DNA of 64,000 nt from Anaerolineae bacterium. GTDB taxonomy: Bacteria > Chloroflexota > Anaerolineae > Aggregatilineales > Phototrophicaceae. The stretch is taken from positions 124,001-188,000 of the forward strand of contig JAJDWK010000094.1 in NCBI GenBank assembly GCA_022825675.1, in the 5' to 3' direction. This document shows positions 1-64,000 of the stretch, in pieces. Under the pieces are notes generated by a model that worked only from the letters and a program-made list of their open reading frames with translations, did no database searches and was not told where the DNA came from. A program made the translations under genes and the position numbers. Every line of letters starts with the position of its first letter. Position 1 is the stretch's first letter.

Positions 1-26
1 GACGCCGCTGATGTATACTCACGGCG

Positions 27-1352
27 ATGCCGCTGCCGCTCGTTATCAGCGTTTATCAGCGAAGTTGGCGGCGACTGGGGAAACTGATGTCCCGCAATGC
101 CATCACAAATGCCATTCTCGTCATCAGCGCCATCCTGGTCTCGCTGATAGCATTGGAGGCGGCGCTGCGCCTGCTCGGCAGCGCTGATGCCGCAGGGCGT
201 TTCACTTTGCTGAACTATCACTTGGAGCCGGCTGAGCTGCCGATACACGAGCTGCGCGGGCATATCGACGGCTATATCGCCAACAAAGACCGGGCGGTTG
301 TGATATATGACAAAAACACGGGCTGGGCATTCCGTCCCGATTCACTGCGGCAGGCGGGCAGCTTCACGCTTAACAGCGCCGGTTTCCGCTCGCAGCGGGA
401 CTATGCCCAAAACCCGCCCGCCGATACCCTGCGCATCGCGCTCTTCGGCGATTCTTTCACCGCCGGCGATGATGTCAGCGACGAAGAAGTTTGGGGCTAT
501 TTGCTGGAGCGCAACTTACATGCCGCTGGCATCCGCGCCGAGGTGCTCAATTTCGGCGTTGGCGCCTATGGCATGGGGCAGGCATATCTGCGCTGGCAGC
601 ACCTGGGCAAAAGCTTCGCGCCCGATATCGTACTATTTGGCTTGCAGCCCGAGAATCTCAAGCGGAATGTGAATGTATTCCGTCAACTGCTGCATCGCAG
701 CGGTCCGCCATTTTCCAAACCGCGCTTCGCCTTGATAGACGATGAACTTCACTTGTTAAATGCGCCGACTATACCGCCCGAGCAGCTGCTGGATGTTTTC
801 GAGAATTTCGGCGAGCACCCGCTGGCACCCTATGAATACTATTATCAGAGCCGCTTTAGCGCGGCGCGCTGGTGGTCAGGCAGCCGCTTGCTGAGCCTCG
901 TCTTTGAAGCGCTGCGCGCGCATGATGAAGACCCCGGCGTCTACGCGGCGGGCAGCGAAGGCGGCGAGCTGGGCAAAGCGATAGTTGATGCTTTTGCGCA
1001 GGATGTTTTGGCAGCTGGTTCCGAGTTTGTTGTGTTGCATCTACCGCTGCAGCCTCATCTGACACGCTATTTCAGCGATCTGCCGCGCCCGCGCCCAATA
1101 TATGATTTCCTGCTCAAACACAGCCGCGCCGCCTATCACTACATCCCCTTTGAAGAATATCTTGATCCCAGCTATCTTGATGACGCCAATTGGAGCGCGA
1201 CCAAGCATTATGGACCGCCGCTGCATAGTGCGCTGGCGGATGTCGTCGCGGAGGAACTTGCCGCTTGCGTCAACAGTGGCGACTGCCGCTTGAAACGCTT
1301 CGCGGACCCCGCCGCCTTCATAAGCGCCGATGCCGCGCTCCCAGCGGGCTAG
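27..1352 (+). CDS. SGNH/GDSL-type hydrolase-like protein with N-terminal membrane anchor
   Basis: 441 aa ORF; N-terminal hydrophobic helix; 'IALFGDSFTAGDDVSDEEVWGYLLE' block I (GDS) and a later 'GVGAYGMGQAYLRW' segment typical of SGNH hydrolases. Start codon uncertain (ATG at 27 or 87). Confidence 0.7.
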   Translation: MPLPLVISVYQRSWRRLGKLMSRNAITNAILVISAILVSLIALEAALRLLGSADAAGRFTLLNYHLEPAELPIHELRGHIDGYIANKDRAVVIYDKNTGWAFRPDSLRQAGSFTLNSAGFRSQRDYAQNPPADTLRIALFGDSFTAGDDVSDEEVWGYLLERNLHAAGIRAEVLNFGVGAYGMGQAYLRWQHLGKSFAPDIVLFGLQPENLKRNVNVFRQLLHRSGPPFSKPRFALIDDELHLLNAPTIPPEQLLDVFENFGEHPLAPYEYYYQSRFSAARWWSGSRLLSLVFEALRAHDEDPGVYAAGSEGGELGKAIVDAFAQDVLAAGSEFVVLHLPLQPHLTRYFSDLPRPRPIYDFLLKHSRAAYHYIPFEEYLDPSYLDDANWSATKHYGPPLHSALADVVAEELAACVNSGDCRLKRFADPAAFISADAALPAG

Positions 1353-1450
1353 CGCCAATGCCCGCGGCAGCGGTATATGCGCATAGCCGCGCATAGCCTG
1401 CCGTGATAGAATCGCGGCGATGCCGAAGAAATAAGGAGTCGCCCCCAGAA

Positions 1451-4400
1451 ATGACTGACAAAGACTTTCTCTTCCGCGGCGGTGTTGAGGAGTTGGACCC
1501 GGCAGTCGCCGAGCTTATCCGCCACGAGACGGCGCGCCAGCAAGAAAAGCTGATACTAATCCCGTCAGAAAGTACTGTGCCCCATGCGGTGCGTTCGGCG
1601 CTTGGCTCGGCATTTCACAATCTGTATGCCGAGGGCTATCCGCTGGAGAGCACGCGCCGCCTGCGCCAAAGCGAGCTTCTCGATTATGCGGCGCGGCTGA
1701 GCGAATATCGGCGCAATGCCGACCAGCGCTATTACAAAGGCACAGAATATGTCAACATTTTGGAGTCGCTGGCGCGGCGGCGGGCGGCGGAAGTCTTCGC
1801 CGCGAATGGCATTGCGGCGGCGGACCTCTTTGTGAATGTGCAGCCGCTTTCTGGCGCGCCGGCAAATAATGCCGTGTACAGCGCCCTGCTGGAGCATGGC
1901 GATACGGTCATGGGCATGGACCTGATTATGGGCGGGCATTTGACGCATGGCAGCCCGGTCAATCGCAGCGGCATCAATTATAAAATCGTCAGCTACACGG
2001 TGGATGCGGAAAGCGAGCGCCTCGACTATGAGCAGATGATGGCGCTGGCGCTGGAGCACAAACCCAAGCTCATCATCGGCGGTTTTTCCAGCTATCCCTT
2101 CGCGGCGGACTGGGCGAAGTATCGCAAGATTGCCGATGCTGTCGGCGCGTATTTGCTGGCTGATGTCGCCCATGTGGCGGGTTTGATCGCCGCTGGCGTC
2201 TATCCCAACCCCGTCGGCATTGCCGATGTCGTCAGCTTCACCACGCACAAGACTTTGAATGGTCCGCGCGGCGCGGTGCTCATCACCCACCGCAAAGAGC
2301 TCGCGCGAAAGCTGGACCGCGCAGTTTTCCCCGGCGAACAGGGCGGTCCCCACATCAACGCGATGGCGGGGCTGGCAATCGCGCTTAAGCTGGCGACAAG
2401 CGAGCAATTCCACGAATTACATCGTCGCAGCCTCGTGAATACGCGCCGTCTGGCGGATAGGCTGGCGAGCCACGGCTTCCGCCTGCCTCACGGCGGCAGC
2501 GACACGCACCTCTTCCTGCTGGACTGCAAGTCGGTGCAGGGCGCTGATGGCAGCGCGCTCAGCGGTGATATGGCGGCGCGCATCCTCGACCTGGCGGGCA
2601 TTGTCGTCAACCGCCAGACTATCCCCGGTGACCGCTCGGCGCTGCGTCCCAGCGGCATCCGCCTGGGCGCGACTTGGCTGACACAGCGCGGCATCACGGA
2701 AGCCGATATCGACGAACTCGGCGACATCATCGCCGAGCTGCTGCGGGCTTGCCAGCCTTTCAGCTTGACCGGGCGCATCCGTCCGCTGCCGCGCGCCAAG
2801 ATTGACTTCGATATTTTGCGCAGCGCCCGTCAACGCGCGCGCCAGCTTAGCCGCAGGTTGGGCTGTGATACCGCCGCGCCTGCCGACGGCTATCCACATT
2901 TTTACGGCGCGGAAACGACCGACGAGGAAAGCTGCCTCGAAGTCAAAGTCAGCGGCGCGGCGGCGGGCGACTTCCTGCATGTCGTGACCACCAGCGATAT
3001 CGCGGCGCTGGCGGATGGCGAGCGCCAGCCGACCCGCTTGCTGGAGCGTGACGGCGCAGAAATGGCGAGCGGCACTGTCCAGCGGATTTCAATGGAGGCC
3101 TATCGCTTGATTCTTGCCGGGCGCGCGCAACGCGCAGTCGCCTGGCTGCGGGATTTGAGCGATGGCTTTGTACGCTTTGATGACAATGACATTCATGCCA
3201 AAGCGCCAGGACCAGTCGCGGTGACGGTGCTGGGCGCGGCGGAGCCGCCAATGTTGGCGGGCAGCGCCGGCTACGATCAGAAAGCATACGGCATCGGCAT
3301 GCACACGCCGCGGGCGCTGCCGCCATCGGCAGTGGATTTGCCCCGTTTCACCGCCGAAATCGCGGCGGTTGATATGCTGCGGGAGACGCCGCTGGGCAGC
3401 TTGCACCGCGAGCTGGGGGCGAAGCTGGCGCCATTCGCCGGCTACGAGATGCCGCTGTGGTACGCCTCGGTCAGCGCGGAACATGCCGCCGCGCGCGGGG
3501 ATGCCGGCATCTTCGATGTCGCGCACATGGGTGTCTTTGAAGTTGCCGGCGCGGGAGCGGCGCAATTCCTTGACATAGTCAGCAGCAACGATGTCAAGCG
3601 CCTGCGCATCGGCAGCTCCCACTACAGCTTTCTGCTGGATGTTGATGGCATGCCATTTGACGATCTATTGATTTACCGTTTGGCGGCGGAAAGTTTTCTG
3701 CTGGTTGTCAACGCCGCCAACAACGATGTGAACTGGGCATGGCTGAATGCCGTGAAAAACGGCGAAGTTATGATTGACGCGGCGCAGCCCAGCCGCCGCA
3801 TCGAAGGCGCGAACCGCTTCCGCCTGCGTGACTTGCGGGCAGCGCAATCAGGCGCGGAGCAGCGCGTCGATATCGCCTTGCAGGGACCAAAAAGCCGTGA
3901 GTATCTGCTGGCGCTGGGCGGCAGCGATGCCGATTTGGAGGCGCTGCGGCGGCTGCGCTGGGCGGGCGTGACGCGCCTGACGCTGGGCGGCTTCGACTTG
4001 ATTGTCTCCCGCACGGGTTACACTGGCGAGCGCGTCGCGTATGAGCTATTTGCGCATCCCGAGCGGGCGGCGGCGCTCTTCCGCGCGTTGGTGGATTTGG
4101 GCGCGACGCCTTGTGGCTTGGCGGCGCGCGACAGCCTGCGCACCGAAGCTGGCTTGCCGCTCTATGGTTTTGAGCTGGCGGGCGAGCTGGGCTTGAACCC
4201 GGCGGATGCCGGTTTCGGCGCTTATGTCAAGCTCTACAAGCCCTTTTTCATCGGCAAAGCGGCGTTCATCGCGCATGAAGCGCAGCGCAAACGCCAAATC
4301 AGCCGCTTCCGCCTGGACAATCGCGGCGCCCGTCCCGCGCATTATGGCGACCCGATTGTCAACTCCCGCGGGCGCGTGGTCGGCATCGTCACCAGCTGCA

Positions 4401-4594
4401 ACATCGATAGCGGGGGCGGGCAGACCGGGCAAGCGCTTCTGGACCGCGGCTGGCGCAAGCCGGGCACGGCGCTGGCAGTATTCGCCAGCGCCGCCCGCGC
4501 CAAGCCAATCGCCCCCGCCAAGTTGCGCCTGGGGGGGCGCGCCAAGCTGCCGGAGCCGCTGACGATTATTTCACGCTTCCCGCGGCGCAAGTGA
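1451..4594 (+). CDS. Fusion protein: serine hydroxymethyltransferase (N) + degenerate GcvT-like domain (middle) + aminomethyltransferase GcvT (C)
   Basis: ORF 1403..4594; likely ATG at 1451 after 'aaggag'-like 'ataaggagtcgcc'. SHMT: 'LIPSESTVPHAVRSALGSAFHNLYAEGYP', PLP-lysine block 'SFTTHKTLNGPRGAVLI'. GcvT: 'TPLGSLHRELGAKLAPFAGYEMPLWY...DVAHMGVFEV', 'SRTGYTGERVAYELFAHPE'. No stop or frameshift between domains. Confidence 0.92.
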   Translation: MTDKDFLFRGGVEELDPAVAELIRHETARQQEKLILIPSESTVPHAVRSALGSAFHNLYAEGYPLESTRRLRQSELLDYAARLSEYRRNADQRYYKGTEYVNILESLARRRAAEVFAANGIAAADLFVNVQPLSGAPANNAVYSALLEHGDTVMGMDLIMGGHLTHGSPVNRSGINYKIVSYTVDAESERLDYEQMMALALEHKPKLIIGGFSSYPFAADWAKYRKIADAVGAYLLADVAHVAGLIAAGVYPNPVGIADVVSFTTHKTLNGPRGAVLITHRKELARKLDRAVFPGEQGGPHINAMAGLAIALKLATSEQFHELHRRSLVNTRRLADRLASHGFRLPHGGSDTHLFLLDCKSVQGADGSALSGDMAARILDLAGIVVNRQTIPGDRSALRPSGIRLGATWLTQRGITEADIDELGDIIAELLRACQPFSLTGRIRPLPRAKIDFDILRSARQRARQLSRRLGCDTAAPADGYPHFYGAETTDEESCLEVKVSGAAAGDFLHVVTTSDIAALADGERQPTRLLERDGAEMASGTVQRISMEAYRLILAGRAQRAVAWLRDLSDGFVRFDDNDIHAKAPGPVAVTVLGAAEPPMLAGSAGYDQKAYGIGMHTPRALPPSAVDLPRFTAEIAAVDMLRETPLGSLHRELGAKLAPFAGYEMPLWYASVSAEHAAARGDAGIFDVAHMGVFEVAGAGAAQFLDIVSSNDVKRLRIGSSHYSFLLDVDGMPFDDLLIYRLAAESFLLVVNAANNDVNWAWLNAVKNGEVMIDAAQPSRRIEGANRFRLRDLRAAQSGAEQRVDIALQGPKSREYLLALGGSDADLEALRRLRWAGVTRLTLGGFDLIVSRTGYTGERVAYELFAHPERAAALFRALVDLGATPCGLAARDSLRTEAGLPLYGFELAGELGLNPADAGFGAYVKLYKPFFIGKAAFIAHEAQRKRQISRFRLDNRGARPAHYGDPIVNSRGRVVGIVTSCNIDSGGGQTGQALLDRGWRKPGTALAVFASAARAKPIAPAKLRLGGRAKLPEPLTIISRFPRRK

Positions 4595-4601
4595 GCGCAG
4601 C

Positions 4602-5702
4602 CTAACGCGAAGCCCGCCCCTTTTCGTTGCGTCCGAGGATTTCGGTGATGCGGTCGTGCTGCGCGAAGAGCACGATGGTATCACCGCCGCTGACCAGTAC
4701 CTGCCCGTCGGGATGCACATCGGGCAAGCTGCCATCCTGGCGATGCAGCAAGACGATATCGACCCCTTCAGTCTCCTGGATGCCATCGACCGTTGCGCCA
4801 TCCATGAAAGAGCCGGCGCGCACCACCAAACGGATCATGCTGTATTCCATGCCGGCGATATGCAGGTTCTGCGTGATTTCTGCTCCGACAGCCGCCCCGG
4901 CAAAAGCGGGCGCCGACAAATCGGAAGCGCTGAGAACCTCGACATTAAAGAAAGTCTCGATTTGCTGCGCCAGGCGGTCATCCCACATGCGCGTTACGAT
5001 GCGCACCGCCGGGTTCATATCGCGAATGCGCATGGTCGCTTCCAGGTTGATGTAATCGTCCGATGTGCAGACGATTACGGCGGAAGCGTGCTCCAGCTGC
5101 GCCTGCTCCAGCACATGTTCGTTGCGGGCGTCGCCAGCGATGAGGGGCACATCCAGGCTGTGCAGTCGTTCATGCGCATCGCTATCGATGTCGATGTCGA
5201 CAGCGACCGCTTCAAAGCCCATCTGCGCCAGGACGCGGGTGATGCGCATGCCGGTATGCCCGATGCCTACCACGATAATATGCCGCCGAAATGTTGATGC
5301 CACCGCCACCTCCCAGGCGCTGCGCCTTTGCTCACGATCGATGAATAGCCTCACGAAGTCCGCCGCGCCCCTGCCCAGCACATACACCGCCACCAGCGGC
5401 ATGACATACCAAAACACAATCAAATAAGGCTCGTCGGGCGCCTCTATCGCCGATTCCAACACCATCATCGCCAGCATGTAATAGGGCATGTCGATGAGCT
5501 TCAGCGCTGTGTTGTCGGACAGGGTGTTGTTCAGCTGCATATAGATGACGCCGCCCAGCAGAACCGCCAGGAAAAAGACCAGCAGCGGTTTGCGGAATTC
5601 ATGCAGGAGCGCGCGTGTATCATGCAGCCCGACGCGCAGCACGCGCAGATGGCGTCCGCGTTTTTTGGGCGGGACAACTTCAACATGTTGATTGACCGGC
5701 AC
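4602..5702 (-). CDS. TrkA/RCK-domain ion-channel-like protein (TM1-pore-TM2 + TrkA-N + TrkA-C)
   Basis: Two TM helices, then Rossmann 'HIIVVGIGHTGMRITRVLAQMGFEAVAVDID', then C-terminal TrkA-C-like domain. Confidence 0.8.
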   Translation of the reverse strand: MPVNQHVEVVPPKKRGRHLRVLRVGLHDTRALLHEFRKPLLVFFLAVLLGGVIYMQLNNTLSDNTALKLIDMPYYMLAMMVLESAIEAPDEPYLIVFWYVMPLVAVYVLGRGAADFVRLFIDREQRRSAWEVAVASTFRRHIIVVGIGHTGMRITRVLAQMGFEAVAVDIDIDSDAHERLHSLDVPLIAGDARNEHVLEQAQLEHASAVIVCTSDDYINLEATMRIRDMNPAVRIVTRMWDDRLAQQIETFFNVEVLSASDLSAPAFAGAAVGAEITQNLHIAGMEYSMIRLVVRAGSFMDGATVDGIQETEGVDIVLLHRQDGSLPDVHPDGQVLVSGGDTIVLFAQHDRITEILGRNEKGRASR

Positions 5703-5790
5703 AAATGTCTCCCCTGACAGCGACAGCGCAGCAGCAATTATAATGGTTATTGCTTTACTATTAAAAGGGAGTCAGCGGCGGCAAATTACC

Positions 5791-6714
5791 TCAGACGATG
5801 CCATTTTGCAGCAGATAAATCAGCAGCGTCAGCGTTAGCGGGCTCAACAAAGTTGTGGTCATGATGAGGTTGAGCGCGAGGTCTCTGTCGGTATCAAATT
5901 CATAAGCGAGAATTATCGTCAGCACCGCGGTTGGCATGCCCGCCTGCAAGATGAAGGCGGAGCGAGCGGCACCCTCCAAAGCGAAGAGCGCCGCAAAGCC
6001 AATCGCGACCGCCGGCGCCAGCAGCAGCCGAATCGCCGTCCCCGGGAAGAGCAGCCGCCAGCGATCGGGCTTGCGAAAGCCGCCGAGCTGCAAGCCCAGC
6101 AGGATGAGCATCATGGGGATAGAGGCGTCCGCCAGCAGGCGGGAGGCGCGCCCGAGCGCTGGCGGCAGCTCGTGGATGCCAGCGGCTTTTAAGGCAAAGG
6201 ACAGCGCCAGGGCATAAACCACCGGCGTGCGCAGCACATTTTGCAGCGACTGCAGCACCGAGGCTCTGCCGCTTGACGAGACATAAGGTCCCAGCGTCCA
6301 GGCGGCGGTCGAGCCAGCGATGTAGATGATGACCGCGTAGCCCAGCGCCTCGCCGCCAAAGGCGAAACTCACAATCGAAATGCCGAAGTTCGCGCCGTTA
6401 AAGACAAATGTAGAAACCAGCGCGGCAGCGAATTCTTTGGCATTCATCTTCTGCCGGCGCAGCAAAAAGAAAGACAGCGCGCCCACCGCGGCGAGCAGCG
6501 CCAGCGTGCCCAAATAGAGCCGGGCGAAATCCGCGCCGCTGATATCGCGGGTGAAGAGCGCGTCAAATGCCAGCGCCGGCGAAAAAACCACAAACATCAT
6601 GCGGGATATCGCGGCGGGCTCGATGCGGTAGCGGCGGCGCAGGATGACGCCGACAGCGGCGATCGCCAGCACGGGAATCATGTTGTCGACGAAGATGGTC
6701 AGCAGTTCGAGCAC
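5791..6714 (-). CDS. AEC family (auxin efflux carrier-like) transporter
   Basis: 307 aa polytopic membrane protein; 'FVFNGANFGISIVSFAFG', 'MILLGLQLGGF', 'QAGMPTAVLTIILAYEFDTDRDLA' typical of the AEC family. Confidence 0.8.
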   Translation of the reverse strand: MLELLTIFVDNMIPVLAIAAVGVILRRRYRIEPAAISRMMFVVFSPALAFDALFTRDISGADFARLYLGTLALLAAVGALSFFLLRRQKMNAKEFAAALVSTFVFNGANFGISIVSFAFGGEALGYAVIIYIAGSTAAWTLGPYVSSSGRASVLQSLQNVLRTPVVYALALSFALKAAGIHELPPALGRASRLLADASIPMMLILLGLQLGGFRKPDRWRLLFPGTAIRLLLAPAVAIGFAALFALEGAARSAFILQAGMPTAVLTIILAYEFDTDRDLALNLIMTTTLLSPLTLTLLIYLLQNGIV

Positions 6715-6810
6715 GGGAAAGTCAGCGGCAACTCAAACGATTGCGGGTGATTTAAGCGCCGATGATACTCTGGCGGGCGGTAAAGGTACAGGGTGCCGCC
6801 CGCTGGCAGC

Positions 6811-8298
6811 TTATCGCGGCAATGCCGGCGCGCAGCAGAGCACCAGCTCCTTCGCCGCTTTCACCTCGTCCAGGCGGCGCACGGGCGCGGTATGCGGCGC
6901 GTTGAGCAGCGTCTCCGGCTCGCGCAGCGCTTCCGCCGCAATCGCTTCCATGGCGGCGACGAAAGCGTCCAAATCTTCCTTGACCTCGGTTTCGGTCGGT
7001 TCAATCAGCAGCGCCTCGGGCACAATGAGCGGGAAATAGTTCGTCGGCGGGTGGAAGCCATAATCCATCAACCGCTTGGAAATATCAAGCGCGTGCACCG
7101 CGTCCGCGCCCTCGATATGCCCCTCCAGCACAAATTCATGCCCGCAATAGCGCGGATACGGCAGATGGTAGGTCGCCATCAGCCGCGCCCGCAGGTAATT
7201 GGCATTGAGCACGGCATAACGGGTAACATCGCGGATGCCGCTGTCGCCGTAGACGCGGATGTAGGCATAAGCGCGCAGGTGCATGCCGAAGTTGCCGTGA
7301 AAAGCTTTCAGCCGCCCGATGCTCTTCTCGGGCATGACAAAGCCGTAGAGCGGCGGCTCTTCCCCCTCTTCTTCCTCAACAATCTCAACGATGGGACCGG
7401 GCAGATACGGTGCCAGCCTGGCGTTGACGCCGACAGCGCCGCTGCCAGGTCCGCCGCCGCCATGAGGCGTGGAGAAGGTCTTGTGCAGGTTGTAGTGCAT
7501 AACATCAAAGCCGAGCGCGCCCGGTTTGACCACGCCCATCAAGGCGTTCATGTTGGCGCCATCCATGTACATCAAGCCGCCGGCGGCGTGCACCGCGTCA
7601 ATGACCTCGAGGATAGTGGATTCAAATAAGCCGAGCGTGCTGGGCACGGTAATCATCATGCCGGCGATGCGCTCGCGCAGGTCGCCCTCGCAGGCGGCGC
7701 GCAGCGCCTGCAAATCGACATTGCCCTGGCTGTCGGCGGGCAATTCATGCGCGTTTAAGCCCGCCATGGTGACGGTGGCGGGGTTGGTGCCGTGCGCGCT
7801 GTCCGGCACCAGGATGACATCACGCTGAGCATCGCCGCGGTCGAGGTGATACTGGCGGATCATCAAGATGCCGGCGAATTCGCCCTGGGCACCAGCCGCC
7901 GGGCTGAGGCTGACCGCCTTGAAGCCGCTAATTTCGCCCAGCCAGGTCTGCAATTCCCGCATCAAGTAGAGCGCGCCCTGGCAGCCGTCTTCATCGGTCA
8001 GCGGGTGCAGCTGGGCGAAGCCGGGCAGCCGCGCCGCGTCTTCGTTGATTTTCGGGTTGTATTTCATCGTGCAGGAGCCCAGCGGGTACAAACCCTGGTC
8101 GATGGAATAGTTGAGTTTGCTCAGCTTTACAAAATGGCGTACCACCTGCACTTCGCCGACTTCTGGCAGCGGCAGCGATTCTCGCAGCAGTTCCGCCGGC
8201 AGGGACGCGGCGGGCACATCGCATTCGGGCAGGTTGACGCCGATGCGCCCCGGGCTGCCGAGGTCGTAAATCAGCGGCTGCAGTTCTTCTGTCGCCAT
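6811..8298 (-). CDS. gcvPB: Glycine dehydrogenase (decarboxylating) subunit 2
   Basis: 'SCTMKYNPKINEDAARLPGFAQLHP', 'YNLHKTFSTPHGGGGPGSGAVGV' (PLP lysine). Preferred start ATG at 8298 (upstream AAGGAG); ORF extends to 8328. Confidence 0.95.
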   Translation of the reverse strand: MATEELQPLIYDLGSPGRIGVNLPECDVPAASLPAELLRESLPLPEVGEVQVVRHFVKLSKLNYSIDQGLYPLGSCTMKYNPKINEDAARLPGFAQLHPLTDEDGCQGALYLMRELQTWLGEISGFKAVSLSPAAGAQGEFAGILMIRQYHLDRGDAQRDVILVPDSAHGTNPATVTMAGLNAHELPADSQGNVDLQALRAACEGDLRERIAGMMITVPSTLGLFESTILEVIDAVHAAGGLMYMDGANMNALMGVVKPGALGFDVMHYNLHKTFSTPHGGGGPGSGAVGVNARLAPYLPGPIVEIVEEEEGEEPPLYGFVMPEKSIGRLKAFHGNFGMHLRAYAYIRVYGDSGIRDVTRYAVLNANYLRARLMATYHLPYPRYCGHEFVLEGHIEGADAVHALDISKRLMDYGFHPPTNYFPLIVPEALLIEPTETEVKEDLDAFVAAMEAIAAEALREPETLLNAPHTAPVRRLDEVKAAKELVLCCAPALPR

Positions 8299-8354
8299 CG
8301 GCGCTGTTCTCCTTTGCTCGCTCTCCATCCCATTTTAAGCGGATGAAGATGTCA

Positions 8355-9689
8355 TCATGCCAGCCCTGCCAGGGTGTCCGCCAGGCGGTCGATTTCTTCT
8401 TTGCTGTTCATCTCGGTAACGCAGAGCAGCATGTGATTTTGCAGGTGAAAATAATGCTGCCCCAGGTCATAGCCGCCGAGGATGCCTGCTTCCAGCAAGG
8501 CGGCGTTAATGTCCGCGATTGGGCGCGGGCATGCGACAGTAAATTCGTTGAAGAAGGCTTTGCTTTTGTCGACGCTGTAGCCATCGAGGCGGTCGATGCG
8601 CTCGGCGGCGTAATGGGCTTTGTGATAATTCAATTCGCCGACGCGCCGCAAGCCATTTTTGCCCATCAGCGCGAGATAGATGGAGGCAGCCAGCGCCATC
8701 AGCCCCTGGTTGGTGCAGATATTGCTGCTGGCGCGCTCGCGTTTGATGTCCTGCTCCCGCGGGCGCAGGGTCATGACATAGGCGCGTTTGCCATCGGCAT
8801 CCTGCGTTTCGCCGATGATGCGCCCGGCGATGCGCCTGACATGTTTTTTGCGCGTGGCGAAATAGCCGAGATACGGTCCGCCGAAGCCCAGGGGCACGCC
8901 CAGCGGCTGCGCCTCGCCCACGGCGATATCCGCGCCAAGCTCGCCCGGGCTCTTGAAGAGGGACAGCGCCATCGGGTTAGCGACGATGACCAGCAGCGCG
9001 CCCACTTGATGCGCGGCGGTCGCCAGCGTCGACAAGTCATCGATTTGCCCAAAAAAGTTCGGATATTGCACGGCAATCATGGCGGTATTGTCGTCCAGCA
9101 TTTCGATGAGGTCGACAATTTCGCCGCGGCCGCGGTCGCCGATGATGCGGATATCGCGCCCTTGGTGGTAAGTGCGCACTACTTCTCGATATTGCGGGTG
9201 GATCGCGTGGCTGAGGATGACTTTTTTGCGCCGGTGCCGCGACGCTTCCAGCGCCACAGTGACGGCTTCCGCCAGGCTGGTGGCACCGTCATAATGGCTG
9301 GCGTTGGCGGCGTCCATGCCCGTCAGCGCGCACATCATGCTTTGATATTCGTAAGTCGCCTGCAAGGTCCCTTGCGATATCTCGGGCTGATAGGGCGTGT
9401 AGGCGGTGTAGAATTCGCCGCGCAGCAGGATATGGTTCACGACCGAAGGGATGAAATGGTGATAGGCGCCAGCGCCGCGAAAGATGGCGAAATCGCCGCC
9501 GTGGTCATTCGCCTCGCTTATCGCCAGCATTTCGCTGGCGGCTTGCATTTCGCTCATGGGTGGCGGCAAATCCAGCGCGGGGAAGCGATGCGATGCTGGC
9601 ACCGCGTCAAAAAGCGCGTCAATAGAAGGTACGCCAATCGCCGCCAGCATTTGACGGGTATCGGCTTCGGTATGTGGGATGTAGCTCAC
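8355..9689 (-). CDS. gcvPA: Glycine dehydrogenase (decarboxylating) subunit 1
   Basis: 'SYIPHTEADTRQMLAAIGV', 'YTAYTPYQPEISQGTLQATYEYQSMMCALTGMDAANASHYDGATSLAEA'. Preferred GTG start at 9689 with upstream GAGG; ORF extends to 9743. Confidence 0.95.
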   Translation of the reverse strand: MSYIPHTEADTRQMLAAIGVPSIDALFDAVPASHRFPALDLPPPMSEMQAASEMLAISEANDHGGDFAIFRGAGAYHHFIPSVVNHILLRGEFYTAYTPYQPEISQGTLQATYEYQSMMCALTGMDAANASHYDGATSLAEAVTVALEASRHRRKKVILSHAIHPQYREVVRTYHQGRDIRIIGDRGRGEIVDLIEMLDDNTAMIAVQYPNFFGQIDDLSTLATAAHQVGALLVIVANPMALSLFKSPGELGADIAVGEAQPLGVPLGFGGPYLGYFATRKKHVRRIAGRIIGETQDADGKRAYVMTLRPREQDIKRERASSNICTNQGLMALAASIYLALMGKNGLRRVGELNYHKAHYAAERIDRLDGYSVDKSKAFFNEFTVACPRPIADINAALLEAGILGGYDLGQHYFHLQNHMLLCVTEMNSKEEIDRLADTLAGLA

Positions 9690-9727
9690 GGTTCTGTTTC
9701 CTCGCGGGAGTTCAGCAGCGGCTAAAG

Positions 9728-10120
9728 CTAGCGCCCCTGGCAATAGCTGTCATAGGCGGCGGCGTCCATCAGCGCTTCTAAGGGCGCGAGGTCATCCGCG
9801 CGGATTTTGACCATCCAGCCAGCGCCAAAGGGGTCGGCATTGACCACTTCCGGCTCGTCTTCCAGCGCGGCGTTGACGGCGACAATTTCGCCGGGCACGG
9901 CGCTATAAAGCTCCGCCGCCGCCTTGACCGATTCAACTTCGCCAAAAGAGTCGCCGGCGTCCAGGCTTTCGCCCTCTTCACGGAATTCTACATACACGAT
10001 GTCGTTAAGCTGGTCTTGCGCGTAGTCGGTTATGCCGATGGTGACGGTATCGCCTTGCACCGCAAACCATTCGTCAGATTTGGCGTATTTCAACCCGGCT
10101 GGTGTTTGCCAGTCGCCCAT
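9728..10120 (-). CDS. gcvH: Glycine cleavage system H protein
   Basis: 'GITDYAQDQLNDIVYVEF', lipoyl-lysine context 'GEVESVKAAAELYSAVPGEIVAVN'. Start ATG at 10120 with GGAG 6 nt upstream; the ORF-track start at 10213 runs into the leader. Confidence 0.95.
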   Translation of the reverse strand: MGDWQTPAGLKYAKSDEWFAVQGDTVTIGITDYAQDQLNDIVYVEFREEGESLDAGDSFGEVESVKAAAELYSAVPGEIVAVNAALEDEPEVVNADPFGAGWMVKIRADDLAPLEALMDAAAYDSYCQGR

Positions 10121-10149
10121 AGTCATCTCCTTCCCCGCAATACAAAGCA

Positions 10150-10178
10150 AGGGCGCATCCCATGCCAGAATGCGCCCT
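10150..10178 (-). terminator. Hairpin between glycine aptamer and gcvH (possible riboswitch expression platform)
   Basis: Minus-strand 'GGGCGCAT TCTGGCATGGG ATGCGCCC' followed by 'TTGCTTTGT'; strong stem, weak U-tract. Confidence 0.5.
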
Positions 10179-10204
10179 GTCAGTCCGTTGACCTTCAGAG
10201 CTTG

Positions 10205-10312
10205 CCGCCGCAAGAATCCTTTTGCCTGAGAGTTTCACGCAAGTTGGCTGGCTTGTCGCTTGCCCCTTCGGCGTTTTGTCCGCGGACAAAATCTCTCTTC
10301 TTGCAACAGCCA
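10205..10312 (-). promoter_or_regulatory. Glycine riboswitch (single aptamer) in the gcvH-gcvPA-gcvPB leader
   Basis: Minus strand reads ...AAGAAGAGAGATTTTGTCCGCGGACAAAACGCCGAAGGGGCAAGCGACAAGCC...GAAACTCTCAGGCAAAAGGATTCTTGC; contains the glycine aptamer core 'CGCCGAAGGGGCAA' and 'AACTCTCAGGCAAAAGGA' with GAGAG/CTCTC pairing. Confidence 0.93.
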
Positions 10313-10363
10313 TAGTGTAGCGCGTATTATGTGAGTCCGCAACGCTTTGGATTGCCGGGGATT

Positions 10364-11029
10364 ATGCTCAAGCCGTTCACATTTGTCCTCTATAGCCTGC
10401 TGGCGGGGCTTATCCTGGGCATCGCCGCGCTGTCGCTCTTCCTGCTGCATGACCGTCTGAGCGGGCGGGCAGCGCTCGAAGCTGCCCTATTCAGCGCGGA
10501 AAGCGGCGGGCATGTCGACGGCATCGTCAAGATTACGCCGCCACTGGCGTTGCCCGGCTTTTCCCTCAGCAATCATGATGGCGGGGAAACCACCCTGCAA
10601 GAGTTGCGCGGACGGCACATTTTGCTGACCTTCGGCTTCACGCATTGTCCCGACATCTGCCCGCTGACTTTAAATGAATTTCAGCAAATCCAGCAGATGC
10701 TGGGCGCGCTTGCCGAGCGCGCGCATTTTGTCTTTGTCAGCGTTGATGGCGCCCGCGACAGCCCCGCTGCGCTTAAGCGATACTTTGACTTCCGCGGCTT
10801 TGATGCCATGCTCGGCTTGACGGGAGACGAAGCGGCGGTGCGCCAATTGGGCGACCCGCTGGGGCTGGATTTTGCGCTTGGCGAAAGCGATACAACAGGC
10901 AGCTACCAAGTGACGCATACAGCGGGCGCATTCCTGCTGGATGAAACGGGACATTGGATTGCCCGCTATCACTTCGGCGCGCCTGCCAGAGCCATCGCCG
11001 CGGACATGCGGGCGCTGCTCTCCGCTTGA
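10364..11029 (+). CDS. SCO1/SenC family protein
   Basis: 'LTFGFTHCPDICPLTLNEF' with CxxxC and 'VTHTAGAFLLDETGHW' (conserved His). Confidence 0.9.
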   Translation: MLKPFTFVLYSLLAGLILGIAALSLFLLHDRLSGRAALEAALFSAESGGHVDGIVKITPPLALPGFSLSNHDGGETTLQELRGRHILLTFGFTHCPDICPLTLNEFQQIQQMLGALAERAHFVFVSVDGARDSPAALKRYFDFRGFDAMLGLTGDEAAVRQLGDPLGLDFALGESDTTGSYQVTHTAGAFLLDETGHWIARYHFGAPARAIAADMRALLSA

Positions 11030-11039
11030 AGCAGGCGCA

Positions 11040-12221
11040 TTAGCCGTTGATATACAGCCGGGGGGCGCGCGGCGCCAGCGTTGCGACTACCTCGTAACTG
11101 ATAGTATCCAGCCAGCCAGCGATTTCCTGCGCGCTGATTACATCAGCGCCTTGCCACCCCAAAAGCACCACCTCGTCATCAACAGCGGCATCGGGGATGT
11201 GGCTGACATCTATTGTGATTTTCTCCATGCTCACGCGCCCGACAAGCGGCGCCCGCCGCCCCCTCACCAGCACTTGCCGCCAGGTCAGCGGCGAGCGGCG
11301 CAGCCCATCCGCATAGCCCACAGGCAGGATGGCAATCGTCTCAGTCCCGCGGGTGTGATAGGCCTTGCCATAGCCAACAGGGCTGCCCGGCGGCAAGGTC
11401 TTGAGCTGGGCGATGCGCGTCCGCCAGGTTAATGCCGGCTGCAGCCCGCGGGGAGATGCCGCCCCCGGCGCGGGATTTAGCCCATACAGCAGCAAGCCGG
11501 CGCGCGCAAGGTTGAAGACGCTCCCCGGGCTGTTGAGCAGCGCGGCGGAATTGGCGGCGTGAACGAACTTGATAGGCGCGCCCTGCCCGCGCGCGTCCGC
11601 CAGAACACGCTGGAAGCGCCGCAGCTGCAAGGCAGTGAAATCGGGGTCATCATCCGCGCTGGCGAAATGCGTGTACAGCCCATCAAGCCGGATATTCGGC
11701 AGCGCCCGCAGCCGGCGGCAAAGCGCCGCCACCTCAGGCAGAGTCAGGCCCAGCCGCCCCATGCCGCTATCCACCTTGACATGGACTGGCAGGCGCGTCC
11801 CCAGCTTTTGCGCCGCCGCCTGATAGGAATCCGCCAAGCGCGCGTCATATAACGAGACAGTTAGCCCCAGCTTAAGCGCCCGCGGGAGCGCCCGCGGCGG
11901 GATATAACTCAAAAGCAGAATTGGCGCGTTGATGCCAGCCTGACGCAGCGCCGCCGCTTCTTCCAGGTTGGCGACCGCCAGCATGTCCGCGCCCTGCGCC
12001 AGCGCCGTCTGCGCCACTTGCTCCCCGCCGTGCCCATAGGCATTCGCCTTGACCACCGCCATCAGCGCGACATCAGCGCCGATGCGCGCCTTTATCCAGC
12101 GCGTATTGTGGGCGATAGCGCGCAAATCAACAGTAACTTGGCTGGGAGCGCCGGACATGCTGGCACTTGCCGAAGCTGCCAGCGGCGAAGGAATCGGGGC
12201 AAATTCGTGGTAAGTGCGCAT
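11040..12221 (-). CDS. alr: Alanine racemase
   Basis: 'MAVVKANAYGHGG' PLP-lysine motif; 'VHVKVDSGMGRLG'; 'RVSMEKITIDVSHIP'. Start probably 12221; ORF extends to 12560 over the divergent intergenic region and tgt start. Confidence 0.93.
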   Translation of the reverse strand: MRTYHEFAPIPSPLAASASASMSGAPSQVTVDLRAIAHNTRWIKARIGADVALMAVVKANAYGHGGEQVAQTALAQGADMLAVANLEEAAALRQAGINAPILLLSYIPPRALPRALKLGLTVSLYDARLADSYQAAAQKLGTRLPVHVKVDSGMGRLGLTLPEVAALCRRLRALPNIRLDGLYTHFASADDDPDFTALQLRRFQRVLADARGQGAPIKFVHAANSAALLNSPGSVFNLARAGLLLYGLNPAPGAASPRGLQPALTWRTRIAQLKTLPPGSPVGYGKAYHTRGTETIAILPVGYADGLRRSPLTWRQVLVRGRRAPLVGRVSMEKITIDVSHIPDAAVDDEVVLLGWQGADVISAQEIAGWLDTISYEVVATLAPRAPRLYING

Positions 12222-12384
12222 CGCGCTCCAGCGCAAGGGGCTTGCGTTTTTCAAGGGGATGAGACAGGCAAAGTATAGCAGCGGCGGAATGCGCTCGCCC
12301 TGCGCTGGGGGCTGATTGCCGCGCATTCGCCGCAGATGCCTGTGATATACTGCTCGCTGCGAAAACTTGAGCCTAGGAAATGTA

Positions 12385-13503
12385 ATGTCCTTTGACTTTG
12401 AAGTCATCGCCCGAGATGGTGCCGCCCGCGCGGGCATACTGCATACGCCGCATGGGGACATCCCCACGCCCGTTTTCGCGCCGGTTGGCACCGCCGCCAC
12501 AGTCAAAGCCGTGCCTCCGCGTGACCTGGAAGCGCTTGATACGCGCCTGGTGCTCGCCAATACCTATCATTTGTTCCTGCGACCGGGCGATACACTCATC
12601 CGGGATTTGGGCGGCTTGCACCATTTCATGGGCTGGCAGGGACCGCTGCTGACGGATTCTGGCGGCTTCCAGGTCTTCAGCCTGGCGGGCATCAACCGCA
12701 TCGACGAAGATGGCGTCACCTTCCGCAGCCACCTTGATGGCAGCGCCAAACGCCTCAGCCCGCAGCGCTCGATGCAGATTCAGCAAAATCTGGGCGCTGA
12801 TATCATCATGGCATTTGACCAATGCCCGCCGCCGCGGGAGCGCGCCGAGGTGGAAGCGGCGGTGGCGCGCACGCACCGCTGGCTGCGCGCCTGCCGCGAG
12901 GCGCACCCCAGCGATGCGCGTCAAGCGCTTTTTGGCATCGTGCAAGGCGGCATCTTCCCCGACCTGCGCGAGCAATCGGCGCAGTTTGTATCCAGCCTCG
13001 ACCTCAAGGGTTATGCCATCGGCGGCTTGGCGGTGGGCGAGAGCAAAGCCGAAATGTACGCGATGCTGGAGCATACAATCCCGGCATTGCCAGCGCCGCG
13101 CCCGCGCTATTTGATGGGCGTTGGCGAGCCTGACGACCTTGTCGAAGGCATTCGGCGCGGCGTTGACATTTTCGATTGCGTCATCCCCACCCGGCTCGCT
13201 CGTCACGGCGCGGCATTCACGCATAAGGGGCGGCTCAACCTGCGCAACGCCCGCCACAAAAATAAGGAAGCGCCGCTGGACCCGGCGCTGGACAATTATG
13301 CCAGCCGCTTTTCCCGCGCCTACCTGCGGCATCTGGTGGTGGCGAAAGAACTGCTGGGGCATTATCTGCTCAGCCTGCACAATATCGACTTTCTCCAGCG
13401 TCATGTCGCGGCAATGCGCCAAGCCATCATCGACGGGCAGCTGCAACAATACGCCGACAGCTTCCTGCCGCGCTATCTCAACAGCGACCCGTCCTGCCGC
13501 TAA
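12385..13503 (+). CDS. tgt: tRNA-guanine transglycosylase
   Basis: 'LLTDSGGFQVFSLAG', 'FDQCPP', 'YLMGVGEPDDLVEGIRRGVDIFDCVIPTRLARHG', 'LNLRNARHK'. ATG at 12385. Confidence 0.96.
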   Translation: MSFDFEVIARDGAARAGILHTPHGDIPTPVFAPVGTAATVKAVPPRDLEALDTRLVLANTYHLFLRPGDTLIRDLGGLHHFMGWQGPLLTDSGGFQVFSLAGINRIDEDGVTFRSHLDGSAKRLSPQRSMQIQQNLGADIIMAFDQCPPPRERAEVEAAVARTHRWLRACREAHPSDARQALFGIVQGGIFPDLREQSAQFVSSLDLKGYAIGGLAVGESKAEMYAMLEHTIPALPAPRPRYLMGVGEPDDLVEGIRRGVDIFDCVIPTRLARHGAAFTHKGRLNLRNARHKNKEAPLDPALDNYASRFSRAYLRHLVVAKELLGHYLLSLHNIDFLQRHVAAMRQAIIDGQLQQYADSFLPRYLNSDPSCR

Positions 13504-13651
13504 GCCGGCATTTGCCACCGCGAACAAGAACAAATCACCACTTTCGGCAGCGCCTGCTCGCGATTCCCTTGTATACTGACTGTGTCTTGCCGATGGTGGC
13601 GGCGCTTTTTTATACTATTGCTTCGACGATAGGAAGAATGAGAGTGCGCAA

Positions 13652-14839
13652 TTGAACGCAAAATCTATATGCTCCCGCTTGCCACACTGCCTGACAGGCA
13701 TCGCCATGATGCTGCTCTGCTGCGGCGCAACCCTGGCGCAGGACACGAGCGGGGCTAGCGCCGGACGGCTGATACGGCAGGCGCTGGCGGAAGACTATCA
13801 GCCGGCGTCGCAGCTGCCGGTGGGACCCAGCGCCTATCCCTATGGCATCAACCCCTTGACGGGCTTGCCCTACCCCGATGATGCCGCGCGCGAGCGCCGC
13901 AATCTCATCGTCAAGGTCTCGAACTGGCCGCCGGAAGTGCGCCCCCAGCATGGCATTAATCAAGCCGATATCGTTTTCGAATATGAAGCGGAAGGCGGTG
14001 TGACGCGCTTCGCCGCGCTCTACCGCTCCAACGCGCCCGCCAAAGTCGGCTCTATACGCAGCGCGCGCCTGCTGGATATCGAGCTGCTGACGATGTACGC
14101 GGCGCTGCTGGCATATTCGGGCACCAGCGGTCCACTCAAATCCATTTACGAGACCGCGCCCTTCCGCCCCGCCCTGCTATCGCCATCTTTGAACGACAAT
14201 TGCGAGACGGCTGGCTTCTGCCGCGATGAAACCTTGTGGGACCGCAGCTATGAGCATACGCTTTTTGGCGACACGCAAATGATGTGGCAGCGGGCGGACC
14301 TGCGAAATGCCAATATCGGCTATCGCGCCGTTGGCTTCGCCTTCAGCCTGGATGCGCCCGCTGGCGGCACGGCGGTGCTGGATGTCTATACCAATTGGTA
14401 CAACCGCACGGATGTGCGCTGGCAATATGATGATGTACACGAGCGCTATCTGCGTTATGCCGATGGCAGCGCCCACCTGGACGCGGCTGATGGCTCCCAA
14501 CTGGCGGCGGACAATCTGATTTTTCTGCAAGTTCCGCACAACCGCCGCCCCGATCTCTTTCAGCCGGGTTCCATTGATGAATCCTACGAAGTTGCGCTGT
14601 GGGGGCGGGGACCCGCCTATGTCTTGCGCGATGGGCGGCGCATCGCCGGTTCTTGGCATCGCCCCGAGCAGCACCGGGGGGCGGCGCTGCAATTGACCTA
14701 CGCGGACGGCGCGCCCATCACCCTTAAGCCGGGGCGCAGCTGGGTAACGATTATGCGCGGGCTGGATTCGGTGGTCTTCAGTGAGCAGCGCGCCGAGCTG
14801 GGGGCAGCGGCATTTAATGCCAGCGATGCGCAAGGTTGA
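13652..14839 (+). CDS. DUF3048 (YerB-like) domain-containing protein with signal peptide
   Basis: 'INPLTGLPYPDDAARERRNLIVKVSNWPPEVRPQHGINQADIVFEYEAEGGVTRFAALY' matches DUF3048 style; TTG start. Confidence 0.82.
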   Translation: MNAKSICSRLPHCLTGIAMMLLCCGATLAQDTSGASAGRLIRQALAEDYQPASQLPVGPSAYPYGINPLTGLPYPDDAARERRNLIVKVSNWPPEVRPQHGINQADIVFEYEAEGGVTRFAALYRSNAPAKVGSIRSARLLDIELLTMYAALLAYSGTSGPLKSIYETAPFRPALLSPSLNDNCETAGFCRDETLWDRSYEHTLFGDTQMMWQRADLRNANIGYRAVGFAFSLDAPAGGTAVLDVYTNWYNRTDVRWQYDDVHERYLRYADGSAHLDAADGSQLAADNLIFLQVPHNRRPDLFQPGSIDESYEVALWGRGPAYVLRDGRRIAGSWHRPEQHRGAALQLTYADGAPITLKPGRSWVTIMRGLDSVVFSEQRAELGAAAFNASDAQG

Positions 14840-14912
14840 GCCGCCCCGCGCCAGCGAGGCATGGCATGTGTCTGAAGCCGCCACTTAAGCCCGCGTAAGG
14901 AAGGCGGATTCC

Positions 14913-16016
14913 TTGCGCCGCGCGCTGCATTTGCTCCTCTTTTTAGGTATCAGCCTGCTGATAATTGCGGCGCTTGTACTGGCGGCTGTCAACTTCGTCA
15001 GCGGCGGCAACCTGTTGGATAGCGCGCAAGTCTTGCTGCTGCGGCTGCAACTCCAATCCCGGCAAGGGGAGCTGACAGCGCCTTACAGCAGCAACCAAGA
15101 CACCGTACGCTTTGAGATTTTGCCCGGTGCCAGCGCCGCCAGCATCGCCGCGGACCTGGCAGCCGCCACGCTCATCAGCGATGCCCGCCTCTTCCTGGAT
15201 TTTGCCCGCGTTGAAGGCTTGGACCGCCGCTTTGAAGCCAGCGTCTATTTTCTCAAGCAGACGCAGTCAATTGCGCAAATCGCCGCGGCGCTGACCGATT
15301 CCAGCAAAAGTTTCATCAGCTTCCGCACGGTGGAAGGCGCGCGCATCGAAGAGCTGGCGGCATCTATCGACAACAATAAATTGCTCGGCTTTAGCGGCGG
15401 CGAGTTCTATGCCTTTGTCGCAATTGGCGCGCCGCTGCCAGCGGAATTCGCGGACTGGGCTGGCATCCCGGCGGGGGCATCGCTCGAAGGCTATATGTTC
15501 CCCGATACCTATCAGCTGCCGCCGGATATCAGCGCGCAGCAACTGCGTGACCTGCTGCTGCGCAGCTTCCGCGCCCGCGTCGGCGAGGAGCTGTGGCACG
15601 CCGCCCAGGCGCAAGGGCTCAGCATTCATCAGGCGGTTACGCTGGCGTCCATCATCGAGCGGGAGGCGGTCTGGCGGGATGAACATCCGCTTATCGCCAG
15701 CGTTTATCGCAACCGCCTCGCCATCAACATGCTGCTGGAAGCGGATCCAACAGTGCAATATGGCTTGCAAGGCGGACGCGGGAGTTGGTGGCCCCAAATC
15801 ACGCGGGCGGATTATCAGCGCGTCGAGTCACCTTATAATACTTATCGCCACGCGGGCTTGCCGCCGGGACCCATCGCCAGCCCCGGGCTGTCGGCGATTG
15901 AAGCGGCGCTGCAGCCGGCGGAGTCAGAGTATTTCTATTTTCGCGCCGCTTGCGATCAGTCCTTTCGGCACAATTTCGCCCGCAATTTTGAAGAACATCT
16001 GGCAAATGGCTGTTAG
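14913..16016 (+). CDS. mltG: Endolytic transglycosylase MltG (YceG-like)
   Basis: 'LEGYMFPDTYQLPPDISAQQLRDLLL', 'VTLASIIEREAVWRDEHPLIASVYRNRL', 'SPYNTYRHAGLPPGPIASPGLSAIEAAL'. TTG start. Confidence 0.94.
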   Translation: MRRALHLLLFLGISLLIIAALVLAAVNFVSGGNLLDSAQVLLLRLQLQSRQGELTAPYSSNQDTVRFEILPGASAASIAADLAAATLISDARLFLDFARVEGLDRRFEASVYFLKQTQSIAQIAAALTDSSKSFISFRTVEGARIEELAASIDNNKLLGFSGGEFYAFVAIGAPLPAEFADWAGIPAGASLEGYMFPDTYQLPPDISAQQLRDLLLRSFRARVGEELWHAAQAQGLSIHQAVTLASIIEREAVWRDEHPLIASVYRNRLAINMLLEADPTVQYGLQGGRGSWWPQITRADYQRVESPYNTYRHAGLPPGPIASPGLSAIEAALQPAESEYFYFRAACDQSFRHNFARNFEEHLANGC

Positions 16017-16779
16017 CTGGCGCTGCCCGGCGGTCAAGGCGCGGGCGGGATTTCCGCTCTTGGCGCTGGCGCTTTTGCTGACTGCTTGTGGCGTGGCGCG
16101 GGCACCGTCCCTGCCCAAGATTGCGCTGCTGGCACCCTTTGAGGGGCGCTATCGCGCCATCGGCTATAACGCGCTCTACGCCGCGCAACTGGCATTTGCT
16201 GAAGGGGACGCGGGCGCGGCGCGGCTGCTGCCAGTGGATGACGGCGGCAGCGTCCACACCGCGGCTGATCGCATGCGCGCGCTGGCGCTTGACCCCGCTG
16301 TCGCTGCCATCATCGCGCTGGGACCCTTCGCCAGCCACCCGCAAGCGCAAGCCGAAGCCACCGTCCCGCTGCTGTTGCTGGGCAATTGGGGGCATGCCCG
16401 CGCTGATGACGACGCGCTCTACCTGGCGCATGCGCAGCTGGTGGCGGCGCGCTCCGCTGACGACTTGCTGATGCTGGAGCCAGCGCGCGATTCAGGCGAA
16501 GATTTAAGAGACATTGTATTCACGAGCAGCGCGGCGCTGGCGGCTGATGACTTCCGCGCGCGCTACCAGGCGCTGACGGATAGCGAACCAAATCTGCTGG
16601 CGACTTTGGTATATGACGCGGCGCGCCTCGCGCTGTATGCGGTCAATACTGGGCAGGCTGTCGGCAGCGGCGCGTATCGCGGCATCAATGGCGAATTTCA
16701 CTTTGAAGACGGCTATTGGCGCGGCGCGCCTATCCACCGCTATCGCTACCAAGCCGGGCGGCTCATCGCGGCGGGCTAA
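16006..16779 (+). CDS. Lipoprotein with short periplasmic-binding-protein-like (type I) fold
   Basis: Lipobox 'ALALLLTAC'; 'KIALLAPFEGRYRAIGYNALYAAQLAFAEGD' as in Leu/Ile/Val-binding-like proteins. ATG at 16006 overlaps the mltG end. Confidence 0.65.
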   Translation: MAVSWRCPAVKARAGFPLLALALLLTACGVARAPSLPKIALLAPFEGRYRAIGYNALYAAQLAFAEGDAGAARLLPVDDGGSVHTAADRMRALALDPAVAAIIALGPFASHPQAQAEATVPLLLLGNWGHARADDDALYLAHAQLVAARSADDLLMLEPARDSGEDLRDIVFTSSAALAADDFRARYQALTDSEPNLLATLVYDAARLALYAVNTGQAVGSGAYRGINGEFHFEDGYWRGAPIHRYRYQAGRLIAAG

Positions 16780-18101
16780 GCCCGCGTCCCATCAATTATG
16801 CCGTAGAAAGGCGGCAGCGCTTCCACCGGCGCATCGCTATAGACAATCGCGCCGCTGAGCGCTGTCAGCGCCGCATTCAGGCGGGTTTCATCATTGGCGT
16901 GCAGCGTCAGCAGCAGGTCGCCCTTTTGCACGGCATCGCCGACATTGGCATGCGCTTCTACACCCACGGCATGGTCAATTGACGATTCTTTGGTCGCCCG
17001 TCCCCCGCCCAGCGCCAGCGTCGCCCAGCCGATTTTATCAGCATAGAGCGCGGCGATATAACCCGATTGCTGGGCGCGCGCGCGGTAGCGAATCTTCGCC
17101 TGCGGCAGGCGGCTGGGTTCGTCAAGCTGGCGGACATCACCGCCTTGCGCCGCCACCATGCGGCGGAAGCGCTCGAAGGCGGCGCCGCTGCGTAAAACTT
17201 CGTCGACTTCAACGCGGGTATTTGCGATATCCGTCCAGCGCTCGCCCTGCCCAGCCAGCCGCAGCATCTGCGCCGCCACTTCGACGCAATGCGCCCGCAA
17301 ATCTTCGGGTCCGCCGCCGCGCAGGGTTGCGACCGCCTCCGCCACTTCCAAGGCATTGCCGGCAGCAACGCCCAGCGGCTGATTCATGTCCGAAAGCAGC
17401 GCGACCATATCGCGCCCGGCATCTACGCCGATGCGCACCATCGCCTGCGCCAGCGCGCGCGCTTCTTCTAAAGTCTTCATGAAAGCGCCACAGCCCAGTT
17501 TGACATCAAGCACAATGCCATCGGCGCCTGCCGCCAGTTTCTTGCTCATAATGCTGCTGGCAATCAAAGGCAGGCTGGGCACGGTGCCGGTGACATCCCG
17601 CAAGGCGTAGAGGATGCCATCCGCTGGCGCCAGGGACGCGCTCTGCCCCGCCAACACCATGCCGGTTTCTTTTACGACTCGGCGAAATTCCGCCTCGGAC
17701 AGGTTGACGGTGAAGCCGTCGATGGCTTCCAATTTATCAAGCGTGCCGCCGCCGAAGCCCAAGCCGCGCCCGCTCATCTTGGCGACGGGCACATCAAATG
17801 CCGCCACCAGCGGCAAGACCACCAGGGTCGTCTTGTCGCCGACGCCGCCGGAGGAATGCTTGTCGATGGCATAGGCGCAGATGTCGGAGAGATCGGGCAT
17901 ATCGCCGGAACCCGCCATCGCCCGCGTCAGCGCCACCGTCTCGGCGCGGTTCATGCCCTTAAGCGTAATCGCCATCAGCAGCGCCGCCGTCTGATAGTCC
18001 GGGATTTCGCCGGCACACAGCGCCTGGACAAAGCCGCTGATTTCCGCCGCCGATAGCGCCTTGCCATCGCGCTTTTTCTCGATTAGATCAATCATTCTCA
18101 T
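16776..18101 (-). CDS. Pyrimidine-nucleoside (thymidine) phosphorylase
   Basis: 'MRMIDLIEKKRDGKALSAAEISGFVQALCAGEIPDYQTAALLMAI', 'DKHSSGGVGDKTTLVVLPLVAA'. Confidence 0.94.
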   Translation of the reverse strand: MRMIDLIEKKRDGKALSAAEISGFVQALCAGEIPDYQTAALLMAITLKGMNRAETVALTRAMAGSGDMPDLSDICAYAIDKHSSGGVGDKTTLVVLPLVAAFDVPVAKMSGRGLGFGGGTLDKLEAIDGFTVNLSEAEFRRVVKETGMVLAGQSASLAPADGILYALRDVTGTVPSLPLIASSIMSKKLAAGADGIVLDVKLGCGAFMKTLEEARALAQAMVRIGVDAGRDMVALLSDMNQPLGVAAGNALEVAEAVATLRGGGPEDLRAHCVEVAAQMLRLAGQGERWTDIANTRVEVDEVLRSGAAFERFRRMVAAQGGDVRQLDEPSRLPQAKIRYRARAQQSGYIAALYADKIGWATLALGGGRATKESSIDHAVGVEAHANVGDAVQKGDLLLTLHANDETRLNAALTALSGAIVYSDAPVEALPPFYGIIDGTRA

Positions 18102-18170
18102 TTCGGCTGGCGCTCCCGGGACTCATATCGGCGCAACTCTGGTTGCTTCAATAATACCCGCTAATGCGAT

Positions 18171-18280
18171 TAAGTAGTGAGAACCTATAGCGGCAAAGAT
18201 TCAACAGCGTTTCTACCACCGAGGGCATCGAGATAAGCATGAGCAAATCTCAGTAAATGCAAGTACATTATGCAACAGGA
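18171..18280 (+). repeat. Composite intergenic repeat module, left copy (inverted relative to 23366..23514)
   Basis: 'taagtagtgagaacctatagcggcaaagattcaac' (18171-18205) is about 32/35 identical to the reverse complement of 23480-23514; similarity continues patchily through 'taccaccgag...' and 'cagtaaatgcaagtacattatgcaac'. Confidence 0.8.
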
Positions 18281-18361
18281 AGTGGTGATTATCATGGATA
18301 TATTTCACTTGGCATGCTTGACACAGGTTTTTTACCACAGAGAGAACACAAAGGGCACAGA

Positions 18362-18748
18362 AGTAAATGCAAGTAAGTCATGCGAAAACAAAATGACCTT
18401 TGTCCCAGTATCTCATACCCACACAACATCCCAAGCCGTAGGGGCGAGCCTTGGCTCGCCCCTACATTTCCAATTACTTTGTTGCACGTACAGAGATTTA
18501 TGTTTGTTTGCTGGAGTTTCGTAAGTCAATAGAATTCACCACTCCCGCTCGCCATTTGGCCAAACCACTGGTAAAGTACCTTTGGATTCATCAGATACCC
18601 TTTCGTTTCTTTCTTCCATATAGAAAGGGTATTGATGAATTTCTGTAGTGCAAATCAAATCTTGCGTGTCCGCTCCTCAGCTCTCGGGGAGGGGTTAGGG
18701 TATGGGGGTTTGCGTCACGAATTTTCGCATAACTTACTTGTGTTTACT
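18362..18748. repeat. MITE-like element A with about 25 bp terminal inverted repeats
   Basis: Left 'agtaaatgcaagtaagtcatgcgaa' (18362-18386); right 'ttcgcataacttacttgtgtttact' (18724-18748), reverse complement 'agtaaacacaagtaagttatgcgaa' (22/25). Confidence 0.6.
18438..18465. repeat. Perfect 13 bp palindrome GTAGGGGCGAGCC-TT-GGCTCGCCCCTAC
   Basis: Read directly at 18438-18465. Confidence 0.9.
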
Positions 18749-18760
18749 GAGGAGCAGGAT

Positions 18761-19663
18761 ATGACTGAAGCGCCTATTCTCATCCGATATCATCAGCCGG
18801 GCGCAGGCGCAAGGCTTGGCATTTTGCGCGGCGAAACGGTGCATGACATCAGCGGCTGCTTCCCGACGCTGGCGAGTTTTTTCCAGGATTCTGTCGGCGA
18901 TGTCGCGGGCGTCATCGCCGCCGCGGGACGGGCGGCTGCGGAAGCGGCGCGCCGCTTCCCCGCGGCGGATTTGAACAACATTCCCGCCGCCGACAAGCCC
19001 CACTGGCTGCCGCCGCTGGACGAGCAGGAAGTTTGGGCGGCGGGCGTAACTTACCTCGACAGCCGCATCGCCCGCCAGGAAGAAGCGACCGATGGCGGCG
19101 ATGTCTATGCCCGCGTCTACACTGCCGAGCGCCCGGAGATATTTTATAAAGCGAGCGCCAAAAACACCGTGGGACCCCTGGACGCCGTCGGCATCCGCGC
19201 GGATTCCAACTGGAATGTGCCAGAGCCGGAGCTGGGGCTGGCAGCGAACTCGGCGATGGAGCTGCTCGGCTTCACCATCGGCAACGACATGAGCAGCCGC
19301 GATATCGAAGGCGCGAACCCGCTCTACCTGCCGCAGGCGAAAGTCTATACCGCCTCCTGCGCGCTGGGTCCGGGCATTTTGCTGGCGCCTTCTGATAAGT
19401 GGCTGGAGGCGACAATCCAGCTCGGCATCAGCCGGGATGGCGAAGAGGTCTTCCACGGCGCTACCGCGACCGACCAGATAAAGCGCAGCATCCCGGAATT
19501 GCTTGAGTACCTGGGGCGCAGCAACCGCTATCCCAGCGGGGTCATTTTGTTGACGGGGGCGGGCGTGGTGCCGCCGGCGGAGTTCACTTTGCAGCCGGGG
19601 GACAGGGTGCGCATCGCGATTGCGGGCATCGGCGAGCTGCGGAATTATGTGGTTGAGGTATAG
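18761..19663 (+). CDS. Fumarylacetoacetate hydrolase (FAH) family protein, sugar-acid dehydratase-like
   Basis: 'EIFYKASAKNTVGPLDAVGIRADSNWNVPEPELGLAANS', 'FTIGNDMSSRDIEGANPLYLPQAKVYTASCALGPGILL'; ATG at 18761. Confidence 0.85.
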   Translation: MTEAPILIRYHQPGAGARLGILRGETVHDISGCFPTLASFFQDSVGDVAGVIAAAGRAAAEAARRFPAADLNNIPAADKPHWLPPLDEQEVWAAGVTYLDSRIARQEEATDGGDVYARVYTAERPEIFYKASAKNTVGPLDAVGIRADSNWNVPEPELGLAANSAMELLGFTIGNDMSSRDIEGANPLYLPQAKVYTASCALGPGILLAPSDKWLEATIQLGISRDGEEVFHGATATDQIKRSIPELLEYLGRSNRYPSGVILLTGAGVVPPAEFTLQPGDRVRIAIAGIGELRNYVVEV

Positions 19664-19746
19664 GGAGTTAGGGCGAGCCGAGGCATATAGTTTCACCACA
19701 AGGGCACGACGGGCATAAAGGAATTGTGTCGGGGCGGGGGTGCGCC

Positions 19747-20946
19747 ATGAAAATCACCAAAATCGAAACTCTGCAATGGAAAGCCTTCCCGCGCCTGCTG
19801 ACGGTGCGCGTTTTTACCGACAGCGGGCTCATCGGCTTGGGCGAGACCGTCGACAAAATTCCCGGTGCCGAAGCCGCGCTGCATGGCACGGTGGCGCCGC
19901 TGGCGCTGGGGCAGGACCCGCTGGATATCGAAGGCTTGTGGCGCTTCGTGATGGATAACATCATGTATCACGGCTATGCCGGTGCCGAGACGCGCGCCCT
20001 CTCCGCCTTTGAAATCGCGCTCTGGGACATAATGGGCAAGCATTATGGCGCGCCGCTGTATCACCTGCTGGGCGGCAAAACCCGCGAAGAAATCCCGACC
20101 TACAATACCTGCCTCAGCTTCGGCGCGCTGCGGGATTATCAGGCTTGGCACGAAGACGCCGGCGCGCTGGCGCAGAGTTTGCTCGCCGATGGCATCAGCG
20201 CCATGAAGATTTGGCCCTTCGACCGCTTCAGCGAGCGCAGCTTGGGGCAGCGCATCACCCTGGTGGAAATTGAAGCGGGGCTGCTGCCAATCAAGCAGAT
20301 ACGCGACGCCGTGGGCGAGCGCATGGAAATCGGCATCGAGTGTCATTTTCGTTGGAACCGCGCCTCGATGGAGCGCATCGCCCGCGCCCTCGAGCCTTAT
20401 AACATTCTCTTCCTGGAAGATGTTTTGCCGGCGGTCTATCCCGCCGAAATCAAGGCGCTTGCGGCAAAAACCAGCATCCCCATCGTTGGCTCCGAGCTGT
20501 TGATGACGCGCTGGCAATATCGCGAATGGCTGGAGCGGGGCGTCTCGCAGATAGTGATGACCGATGCCCTTTGGAATGGCGGCATCGGCGAGACGCGCAA
20601 GATCGCCGCCTTGGCGGAGACATTTGGCGTCCCGCTGGTGCTGCACAATGTGGCGGGACCTATCTGTCACGCCGCCTGCATGCACCTGGGCGCGCATATC
20701 CCAAACTTGTATTTCGTCGAATCCTGCCGCGCCTTCTACAAGGGGTATTTTGACACTTTGACGGACTATGCGCCGCGGGTCGCTGATGGGCATTTCCGCC
20801 TGCCGACTGGTCCCGGCTTGAGTTTGCGGCTGCGGGACTCGGCATTGCGGCGGGCGGATATGACGCGGGAAGTTTCGGAAGGCGCGGGATTGGCAGCGGG
20901 GCGGCGGGCGATGGGCGACCACTGGGCGGTGGAGGAGATACGGTGA
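19747..20946 (+). CDS. Mandelate racemase / muconate lactonizing enzyme family (enolase superfamily)
   Basis: '[44 protein letters not shown]', '[25 protein letters not shown]', '[10 protein letters not shown]', 'FLEDVLPA'; ATG at 19747. Confidence 0.9.
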
Positions 20947-20949
20947 ATC

Positions 20950-21300
20950 GCCTCAATGGGCAATGCTGAAGAGAGTCTCGGCTGGACTTTCTGATTTCGC
21001 GTTAGCGGACGCGCCAAGCCCCTTTCTACGGCATGACAGCCCATGCTTACTGTCCAGGCATAGGCTACGACAAGGATTGCGATTAGACGGGTCATGCGCT
21101 GAGGACAGCGTACATAGCTGCTTGACCAGTTCCAGCCGCCGCTTTTTAAGTCGCGAAAACTCTGCTCTTGCCAGTTGGCACGATAGTCGACAGAGAATTG
21201 ACGGCGCGGCAAATGGAATGTAGGATTTAATAAACATCGAGCGCGACAGCTGGCGCGCACCCAGAACAAGCCTGACGAAGAGTAGACGCGAGGTAAGTGA
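20950..21300 (-). pseudogene. Truncated/degraded IS4-type transposase remnant (C-terminal part)
   Basis: Minus-frame translation '...FSVDYRANWQEQSFRDLKSGGWNWSSSYVRCPQRMTRLIAILVVAYAWTVSMGCHAVERGLARPLTRNQKVQPRLS' carries a YREK-like E-(6)-K signature; no N-terminal DD region in frame. Confidence 0.75.
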
Positions 21301-21301
21301 A

Positions 21302-21994
21302 GTGACAGAAAAGTCAAAAAATTCAGCGCCCAACAGGCGAATGCTTCTCGTCGGCGGCGTCATCGCCGCCGCGGTGATTGTGGCGGCGGCTTTTGTGCTG
21401 TATTCCAGTCAGAGTTCTTTCAGCGAATCTGCGGTTGATTATGCCGCTATCCCGCAGGGGCGTCAGCCCGATGGCGGCTTTGTCCTGGGCGACCCCAACG
21501 CGCCCATCACCATCATCGCTTTTGAGGACTTCCTCTGTGGGCATTGCCAGCGCTACAAAGCGACCGTGGACAAGTTCATAGAAAAATATGTCGCCCCGGG
21601 CATGGCGCGCTTTGAATACCGCTTCTTGCCGGTCGTGCATCAGGGCTATTCGCCGCAAGCGGCAAGGCTGACGGAATGCGCTGATACCCTGCGCCCGGGC
21701 GCGTTCTGGCGGGCGCATGATGTCATGTTTGAAGTCGCCAGCGCGCGCGCCTTCAGCGACAATTCGGCGCGCACCTTCGCCGAGCAAATGGACATGTCCT
21801 ATACCGAATTGCTGGAATGCACGCAGGATGCGTCTCAGTTCACCGTCGACACGCAGCTGGCGGTGCAGCACGATGTGAATGGCACGCCAACGGTCATGTA
21901 TCGCCTGGGCGACAGCGCGCCCCAGCCCAGCCCCATCGGGCAGCAGCCCACCTTTGAGCAGCTGGGACTTTTGGTGCAGCAGGCTGGCGGCTAA
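21302..21994 (+). CDS. DsbA-family thioredoxin-like membrane-anchored oxidoreductase
   Basis: N-terminal TM; 'DPNAPITIIAFEDFLCGHCQRYKATV' with CGHC; 'GTPTVMYRLGD'. GTG start. Confidence 0.87.
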   Translation: MTEKSKNSAPNRRMLLVGGVIAAAVIVAAAFVLYSSQSSFSESAVDYAAIPQGRQPDGGFVLGDPNAPITIIAFEDFLCGHCQRYKATVDKFIEKYVAPGMARFEYRFLPVVHQGYSPQAARLTECADTLRPGAFWRAHDVMFEVASARAFSDNSARTFAEQMDMSYTELLECTQDASQFTVDTQLAVQHDVNGTPTVMYRLGDSAPQPSPIGQQPTFEQLGLLVQQAGG

Positions 21995-22014
21995 GCGCCC
22001 GCGGGCACGGCGAT

Positions 22015-23058
22015 ATGCGCACTGTGGATTGGGACGGCGGCGCCGTCACGATGATTGACCAGCGGGCGCTGCCTTGGGAGCTGCGTTATGTACGCCTGGA
22101 AACGGTGGCGGCGGTCGCGGAAAGCATCCGCAATATGACGGTGCGCGGCGCGCCCGCCATCGGCGCTGCCGCCGGCTTCGGCATGGCGCTCGCCGCTCAA
22201 GAAAGCCAGGCGACCACAGTCAACGCGCTTGTAGCGGATTTGCGGGCAAAAGCAGCTTTGCTGAAAGCCGCCCGCCCGACAGCGGTCAACCTGGCTTGGG
22301 CGGTGGAGCGCCTGCTGCGGATTGCGGAGAGCGGCGAGTTCCATACAGTCGCTGACCTGCGTGATGTTTTGCTGGGCGCGGCGCGGCAAATCGCGGATGA
22401 TGATGTCGCCATCAACAGCCGCATCGGCGCTATCGGCGCAAAGCTGCTGCCAGAAGGCGCGACTGTGCTGCACCATTGCAACACGGGAGCGCTGGCGACT
22501 GTCGATTATGGCACGGCGCTGGGCGTGGTGCGCGCCGCCCACGAGCAAGGCAAACATTTCCATGTGCTCTTGGATGAGACGCGCCCGCGCTTGCAAGGCT
22601 CCCGCTTGAGCGCCTGGGAGCTGGAGCGGCTGGGCGTCAGCTACGACATTATCCCTGATACCGCCGCCGGTTATTACATGGGCAGCGGCGAAGTTGATAT
22701 CATACTTGTCGGCGCTGACCGCATCGCCGCCAATGGCGATTTCGCCAATAAAATCGGCACTTATCAGCTGGCGATACTCGCGCAAGCCCATGGCATCCCC
22801 TTTTATACCGCCGCGCCCACCTCCACTGTTGACCTCAACTTGAGCAGCGGCGAGCAAATCCCCATCGAGCAGCGGGACGCCGCCGAAGTTACCACGCCCT
22901 ATGGCAATGCCATCGTGCCCGCGCATTTCAAAGCGCGCAATCCCGCCTTTGATGTGACGCCGCATCGCTATCTCAGCGGCATCATTACCGAGCATGGCAT
23001 CGCCCGCCCGCCCTTCACGGCGAGCCTGCGCCGCGCTGTCGCTGGGGAAGCGCTGTAA
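22015..23058 (+). CDS. mtnA: S-methyl-5-thioribose-1-phosphate isomerase
   Basis: 'MTVRGAPAIGAAAGFGMALAA', 'LHHCNTGALATVDYGTALGVVRAAHEQGKHFHVLLDETRPRLQGSRLSAWEL', 'VGADRIAANGDFANKIGTYQLAILA'. Confidence 0.95.
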   Translation: MRTVDWDGGAVTMIDQRALPWELRYVRLETVAAVAESIRNMTVRGAPAIGAAAGFGMALAAQESQATTVNALVADLRAKAALLKAARPTAVNLAWAVERLLRIAESGEFHTVADLRDVLLGAARQIADDDVAINSRIGAIGAKLLPEGATVLHHCNTGALATVDYGTALGVVRAAHEQGKHFHVLLDETRPRLQGSRLSAWELERLGVSYDIIPDTAAGYYMGSGEVDIILVGADRIAANGDFANKIGTYQLAILAQAHGIPFYTAAPTSTVDLNLSSGEQIPIEQRDAAEVTTPYGNAIVPAHFKARNPAFDVTPHRYLSGIITEHGIARPPFTASLRRAVAGEAL

Positions 23059-23080
23059 AGCGGCAGCCGCCTATATTCTC

Positions 23081-23105
23081 AGTAAATGCAAGTAAGTCAT
23101 GCGAC
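23081..23105 (+). repeat. Additional copy of the AGTAAATGCAAGTAAGTCATGCGA repeat
   Basis: 'agtaaatgcaagtaagtcatgcgac' read directly. Confidence 0.8.
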
Positions 23106-23159
23106 AATCGAATGGTTGCTGAGCAATCAGCACACACCTCTTACCACCGAGGGCACAGA

Positions 23160-23388
23160 AGTAAGTACAAGTAAGTCATGCGAAATCGCGCCTCAAGCCC
23201 CCATCCCCCAGCCCCTTCGCCATCTCTATGGCGAAGTATCCCCAAAATGAGGGAAGGGGAGAATCCCCAGTGATTACAAGGGTTTTAAGCTCCTCCCTCT
23301 TTATGGGAAAATGCGCCATAGAGATGGCGCATGGGTTTGGGGTGGGGGAATATGTGGAATTCTGTTGCATAATTAACTTGTACTTACT
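23160..23388. repeat. MITE-like element B with terminal and sub-terminal inverted repeats
   Basis: Left 'agtaagtacaagtaagtcatgcgaa' (23160-23184) vs right reverse complement 'agtaagtacaagttaattatgcaa' (23365-23388); inner exact 16 bp inverted pair 'cgccatctctatggcg' (23218-23233) / 'cgccatagagatggcg' (23314-23329); C-rich left and G-rich right arms. Confidence 0.65.
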
Positions 23389-23479
23389 GAGGACAATTGA
23401 GGACACCGAGAATAAGATTTAAAGAGACTTTCTCATGTTTTTCTCGGTGTACCTCGGTGTACTCGGTGGTAAAATCCCT

Positions 23480-23514
23480 GTCGAATCTTTGCCGCAATAA
23501 GTTCTCACTACTTA
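23480..23514 (-). repeat. Right copy of the 35 bp inverted repeat bounding 18171-23514
   Basis: Reverse complement 'taagtagtgagaacttattgcggcaaagattcgac' vs 18171-18205. Confidence 0.85.
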
Positions 23515-23598
23515 CCTGTACTTATATCCGTGTCCGCATTTGGTCAACTGCGTTATACTGCGCGCTTGTTTTGAGTGCCACTTGACGGAAGCGCCGCC

Positions 23599-24573
23599 AT
23601 GCAAACTGTCATCACCGGTTCGATAGCCTACGATTATTTGATGCGCTTCCCCGGGCGCTTTCAGGAACATTTCATCCCCGAAGCCCTGCATACAATGAGC
23701 CTCAGCTTTCTGGTCGATGATATGACCAAGCACTGGGGCGGCGTCGCCGCGAACATCGCCTACACGATGGCGCTTTTGGGCGCGCCGCCCAAGCTCATGG
23801 GCACAGTCGGGCGGGATTTCGGCGATTATCGGCGCTGGCTGGAGGGGAACGGCGTCGATTGCAGCACGGTCCTGCAAATTGATGAGGTCTTCACCGCCTC
23901 CTTCTTCGCCAATACCGATGAAGAAAACAACCAGTTGGCATTCTTTTATGGCGGCGCGATGAACCTGGCGCGCCAGTACCGGCTTGCTGATGCGCTGGAC
24001 GCGGTGCCCGACCTGGTCGTCATCTCGCCCAATGATCCGGTCGCGATGATACAGCTCTGCGGCGAATGCCGCGAGCGGGCTATCCCCTTCGTTTATGACC
24101 CGGGGCAGCAAGTCGCCCGTTTGAATGGCGCGGAGCTGCGGCAAAGCCTGGAAGGCGCTGCGCTTCTCATCGTCAACATCTATGAAGCCAATGTGATTTA
24201 TGAGAAGACCGGGCTGTCGCTGGCGGATTTAAGCGCGCGGGTGGCGACAGTCGTAATCACGGAGAGCGAGCGCGGCTCCACCATCTACAGCGCGGGCGCG
24301 GCGCAGAAAGTCGCCGCTTTTGCGCCGCATCAAATCGCTGATCCGACCGGCGCTGGCGATGCCTATCGCGCTGGCATGCTGGTGGGCATGGGCGCGGGCT
24401 TGCCGCTGCCGCTTTCGGCGCAAGTTGGCGCGCTCTGCGCCACCTACGCTTTGGAAGAAGTCGGCACGCAGAGCCATCGCTTCACGCTGAGGGACTTTGT
24501 CGAGCGCTTCCGCGCCCGCGTTGATGACGCTGGCATGCTGGATGTTCTGCTGGAATCAAGCGCCGCCACATGA
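23599..24573 (+). CDS. PfkB-family carbohydrate/nucleoside kinase (adenosine kinase-like)
   Basis: 'TGSIAYDYLMRFPGRFQEHF', 'MTKHWGGVAANIAYTMALLGAPPKLMGTVGRDFGDY', 'DPTGAGDAYRAGMLVGMG'. ATG at 23599. Confidence 0.88.
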   Translation: MQTVITGSIAYDYLMRFPGRFQEHFIPEALHTMSLSFLVDDMTKHWGGVAANIAYTMALLGAPPKLMGTVGRDFGDYRRWLEGNGVDCSTVLQIDEVFTASFFANTDEENNQLAFFYGGAMNLARQYRLADALDAVPDLVVISPNDPVAMIQLCGECRERAIPFVYDPGQQVARLNGAELRQSLEGAALLIVNIYEANVIYEKTGLSLADLSARVATVVITESERGSTIYSAGAAQKVAAFAPHQIADPTGAGDAYRAGMLVGMGAGLPLPLSAQVGALCATYALEEVGTQSHRFTLRDFVERFRARVDDAGMLDVLLESSAAT

Positions 24574-24688
24574 GAACTTGCGTAGGGGCGTTTTCTGCGA
24601 ATTTATAGGATTATCTTTGTGTCTTTGCGGTGAAGAATAATTTGATGCAATTGCCCTGAAACAGCAGCCGCGCGGCGGACAGGCATAA

Positions 24689-26005
<1,317 letters not shown>

Positions 26006-26097
26006 TCGTTACTGCCACGAGCGGCGCTCCGCAATCTTTCGTCATTTCTGCCGCGCTTATTGCTGGGCGATGTTCGCGCGAAAAGCAATAGGAGTGC

Positions 26098-28665
26098 ATG
26101 GAGCGCATGAATACTAGAATATTTTGGCTTGTCGCGCTGCTTTGCCTGCCGCTCAACTTGTTTCTGGGGAATGTTGTTGGCGCGCAGGCAGAGGCGCGGG
26201 CGCGCTTCATTCACGCGCATGCCGGCGCGCCAGCCATAGATTTGTATATCAATGGCGAGCTTGCGCTTGAAGCGCTGGTGCCGGGCGCAGCCTCAAGCGC
26301 CTTGACATTGCCAGCCGGCAGTCTTGAAGTATCGGCGCTGGTGGCGGGCGAAGGGTCTGTATTCCTGCAAGACACGGTGCCGCTGGCAGCGGACGCCGCT
26401 GTCGTGCTCGCGCCCGGCGCAGGTTTAGCCCTGCTTGCCGACGACCTCAGCCCGCTGGAATTTGGCAAGGCGCGCATCCTCATATTTAACGCCTTTGCCG
26501 ATGGCGTCATCTTCAGCACTTCCCCGCTGCCAGGGCAGCCGCCCATCGGAGAAGCGATAGCGCTTGGGCAGTCGGCGGGTCCTTTTGAAGTGGCGGCCGG
26601 CGGGTTGGATCTGGCATTTGTGCCCGGCAACGGCGACCGCTCGGCGCTGGAAGCGCGCGCCAACTTACACGCTGGCACCAGCAACATCCTCGTTGTGCGT
26701 TCCGCCGCTGACAAGCCTGAGCTGCTTTTGGCGAGCGCGCCCACCGATGGCATCGAGGGGGCGGGCAGGGTGTCCTTTGCCCATGCGGTGCAAGGCGCCG
26801 CCGCGATGGACCTGGTGCTTGATGATACGCTTATTGTGCCGGGTCTATCTTTTGCCAGCGCCTCCCCGCACATCGCGGTGCCCGCGGGCGAGCACGAGCT
26901 GAGCGTGCGCTTGGGCACAGCGGAATTGGCGACAATATATTTACAAGTACGCGCTGATGAGATGGGCACGGTGGCGCTGCTCGGCTCGCCGGGCTCTTTG
27001 CATATCGCCGCCTTCGCTGATGACCCGCTGGGGCTGGAGGATGCTTCCGCCGCGCTGCGGCTCATCAACGGCATTCCGAGCAGCACAGTGCAGCATTTGC
27101 GCCTGGAAGACGGCGCTGCCATCGCCGAAGAATTGCATTTCGCCGGTGCCGCCCCCAGCGTCAGCATCCCGCCCGGCGCGCAAGCGATGTCGCTCTCGCT
27201 TCTCATCGGCGATGAGAGCGGCTTGATTCCCGTGCCGCGGGCGCGCTTCTATGGCGGCGCATTTTATAACCTGTTCGCGCTTTCTGGCGGCACTTTTTCC
27301 GCCCCGCGTTTGCTCATCGCCGAATCCGGTTTGGAGCGGCGCATCAGCGCCCTCATGCCCGTGCCCGAAGAAGAAATGTCACCGGCAATGGCGTCTGAAG
27401 AAGCAGCCATCGCCGCTGATGACATGGGCGACGCCGAAGACGCCGAAAACACAGCAGACGCAGCAGAAATATCAGACGAGCCCGAGGCATCAGCCGCGCC
27501 CAGCGAAGACGAAGCGCCGCCGCCAGCGGCAGCAGCGGCGGAGATCAACGAGCCCGCTGTCGATAGCGCCAACCGCTTCCTTGGTTTGAGCCCGCACGCA
27601 TCGGTCGCGCTGGACCCCAGCGCGAACCTGCAATTGCGCCAATATCCATCCAGCCGCGCGCTCTCCCTGGGGCTCTTGACTGGCGGCAGCGATCTAATGG
27701 TGCTGGGAAGGCGGGGACCCAGTGTCTTTCAAGAAGGCGAGACTGCCGATGTGCCAGTTGACCTCAGCGATTTAACTGTCGACCCCGCGCAGAACCTCAA
27801 CCCGTATCAGGACTTGGCACCCGAAGACACCTGGCTCTATGTGATGTACGAAACGCCCGATGGCGGCGCGCTCTATGGCTGGGTAAACGCCTTTTATTTG
27901 AATGTATATGACGAAATCGGCGACGCGCAGCGCCTGCGCAGCCTGGCGCTGGTGCGCCAGAATTACCCCGGCAGCGCCTTGCACACTTCCTTGCGCCCGC
28001 CCGAATTGTCCGACCATATCAGTGTGCGCGTCAGCAACCTGGACGCAAACGCCTTCCTCAACATTCGCGCGGGCAACGATGTTGGCTCAGAAGTGTTGGG
28101 GCATTTGCCGCCGGACGCGCGCGTGAAGCTCATCGGGCTGGACTTGGCGGAAGCCTGGGTGATGATCGAATATGAAGAGGCGGAGACCATCACCCGCGGC
28201 TGGGTCAGCGCAGATTTTGTGGAGCTGCTGCTGAACAACAGCCCGGTAACTGTGTCCGCCTTGCGCACGCTTGACCCGACAGTCGCCCCCACCATCAGCG
28301 ATTGGGAACGGGGGCGCATCCGCATTGTTGACCCCGACGCGCCAACGCCAGTATCGCCGCCGGAGGATATGATGAGCGAGGGCATCGTCGGCGAAATCGC
28401 GCTGGACCCCGGCGCTATGCTGCATCTGCGCCGCTACCCGGACGCCACTTCGGAATCGCTGGCGCTGCTTGCCGCCGGCTCCAAGATGTTGATTGGCGGC
28501 ATGACCGAAAATGGCGAATGGTTCCGCACCAACTATTTGGAGCGCGATGGCTGGCTGGCGGCGCAATATGTCAAGCTCTTGCTGCGAGGGCGCGTGTACG
28601 CGCGCGACTATGTGATGAGCCTCTTGCCGGTGTATGATGATTTAGGTTTCGGGCTGGCGGAATAG
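26098..28665 (+). CDS. Secreted DUF4397 domain protein with C-terminal bacterial SH3-like domains
   Basis: Signal peptide; repeats of 'ARARFIHAHAGAPAIDLYINGELALEALVPGAASSALTLPAGSLEVS' type (DUF4397); acidic/Ala-rich linker; repeated 'LDPGAMLHLRRYPDATSESLALLAAGSKM' / 'AFLNIRAGNDVGSEVLGHLPPDARVKLIG' SH3-like segments. Confidence 0.8.
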   Translation: MERMNTRIFWLVALLCLPLNLFLGNVVGAQAEARARFIHAHAGAPAIDLYINGELALEALVPGAASSALTLPAGSLEVSALVAGEGSVFLQDTVPLAADAAVVLAPGAGLALLADDLSPLEFGKARILIFNAFADGVIFSTSPLPGQPPIGEAIALGQSAGPFEVAAGGLDLAFVPGNGDRSALEARANLHAGTSNILVVRSAADKPELLLASAPTDGIEGAGRVSFAHAVQGAAAMDLVLDDTLIVPGLSFASASPHIAVPAGEHELSVRLGTAELATIYLQVRADEMGTVALLGSPGSLHIAAFADDPLGLEDASAALRLINGIPSSTVQHLRLEDGAAIAEELHFAGAAPSVSIPPGAQAMSLSLLIGDESGLIPVPRARFYGGAFYNLFALSGGTFSAPRLLIAESGLERRISALMPVPEEEMSPAMASEEAAIAADDMGDAEDAENTADAAEISDEPEASAAPSEDEAPPPAAAAAEINEPAVDSANRFLGLSPHASVALDPSANLQLRQYPSSRALSLGLLTGGSDLMVLGRRGPSVFQEGETADVPVDLSDLTVDPAQNLNPYQDLAPEDTWLYVMYETPDGGALYGWVNAFYLNVYDEIGDAQRLRSLALVRQNYPGSALHTSLRPPELSDHISVRVSNLDANAFLNIRAGNDVGSEVLGHLPPDARVKLIGLDLAEAWVMIEYEEAETITRGWVSADFVELLLNNSPVTVSALRTLDPTVAPTISDWERGRIRIVDPDAPTPVSPPEDMMSEGIVGEIALDPGAMLHLRRYPDATSESLALLAAGSKMLIGGMTENGEWFRTNYLERDGWLAAQYVKLLLRGRVYARDYVMSLLPVYDDLGFGLAE

Positions 28666-28726
28666 ACGGCGCAGCGGGCGGCATATCGCCAGCGCTTGGC
28701 AGCGCGAACGGGAAAAGGAAACCAGC

Positions 28727-30677
<1,951 letters not shown>

Positions 30678-30678
<1 letters not shown>

Positions 30679-31475
30679 TGCCCGCGCCCGACTTAATCGA
30701 CACCCACTGCCATCTCAATTTCCAGCGCTATCACGAAGATCGCGGCGCGGTGCTGCAACGGGCGCGGGAAGCGGGCATAAGCCGCATCATCGTGCCCGCC
30801 ATCGACTTAAACAGCGCGCAAGAGGCGCTGGATTTGGCGCGCGAGCAGCCTGGCATATACGCCGCTGTCGGCATGCACCCCAACAGCAGCGCCGCTTTCG
30901 CCGATGCCGATATCAGCGCGTTAAGGGCGCTGGCGGCGGCGGCGAATGTGGTGGCGATAGGCGAGATTGGCCTCGACTATTATTGGCGCAAGTGCCCGCG
31001 CGAGGCCCAACAGCGCAGCTTTGAAACGCAGCTGGAGCTGGCGGCGCAGTTGGAGCTGCCGGTCATCATCCATAATCGTGAAGCTGGCGCTGATGTGCTG
31101 GCGATTTTAAAAGAGTGGGCACCGTCCGCCCCTGCCAGCCTGCACGGGCGGCTGGGCGTTTTGCATTCTTTTTCCGGCACTGCCGATATGGCGGCGCAGG
31201 CGCTGGAGCTGGGCTTCTACCTCGGCTTCACCGGTCCGCTGACTTTCAAAAAAGCGGAGGCGCTGCGCGCTATCGCCCAGTCAGCCCCGCTGGAGCGCTT
31301 GCTGCTGGAAACGGATGGACCTTTCCTCGCGCCCCATCCCAAACGCGGCAAACGCAACGAGCCCGCCTATCTGCCGTATATCAACGCCAGGCTGGCGGCG
31401 CTGCACGGCATCAGCGCGGGGGAGATGGCGGCGCGCAGTACGCAAAATGCCGAGCGCCTCTTCGCCCTCGTCTGA
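30678..31475 (+). CDS. TatD family metal-dependent hydrolase
   Basis: 'LIDTHCHLNFQRYHEDR', 'AAVGMHPNSS', 'AIGEIGLDYYW', 'PVIIHNREA', 'LLETDGPFLAPHPKRGKRNEPAYLPY'. Confidence 0.93.
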
Positions 31476-31539
31476 TGGGCGAATGCCGCCGCGCCCGCCC
31501 ACAGAAGGCGTGAAAAATGCTACACTGCAGCTAAGCGGA

Positions 31540-32511
31540 TTGCCGGGAGCGCTTGCTTTGCTTGACCTGTCGATTATCATCGTCAATTGGAATGTGCGCG
31601 ACTTGCTGGACAAGTGCCTGGCGAGTTTGCTGGCGACAGATTTCGCATTTACCGATGCAGCGGCGGACGAGCGCCCGCGGGCTGAAATCATCGTGGTGGA
31701 TTGCGCCAGCGCTGATGGCAGCGCCGAGATGCTGCGGGAAAAATACCCGCTGGTGACGCTTTTGCCGCAAGCGGAGAATATCGGCTTCACCCGCGGCAAC
31801 AACCTGGGCATCGCCCAGGCGCGCGGCGCATTTTTGCTGCTGCTCAACCCGGATACCGAAGTCCACCCCGATTCTCTCGGCATCATGCTGGGCTATCTGC
31901 GGCAGCAGCCCACTGTTGGCATTGTGGGACCGCATACGCTCAACAGCGATGGCAGCCACCAGTCGACGCGCCGCCGCTTCCCGAGTTTGCTCACAGGAAT
32001 TGTTGAGAGCACCTGGCTGGCGCCCTGGGCGCCCGCCCGCCTCGATGCGCGCTATCGCATGTTGGATACCGCCGATGACGCGGTTGTCGCTGCCGACTGG
32101 GTGCAAGGCTCGGCCTTGATGCTGCGGCGCGAGGTCTATGCGGATATCGGCGGCTTGGACACGGGCTTCACCATGTATTTTGAGGAGATGGATTTTTGCC
32201 GGCGCGCCAAAGCCAAGGGCTGGCAAGTGCGCTATCATGGCGGCGCGGTCATCACCCATCACGGCGGCAAGAGCAGCGAACAAAGCGCCGCCGCCACCCA
32301 GATACATTTTCAGCGCAGCAAGCTGCGCTATTTCCGCAAGCATCACGGGCTTGGCGCTTATTGGATTTTGCGCGCGAATTTGCTGCTGCAATTTGGCTGG
32401 CAGCTGGCGCTGGAAGCGGTCAAAGGCGCGCTGGGGCACAAACGACCGCTGCGCGTACAGCGTGTGCGCCGCTATTGGCAGGCGCTGCGCAGCGGCTTGA
32501 AGGCGCAGTGA
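31540..32511 (+). CDS. Glycosyltransferase family 2 (rhamnosyltransferase-like)
   Basis: 'LSIIIVNWNVRDLLDKCLASLL', 'ENIGFTRGNNLGIAQARGAFLLLLNPDTEV', 'VQGSALMLRREVYADIGGLDTGFTMYFEEMDFCRRAKAKGW'. Start (TTG 31540 or 31555) uncertain. Confidence 0.88.
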   Translation: MPGALALLDLSIIIVNWNVRDLLDKCLASLLATDFAFTDAAADERPRAEIIVVDCASADGSAEMLREKYPLVTLLPQAENIGFTRGNNLGIAQARGAFLLLLNPDTEVHPDSLGIMLGYLRQQPTVGIVGPHTLNSDGSHQSTRRRFPSLLTGIVESTWLAPWAPARLDARYRMLDTADDAVVAADWVQGSALMLRREVYADIGGLDTGFTMYFEEMDFCRRAKAKGWQVRYHGGAVITHHGGKSSEQSAAATQIHFQRSKLRYFRKHHGLGAYWILRANLLLQFGWQLALEAVKGALGHKRPLRVQRVRRYWQALRSGLKAQ

Positions 32512-33638
32512 TGCGAATCGGCATCATCACTGGCGAATTCCCGCCGATGCCGGGCGGCGTCGGGCAGTATTCCCGCCTCCTGGCAGAGCGCATCGCCGCC
32601 GCGGGGCATGAAGTCTCCATCATGAGCCGCCGCGGCACCAAAAGCGAGACCCTGCCTTTGTATACTGTCAAGGGCTGGAGCCTGGCTTGCCTGCCCAAGC
32701 TGCGCGCCTGGGCGTGCGACCAGCGGCTTGATATCGTCTCTCTGCAATATCAGACGGCGGCCTATGACATGTCGCCGCTGGTGCATTTTTTGCCGCGCCT
32801 GCTGCCGCTGCCAGTTGTCACCACCTTTCACGATTTGCGCCATCCCTATCTTTTCCCCAAGGCGGGACCGCTGCGGGATTGGATTGTGCGGCAGCTCGCG
32901 CGCAGTTCCCGCGGCGTCATCAGCACCAATCACGAAGACAGTCAGCGTCTAAGCGCGCTGCCGCGCCGCCGCATGATCCCGCTGGGCAGCAGCATCCCGC
33001 GGCTGCCTGCCGATGTCAAAGCGCGCGCCCGCCTGCGCCGCAAACTCGGCGCTGATTGCAGCAGCTTTCTGCTGGGTTTTTTTGGCTTTATCAAAGCGAT
33101 TAAAGGTGTGCATTTTCTGCTGGAGGCTATGCAGCGCCTGCGCCAAAGCGGGCATGACCTGCGCCTGGTGTTCATCGGCGAGCGCAGCAACGCCCTTGAT
33201 GGCAGCGCTGACGCCGAGTATCTGGCGCGCCTTGACCAGCGCATCAAGCGCAGTGGCATGACGGCGGCGGTGCATGCGACTGGCGCGCTGCCGAGCGCCC
33301 AGGTGGCGGCTTTTATGCAGGCGGTGGACTTGATGGTATTGCCCTTCAGCGATGGTGCTTCCTTCGGGCGCAGCAGCCTAATCGCGGCATTACATCAAGG
33401 CTGCGCCACGGTCAGCACCAGGCCGACGCTTACTATTGACGACTTTCGCCATGGGCGTAATCTATGGCTGGCGGAGCGGGAATCGACAGCCGCGCTTGAA
33501 GCCGCCATCGCCGAACTCATGCGGGACCGCGCGCAACTGCGCCAGTTGCGCCAGGGCGCCAGCCAGTTGGGCGCCCGCTTCCATTGGGACGACATCGCCA
33601 GCGATGCGCTGGCATTCTTCGAGAGCTTGCTTGGGTAG
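32511..33638 (+). CDS. Glycosyltransferase, GT4-like (group 1)
   Basis: 'RIGIITGEFPPMPGGVGQYSRLLAERIAAAGHEVSIMSRRG', C-terminal 'FGFIKAIKGVHFLLEAMQRL...LPFSDGASFGRSSLIAALHQGCATVST'. ATG overlaps the previous stop. Confidence 0.88.
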   Translation: MRIGIITGEFPPMPGGVGQYSRLLAERIAAAGHEVSIMSRRGTKSETLPLYTVKGWSLACLPKLRAWACDQRLDIVSLQYQTAAYDMSPLVHFLPRLLPLPVVTTFHDLRHPYLFPKAGPLRDWIVRQLARSSRGVISTNHEDSQRLSALPRRRMIPLGSSIPRLPADVKARARLRRKLGADCSSFLLGFFGFIKAIKGVHFLLEAMQRLRQSGHDLRLVFIGERSNALDGSADAEYLARLDQRIKRSGMTAAVHATGALPSAQVAAFMQAVDLMVLPFSDGASFGRSSLIAALHQGCATVSTRPTLTIDDFRHGRNLWLAERESTAALEAAIAELMRDRAQLRQLRQGASQLGARFHWDDIASDALAFFESLLG

Positions 33639-33646
33639 CGCGCCCG

Positions 33647-35881
33647 ATGGCATGGCTACAGCGACTGTGGCAAAAAGATGACGCCCGCGCGCTCTCGGGC
33701 TTGGCGCTGCTTTGGCTGCTCTTTTTCTGGCGGCTCTTCACGCCTATCGCTGAAGATCAGGCTTCCCTGGCGCTGGGGGATTTCTCGGGGCAATTTGTCG
33801 CCTTCGCCGGCTATCAATTCGAGCGGCTGACGCAGGGAGAAATCCCGCTGTGGAATCCCTACAACAACGGCGGCTTGCCCTTCATCGCCGATACGCAGGC
33901 GGCGGTGATGTATCCGCCGCGCTGGCTTACCATCGGGCTGAGCGCGCTGGCGGGCGGCTGGAGCTACCATGCGCTGCAGTTGGAAATGACGGCGCATGTC
34001 CTGCTCTATTCGCTGCTGATGTACGCCTTCGTCCGCCGGCTGACGCTGGGCGAAGCGCATAGCTGCCTGGGCGCGTTCATCGCGGCGGCGCTCATCGGCT
34101 ATGGCGGCTACCTCACGGGCTATCCGCCGCTGCAGTTGGCGATACTGGAAGCGGCTGCCTGGCTGCCGCTGATGCTGCTGGGCATCTTGGAAGGCACGCG
34201 CCAGCGCCGTCTCGCCTACGGCTATATTGTGCTGGCGGCGCTCGGCTTGAGCCTGTCCTGGCTGGCGGGGCATCCGCAGACCAGCTTCTTCATGACTTAT
34301 CTCGCGGCGGCATATCTCGGCTGGCGCTGTAGGCAAGGGCGTCACGGCTGGCGCGCTTTCGGCGGCGCATTTCTCCTGCTGGCGGCATCAACTTTATGCC
34401 TGACGGCGGTAACGCTTTTGCCTGGCGTCGAATACCTGCTGCTGACATCGCGGGAGAGCCTGGGATTTGACGCAAAAGGCAACGGCTTCCCCTTCCGTGA
34501 TATCCTGCAAATGCTTTTCCCCGGCGTACTCAGCCAATGGTCGCCGCTGTATTTGGGCATCGCGGCGCTGTTTTTTGTGGCAGCGGCATTAAGCTTCCGC
34601 CCGCGGGCAAGCCGCTTCTGGCTGCTGGTGGCGCTTGTCGGCTTGCTGCACAGCCTGGGCGCAAATGGCGCTTTGTACACTGTCAGCTACAATTTCATCC
34701 CGGGCTTGCGCTTCTTCCGCGGGCAGGAGCGCGCCGCCATTTTAGTCGCCAACAGCCTGGCGATATTGGCTGGCATCGGCGTCGTCGCCTTCGCCAATGC
34801 CGCCAACCATGCGCAAAAGCGTCGCGCATTGAGAGCTTGGGGCGGGTTCAGCGCTGGCTTGATTGCCATCACGCTCGCCCTATTCGCCGCCTGGACGGGC
34901 GATAGCGCGCGCTGGGAAGCGCTTTTTGAGGCGGCCGCGCGCAGCGCGCTCTTTGCGCTTGCCGCGGCGATGCTGCTGCGCGCCTGGGTGCCCGCGCCCG
35001 GCAAGCGAGAATTGCAGCTCGCCCTCGCCGTTTTGATTGCCTTTGAGCTTTTCACCGTCACTATGGACGACCCCGCCACTTACGACTCAGTGCCGCATTC
35101 CGAGCAGCTTTCAATGTCGCCGCCGCCGCTGCTGGAGCCGCTGCTGCAAGCTGATGGCGGCGCGCCCTTCCGCGTCGATGGCTTCCGCGGGCTGCAAGAC
35201 AATTTCGGCAGCCTCTATGGCATCATGGATATGCGCGGCATCAGCCCGCTTTTCCTGGCGGGACCGCAGCGCCTGATATATGAGAATTATGTGGACAACC
35301 CGCTGGCATGGGAGCTCTTCGCCGTCAAATATGTTTTCAGCGAGTCCAGCGCTCTGTCCGTGCCCGCGCGCGCTATCAACAGCGGCAGCGACCGCGACGG
35401 TCCCCTAACCCTGTTTCAGTTGGAAAATCCCCGCCCTTTCGCCTTGCTGTTGGGGGAAGCGGCGGTGGTCACGAGCGATGCCTGGGCGCTGGAATTGATG
35501 CGCGACCCGCGCTTTGACGAGCGCCAAGCTGTCGTTTTGCTAAAAGCGCCCACGCTGGAGCTGCCAGCCGCGCCCAGCGCCGGGGAAGCCGAGGTGCTGT
35601 CCTTCGCGCCCGAAGAAATCCTGCTTGAAATCGACAGCCCGGCAAACGCCATCCTTTCGCTTGCGCTGCCGCATTATCCCGGCTGGCAAGCGCGGCTGAA
35701 CGGGCAAGATGTCGAGCTGCTGCGCGCTTATGCCGGCTTGAGCGCGGTGGAAATCCCGGCGGGCAAACATCATCTGCTGCTAAGTTTTAGCCCCCTAAGC
35801 TATCGTCTGGGCGCGCTCATCAGCCTCTTCGCCTGGCTGCTGCTGGGCGCATTCGCGCTGCGGAAATCGCGGAGGAGCTGA
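33647..35881 (+). CDS. YfhO-like polytopic membrane protein (GT-C-like)
   Basis: Multiple TM helices; 'SLALGDFSGQFVAFAGYQFERLTQGEIPLWNPYNNGGLPFIADTQAAVMYPPRWL'; C-terminal 'LPHYPGWQARLNGQDVELLRAYAGLSAVEIPAGKHHLLLSFSP'. Confidence 0.82.
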   Translation: MAWLQRLWQKDDARALSGLALLWLLFFWRLFTPIAEDQASLALGDFSGQFVAFAGYQFERLTQGEIPLWNPYNNGGLPFIADTQAAVMYPPRWLTIGLSALAGGWSYHALQLEMTAHVLLYSLLMYAFVRRLTLGEAHSCLGAFIAAALIGYGGYLTGYPPLQLAILEAAAWLPLMLLGILEGTRQRRLAYGYIVLAALGLSLSWLAGHPQTSFFMTYLAAAYLGWRCRQGRHGWRAFGGAFLLLAASTLCLTAVTLLPGVEYLLLTSRESLGFDAKGNGFPFRDILQMLFPGVLSQWSPLYLGIAALFFVAAALSFRPRASRFWLLVALVGLLHSLGANGALYTVSYNFIPGLRFFRGQERAAILVANSLAILAGIGVVAFANAANHAQKRRALRAWGGFSAGLIAITLALFAAWTGDSARWEALFEAAARSALFALAAAMLLRAWVPAPGKRELQLALAVLIAFELFTVTMDDPATYDSVPHSEQLSMSPPPLLEPLLQADGGAPFRVDGFRGLQDNFGSLYGIMDMRGISPLFLAGPQRLIYENYVDNPLAWELFAVKYVFSESSALSVPARAINSGSDRDGPLTLFQLENPRPFALLLGEAAVVTSDAWALELMRDPRFDERQAVVLLKAPTLELPAAPSAGEAEVLSFAPEEILLEIDSPANAILSLALPHYPGWQARLNGQDVELLRAYAGLSAVEIPAGKHHLLLSFSPLSYRLGALISLFAWLLLGAFALRKSRRS

Positions 35882-35883
35882 CG

Positions 35884-37338
35884 ATGCGCCCCGCCAACGC
35901 GCTGCAAATCTGGATTAGCCGGCGAGGGGAACGGGCATATTCCATCGCTGTCGGCTTGGCTATCGGCGCGCTCGGCGCGTTGACCGGCTTTTTTATCGCC
36001 GTGGCGGGTCCGCTGTTGGGGCTGGCGGCGCTGGGCGGCATCGTGGCGGGTTTGTATGTCATCACCGATGTGCGCGCCGCGCTCTACGCCGTCATCGGCA
36101 TTGTGCTGCTGCTGCCCTTCGGCGTCTTCCCGGTCAAAATCGCGCTGACGCCCACGCTGCTGGATTTGGCGCTGTCCGGCTTCTTGCTGGTCTATTTGAT
36201 GCAGCGCATGACCGGGCAGCGGCGAGATCTGCTCTTGACGCCGGCGCATGCCCTCGTCTCCCTGTATGCGATGTGGCTGATATTCGCCTTTATGCTGGGC
36301 TTGCGCCATGCGGGACCGACCGCGACCGTCATCCGCCAATTCGCGGAGACGCTGCTGAGCATCGGCATGGTATTTCTGTTTGTCGATTTGCTGCGCAGCC
36401 CGGCGATGCTGCGGCGGCTGGCGCTGGTGATATGCCTCGCCATCGGCGCGCAAGCGCTATTGGCGATTGGCTTGTACCTGGCGCCAGACAGCCTGGCGGA
36501 GGCATTGCTGCTGCGTTTGTCGCGCATCGGCTATCCCGGCGGCGGCGTGATACGCTACATTGAAGACAATCCCGCCCTGGGCGAGCGCGCCATCGGCACC
36601 TGGGTCGACCCCAATGCCCTCGGCGGCACGCTCGCCACCGCCGCCGTGATTTTGCTGCCGCAAGTCGCCTCCAAGAAGCCGGTCATCGCGCGCCGCTGGC
36701 TGAGCTTGGCGATATTTGCGTTGACAATCCTGGCGCTTTTCCTGACGGCATCGCGCGCCGCCTTTTTGGCATTGGGCACGGGCATGCTGGTCATCGCGCT
36801 TCTGCGCTATCGGCGCATGTTGCCGGCGCTGGCGCTGGCGGCGCTGCTCTTCTTCTTCTTGCCGCAAACCCAAGCCTATCTCGACCGGCTGGCGCAAGCC
36901 TTTCGCGGCGAAGACCTGGCGACACAGATGCGCATCGGCGAATGGCGCGACTCACTGGAGCTTATCAGCCGCTACCCGGTATTCGGCGTGGGCTTCACGG
37001 GTACGCCCGAGATTGACATTTATACCGATGTCGCCAATATGTATTTGATTATGGCGAACCAGATTGGGCTGACCGGCGTCGCCATCTTCCTGCTGACAAT
37101 GGCGACAGTTTTCTTCTATGGGGCGCGGGCGTGGCGGCGGGCGCGGGATAACGATGCGCTCGCGGCGATTCATCTGGGCTATCACGCGGCGCTGCTGACG
37201 GGGCTGGTCAACGCAATCGCCGATCTATATTATTTCCGCCTCGATTTTCAGGCGTCGATAACCTGGTTCTGGCTGATAGTCGCCTTATGCCTCGCCAGCT
37301 CGCGGCTGATGCTCGCCACCGCCAACGCTCAAGAATAA
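35884..37338 (+). CDS. O-antigen ligase (Wzy/WaaL-like) family membrane protein
   Basis: Polytopic; 'LFLTASRAAFLALGTGMLVIALL', 'YPVFGVGFTG', 'MANQIGLTGVAIFLLTMAT'. Confidence 0.82.
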   Translation: MRPANALQIWISRRGERAYSIAVGLAIGALGALTGFFIAVAGPLLGLAALGGIVAGLYVITDVRAALYAVIGIVLLLPFGVFPVKIALTPTLLDLALSGFLLVYLMQRMTGQRRDLLLTPAHALVSLYAMWLIFAFMLGLRHAGPTATVIRQFAETLLSIGMVFLFVDLLRSPAMLRRLALVICLAIGAQALLAIGLYLAPDSLAEALLLRLSRIGYPGGGVIRYIEDNPALGERAIGTWVDPNALGGTLATAAVILLPQVASKKPVIARRWLSLAIFALTILALFLTASRAAFLALGTGMLVIALLRYRRMLPALALAALLFFFLPQTQAYLDRLAQAFRGEDLATQMRIGEWRDSLELISRYPVFGVGFTGTPEIDIYTDVANMYLIMANQIGLTGVAIFLLTMATVFFYGARAWRRARDNDALAAIHLGYHAALLTGLVNAIADLYYFRLDFQASITWFWLIVALCLASSRLMLATANAQE

Positions 37339-37495
37339 GCGATTTTGCATGCCGGGCGACTGATTGGGGAGCCGGACAAAGCCGCACTTGCGCAAGCCCT
37401 GCCCTTGCGTTAGCATGATGCGCTGACATTTGAATCCCTGCTTTCCGCTTCGCGCAAGATGGCTCGCGGGGCATACTCCCGAGGAAAGGAATGCC

Positions 37496-37810
37496 ATGAG
37501 AGACTACGAACTCACTTTTATCGTCCGCATATTGCCCTCAGACGAAGAAGTCAACCAGGCGATTGACCAGGTTATCAGCTTCATAGAGCTGGGCGATGCT
37601 GGCGTTGTTAAAAGCGTCGACCGCAAGATATTTGGCCGCCGACGCCTGGCTTATGAAATCAACGGGCAGCGCGATGGGCATTATGTGCTCATCCGCGCCT
37701 CCATTGCCCCGGCGCATCTGCCAGAATTGGAAACCGAGCTCAAGCTCTTTGAGCCGGTTTTGCGTTATTTGCTGGTGCGCGAAGAACCCGGCGTCAAAGC
37801 CTCTGCCTGA
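37496..37810 (+). CDS. rpsF: 30S ribosomal protein S6
   Basis: 'MRDYELTFIVRILPSDEEVNQAIDQV', 'VDRKIFGRRRLAYEINGQRDGHYVL'. ATG at 37496 with 'gaggaaagg' upstream. Confidence 0.94.
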   Translation: MRDYELTFIVRILPSDEEVNQAIDQVISFIELGDAGVVKSVDRKIFGRRRLAYEINGQRDGHYVLIRASIAPAHLPELETELKLFEPVLRYLLVREEPGVKASA

Positions 37811-37889
37811 GCCCGCGTGACGCGGCGAACCCGGCATAGCGCTATCAGCGCGCCTCCCGAATGACAGCGATGAATGGAGAGAACAAGTT

Positions 37890-38225
37890 GTGAGCGAAAC
37901 TACAGAAAGTCGACCAACTCAAAGATCCGCCCCCCCACAGCGCGAGCGCGGCGGTCCCCCGCGGCGGCGCAGCGGTGGCGGCGGCGGTGGCGGCAACTGG
38001 CGGCGGCGGCGCGGGCGGCGGCGGCGCGGCAAAACTGCATATTGCCCCAAAGGGCGCTGTTTTGATTACAAAGATGTCGATATCCTGCTGCGTTACATCG
38101 GCGAAAGCGGCAAAATCAAACCCCGCCGCCAGACTGGCAACTGCGCGCGCTGCCAACGAGAACTGGCGCGCGAAATCAAACGCGCCCGCCACTTGGCGCT
38201 GCTGCCCTATGTTGTCGCGGATTAG
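37890..38225 (+). CDS. rpsR: 30S ribosomal protein S18 with long Gly/Arg-rich N-terminal extension
   Basis: '[58 protein letters not shown]'; GTG start. Confidence 0.94.
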
Positions 38226-38277
38226 CGCCGCGCGCAGTCCGCGTTACTCGCCTTCGATTGCAGGAGTGTAAGCAGCC

Positions 38278-39603
38278 ATGTCGAAAAGGGCTCAAACGAC
38301 AGGACTACCAAAGCGCAGGCGGCGGCGCGCCACTGCCGAGGCCGCCGATGCCAGCGCGCGCGGCGAGGCGGAAGCCGGCTACAAAAGCCGCGCCGAAAGA
38401 GAAGCGGAGCTGCAGCGCTGGGCAATCCGCGGGGTGGTGGCGGTGGCGGCGATTTTGGCGCTGCTTGTCGCTGCCGCCTTTGTTGTGGAGCAGATTGTCG
38501 TGCCTGGGCAGCCGGTCGCGACTGTAAATGGCGAGCCCATCAGCGTTGAGGAGTTTCGCCAGGAGTTCTTGCTGGAGCGTAACCGCCTCTTGCTGCAGCT
38601 CAACCAAATTCAAAATTCCGGCTTTGATATGCAGCAGTTGGCGCAGCAGGAGCCGTACAGCACCTGGATTAGCGAAGCCAATATCCCCGACCAGTTGGGC
38701 TTGCGCGTCATCAACGATATGGTCGATGACATGCTGCTGGCGCAGGAAGCGGCGGCGCGCAACATTGCCGTTGATGACGAGGCGCTGACGCGGGCGGTCG
38801 AACGCTATTTCGGCTATGACCCAACCGAGGCAGCGCTGATCGGCGTCGCGCCGACAGCGACGCTCGAGCCATCAGCGACGCCCAGCCCCTTTGTTTCCCC
38901 CACGCCCAGCAATACACCTGCGCCCAGCCCAACGCCAGCAGCGACTGCGGAGCCAAGCGCAACTGCCGAAGATGCCGAGCCGACGGTCACGCCGCAGCCT
39001 ACAGTTGTTGAGCCGACGCAAAACGCGGAAGAAGTCCGCGATGCGTTTGAACAGACGCAAGAGGATTATCGCGCCTATTTCGATCGTGTCGGCGTCGCCA
39101 GCGAAACATTGGATGGCTTCTTTGAGCGCAGCGCGCTGGAAGCCGCGCTGGCGGACAGCCTGTTCCCGGATGATGCCGGCTTGCCTTATGCTGATGTGCG
39201 GCATATTCTCGTGGAAGATGAGGCGGCGGCGCTCTCCGCATTGGAAGCGCTGAATGCGGGCGAGTCCTTCGCGGCATTGGCGCGCGCCATTTCCAGCGAC
39301 TCCGGCAGCGGCGCCCGCGGCGGTGAGCTTGGCATTGCCTACATCGGCAATTATGTGCCCGAATTCCGCCGAGCCATCGAATCCGCCGAGATTGGCGCGC
39401 TGGTGGGACCTGTCGAAAGCGAATTCGGCTTCCACATTTTGCAGGTCCGCGTCCTGGAAGAACGCAGCGGTCCCGAGTTGGAAGCGCAGCGCGATCAAGC
39501 CAAGCAGCAGAAGCTGACGGAGCTGCAAGAGAGCCTGCGCGAAGCGCAGAGCGAGAGCATCGAAATCTTCGATTCCTGGCTGAATTACATCCCGCGCAGT
39601 TAA
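38278..39603 (+). CDS. Membrane-anchored PpiC/SurA-type peptidyl-prolyl isomerase
   Basis: N-terminal TM, SurA-like N-domain 'ATVNGEPISVEEFRQEFLLERNRL', C-terminal parvulin 'DVRHILVEDEAAALSALEALNAGESFAALARAISSDSGSGARGGELG'; P/T/A-rich insert. Confidence 0.87.
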   Translation: MSKRAQTTGLPKRRRRRATAEAADASARGEAEAGYKSRAEREAELQRWAIRGVVAVAAILALLVAAAFVVEQIVVPGQPVATVNGEPISVEEFRQEFLLERNRLLLQLNQIQNSGFDMQQLAQQEPYSTWISEANIPDQLGLRVINDMVDDMLLAQEAAARNIAVDDEALTRAVERYFGYDPTEAALIGVAPTATLEPSATPSPFVSPTPSNTPAPSPTPAATAEPSATAEDAEPTVTPQPTVVEPTQNAEEVRDAFEQTQEDYRAYFDRVGVASETLDGFFERSALEAALADSLFPDDAGLPYADVRHILVEDEAAALSALEALNAGESFAALARAISSDSGSGARGGELGIAYIGNYVPEFRRAIESAEIGALVGPVESEFGFHILQVRVLEERSGPELEAQRDQAKQQKLTELQESLREAQSESIEIFDSWLNYIPRS

Positions 39604-39637
39604 GTGCCGACAGCCATCACGGCAAATCCTTGATAAT

Positions 39638-39669
39638 GAGCGAAGCCTGCCGCGCTTCGCTCTTTGTTA
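39638..39669 (+). terminator. Rho-independent-like terminator after the PPIase gene
   Basis: 'GAGCGAAG CCTGCCGCG CTTCGCTC TTTGTTATT' stem-loop with T-rich tail. Confidence 0.7.
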
Positions 39670-39729
39670 TTGCATGGCTATGCGGCAAATCTGTATTGCC
39701 CGCAATCGCCGCTGAATTATACTAAAGCC

Positions 39730-40500
39730 ATGCCATTTAACCCGGTCGACAAGCTGGAATCGCAGTTGGAAGCCTTCATTGAAGGCGCATTCACGCGCAT
39801 ATTTCGCCGCTCTATCCAGGCGCGGGATATCGCCGTGCTGCTGCTGCGCGCGATGGAAGCGGAAACCCTGGCGCTTGACGGCTCCTCTTCACGCGCCCTG
39901 CCGCCATTGCTCTACGAAATCCGCCTGCACCCGGAAATTGCGCGCCAAGTGCAGGCGCAGCAGCCGGATACCGAAGCGAGGCTGGCGGAACTCATCGTTG
40001 AGCTGGGCAAAACTTACGGCTATCAGCACCGAATTGAGCCGCAAGCGCGCCTGCTGGAAGACACGAGCCTGGCGCGCCACCAGGCAAGCGTCAGCGCCAG
40101 CCTCTGCCCCTTGCCCGCCGCCCAAACGGCAGCGATGCCGCCAGTTCTGCCGGAGGCGCACGCGCAATCCAGCCAGCAGCCGCTGCTCATCTTAAAAGAT
40201 ACTCAGGTATTTGTACTGGCGAAGGCGGTGATAAACATCGGGCGCGGCGCTGCCAATGATATTGTACTCGCCGATGCCCAGGTATCGCGTCACCATTTGC
40301 AGCTGCGGCGGCGCGGCGGCGCTTATATGCTTTTTGATGTCAACAGCCGCGGCGGCACCCGCGTCAACGCGACCGCGGTGCGGGAGCATCGCCTGCAAAA
40401 TGGCGATCTCATCCAAATTGGCGGCAGCGCGCTCGTCTTTGCCGAGCAGGCGGCTCTCCACAGCTATGGCGCCACGACCCAGGTCATGCTGCTGGAATAG
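39730..40500 (+). CDS. FhaA-like protein (DUF3662 + FHA domain)
   Basis: 'FNPVDKLESQLEAFIEGAFTRIFRRSIQARDIAVLLLRAME' (DUF3662) and 'INIGRGAANDIVLADAQVSRHHLQLRRRGGAYMLFDVNSRGGTRVN' (FHA). Confidence 0.9.
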   Translation: MPFNPVDKLESQLEAFIEGAFTRIFRRSIQARDIAVLLLRAMEAETLALDGSSSRALPPLLYEIRLHPEIARQVQAQQPDTEARLAELIVELGKTYGYQHRIEPQARLLEDTSLARHQASVSASLCPLPAAQTAAMPPVLPEAHAQSSQQPLLILKDTQVFVLAKAVINIGRGAANDIVLADAQVSRHHLQLRRRGGAYMLFDVNSRGGTRVNATAVREHRLQNGDLIQIGGSALVFAEQAALHSYGATTQVMLLE

Positions 40501-40509
40501 GCGGGCAGC

Positions 40510-40938
40510 GTGAGCATAGAAGTCGCCATCTTTCTCTTGCGCCTGCTCGCGGGTATCAGCCTGGTCGCCTTCTTGCTGACGCTATTTGCCGTCATCATGC
40601 GGCAAATGCGGCAAAGCGAAGCGCTGCTGAAATTGTCCGCCGAGCCGCAAGGCTATCTGCTGCGCGAAGATGAGCCCGCGGAGCGCCATGCGCTGCGCCC
40701 GCCGCTGACATTGGGCAGAGCGGGCAGCAACAGCATTGTCGTCGATGATGCCTTTGCCAGCGCGCTGCATGCCCAAATCAGCGAGAGTGAAGGCAAACTC
40801 TGGCTGGAAGACTGCCAAAGCCGCAATGGCACACGTTTGAATGGAGAGCCTATCGGCGGGCGCACTATCCTCGCTGACGGCGACATCATCGGCATCGGGA
40901 AGTGGCGCTATCGCCTCGCGCTTTCAACGAGAGAATAA
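40510..40938 (+). CDS. FhaB-like single-TM FHA domain protein
   Basis: N-terminal TM; 'LTLGRAGSNSIVVDDAFASALHAQISESEGKLWLEDCQSRNGTRLNGEPI'. GTG start. Confidence 0.88.
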   Translation: MSIEVAIFLLRLLAGISLVAFLLTLFAVIMRQMRQSEALLKLSAEPQGYLLREDEPAERHALRPPLTLGRAGSNSIVVDDAFASALHAQISESEGKLWLEDCQSRNGTRLNGEPIGGRTILADGDIIGIGKWRYRLALSTRE

Positions 40939-40959
40939 AAAACAGAGAGGAGGGCAGCA

Positions 40960-41838
40960 ATGGAAAAAGTCAAAATTGGCGTGATTGGCGGCTCGGGCTT
41001 ATACAACATGCCGGCAATCAGCGATGTGCGGACGGCTGAAATAAGGACGCCATTTGGCGCGCCCAGCGGCGCAATCCGCATCGGGCGGCTGGCGGGCAAG
41101 CGCGTCGCCTTCCTGCCGCGGCACGGGGAGGGGCATGTCTTGTCGCCATCCGCCCTGCCCTATCGCGCCAATATCTTCGCCTTGAAGACCCTGGGCGTGC
41201 GCTTCATCATCGCCGTGAACGCTGTCGGCTCGCTGCGAGAGGCGATGGCGCCGAGCCACATCATCACGCCCGACCAGATTATCGACTACACCATATATAC
41301 GCGGGCGCGGAGCTTTTTTGAGCGCGGCGTGGTCGCGCATATCGCGGTGGCGGAGCCGTTCTGCGGCTATCTCCGCAATTGCATTGCCGATGCGGTCGAG
41401 GCGGTTGGCGGCACGGTGCATCGCCGCGGCGTATTTTTGATAGAAGATGGTCCGCGCTTCGCCACCCGCGCCGAGAGTCATCTGTTTCGCGCTTGGGGCT
41501 GCGATTTAATCGGCATGACCGCCGCGCCAGAAGCATTCCTGGCGCGCGAAGCCGAGATCGCCTATGCATCGCTCGCCCATGTTACCGATTATGATTGCTG
41601 GCGGGAAGAGGGCGAAGCCGTCAGCTCCGATTTGGTGATAAAAACGCTGGCGCAGAACATCGACACCGTCGAGAAAGCGCTGACCGAAACCATCGCGCGG
41701 CTGGATGAAGACAAGCTGCTGCCCGCCCATCACGCTCTGGACAGCGCTTTGGCGACGGCGCCCGCGAATATGGATGCCGAGACTGTCGCGACTTTGCGCC
41801 CTATCCTGGCGCGGGCGCTGGGGCTGGATGCGGGTTGA
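40960..41838 (+). CDS. mtnP: S-methyl-5'-thioadenosine phosphorylase
   Basis: 'IGVIGGSGLYNM', 'FLPRHGEGHVLSPSALPYRANIFALKTLGVRFIIAVNAVGSL', 'DLIGMTAAPEAFLAREAEIAYASLAHVTDYDCW'. Confidence 0.93.
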   Translation: MEKVKIGVIGGSGLYNMPAISDVRTAEIRTPFGAPSGAIRIGRLAGKRVAFLPRHGEGHVLSPSALPYRANIFALKTLGVRFIIAVNAVGSLREAMAPSHIITPDQIIDYTIYTRARSFFERGVVAHIAVAEPFCGYLRNCIADAVEAVGGTVHRRGVFLIEDGPRFATRAESHLFRAWGCDLIGMTAAPEAFLAREAEIAYASLAHVTDYDCWREEGEAVSSDLVIKTLAQNIDTVEKALTETIARLDEDKLLPAHHALDSALATAPANMDAETVATLRPILARALGLDAG

Positions 41839-43135
41839 TTTGACGCAATCAACAGCGCCGCCCTCAGGTTTGCACAGCGGCAAGGGCTTCCGCTGGGCAT
41901 TGCTGGCGCTCGCTTGTGGTTTTGTCTTGGCGGGCTACACGACGCTTGCGCTGCTGCGCCCGGGCGATCCCGCGCTGTGGAGCGGCTTCTGCTTGTGGCT
42001 GCTCTGCGCTGCTGGCGGCGCATTTCTGCTCGAACTTAAGCTGCCGGCGCGCGACCCCTATCTCTACCCCGCGGTGATGCTGCTGAGCGGCTGGGGACTG
42101 CTCGCCATTGAGCGTCTGGCGCCCGCTTTCGCCGAGCGCCAGGCGATTTGGCTCGTCCCCGCGATGGCAAGTATGCTGTTGGCAGCCATTTTCCCGCAGG
42201 CGCTGCGTTGGCTGCGCGGATACCGCTATGTGCTGCTGACATTGGCGCTGGCGCTGCTGCTGGCGACCATCGCCGTTGGCACCAACCCTTCCGGCTTTGA
42301 AGCCGCGCCGCGGCTATGGCTGGGGCTGGGCGGGATCTATTTCCAGCCGGCGGAAGCGATGAAGGTCATCCTGGTCGCATTTTTTGCCAGCTATCTGGCA
42401 GAGCAGAGCGCCACCATGCGCGCGTTATTGGGAAAAGCGCGCGCCGGCATGAACCTGTCGCCGCGACTGCTTGGTCCCATCCTGCTGATGTGGCTCTTGG
42501 CGCTGCTGATATTGCTGTGGCAGCGCGACCTGGGCACCGCCATGCTGATATTCATCGTCTTTATGCTGCTGCTCTATGTCGCCAGCGGCGATTGGCGCAT
42601 CATCGCGGCGGCGGTGATGCTCGTCCTGCTCGCGGCTTTCGCCGCCTATTTCCTCTTTGACTTGGTGCAGCTGCGCGTGGACATTTGGGTCGACCCCTGG
42701 GCGGATGCGGATGGGCGCGCCTATCAAATTGTGCAGAGCCTGATGGCATTCGCGGCGGGCGGCATCTTCGGCAGCGGGCTTGGCATGGGCGCGCCCGGTT
42801 ATATCCCGGTCGCGCATTCCGATTTTATCTTCGCCGCCATCGCCGAAGAGTGGGGCTTGCTGGGCATAATCACCCTAGTAAGCTGCTACGGGCTGCTCGC
42901 CTGGCGCGGCTTCGCCATCGCGCTGCAGCGGGCGGGATCCGCCTTTGGGCAGCTGCTGGCAGTCGGCTTGACTTTGATGCTGGTGGCGCAGGCGCTGATG
43001 ATAATGGCGGGCGTGCTCAAGCTGCTGCCGCTCACCGGCTTGACCTTGCCCTTTATCAGCTATGGCGGCAGCTCGCTGCTGGTCAGCTTCTTCATGGTTG
43101 GCATTTTGCTGCGCCTATCGGCGAGCGAGCGCTGA
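41828..43135 (+). CDS. FtsW/RodA/SpoVE family peptidoglycan polymerase (SEDS)
   Basis: Polytopic; 'YIPVAHSDFIFAAIAEEWGLLGI', 'LPLTGLTLPFISYGGSSLLVSFFMVGILLRLS'. ATG at 41828 overlaps the mtnP end. Confidence 0.92.
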   Translation: MRVDLTQSTAPPSGLHSGKGFRWALLALACGFVLAGYTTLALLRPGDPALWSGFCLWLLCAAGGAFLLELKLPARDPYLYPAVMLLSGWGLLAIERLAPAFAERQAIWLVPAMASMLLAAIFPQALRWLRGYRYVLLTLALALLLATIAVGTNPSGFEAAPRLWLGLGGIYFQPAEAMKVILVAFFASYLAEQSATMRALLGKARAGMNLSPRLLGPILLMWLLALLILLWQRDLGTAMLIFIVFMLLLYVASGDWRIIAAAVMLVLLAAFAAYFLFDLVQLRVDIWVDPWADADGRAYQIVQSLMAFAAGGIFGSGLGMGAPGYIPVAHSDFIFAAIAEEWGLLGIITLVSCYGLLAWRGFAIALQRAGSAFGQLLAVGLTLMLVAQALMIMAGVLKLLPLTGLTLPFISYGGSSLLVSFFMVGILLRLSASER

Positions 43136-44550
43136 TGCCCTTCGCCCGCGAAATTCGCCGGCTGCTGGCTGCCAGTTTGGCTGCCTTCGCGCTCATCGGC
43201 ATCGCCGCCGCCTATTGGGCTGTCAGCGGGGCATCGACGCTGCTGCTGCGTGAGGACAATCCCCGCGTTGTTGAAGCCCAGCGGCGCATTGAGCGCGGCC
43301 GCATCTTTGACCGCAACGGCATTCTCCTGGCGGACTCTGTCGCCGCTGATGGCGCGTTCACGCGGAACTATGCCCATCCCGCCAGCTACAGCGCGGTCGG
43401 TTATTTCAGCTTGCGCTATGGCAGCAGTGGCACCGAAGCCGCCTTTGATGCCGCCCTATCAGGCGAGCGCGAAATCGCCACCATCAGCGACTATTTGCGG
43501 GCGCATACGCTGCGTCCCCCGCAAGTTGGCGCGGACATCCGCCTCAGCCTGGATGCGGCAGTACAGGAGGCGCTGGTTGCGGCGATGGGCGCGCTGCCGG
43601 GCGCGGGTTTGGTGATGGATGCGACATCAGGCGCGCTGCTGGCATTGGCAAGTCAGCCGACTTTCAACCCGAATACGCTGGATGAAGACTGGGCGCGGCT
43701 GGCGGCTGACGCGGGCGAGCCATTCTTTCACCGCGCGCTGCAAGGCAACTATCAGCTTGGCGGCGCAGCGTATTTGCTCTTGCTGGCGCAGGCGATAGAC
43801 AGCGGCTTTGACTTATCCCAGCAGTTTGCGGGCGCGTCCGCCGCTGTTGACTTGGGCGGCGGCACCACAGTCGCCTGCATTCAGGAAGCGCCGAGCGACC
43901 AGCTAACTCTGCCCCAAGCCTTCATCGCCGGCTGCCCGGCGCCATTCCTCTTGTATTGGCAGCAAAATCTGGCGGGGACGCAAGCGCATATCAAGGCTGA
44001 ATTCGACTTTGAACAGCCGCTGTCGCTGGCGGGATTTCCCGCGCCCGAAGCGCTGGCTGCCCCTGCCAGCGACGCCGTGGACGCGGGGCAGTTGGCGCTG
44101 CGCAACGCGCTGGGGCAAGGCGCGCTGCGCACGACGCCGCTGCAGCTCATGACCGTGCTCAGCGCGATTGCCGCAGACGGCAGCGCCGCCGCGCCCAACA
44201 TTTTGGCGGCGCAGCGACCGCCCGCGGCAGAGTCCTGGCTTGCCCATGCCCCGCCAACAGGGCGCGCGCGCATGTTTTCGCCAGCGGTGGCGGAAGCCTT
44301 GCGGCATCAGCTTAGCGCATCCTGGTCAGCGCTCAGTGGGCGCGCCGCGCCCGAAGCCGCTATCGGCGCCACCCTCTACCGCTCGCAAGCGGGGGACGCC
44401 TTGCAAACTTGGTTGCTTGGCTTCATCCGCTGGCATGATGGCAGCCGCGCAATCGCCTTTCTTCTGCTGCAGGAAGCGCGCGTGGGGGCGGCAGCGCTGA
44501 TAACGCAGAGCCAGCCCGTGTTTGATGCGCTGCTGGCGCTCCCTGGCTAG
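43135..44550 (+). CDS. PbpA-like class B penicillin-binding protein, predicted catalytically inactive
   Basis: N-terminal TM, 'QRRIERGRIFDRNGILLADS', 'GAGLVMDATSGALLALASQPTFNPN', 'GQGALRTTPLQLMTVLSAIAADG'; SxxK, SxN and KTG are not conserved (see findings). ATG at 43135. Confidence 0.85.
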   Translation: MPFAREIRRLLAASLAAFALIGIAAAYWAVSGASTLLLREDNPRVVEAQRRIERGRIFDRNGILLADSVAADGAFTRNYAHPASYSAVGYFSLRYGSSGTEAAFDAALSGEREIATISDYLRAHTLRPPQVGADIRLSLDAAVQEALVAAMGALPGAGLVMDATSGALLALASQPTFNPNTLDEDWARLAADAGEPFFHRALQGNYQLGGAAYLLLLAQAIDSGFDLSQQFAGASAAVDLGGGTTVACIQEAPSDQLTLPQAFIAGCPAPFLLYWQQNLAGTQAHIKAEFDFEQPLSLAGFPAPEALAAPASDAVDAGQLALRNALGQGALRTTPLQLMTVLSAIAADGSAAAPNILAAQRPPAAESWLAHAPPTGRARMFSPAVAEALRHQLSASWSALSGRAAPEAAIGATLYRSQAGDALQTWLLGFIRWHDGSRAIAFLLLQEARVGAAALITQSQPVFDALLALPG

Positions 44551-47500
44551 CCGATGACGGTGATGCCGCGCCGCGCCAGCCGCTGATTAAATTCGGCGAT
44601 GTCTTCCCGCTGCAGCTGCTCAAATTGCTTGAAGCGTTCTTGCAGCGAGCCATCAAGCTTGGCGAAGACGGCATACGCCTGCTCGGTCGGCGGGTATTCG
44701 CCCAGCGAGACCACCGCCGGCAGCCCTGCCAGCCGGCGCAGCAAATCCGTGCCCTGGTTGACGCGCCCCGCCCAGCCTTCCCGCAGGTCGGGCAGGAATA
44801 TGCCCGCCTCAATCTCCAGGACGCGCGCCTGCAGGGCGCTCGCCTCCGCCGCCAAATCGCTGCTCGCGCCGGGGGCGAGGCGTTCCGCCAGCTGCCCCAG
44901 CTGCGAGCGGCAGCGGCGCATCGCGTTTATCACCTCGGTCGCCTGGCAATAGCGGCGATAGATGCGCAGCAAGAGCGTATATTGTTGCTCCAACTCTTCC
45001 TGAGATGCGGTTGAAGTTGACTCTTGAATAAGCTCGATAGCCTGCGTCTGCAGGGCACCGTCAACTTCAAGCTCAACGCGATATGCCCCCGGCGCGACTG
45101 TGGGACCGGGCATGCGCTCAAACTGCGGGTCGTCGCCATCAAGCGCGGGCGAAGGCGGCAGGCGCATATCCCAGACGAAGCGATTCCAGCCGCGCTCCGC
45201 CGTCAGGTAGGTGATTGCGCTAGCGGGCTTTGCCTTTTGCTGGCGGTCTTCCGCGCTCAAGCTGCGGAATTCCCGCAGCAGCTCGCCCTCGTTGTCAAAG
45301 AAACGCAGCTTAATGGTATCGGCGGGCAGCTCTGGAAGAAAATAGGCGAGCATGACACCGCGTGGAAGATTCTCGCCAGAATCCAAGAACTCACGCTCGA
45401 CAACATTTTCCGCCGTCCGCCGGTGGATATAGGGTGCCATAACGCCAGTTGAGCTCATGTAAGTCTTGCCGGGCTGGTCAAGCAAGCGGCGGGCGTCGAT
45501 GCTTTCCAGAATCCGTTGGGTGGGGCGCGGCTGCAGCAGCCGGGCGCTTGAGGGCTGCGGGCTATCCGCCAGTTGATGCAAGCGCGACAGGTCATCGAGA
45601 ATCCAGAAAGAGCGCCCGTGGGTAGCCGCTATCAAATCGCCATTCTTGACCAGCAGGTCATAAATCGGGGCGACAGGCAAGTTCAGTTGCAGGCTCTGCC
45701 ACTGCGCGCCGTCATCAAAAGAGATGTACACGCCTGTTTCGCTGCCGGCATAGAGCAGGCTTTGGCGCGCCGGGTCACAGCGGATTACCCGCGTGAAATC
45801 ATCACGGCGGATGCCGGCGTCAATTTGCGTCCAGGATTTGCCGTAATCCACAGTTTTATAAAGATAAGGCGCGTAGTCGTCCAGCTTGTAGCGCGTTGCC
45901 GCCAGGTAGCAGGTCGCGGCGTCAAAGGGCGATGGCTCCAGCATGCTAATCATCGACCATTCGGGCAGGTCCAGCGGCGTGATGTCTTGCCAGCTTGCGC
46001 CGCTGTCGCGGGAAATGTGCAGCAAGCCATCATCCGAGCCCGCCCAAATCAAGCCCGCTTCCAGGGGCGATTCCGCCAGCGCGTAGACGGTGGCATAGAC
46101 CTCAGCCGCGCCCACATCACGATTGATGGGACCGCCGCTGATGCCCAAAGTCGCGGGGTCCGCCCGCGTCAAATCGGGGCTGATTGCCTGCCAGCTCTGC
46201 CCTTCGTCGGTTGATTTGAAGATGCGATTGCCGCCGATGTATAAGGTATCGGCATCGTGCGGGGAGAAGACAATTGGGTAGGTCCAGGCGAAGCGATGCT
46301 GCAAATCCGCCGCCGCCTCGCCCGAAGCCATTTCGGGCCAGGTCGTCACCAGGCGCAGCTGCCCGCTGCTGTGGTCATAGCGCTGCAGGCAGTTGCCGCC
46401 GCCGGGCGAGCTGCCGATGGCACCAACAAAAATCACATCGTCATTATCCGGCTTGACAGCGATGTAGCCGCTTTCGCCGCTGCCAGCGATGAAGCCGTCC
46501 AGCCACATCAGCGAGGACTTGTTGTTGCGGCTGGGCACGGCGACGCTGCTGTTGTCCTGCTGCGTGCCATAGACAAAATAGGGGTCGCGATTGTCGGTCG
46601 CGGCATGATAGAACTGCGCTGTCGGCTGATTAAAAATTGTCGACCAGGAATCGCCGCCATTCAGCGATACACAGGCACCGCCGTCATTGCCTTGCACCAT
46701 GCGTTTGGGGTTGCTGGGGTCGATCCACAGGTCGTGATTATCGCCGTGGGGCGTGCCAATCAAGCCATAGGTTTTGCCGCCGTCTATCGACTTCCAAAAG
46801 CGCAGGTTATTGACATAGACGGTATCGGCATCGCCGGGGTCAGGCGTCAGGTGCATGTAATACCAGGCGCGCGAGATAATGTCGTTGTTGCGCGCGACAA
46901 AGCTCCAACTGTCGCCATAGTCCTCCGAGCGGTACATGCCGCCTTCTTCGTGCTCAATCAAGGCGTAGACGCGCCCGGCTTGTGCCGGGGAGGCGGCGAT
47001 GCCAATTTTGCCCAAAACGCCCTCCGGCAAGCCGGGATTGCCGCTGATGTTCTGCCAGGTGTCGCCGCCATCAGCCGAGCGCCAGATGCCGCTGTGCTCG
47101 CCGCCGCTGCGGATTGTGTAAAAATCGCGATAGGCTTCCCAAATCGCCGCGTAGATGATAAGTGGATTGTTGTCGTCGATGCTCAAATCGACCGCGCCTG
47201 CCGTATCGCTGACAAAAAATACCTGCTCCCAGTTCTCGCCGCCATCGCAAGAGCGGAAGACGCCCCGCTGCTGGTTGCGCCCGAAGGCATGCCCCAGCGC
47301 CGCCACAAACACTGTGTTTGGGTCGCGCGGGTGGATGCGAATCTTGCCAATGTGGCGGGTATCGCTCAAGCCGATGTGCCGCCAGCTGCGCCCGCTGTCG
47401 GTGGATTTGTAGACGCCATCGCCATGCGAGACATCGATGCGGATGGTCGCCTCGCCCGTGCCGGCGTAGATGACATTGGGGTCAGTTTGAGAGACGGCGA

Positions 47501-47708
47501 TAGCGCCCACTGAAGCCGTGTTGAAGTAGCCGTCAGAGATGTTGCGCCAGTATTGCCCGGCGTCCTCCGTTTTCCAAACGCCGCCGGCGCAAGCGCCGAA
47601 ATAGAAGGTGCCGAGCTCTGTCGGGTGCCCGGCGACGGTGACAACCCGTCCGCCGCGGAAGGGACCGATGCAGCGCCAGCGCGCGATATTGTCGAGGGGA
47701 AGGTTCAT
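44547..47708 (-). CDS. Large BNR/VPS10-like beta-propeller (glycosidase-like repeat) protein
   Basis: Repeated 'GVWKTEDAGQYWRNISDGYF', 'GVYKSTDSGRSWRHIGLSDT', 'GIWRSADGGDTWQNISG' BNR motifs (SxDxGxTW). Start ATG at 47708 ('MNLPLDNIARWRCIGPFRGGRV'); ORF extends to 47888. Confidence 0.87.
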   Translation of the reverse strand: MNLPLDNIARWRCIGPFRGGRVVTVAGHPTELGTFYFGACAGGVWKTEDAGQYWRNISDGYFNTASVGAIAVSQTDPNVIYAGTGEATIRIDVSHGDGVYKSTDSGRSWRHIGLSDTRHIGKIRIHPRDPNTVFVAALGHAFGRNQQRGVFRSCDGGENWEQVFFVSDTAGAVDLSIDDNNPLIIYAAIWEAYRDFYTIRSGGEHSGIWRSADGGDTWQNISGNPGLPEGVLGKIGIAASPAQAGRVYALIEHEEGGMYRSEDYGDSWSFVARNNDIISRAWYYMHLTPDPGDADTVYVNNLRFWKSIDGGKTYGLIGTPHGDNHDLWIDPSNPKRMVQGNDGGACVSLNGGDSWSTIFNQPTAQFYHAATDNRDPYFVYGTQQDNSSVAVPSRNNKSSLMWLDGFIAGSGESGYIAVKPDNDDVIFVGAIGSSPGGGNCLQRYDHSSGQLRLVTTWPEMASGEAAADLQHRFAWTYPIVFSPHDADTLYIGGNRIFKSTDEGQSWQAISPDLTRADPATLGISGGPINRDVGAAEVYATVYALAESPLEAGLIWAGSDDGLLHISRDSGASWQDITPLDLPEWSMISMLEPSPFDAATCYLAATRYKLDDYAPYLYKTVDYGKSWTQIDAGIRRDDFTRVIRCDPARQSLLYAGSETGVYISFDDGAQWQSLQLNLPVAPIYDLLVKNGDLIAATHGRSFWILDDLSRLHQLADSPQPSSARLLQPRPTQRILESIDARRLLDQPGKTYMSSTGVMAPYIHRRTAENVVEREFLDSGENLPRGVMLAYFLPELPADTIKLRFFDNEGELLREFRSLSAEDRQQKAKPASAITYLTAERGWNRFVWDMRLPPSPALDGDDPQFERMPGPTVAPGAYRVELEVDGALQTQAIELIQESTSTASQEELEQQYTLLLRIYRRYCQATEVINAMRRCRSQLGQLAERLAPGASSDLAAEASALQARVLEIEAGIFLPDLREGWAGRVNQGTDLLRRLAGLPAVVSLGEYPPTEQAYAVFAKLDGSLQERFKQFEQLQREDIAEFNQRLARRGITVIG

Positions 47709-47825
47709 GGGTAGAGCTTTCTGAGTATGTGGGATAAGGATGGGGGATATTGTAGCGTCAATCAACAATCCTATTCCAGTAATAAGATGTTCATTGAATC
47801 CCTGAACAGATAATGTACAATGCGG

Positions 47826-47848
47826 GAAACGAGATTTATTCTCGTTTC
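47826..47848. repeat. Perfect 9 bp inverted repeat GAAACGAGA-TTTAT-TCTCGTTTC upstream of the ATPase gene
   Basis: Read directly; lies 23 bp before the likely GTG start at 47872. Confidence 0.8.
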
Positions 47849-47871
47849 GTGTGCGTGAAAGGAATAGAGAC

Positions 47872-49239
47872 GTGCTCATTCGCTTCACTATAGAGAATTT
47901 CCTATCCTTTAAGGATAAGGTGGAATTTTCAATGATTGCGGGAAAAGCTCATAAACATAAGAATCATATTGTTACTAGCGGAAAGCGGGGTGGCTTTCGG
48001 TTGCTCAAGACAGCTGTGATCTACGGACCTAATGCTGCAGGAAAGACAAATCTAATAAAAGCGATGGACTTTGCACGCGATCTGATTACGGGTCGCATGA
48101 TCACTCGACCTACACAAAGTATACCAGTGATGCCTTTTCTCCTAGATAGAAGAGCAGAAGAGAGCCCAACACAGTTTGTATTTGATATCAAATGTGACGA
48201 GAAGAATTACACATATGGATTTTGCTTGGATGCTCAGCGTGTTCATAGCGAGTGGCTGCGAGAAATCCGACCTAGCAGCGAAAGGCTTCTGTTCGAGCGA
48301 GATACTAACGAAGATGGAAACACTAGCGTTCGGTTCGGCACCTTCCCTTTATCCGCAGAACATTCAATGGATTTTCTGGCCTTTACTGCGGCTGGGACAC
48401 GACCGAACCAGCTTTTCCTAACAGAATCTTTGGAACGGAACATAAAGTACTTTCAGAATGTGTACAACTGGTTTGACCGACGCCTCGTACTAATTTATCC
48501 TGATACAAGACCTACGGGAATTCACTTTCGCATGAATATTGATGATGAATTCCAAACAAGGCTTGGAAAGTTAATGAATGTATTTGATGTAGGCATTCAA
48601 GGCGTCGAACTGGAGGAAATCGACTTCGAAAAAGACACGCGATTCCCTACTGAATTAAAGGAGTTCATTCGGAAGACTATACTTGAATTGCCACGACCGT
48701 CTGCAATGCAAGGCTCAGTCCAAATGCACGATACTACATTGCTTTTTGACGTCGACGAAGAAATCGAAATCACGTCTGTAAATCTTCATACGATTCATCG
48801 CGTTGAACACGAGAATCGAGATGTGATTTTCGACATGGCTCAAGAATCTGCCGGAACACAACGCTTATTTAGTCTTGCACCAACCATCCTTGAGTTTTTG
48901 AGCGGAGAAAGCGACCGCGTATATGTAATTGATGAGCTCGACCGTAAACTTCATTCACAGTTGAGTTATGCCATCGTACAGATGTTTCTGGAAAATAGCG
49001 GCCGAGAGCCAAACCAACTCATTGTTACAACACATGAATCCGGACTCTTGGATTTGGAGTTTCTAAGACGAGACGAGATTTGGTTTGTCGAAAAGAATTC
49101 CGAAGGAATATCGACAATGTTTTCGTTGGAGGACTTTGTACCACGGGCAGACAGCGGGATAAGGAATAGATATCTGAAAGGACGATACGGCGCGATTCCT
49201 ATAATTCTGAGTGTTAGCAACTTGGACTGGGCAAAGTAG
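47872..49239 (+). CDS. AAA-family ATPase, COG1106/AbiLi/RloA-like (defence-associated)
   Basis: 'LIRFTIENFLSFKDKVEFSMIAGK', Walker A 'VIYGPNAAGKTNLIKAMDFARDLI', 'ESAGTQRLFSLAPTILEFL', Walker B 'RVYVIDELDRKLHSQLSYAIVQMFLE', 'QLIVTTHESGLLDLEFLRRDEIWFVEK'. Confidence 0.88.
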   Translation: MLIRFTIENFLSFKDKVEFSMIAGKAHKHKNHIVTSGKRGGFRLLKTAVIYGPNAAGKTNLIKAMDFARDLITGRMITRPTQSIPVMPFLLDRRAEESPTQFVFDIKCDEKNYTYGFCLDAQRVHSEWLREIRPSSERLLFERDTNEDGNTSVRFGTFPLSAEHSMDFLAFTAAGTRPNQLFLTESLERNIKYFQNVYNWFDRRLVLIYPDTRPTGIHFRMNIDDEFQTRLGKLMNVFDVGIQGVELEEIDFEKDTRFPTELKEFIRKTILELPRPSAMQGSVQMHDTTLLFDVDEEIEITSVNLHTIHRVEHENRDVIFDMAQESAGTQRLFSLAPTILEFLSGESDRVYVIDELDRKLHSQLSYAIVQMFLENSGREPNQLIVTTHESGLLDLEFLRRDEIWFVEKNSEGISTMFSLEDFVPRADSGIRNRYLKGRYGAIPIILSVSNLDWAK

Positions 49240-49241
49240 TG

Positions 49242-49892
49242 ATGTCTAGAAGCGGATCCAGACACGCGAAGCGCAAGCCGATAGGATTGACAGAAAGAGA
49301 GACTATCGTCATTGCCACTGAAGGTGAAAAGACCGAACCTGATTACTTCATCTATCTACAGCGCAAATTTCGCAGGGCAAACATTGAAATTGTTCCAAGA
49401 GACTATAGCTGTAGCGATCCAATGCGGGTTCTTGAAGATTTGATCGAATACAAGAATAATGAACCCCTCCGTAGGAACAACACAAAGGAACACTGGATCG
49501 TAATTGATATCAATGGGCGATGTTCAAAGGTAATCGAAAAAGTAGTGCGTAAAGCTGTTTGTAATGGCCTACTTGTTGCGGACAGCAATCCGTGTTTTGA
49601 ACTCTGGCTACTGCTACATCGTAAGCCATTGAGCGACTACACCGACGACCTACTTAAAGAACTACAACAGAATGAGAGAATCGGTAATCGTACAAGGCTA
49701 GAGGTAGAACTTGTCAGGATATGCGGAGAGTATAATAAGAGCGGCATACGTGAATCAGACTTTCTTCCATACATAACAATAGCCATCCAGAATGCTTATA
49801 CAGCAGATATAAAACCCAACTCGCCCTGGATCCTTCGAATTGGCTCCCGCGTCTACAAACTCGTCCAATCCATAATAGACTCCTCCCCCTAA
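49242..49892 (+). CDS. RloB-family protein (AbiLii-like)
   Basis: 'IVIATEGEKTEPDYFIYLQRKFRRANIEIVPRD...SDPMRVLEDLIEYK...HWIVIDINGR...VADSNPCFELWLLLHR' is the RloB signature; adjacent to its ATPase partner. Confidence 0.87.
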   Translation: MSRSGSRHAKRKPIGLTERETIVIATEGEKTEPDYFIYLQRKFRRANIEIVPRDYSCSDPMRVLEDLIEYKNNEPLRRNNTKEHWIVIDINGRCSKVIEKVVRKAVCNGLLVADSNPCFELWLLLHRKPLSDYTDDLLKELQQNERIGNRTRLEVELVRICGEYNKSGIRESDFLPYITIAIQNAYTADIKPNSPWILRIGSRVYKLVQSIIDSSP

Positions 49893-51127
49893 CCCACCAC
49901 CCCCTCAACAAGCGCCGCCGCGCGCGCGGGACCGCCCAGCACCGCCATCTCCCGCGCCAGCCGCCGCGCATTCGCCACCACCCAGTCCGCCGCCAGCAGC
50001 GCCCGCGCTCCCTCCCGCAATTGCCCCTGCATCACATCATGCGCCGTCAAATGCAAGCCGACTTTCGCTTCCGCGGCGCGCCGCCCCTGGATGCGCTGAT
50101 CAGCCGCGTGCGGCACGATTATCTGCGGCAAGCCGTGAATCACCGCGCTGTGCGTCGTGCCCATGCCGCCGTGATGTATCATCAGCCGGCAGCGCGGCAG
50201 CACATGTTCATACGGTGCCCAATTCAGCAGGCGCGTTCCCGCTGGCAGCGCCCGCTTGAGCTCCGCCTTCTTTTCTGGCGAGATGGGATTCCAGCCCAGC
50301 GTCACGATTGGGATCATACCCGCGCTGGCGACCGCCTGCGCCGCCCAGCTGTAGAAACCCAAGTCGCCAGTGAAGCTCGTGCCCAGCGTGACCAAGCCCA
50401 GCGGCTGCCCCGGCGGCATATCCAGCAGCCATTGCGGCGGCGCTCCTTCGCCAGGTTCCGCCGCGCCGCCAACAAACTGCGTCTGCGGCAGGAGTGTCGG
50501 CAGTTCCGCTTGATACCAGCCCGGCGTGAAGTAGACGACATGCAGCCGCTCGCTGACGATGGCTGGTGCCACGCCTTTGCTGAAGTTGCTGCCGGCGATG
50601 CCGAAGCGGTCGCAAAGCCGTTGAATCCGCCGCTGGCTGTCGCTGCTCAAATCTCGCTGGACTGGGAAGAGGCTGCGTTCATCCAACGACATCTGGGCGG
50701 GCCAGCCACATATTATCAGCGGAATATCCAGGATTTCCGCCACCAGGGCGGACGCGCTCAAAAACGGGTCGGAGACGATGGCATCAGGCGCGCCGATTTC
50801 GTCTTCCAGGTCGAGCATGGCTTCGACCGCATCGGCGACCAGGTCTTCGCTGAGCCAGGTGTCCAAAGCCCGTTTGTAGCGCAAAGCCACCGCATCCTGC
50901 GGCGTCATCGCTTTTACATCTGGCGGCGGGGGCGGCGGCCACAGCCAGCCGCTTTGACGCATTGAGGCGAACGGGATGCCCTGCCGCGTGATTGCCCCCG
51001 CGAGCGGCGCTTCGCTAAGCCAGAGGATGTCATGCCCGCGCTCGCCCAGCGCCTGCGCGGTTTTGAGGAAGCCGCCCCAATCGCTGTGGCTGTAGAGCGG
51101 TGCCGATACAAACCAAAAAGAAGCCAA
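49889..51127 (-). CDS. UGT/MGT-like (GT1) glycosyltransferase
   Basis: 'FVSAPLYSHSDWGGFLKTAQALGERGHDILWLSEAP', 'LLNWAPYEHVLPRCRLMIHHGGMGTTHSAVIHGLPQIIVPHAADQRIQGRRAAEAKVGLHL'. Confidence 0.88.
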   Translation of the reverse strand: MASFWFVSAPLYSHSDWGGFLKTAQALGERGHDILWLSEAPLAGAITRQGIPFASMRQSGWLWPPPPPPDVKAMTPQDAVALRYKRALDTWLSEDLVADAVEAMLDLEDEIGAPDAIVSDPFLSASALVAEILDIPLIICGWPAQMSLDERSLFPVQRDLSSDSQRRIQRLCDRFGIAGSNFSKGVAPAIVSERLHVVYFTPGWYQAELPTLLPQTQFVGGAAEPGEGAPPQWLLDMPPGQPLGLVTLGTSFTGDLGFYSWAAQAVASAGMIPIVTLGWNPISPEKKAELKRALPAGTRLLNWAPYEHVLPRCRLMIHHGGMGTTHSAVIHGLPQIIVPHAADQRIQGRRAAEAKVGLHLTAHDVMQGQLREGARALLAADWVVANARRLAREMAVLGGPARAAALVEGVVG

Positions 51128-51148
51128 GCCGCACTGTCCCTTTTCCCG

Positions 51149-54046
51149 CTAAGCTGGCTGCAGCGCTTTCAGATAGGGCGCGAGATAGTGCCCGGTATAG
51201 CTTGCGGGAACACGCGCCACTTCTTCGGGGCTGCCCTGCGCGATTATCTCGCCGCCACCGCCACCGCCTTCTGGACCAAGGTCAATGATATGATCGGCGA
51301 CTTTAATGATGTCGAGATTGTGCTCGATAACAACAATGGTATTGCCGGCATCCGCCAAGCGCTGCAAGACCTGTATCAGCTTTTCTACATCATAAGCGTG
51401 CAGCCCGGTCGATGGTTCATCAAGAATGTACAAGGTATTGCCTGTCGCCCGTTTGGAAAGCTCGCGGCTGAGTTTGATGCGCTGCGCTTCGCCGCCGCTG
51501 AGGGTGGTGGCGGGCTGCCCGATGCGAATATAACCCAGCCCGACTGCATCCAGCGTCGCCAGCTTACGCTGAATCCGCGGCAGATTCTCGAAGAATTCCA
51601 GCCCTTCGCTGACCGTCATCGCCAAGACATCGGCGATAGACTTGCCTTTATACTGCACTTGCAAAGTCTCGCGATTGTAGCGGCTGCCGCGGCAAACCTC
51701 GCATTGCACATAGACATCGGGCAGGAATTGCATCTCAATTTTGATGAGCCCCTGCCCTTCACAATTCTCACAGCGCCCGCCTTTAACATTGAAGCTGAAG
51801 CGCCCCGCCTTGTAGCCGCGGATTTTGCTTTCGGGCAATTCGGCGAAAAGGCTGCGGATGTCATCAAACATTTTGGTATAGGTGCCGGGGTTGCTGCGCG
51901 GGGTGCGGCCGATGGGACTTTGGTCGATATTGATGATTTTGTCGATATTATCGACGCCGTGGATGGCATCATGGGTGCCGGCGCGCTCACGGCTGCGGTT
52001 TATCACCTGCGCCAGGCGGCGGTAGAGCGTCTCCACCACCAGGGAGGATTTGCCGCTGCCGCTAACGCCGGTGACGCAGATGAATTTGCACAGCGGGAAC
52101 GCGACATCAATGCTTTTGAGATTGTTGGCGCGCGCGCCTTTGATTGTCAGATACTCTCCCGAGCCGGGTCGGCGCTGCGGCGGCAGCGGGATCTGAAAGC
52201 GCCCGGAGAGATACGCGCCAGTGCAGCTCTTCTCGCTGCGGGCGACATCCGCTGGCTTGCCCGCCGCGATAACTTCGCCGCCGTTCTCCCCCGCGCCGGG
52301 ACCGAGGTCAATCAGCCAGTCGGAAGAGCGCATGGTATCTTCATCGTGCTCGACGACCAGCACCGTATTGCCCATATCGCGCAGTCCGGTCAAAGTGGCG
52401 ATGAGGCGCTTGTTATCGCGCTGATGCAAGCCGATAGACGGCTCATCAAGCACATAAAGCACGCCGGTCAACTGGCTGCCAACTTGGGTCGCCAGCCGAA
52501 TCCGCTGGGATTCGCCGCCGCTCAAAGTCGCCGCGCTGCGCGAAAGCGACAGATAATTCAAGCCGACATTGCAGAGGAAACCGACGCGCGCCGTCAGCTC
52601 CCGCAGAATTTGACGGGCGATTTTCTGCTCGCGAGCGCTCAAGAGCGCCCCGTCACCGCGCAGAGAGTCTACCCAGTCCCGCAGTTCGTCAATCGGCAGT
52701 TGGGTGATGTCGTGGATTGTTTTGCCACCGATGGTAACCGAGAGCGCTTCGGGCCGCAGCCGCTGCCCGCCGCAAGCGCGGCAGGCGATATCGCGCATAT
52801 AGCCTTGAATGCGGTCGCGGATGAAATCGGAGGAAGTCTGCTGATAGCGCCGCTGCAAATTGGGGATGACGCCTTCATGCTGCGTTGACCAGGTGCGCTG
52901 CTGCCCGCTGGAGTGGTAATAAGTTACATCAAAGCGCTTGCCGCGGGAGCCATAGAGCAGCAAATCCTGATGCTGCCTGCTCAAAGTTTTCCAGGGCGCG
53001 TCCAGCCGAAAGCCGAAAGTGCGCGCCAGGCTCTGGAAGACATTCCAGTTCCAGCCTTTGCGGTCTTCCAAGCCAAAGCCGTTGGCTTTTATCGCGCCAT
53101 CGGCGATGGAAAGCTCTTTGTCGGGCACAATCATATCGGGGTCAATCTCTTGGCTGAAGCCGAGCCCCTGGCAGACGGGGCAGGCGCCGCTGGGCGTATT
53201 AAAGCTGAAGAGGCGCGGCTCTGGCTGGGGTACGCTGCCATGCCCATTGGGGCAAGCCAAATCTTCGCTGAAGAGGTGATCGACCGGATTGTCGCGGTCG
53301 CTAACATCCTGGATTATCAAGCGCCCTTCGCCCTGCTCCAGCGCGGTTTCGACCGCGTCCGTCAGCCGCGTTTCGAAGGCGGTGGCGTCTTCGTATTCTT
53401 CGGGGCGATAGCGGCGCACAATCAAGCGGTCGACCACAATCTCGATGTCGTGCATGACATAGCGATCGAGGTCAATGTCTTCATCGAGGTCACGCACGAT
53501 GCCATCGACGCGCACACGGGCGAAACCCTGCTTGCCGATATCTTGCAGCGCCTTGACATGATTGCCCTTTTTGCGGCGCACCACTGGCGCCAAAACCTGA
53601 ATGCGGCTGTTCTCGGGGAAAGCCTGCACCTGGTCGACGATTTGCTGGGCGCTTTGCGCCGCGACTTCAGCGCCGCATTGCGGGCAATGGGGGATGCCAA
53701 TGCGCGCATAGAGCAGGCGCAAATAATCGTATATTTCGGTTACGGTGCCGACGGTCGAGCGGGGATTGTGGCTGACGCTTTTCTGGTCGATGGAAACGGC
53801 GGGGCTCAAGCCTTCGATTTGGTCGACATCAGGCTTTTCCATCAGCCCCAGGAATTGCCGCGCATAGCTGCTGAGGCTCTCGACATAGCGCCGCTGCCCC
53901 TCGGCGAAGATGGTATCAAATGCCAGCGAAGATTTGCCCGAGCCCGATAGCCCGGTGATGACCACCAGGCGATTGCGCGGGATTTCCACATCGATATTCT
54001 TGAGATTGTGCTCGCGCGCGCCGCGCACGATTATTTTGTCTTGCAT
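51149..54046 (-). CDS. uvrA: Excinuclease ABC subunit A
   Basis: '[60 protein letters not shown]', zinc-finger blocks, '[39 protein letters not shown]'. Confidence 0.98.
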
Positions 54047-54208
54047 GCGGCTGCCTGTCCCCAGCTGCCCAGCCGCCGAATTATAGCGGCGGATTCACGG
54101 GAATTGAATTGACAATCCCAAGCCCGCCTGTGTCCCGCGCTCGGCATACAATTTACCCGCCAGACGCGGTATGATGGGACTCAGTGTCAAGCAACTGTTG
54201 AGGTGAAC

Positions 54209-55402
54209 ATGCCAGCGGCATTTCAATGGGATGACCCCTTCCGGCTGGGCGAGCAGCTGAGCGAAGAAGAGCGCATGGTGCGCGATGCCGCGCGCGAGTA
54301 TTGCCAGTCCAAGCTGATGCCGCGCATCCTGCAAGCCAACCGCCACGAGCATTTTGACCGCGATATCTATTACGAAATGGCGGCGCTGGGCATGCTCGGC
54401 GCGACCCTGCCCGAAGAAAACGGCGGCGCTGGCTTGAACTATGTCTGTTATGGCTTGATTGCCCGCGAGGTAGAGCGCGTAGACAGCGGCTATCGCAGCG
54501 CGATGAGCGTGCAAAGCTCGCTGGTCATGTACCCGATTTACGCTTATGGCAGTGACGGGCAGCGCCAGCGCTTCCTGCCCAAGCTCGCTAGCGGCGAGTG
54601 GGTCGGCTGTTTTGGCTTGACCGAAGCGAACCACGGCAGCGACCCCGGCGGCATGGAGACGCGCGCCACCAAGGTGGCTGGTGGCTGGACGCTGCAAGGC
54701 AGCAAAATGTGGATTACCAACGCGCCTATCGCCGATGTCTTTATCGTCTGGGCGCGGGCGTATGGCGATAGCGATGCCGAAGCGGGCGCAATCCGCGGCT
54801 TCATCCTGGAGAAGGGCATGGCGGGGCTATCCGCGCCGGCGATTGAAGGCAAGTTCAGCCTGCGCGCCAGCAGCACTGGCGAAATTGTGATGGACGAAGT
54901 ATTTGTGCCGGACGACAATCTGCTACCGGGCGCGCGCGGGCTGCGCGCTCCTTTCGGCTGTTTGAACCGCGCCCGCTATGGCATCGCCTGGGGCGCGTTG
55001 GGCGCGGCGGAATTCTGCTGGCATGCCGCCCGCCAATATACGCTCGACCGTGTGCAATTCGGGCGTCCGCTGGCGGCGAATCAGTTGATTCAATTTAAGC
55101 TGGCGAATATGATGAGCGATATCGCCCTGGGCTTGCAGGGCGCTTTGCGCGTGGGCAGGCTCCTGGACGCGGGCGCGGCATCGCCAGAGATGATATCGCT
55201 GGTCAAACGCAATTCCTGCGCCAAAGCTCTGGACATCGCGCGCGCTTCCCGCGATATGCACGGAGGCAATGGCATCGCGGACGAATTTCATGTCATCCGC
55301 CATGTGATGAATTTGGAAGCGGTCAACACTTATGAAGGCACCAGTGATATTCACGCGCTCATCTTGGGGCGCGCCCAAACGGGCATACAGGCATTTATGT
55401 GA
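54209..55402 (+). CDS. Acyl-CoA dehydrogenase family, glutaryl-CoA dehydrogenase-like
   Basis: '[63 protein letters not shown]', '[49 protein letters not shown]'. Confidence 0.91.
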
Positions 55403-55446
55403 TGCGGCGGCGCGATCCCGCAGCTTCACGAGTAGGAGGAAACCGC

Positions 55447-55656
55447 ATGACCAGCAAAACAGCGCAAATCCCGAATATCAGTTGCGGCGGCTGTGTGCAG
55501 GCGATACGCCTGGAGCTGAGCCAAATGCCGGGCGTCGCCAGCGTAAGCGGCGATGCGGCGCAGCGCTCTATCGAAGTCGAATACGAAGCGCCGGCGACAT
55601 GGAAAGCAATTGTCGCGGCGCTCGAAGAAATTGAATATCCGCCGGCAGCGGGCTAA
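55447..55656 (+). CDS. Small heavy-metal-associated (HMA) domain protein
   Basis: 'TAQIPNISCGGCVQAIRLELSQMPGVASVSGDAAQRSIEVEYEAPATWKAIVAALEEIEYPP'; CxxC in HMA context. ATG at 55447 with GGAGG upstream. Confidence 0.83.
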   Translation: MTSKTAQIPNISCGGCVQAIRLELSQMPGVASVSGDAAQRSIEVEYEAPATWKAIVAALEEIEYPPAAG

Positions 55657-55704
55657 ATCAAGCGGATTTGGTACGCTGGTCATCGCCCGAAAGACCTGTG
55701 AACC

Positions 55705-56838
55705 ATGGCGCTGAGCGCGGCGGCTGTCAAGCGGAAAGCAAAAGCGCTGGGATTTAACCTCTGCGGCATCACGGCGGCGCTGCCATCGCCGACTTTAAGC
55801 GCCTATCTGCGCTGGATCGACCGCGGCATGCACGGCGCGATGGGTTATATGGCGCGGGCGGACCGGATCCAGCGGCGGCAGGACCTAAGCAAAATTTTGC
55901 CGGGCGCCAAATCGCTCATCGTGGTCGGCTTGGACTATCACGCCCGCTTCGCTGACGAAGCGGCGCTCAGGGACCCGGCGCGCGGGCGCATCGCCGCTTA
56001 TGCCTGGGGTTTGGATTATCACAATGTGCTGGGGCTGCGCTTGCAGCAGCTCGCCGACTGGCTGGCGAGCGCCAGCAGGCTTCAGCCGCAGCAGCGGGTC
56101 TATGTGGATACGGGCGCTTTGCTGGAGCGCAGCCACGCCCAGCAAGCGGGCATGGGTTTTATCGGCAAAAACACAATGCTGATTCACCCGCGGCGCGGCG
56201 GCAGCTTCTTCATCGGCGAGATTATCAGCGCGCTCGAATTTGACGACTATGACAAGCCGCATCGAGAAACAATGTGCGGCAGCTGTACGCGCTGCCTGGC
56301 TGCCTGCCCGACTGATGCCTTCCCCAAGCCTTATGTGCTGGATGCGCGGCGTTGCATCAGCTACCACACCATCGAAAACAAAGGCTGGATCGAGCGCGAG
56401 CTGCGCGCCGGCTTCGGCAATTGGATTTTTGGCTGCGACATTTGCCTGGATGCCTGCCCATTCCAGCGTTTCGCCCAGGAAACCAACGAAGTGGCCTTCC
56501 TGCCTTTTGAAGTTGAGCGTGTCGCGCCGCTGCTCATCGATATCCTGATGGCTAGCGAAGAGTCCTTTCGCGCGCAATTCCGGCGGACGCCGCTTGAGCG
56601 CATTGGACGCGAGCGCATCGTGCGCAACGCCTGCATCGCCGCCGGCAATTGGCGGAGCGAAGTCGCCATCCCGCATTTGATTCAACTGCTCTTTGACGGC
56701 AGCGCGCTGGTGCGCGGGCATGCCGCCTGGGCGCTGTGGCGCACGATGGGCTTGGACAGCGTCAAGCTCTTGACCGACCTCTACCAGCGGGAAGAGGATA
56801 CGCGGGTGCGGGATGAGGTGGCGGCGCTGTTGGCATGA
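55705..56838 (+). CDS. queG: Epoxyqueuosine reductase
   Basis: 'VYVDTGALLERSHAQQAGMGFIGKNTMLIHPRRGGSFFIGEII', 'CGSCTRCLAACPTDAF', 'ISYHTIENKGWI', 'FGCDICLDACPFQRF'; C-terminal HEAT-like segment. Confidence 0.95.
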   Translation: MALSAAAVKRKAKALGFNLCGITAALPSPTLSAYLRWIDRGMHGAMGYMARADRIQRRQDLSKILPGAKSLIVVGLDYHARFADEAALRDPARGRIAAYAWGLDYHNVLGLRLQQLADWLASASRLQPQQRVYVDTGALLERSHAQQAGMGFIGKNTMLIHPRRGGSFFIGEIISALEFDDYDKPHRETMCGSCTRCLAACPTDAFPKPYVLDARRCISYHTIENKGWIERELRAGFGNWIFGCDICLDACPFQRFAQETNEVAFLPFEVERVAPLLIDILMASEESFRAQFRRTPLERIGRERIVRNACIAAGNWRSEVAIPHLIQLLFDGSALVRGHAAWALWRTMGLDSVKLLTDLYQREEDTRVRDEVAALLA

Positions 56839-56859
56839 GCCGCGCCTGCCGCGGCTGCA

Positions 56860-58500
56860 TCACAATTGTGACAAATCTGGATAGCGCTGATGCCAATCGC
56901 TGGCGTCTTGATAGGCTTTGGCGACGGCGAGGGTCTCCGCCTCTTTCCAGAGCCCGCCAACGAAGCTGATGCTGGTGGGCGTCTGCCTATCGGTGAAGCC
57001 ATTGGGCACCACAACCGCGGGATGCCCCGTGAAATTGGTGATTTGCAGCGTACGCCCGCCGAAGCTGGGCGAGACGAAGACATCGACATCTTGCATGACC
57101 TGCGCCATCGCCGCCATCAGCTGGCTGCGGATGCGGTTGGCGTTGATGTATTCAACAGCGGGGATGAAGCGGGCGGCGCGGAAGATATTAGGCCAAGCGT
57201 CATCATCCTGGCGCGTTAAGGTTTCCACCTGGCCGTCACGGGTGATTTCGTCAAAAGCGGCTGCGGCTTCCGCCGCCAATATCAGCCACAGGCAGGAGGT
57301 ATCCAGCGGGGGCAGCGTGATTGGCGTCAGCTCGAAGCCCTGCTCGCGCATAGTTTCGAGCGCGGCGGCGCTGTTGACCTGGTTGGCGCGCTGCAGCGCT
57401 TCGCCCGCGGGGCGGTGATGCGCTTGCGTCTGGCGCGCCTGCGCCGCGTCAAATGCCTCGGCGACATAGCCGATGCGCAGGCGGCGCGGGTCCAGGGCGG
57501 GGTCCCAGGCGAAAGGCGCGGCGCTCAGCGAGAGGTCACGCCCATCAGCGCCGTAAATAGCGCTGAAAACGAGGGCGCAGTCTTCAACCGAGCGGCACAT
57601 GGGACCAATTTTGTCCATGCTCCAGCTGAGCGCCATCGCGCCATAGCGGCTGACGCGGCCGAAAGTCGGGCGCAATCCTGAAACGCCGCAGCGCGTCGAG
57701 GGCGAGACGATGCTGCCCATCGTCTCGCTGCCGATGGAAAAGCCGACCAAGCCGGCGGCAGTCGCGGTGCCGGGACCCGCCGAAGAGCCGCTGCTGCCTT
57801 CGCTGCTGTCCCAGGGGTTTTTGGTCACGCCGCCGTACCAGACATCGCCATTGGCGAGCGCGCCCAGCGTCAGCTTGGCGATGAGCACCGCGCCCGCTTC
57901 TTCAAGCCGCTGCACAACGGTGGCATCAAGGTCGATGAGCTGGTTTGCGTAGGGTTTCGCGCCCCAGCCGGTGGGATAGCCGCGGGTCGCCAGCAGGTCT
58001 TTCGCGCCCCAGGGGATGCCATGCAGCGGACCGCGATAAAGCCCGCGGGCAATCTCCTCATCGGCGCGCTTGGCTTGCGCGATGGCGAGCTTTTCGGTGT
58101 AGGCGGCGACGCATTGCAGCGCCGCGTCATAGCGCTTGAGCCGGCGGAGATACATCTCGGTCAGCTCAAGCGAGCTGACCTGGCGGCTGCGGATAAGCTC
58201 GGCGAGCTGGGTTACGGGGTAGAAGGCGGCCGCTTCCAGGTCAGCCGGGCGCTGCACGGGCGGCTGCGCGCTCATGGGATAGCTGCGCGGGACGGGCGCG
58301 GGGCTGGCGGCGGTTTCAACATTAAAGTGGAGCGCCGGCGCGATGCCATTGTCCAGCGGGGCAGCGCGCAAGGTGGCAAATTGCCCAAGGCGCTCGTTGA
58401 GTGTCTTTTGCATTTGTTGGCGCTGGGCGGCGCTGAACTGGATGCCGAGCAGGGTTTCGGCGGCGGCGATCTTCTCGGGGCTGATGGGGCTGGCGGTCAT
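56860..58500 (-). CDS. Amidase (amidase-signature family)
   Basis: 'LHGIPWGAKDLLATRGYPTGWGAKPY', 'GSSGSSAGPGTATAAGLVGFSIGSETMGSIVSPSTRCGVSGLRPTFGRVSRYGAM'. Start likely 58500; ORF extends to 58611. Confidence 0.9.
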   Translation of the reverse strand: MTASPISPEKIAAAETLLGIQFSAAQRQQMQKTLNERLGQFATLRAAPLDNGIAPALHFNVETAASPAPVPRSYPMSAQPPVQRPADLEAAAFYPVTQLAELIRSRQVSSLELTEMYLRRLKRYDAALQCVAAYTEKLAIAQAKRADEEIARGLYRGPLHGIPWGAKDLLATRGYPTGWGAKPYANQLIDLDATVVQRLEEAGAVLIAKLTLGALANGDVWYGGVTKNPWDSSEGSSGSSAGPGTATAAGLVGFSIGSETMGSIVSPSTRCGVSGLRPTFGRVSRYGAMALSWSMDKIGPMCRSVEDCALVFSAIYGADGRDLSLSAAPFAWDPALDPRRLRIGYVAEAFDAAQARQTQAHHRPAGEALQRANQVNSAAALETMREQGFELTPITLPPLDTSCLWLILAAEAAAAFDEITRDGQVETLTRQDDDAWPNIFRAARFIPAVEYINANRIRSQLMAAMAQVMQDVDVFVSPSFGGRTLQITNFTGHPAVVVPNGFTDRQTPTSISFVGGLWKEAETLAVAKAYQDASDWHQRYPDLSQL

Positions 58501-58684
58501 GGCGGGGTCCTTGGGTTGGGCGGGTTTTGGGAGCTGTGATTGTAACGGAAGAGGGGGCAGAGCGCATGGAGTTTTTCTTCTACCACTAAGGCGCATGTAA
58601 TCAGAAATCATAGAGATGCTTGAGAGAAATACAATTTCTTATGGAATATTAATAAATATCACTGGAGTTGTGAGTGAAAAGTTG

Positions 58685-58700
58685 TACAATATGTATTGTA
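58685..58700. repeat. Inverted repeat TACAATA-TG-TATTGTA upstream of the TIR gene
   Basis: Read directly; two smaller palindromes lie upstream (AGAAAT-ACA-ATTTCT at 58625-58639; ATATT-AATA-AATAT at 58646-58659). Confidence 0.7.
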
Positions 58701-58735
58701 ATTTAATGCAATCAATTCACTGTAAGGAGCATATC

Positions 58736-59239
58736 GTGGCATACCGCAACAAGACATACGTCGCATTCGACGCAGACAATGACATTCGCTACTATCGAAT
58801 GATGCAGGCATGGAAGGCAAGTGACAACGTATCGTTCGACTTCCACGACGCGCATGATCTAAACAATTTGCTGACGACCAGCAATGAACAGACCATAAAG
58901 CGGAAGCTGAAAGAAAGACTGAATAACACAAAACTGTTCATTCTGCTTGTTGGCGAAAAGACGAAGAATCTGCACAAGTTTGTTCGCTGGGAACAAGAGC
59001 AGGCTCTGAATCTTGATATCCCTATCGTCGTGGTCAACTTGAACAAGAAACGGAAGATCGACAATGAACGATGCCCAGCGATAATGCGAAACGAACTGGC
59101 AATTCACGTAAGCTACCACCGAAAGATTATTGAATACGCAATCGACAATTGGGGAGATTTGCACCGCAAGCATCGCAAGGACGACGTCACAGGTCCACGC
59201 CACTATTTGGAAAGCGTGTATGAAAAGCTCGGTCTGTGA
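58736..59239 (+). CDS. TIR-like (DUF1863 / Thoeris ThsB-type) protein
   Basis: 'KTYVAFDADNDIRYYRMMQAWKASDNVSFDFHDAHDLN...LNNTKLFILLVGEKTKNLHKFVRWEQEQALNLDIPIVVVNLN' with the W-E of the TIR catalytic region. GTG start with AAGGAG 6 nt upstream; ORF extends to 58616. Confidence 0.85.
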   Translation: MAYRNKTYVAFDADNDIRYYRMMQAWKASDNVSFDFHDAHDLNNLLTTSNEQTIKRKLKERLNNTKLFILLVGEKTKNLHKFVRWEQEQALNLDIPIVVVNLNKKRKIDNERCPAIMRNELAIHVSYHRKIIEYAIDNWGDLHRKHRKDDVTGPRHYLESVYEKLGL

Positions 59240-60165
59240 ACAAGTGGAAAATACATTCGTTCTTCTCTCGTCACCACTGGAAAGGTAGCTTTTCCTGGCA
59301 GAAGTTTGCCGCTCGCGGCATCGGTGTATTTGGACTAATTTGGCTTCTAATTGAGGCAACCTCGTTCTTCATACCAGAAGTGGGAAGCTACATCGTCGCG
59401 CAGAAACCAAACTCCCTCATATCCGTCGTCGTGCTCAGTTTGGTATACGCCATTTATCATATTCGTCCCAAAGTCTTATTTAGGTACGGGTTAAAGGGCC
59501 GAGACTTGAATATCGCAATTCATCTAATCGACGCTTTCCATACTAAGGGGGCGCTTGTCGTTCCCACTAATCTGTACTTTGTAGCAGATATCAATGGGCG
59601 GATGTTAAATGCACAAAGTATCCAAGGGGCGCTGATTCGCAAGCATTACGCTGGTCAACCTTGTGCCCTCCAACGGGCAATTGATGCTGCGCTCGCCGAA
59701 GAAAACACTCGGCTCGAAACTACAAGTGAAGATTGGAGCAATGGGCGAACTGTAACCAAGTATCCACTTGGAACGGTGTTGCCAATCAAAAAGGATGGAC
59801 GTCAATTCTATCTGTTGGCAAACACCCGACTTTCGCAGGATGGTCGGGCTAGTTGCAACGAAGATGAGCTCTTGTCATCACTTAGGTCGCTTTGGAACTT
59901 TCTCTCAACACGAGCTACATTTAGCCAAATAGTAGTACCTGTAATCGGATCACAACATGGTAGAATGCCGTTGAAGCGCGAGCAAATTGTGCAACACATT
60001 TTGCGTACTTTTGTGGAATCTTGTCGTGATGTAACACCTTGTACAAGTCTTACAGTCGCAGTCTACCCGCCTGACGTCAAGCAATTTAACATTGACACAA
60101 ACTTTCTGGATGATATGGTAAGATTTGAGTCGAAGCTAGCGTACTATACCAGCGGTGGGAACTGA
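59236..60165 (+). CDS. Two-TM + macro-like domain protein (Thoeris type II ThsA-like)
   Basis: TM helices 'IGVFGLIWLLIEATSFFIPEV' and 'SLISVVVLSLVYAIYHI'; soluble macro-like core 'ALVVPTNLYFVADINGRMLNAQSIQGALIRKHY' and 'FSQIVVPVIGSQHGRMPLKREQIVQHILRTFVES'. ATGA-type overlap with the TIR gene. Confidence 0.8.
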   Translation: MNKWKIHSFFSRHHWKGSFSWQKFAARGIGVFGLIWLLIEATSFFIPEVGSYIVAQKPNSLISVVVLSLVYAIYHIRPKVLFRYGLKGRDLNIAIHLIDAFHTKGALVVPTNLYFVADINGRMLNAQSIQGALIRKHYAGQPCALQRAIDAALAEENTRLETTSEDWSNGRTVTKYPLGTVLPIKKDGRQFYLLANTRLSQDGRASCNEDELLSSLRSLWNFLSTRATFSQIVVPVIGSQHGRMPLKREQIVQHILRTFVESCRDVTPCTSLTVAVYPPDVKQFNIDTNFLDDMVRFESKLAYYTSGGN

Positions 60166-62597
60166 CGCCCCCGCAACCTTAAGGAATTGCTCACCACAAA
60201 CACGCTCGAAAAAGCCATCGCCGCCGCCGCGAACATCGGCAGCAGCCCCCCCAGCATCGCTACGGGAATCAACACGATATTATAAATGAAAGCCCAAAAG
60301 AGATTCTGGTGGATGACGCGCAAGGTCGCCTGGCTGAGCGCGATGGCATGCCCAACCGCCTTGAGGTCATCGCCGACCAGCGTCACATCCCCCGCTTCGA
60401 TGGCGATATCGGCGCCAGCGCCGACAGCAAAGCCAATATCGGCTTGAGCGAGCGCGGGCGCGTCATTGACGCCGTCGCCGACCATGCCAACGCGCGCGCC
60501 CTCGCTTTGCAGCCGCGCGACTGCCGCCGCTTTATCCGCCGGCAGCAGCTCCGCCTCCACGCGGGAAATGCCGACCTGGCGGGCGATGGCGGCGGCAGTG
60601 GCGCGATTGTCGCCCGTCAGCATGACAGTTTCCAGCCCGCGCGCCTGCAGCGCTTGTATGGCGGCGCGCGCGCCCGGCTTAATTGTGTCGCCGATGGCGA
60701 TAGCGCCTGCCAGCGCCGCATCCACCGCCAGCAAGATGACAGTCTGCCCGTTCCCTTGCGCAGCGGCGATGGCTTGCGCCAGCGGGCGGATGTCGATAGC
60801 GCGCTCGCGGAAGAAGCGCGGGCTGCCCACCAGCAGCTCAGCGCCGTCGATAGTGGCAGTGATGCCACGCCCTGGCAGCGCCTCAAAATGCTGCAGCGGC
60901 GGCACTTTGAGGTCACGCGCTTCGGCAGCCTTGAGCACGGCTCGCGCCAACGGATGTTCGCTGGCGGCTTCGGCAGCCGCGCTGAGCTGGAGCACAGCCT
61001 CCGCATTTGTGTGCGGCAGGGCGACGATATCGCTGACTGTCGGCTGCCCACGGGTGATGGTGCCAGTTTTATCAAGCAGGATGGTTGTCAATGCAGCCGC
61101 CCGCTCAAGCGCTTCGCTGGAGCGGAAAAGGATGCCGGCTTCGGCACCGCGCCCGCTGCCAACCATGATGGCGGTTGGCGTCGCCAAACCCAAGGCGCAG
61201 GGGCAGGCGATGACGAGCACAGCAATCATGTTGAGCATGGCGCTGGGGAAGCTGGCGCCACCGATTGCCAGCCAGCCAAGCAGGGTAATCAACGCGAGCA
61301 CGATCACGGCAGGCACAAAATAGCCAGCGACGCGGTCAGCAACCGCCTGGATGGGCGCTTTGCTGGCTTGAGCGCTTTCCACCAAGCGGATGATTTGCGC
61401 CAGCACGGTATCAGCGCCGACGCGCCGCGCCTCGATGATGAGCCGCCCCTGCTGATTGATTGTGCCGGCGATGACTTCGCTGCCGGCGGATTTATCGACC
61501 GGCAGGCTTTCGCCCGTGAGCAGCGATTCATCCACGGCGGAGCGCCCGTCGATGACGATGGCATCGACCGGGATGCTTTCGCCCGGCTTGACAAGCAGCG
61601 TATCGCCCGCCGTGACTTCGGCGATGGGGATTGTCTTTTCTTTGCCAGCGCTCAGCAAGGTGGCGGTTTTGGGCGCCAGGTTCATCAGCTTCTTGATGGC
61701 GGCGCTGGTGCGGCTTTTGGCGCGCGCCTCCAGCAGTTTGCCCAGGGTAATAAGGGTCAAGATGACAGCGGCGGATTCAAAATAATCGGCGGTGCCAACA
61801 ACATCAGAAAAGTCAAAAAGCATGCCCAGCAGCACAATGATGCCATACAGGTAGGCGGCGAGCGAGCCCATCGCCACCAGAACATCCATATTCGCCGTAC
61901 CATTACGCAGCGATTTATACGCGCCTTTGATATATTGCGCGCCCAGCAGCGCCACTACCGGAGTCGCCAGCGCGCCAAAGACAAAGAGCCAGCCATCCGC
62001 CTGCAGCCAGGGGAAGCTCTCCATGAGAAATGGCAGTTGGTGCATAAAATGCCGCGTCATGCTGAGCAGTGTCAGCGGGATGGTGAAGACCGCGCCAAAA
62101 GCGACCAGGCGCGTTTGCCGCGTAACTTCGGCTTGACGGGCGGCGGCTTCGGCATCAACGGGCGCGGCGCTATCGGCGCTGTCAATCACGCCATAGCCAG
62201 CGTTTTCGACAGCGGCGGCGAGGTCATCGCGGCCCGCCAGGCTGGGCAGATAGGTTACGGTCGCCTTCTCGCTGGCGAGGTTGACCGTTGCGCCCAGCAC
62301 CGCGTCAACGCGGCTCAAAGCGCGGGCGACATTCTTCTGGCACATGGCGCAGGTCATGCCGGTGATGGGCAGCTCGATAGAAGCGGCGGCGACGCCATAG
62401 CCAGCGCCTTCCAGCCGCGTTACGAGCTCTTTGGGCGATAGCGCCGCGGCATCAAAGCGCACCCGCGCCTGCTCGGTAGCGAGGTTGACCTGGACTTCTT
62501 CGACGCCCTCCGCGCGCGTGAGGCTGCGCTCGACATTTTTGACGCACATGGCGCAGGTCATACCCGTTACGGGCAGGGTGATGTCTTGTGTGCTCAT
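60144..62597 (-). CDS. copA: Copper-type P1B ATPase with two N-terminal HMA domains
   Basis: Two 'GMTCAMC' HMA motifs, 'IACPCALGLATPTAIMVGSGRGAEAGILFRSSEALE', 'LDKTGTITRGQPTV', 'MVGDGVNDAPALAQADIGFAVG'. Confidence 0.95.
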   Translation of the reverse strand: MSTQDITLPVTGMTCAMCVKNVERSLTRAEGVEEVQVNLATEQARVRFDAAALSPKELVTRLEGAGYGVAAASIELPITGMTCAMCQKNVARALSRVDAVLGATVNLASEKATVTYLPSLAGRDDLAAAVENAGYGVIDSADSAAPVDAEAAARQAEVTRQTRLVAFGAVFTIPLTLLSMTRHFMHQLPFLMESFPWLQADGWLFVFGALATPVVALLGAQYIKGAYKSLRNGTANMDVLVAMGSLAAYLYGIIVLLGMLFDFSDVVGTADYFESAAVILTLITLGKLLEARAKSRTSAAIKKLMNLAPKTATLLSAGKEKTIPIAEVTAGDTLLVKPGESIPVDAIVIDGRSAVDESLLTGESLPVDKSAGSEVIAGTINQQGRLIIEARRVGADTVLAQIIRLVESAQASKAPIQAVADRVAGYFVPAVIVLALITLLGWLAIGGASFPSAMLNMIAVLVIACPCALGLATPTAIMVGSGRGAEAGILFRSSEALERAAALTTILLDKTGTITRGQPTVSDIVALPHTNAEAVLQLSAAAEAASEHPLARAVLKAAEARDLKVPPLQHFEALPGRGITATIDGAELLVGSPRFFRERAIDIRPLAQAIAAAQGNGQTVILLAVDAALAGAIAIGDTIKPGARAAIQALQARGLETVMLTGDNRATAAAIARQVGISRVEAELLPADKAAAVARLQSEGARVGMVGDGVNDAPALAQADIGFAVGAGADIAIEAGDVTLVGDDLKAVGHAIALSQATLRVIHQNLFWAFIYNIVLIPVAMLGGLLPMFAAAAMAFSSVFVVSNSLRLRGRQFPPLV

Positions 62598-62700
62598 AGC
62601 CGTACATATCCTTTAAGGCTCAGCCGCTATTGTAGCGCCTCTGCCAGTTGCTTTAGAGGGCGGGCTGCGCAAGTCCGCGGCGCGGCGGAGCGCTGCTTAG

Positions 62701-63123
62701 TCAAAGGCGCTCATAGAGTTCCAGCAGGCAGCCGCCGCTGCTCTTGGGATGGATGAAAGCATAGCGCCAGCCAGCGCGCTCGCGCGGCGTCTCGTTGATA
62801 AGCTCACAGCCGAGCGCCTGCAGTTGACGCAGTTTTGCATTCAAATCCGCCACTTCCAGGCAGATATGATGCAAGCCCGGTCCGCGCTTTGCCAGATATT
62901 TTGCCACACCGCTGCCAGCGGTACTTGGGCTTATCAATTCGATATGGCTGTCGCCCACAGCAATCTTGACGATCGCCACCGCTTCTTCTGGCACCGACTG
63001 AATCTCCCCCTCGACAGTCAGCCCCAACCCATCGCGCCAGAATGCCAGCGCGCCTTGCAAATCCTCAACGACCAAGGCGATGTGATTGAGCTGTATCGGC
63101 GCTTCCCGCTGAGAATTTGGCAT
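62701..63123 (-). CDS. Methylmalonyl-CoA epimerase-like VOC family protein
   Basis: 'LNHIALVVEDLQGALAFWRDGLGLTVEGEIQSVPEEAVAIVKIAVGDSHIELISPS...GPGLHHICLEVADL...FIHPKSSGGCLLEL'. Confidence 0.9.
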   Translation of the reverse strand: MPNSQREAPIQLNHIALVVEDLQGALAFWRDGLGLTVEGEIQSVPEEAVAIVKIAVGDSHIELISPSTAGSGVAKYLAKRGPGLHHICLEVADLNAKLRQLQALGCELINETPRERAGWRYAFIHPKSSGGCLLELYERL

Positions 63124-63224
63124 GGCTGCCGCCCTTTCCTAGCTTTGCTCCTATGCTCAAATGGTATACTAAGTGGACTGATGTCGAAAGCGTAGCGGCG
63201 CATAGCGCTGCAGATGGGCATGAG

Positions 63225-64000
63225 ATGAGAGCAGCAGTTTTGACGGGGCATGGCGGCGCGGAAGTCGTCGACTATATTGAGGATATGCCGCTGCCGCAGC
63301 CGGGGGCGGGCGAGGCGCGCCTGCGCATAAAGGCGGCGGCGCTCAACCGCTTGGACCTGTGGGTGCGGGCGGGCTGGCGCGGTTTGCAGCTGGATTTCCC
63401 GCATGTGATTTGCGCTGATGGTGCCGGGCTGGTCGACGCGGTGGGCGCGGGTGTTAGCAGCGTCAGCGTCGGCGACCGCGTCTGCATCAACCCAACTATC
63501 GTGCCGCCCGATGACCCCGCGCTGAGTACTGGGCTGGAAAATCAAACGCGCATCGCCATTTTGGGTGAGCATCACAGCGGGACTGCCGCCGAATACATCG
63601 TGCTGCCGCAGCGCAATCTGCTGAAGATGCCGCCTGATTTTGACTTTGGCGCGGCGGCAGCGGTCGGGCTGGTGGGCGTGACTGCCTGGCACTCGCTGAT
63701 AACGCGCGGCGGCTTGCGGGCGGGCGAGACGGTCTTGATAGTGGGCGCGGGCGGCGGCGTCAACAGCATCAGCATTCAAATCGCCAAGCTGGCTAGCGCG
63801 CGGGTCATCGTGGTCGGCAGCAACGCCGAAAAATGCCAGCGCGCCGCGGCAATCGGCGCGGATGTTACCATCAACCGCGCGGAGGAGCCGCAATGGGGGC
63901 GCGCCGTCTCCAAAATTACCGGGGGGCGCGGCGTCGATGTGGTGGTTGATAATGTCGGGGCGGCGACACTGAAGCAGAGCATGCGCGCCTGTCGCATCGG
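63225..64000 (+). CDS. Zinc-binding alcohol dehydrogenase / quinone oxidoreductase (MDR), truncated by window end
   Basis: Open frame from ATG 63225 to the window end (absent from ORF track): 'MRAAVLTGHGGAEVVDYIEDMPLPQPGAGEARLRIKAAALNRLDLWVRAGW...ICADGAGLVDAVGAGVSSVSVGDRV...AAAVGLVGVTAWHSLITRGGLRAGETVLIVGAGGGVNSISIQIAKL'. Confidence 0.9.
   Translation, partial: MRAAVLTGHGGAEVVDYIEDMPLPQPGAGEARLRIKAAALNRLDLWVRAGWRGLQLDFPHVICADGAGLVDAVGAGVSSVSVGDRVCINPTIVPPDDPALSTGLENQTRIAILGEHHSGTAAEYIVLPQRNLLKMPPDFDFGAAAAVGLVGVTAWHSLITRGGLRAGETVLIVGAGGGVNSISIQIAKLASARVIVVGSNAEKCQRAAAIGADVTINRAEEPQWGRAVSKITGGRGVDVVVDNVGAATLKQSMRACRI

Follow-up and report, generated by a model that had tools for sequence, protein, structure and literature searches.

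A single gene of an Anaerolineae bacterium (Chloroflexota) encodes SHMT and GcvT in one chain, the two enzymes being separated by what we read as a decayed second copy of GcvT. The fusion is predicted to be a bifunctional SHMT and T-protein, and very probably the cell has no other supply of either activity. GcvT forms 5,10-CH2-THF from glycine, and SHMT makes serine from 5,10-CH2-THF and glycine. A first-pass annotation had proposed that one uninterrupted frame encodes both enzymes and that the fusion joins two activities with CH2-THF in common. The frame is indeed borne out by the domain matches, the PLP lysine and the orthologues described below, and the link through CH2-THF is supported by the domain identities, the biochemistry cited being textbook knowledge. 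Its description of the SHMT and GcvT halves stands; it overlooked two further features, a decayed GcvT copy in the middle and a 26-residue insertion in an SHMT loop.

The fusion gene (1451..4594, forward strand) lies near the left end of the window, the 64,000-nucleotide stretch that was analysed. Its frame is uninterrupted from a GTG at 1403 through the stop codon at 4594. Translation probably begins at ATG 1451, which has an AGGAG about 13 nt to its 5' side at a spacing that is identical in several orthologues. In the resulting 1047-aa protein, a Pfam scan matched both SHMT (PF00464, 406.8 bits, cut-off 27) and GCV_T (PF01571, 248 bits over two stretches, cut-off 25.6) above their cut-offs. 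The C-terminal barrel, GCV_T_C (PF08669), gave a weak match of 19.5 bits, below the cut-off of 25.9; one relative (L110) scores 26.2. An AlphaFold model of the whole chain had a pLDDT of 79 and a pTM of 0.73. Orthologues covering both halves of the query, nearly all of them end to end, were found in 48 other records at about 50-78% identity, all bearing Chloroflexi/Chloroflexota or Anaerolineae-type bacterium names. Because the same architecture recurs in all these records, the gene is neither a chance frame nor a misassembly.

The SHMT domain occupies residues 1-470 (1451..2860, forward strand) and scores 425.4 bits against PRK00011 (cut-off 335). Its PLP lysine is K267 (2249-2251), within the motif FTTHKT. 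Among 21 orthologues, Y94, Y95, H163, D238, H241, K267 and R404 were invariant, and E61 was nearly so. Foldseek matched the AlphaFold model to the SHMT of B. stearothermophilus (1kkj) with a TM-score of 0.92 and about 43% identity. In the SHMT tree, all fused SHMTs form one clade (support 98/96). They are also marked by an insertion of about 26 residues, recognised by motif spacing, between YAEGYP and RYY (1643..1723, forward strand, approximate limits). Comparing only SHMTs in which both motifs were found, the distance from YAEG to RYY (or RFY) was exactly 30 residues in every fused SHMT measured, and in those of a family, f6, whose gene is divided in two (see below); it was 4 residues in every separate SHMT measured. 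In known SHMT structures such as the B. stearothermophilus enzyme, this active-site loop places the catalytic Glu and two Tyr residues close to PLP and folate.

The GcvT domain spans residues 641-1047 (3371..4591, forward strand), where PF01571 scores 222 bits, and includes D737/D738, RTGYTGE (R854-E860) and ARDSLRTEAG. D737/D738, RTGYTGE, R893 and D894 were invariant in the 21 orthologues. We presume that the D737/D738 pair holds the equivalent of the catalytic D97 of the E. coli T-protein, partly by the title of a PDB entry (ETD97N). This half falls just short of the NCBIfam naming cut-offs (282.7 versus 300 for PRK00389; 234.4 versus 235.85 for TIGR00528), and many fused relatives pass 300; the missed cut-off is a naming threshold rather than a feature that defines a GcvT enzyme.

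We searched the rest of the genome for separate copies of glyA and gcvT, and neither was detected in this 95% complete draft. The fusion was the only SHMT found by family searches. The only other GCV_T protein found (L004:901-1989) is YgfZ-like, with a YgfZ signature of 76 bits (cut-off 49), and was rejected as a separate gcvT for this reason. The remaining glycine cleavage genes lie 2-6 kb downstream of the fusion gene on the opposite strand: gcvPB, glycine dehydrogenase subunit 2 (6811..8328; PRK04366, 686 bits, cut-off 441), gcvPA, glycine dehydrogenase subunit 1 (8355..9743; PRK00451, 601 bits, cut-off 364), and gcvH (9728..10213 as listed, the true start being probably near 10126; TIGR00527, 149 bits, cut-off 115.85). 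Rfam's only match within the window is a glycine riboswitch upstream of gcvH-gcvPA-gcvPB (10204..10310, reverse strand; RF00504, 58.8 bits, gathering score 32); the fusion gene itself has no such match in front of it. An Lpd gene is present on another contig. With gcvH, gcvPA, gcvPB and Lpd at hand and no other GcvT found, the glycine cleavage set is complete only if the fusion supplies the T-protein. FTHFS is also present in the genome, so GcvT is not the sole source of one-carbon units.

Alternatively, the SHMT half could have acquired an altered specificity, as another aldolase or a transaldolase, or the GcvT half could be a demethylase, the fusion serving another pathway. The divergent clade, the loop insertion, a partial fluorothreonine transaldolase match (92 bits against a cut-off of 650) and the GcvT score slightly below the NCBIfam cut-offs might point this way. 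However, these are the only SHMT and GcvT found and they stand alongside GcvH, GcvPA, GcvPB and Lpd; moreover, the catalytic residues are conserved and the canonical models far outscore the alternatives, which makes such a change very improbable. In all likelihood, judging from the sequence, both catalytic domains are active as SHMT and T-protein. In the bifunctional enzyme, GcvPA and GcvPB would load the aminomethyl group onto lipoyl-GcvH, the C-terminal T domain would free NH3 and form 5,10-CH2-THF, and the tethered SHMT would make serine from this CH2-THF and another glycine molecule, or the route would run in the reverse direction.

Between the two halves, PF01571 matched a further stretch (residues ~485-620; 2903..3310, forward strand) over model positions 49-132 with 31.6 bits. 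When aligned with full-length middle copies of relatives, this domain retains about half of GCV_T and has Ala-Ser in place of the catalytic Asp pair; it conserves the pattern WLRxLSDGY...D..D...K..GPV. Since a whole-chain Foldseek search with the fusion protein listed SHMT entries only, the middle region was modelled alone (pLDDT 75), and the top Foldseek matches listed for this model all belonged to the GcvT fold family (E ~1e-6). Longer middle copies occur in five genomes (G005, G007, G040, G048, G164) and as one copy in G159, reaching at most model positions 2-303 at 204 bits; in the alignment, most retain the Asp pair, and RTGYTGE and ARDxLR have drifted. All the long copies fall in one clade (support 100/99), placed with the fused GcvTs and on the opposite side from the separate GcvTs, and they have an insertion in common with the C-terminal GcvT copy. 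Because of this grouping and this common insertion, we read the middle domain as the probable product of a tandem GcvT duplication followed by decay. The full-length middle copy was presumably ancestral, because loss is easier than regain; the full-length forms sit inside one subclade of the SHMT tree, so several independent shrinkings would then be needed. What remains is under purifying selection, with a median dN/dS of 0.19 as compared with 0.11 for the SHMT part, 0.12 for the GcvT part and 0.24 for the linker. We infer that the middle domain plays a structural or spacer role. The fusion also shows a duplicated enzyme domain decaying to a conserved, non-catalytic part.

The linker that joins the middle domain to GcvT (3311..3370, forward strand) is variable, measuring 39-127 residues among orthologues. 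In six loci (L009, L010, L015, L037, L046 and L050) the linker of the fusion gene contains in-frame, GC-rich palindromic repeats, around locus position 7800-8150; several of them recur in the flanking DNA, and they are reminiscent of the palindromic elements found within proteins of Rickettsia. Because linker length varies and the repeats are in frame, a flexible tether is favoured over a rigid tunnel. True channelling of CH2-THF, which the first-pass annotation had put forward as a possibility, is a candidate mechanism that we consider unlikely. It would require that the middle domain and the 26-residue insertion form an interface through which CH2-THF passes from the T domain to SHMT unreleased, an arrangement of low probability: it is consistent with the fixed length of an insertion located in a loop that bears folate and active-site residues in known SHMTs, and with the purifying selection on the middle domain, but the linkers are variable and the length of the middle domain itself differs among lineages, between about 110 and 300 residues. 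It is similarly doubtful, if conceivable, that the protein is a dedicated glycine-serine channelling enzyme, in which the dead T-protein copy was recruited as a structural bridge, the SHMT insertion docks either the T domain itself or the folate of that domain, and CH2-THF is passed between the active sites. As for a looser effect, the chances are about even that the covalent linkage gives measurable coupling, which may act through a high local folate concentration.

The first-pass annotation had also suggested a search for SHMT+GcvT architectures; the fusion proved to be widespread in Chloroflexota, being present in dozens of the genomes surveyed in addition to the 48 records. An SHMT match was found in 144 of 150 genomes of the class, 66 with a canonical separate SHMT and 78 with other types only; among the matches listed, most of the non-canonical SHMTs lay in frames about 1000-1250 aa long. 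Canonical GcvT tended to accompany canonical GlyA: both were present in 54 class genomes and both absent from 75, one only being present in 12 and 3 genomes (Fisher p 6e-24, a value inflated by relatedness). Two of the three GcvT-only genomes (G046, G142) are discordant because their separate SHMT is of another type. This type, family f40 (520-537 aa; G046:C485, G112:C126, G142:C528), has its Pfam match in two pieces, which suggests another insertion type. Separate canonical copies of glyA and gcvT are absent from most fused genomes of the class, and some genomes, for example G014 and G026, carry fused and separate kinds together. The fusion also occurs in other classes of the phylum, nested in the same SHMT clade.

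In family f6, SHMT and a shortened middle domain form one gene and GcvT forms another. The two genes are overlapping adjacent frames in four genomes (G038, G108, G124, G138) and lie on different contigs in G003. Because f6 falls inside the fused group in both the SHMT and the GcvT trees, we consider it a secondary split, which shows that covalent linkage can be lost. Three f6 GcvTs were placed in the tree; the one inspected in the alignment does not have the longer portion of the insertion common to the middle and C-terminal copies. A flexible tether or co-expression fits the variable linkers and the f6 split no less well than a rigid tunnel does. The fusion may do no more than keep two independently working enzymes in equal amounts and inherited together, CH2-THF moving by free diffusion alone. 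Such an explanation, which we hold to be plausible at somewhat less than even chances, would account for linkers of such different lengths, some with palindromic repeats in frame, and for the division of the gene in f6. It is less easily reconciled with the retention of the fusion in numerous families, where the canonical separate copies have mostly been lost, with the existence of a second fusion of opposite order, in Vescimonas, or with the conservation of the middle domain and of the insertion in SHMT.

In the open-access literature, judged mostly by titles, abstracts and term counts, we found no description of an SHMT-GcvT fusion, which is weak evidence of novelty as most subscription papers were outside that scope; domain databases possibly list SHMT+GCV_T architectures for Chloroflexi. 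Whether CH2-THF is handed over between SHMT and the glycine cleavage system is a question that bears on glycine metabolism and on designed formate/CO2-to-serine pathways. The fusion, which has taken the place of both separate enzymes and has natural controls in its split and reverse-order forms, allows this question to be tested directly.

The reverse-order version is a GcvT-SHMT protein of Vescimonas fastidiosa (Bacillota; WP_212821284.1, 881 aa; L142:1492-4137, NZ_AP023416.1), the gene of which is followed by gcvH and gcvPA in a gcv operon. It is annotated only as gcvT, and automatic annotation can thus hide such fusions. Its GcvT groups with the separate GcvTs, and its SHMT has a very long branch whose exact place in the tree is unsure. 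The reverse domain order and the GcvT position indicate that it probably arose in a separate fusion event. Like the Chloroflexota protein, it joins two enzymes of the same kinds in one chain, beside gcvH and gcvPA; unlike it, it has no middle domain by Pfam and a very divergent SHMT. In some gene clusters, for example in Arthrobacter, Priestia and Pseudomonas plasmid records, glyA and gcvT occur together, bringing the two functions into similar proximity, but as separate genes. The fused SHMT shares with GlyA (PF00464) the fold, the PLP lysine, the catalytic Glu and the two Tyr residues; it differs in belonging to its own clade, in carrying the insertion in its active-site loop and in being joined to GcvT. 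Likewise, the fused GcvT has the folate-binding domain, the Asp pair and the RTGYTGE and ARDxLRxEAG motifs of GcvT (PF01571), and differs in forming its own tree group, in an insertion after NAAN, in its weak C-terminal barrel match, and in being both fused and duplicated.
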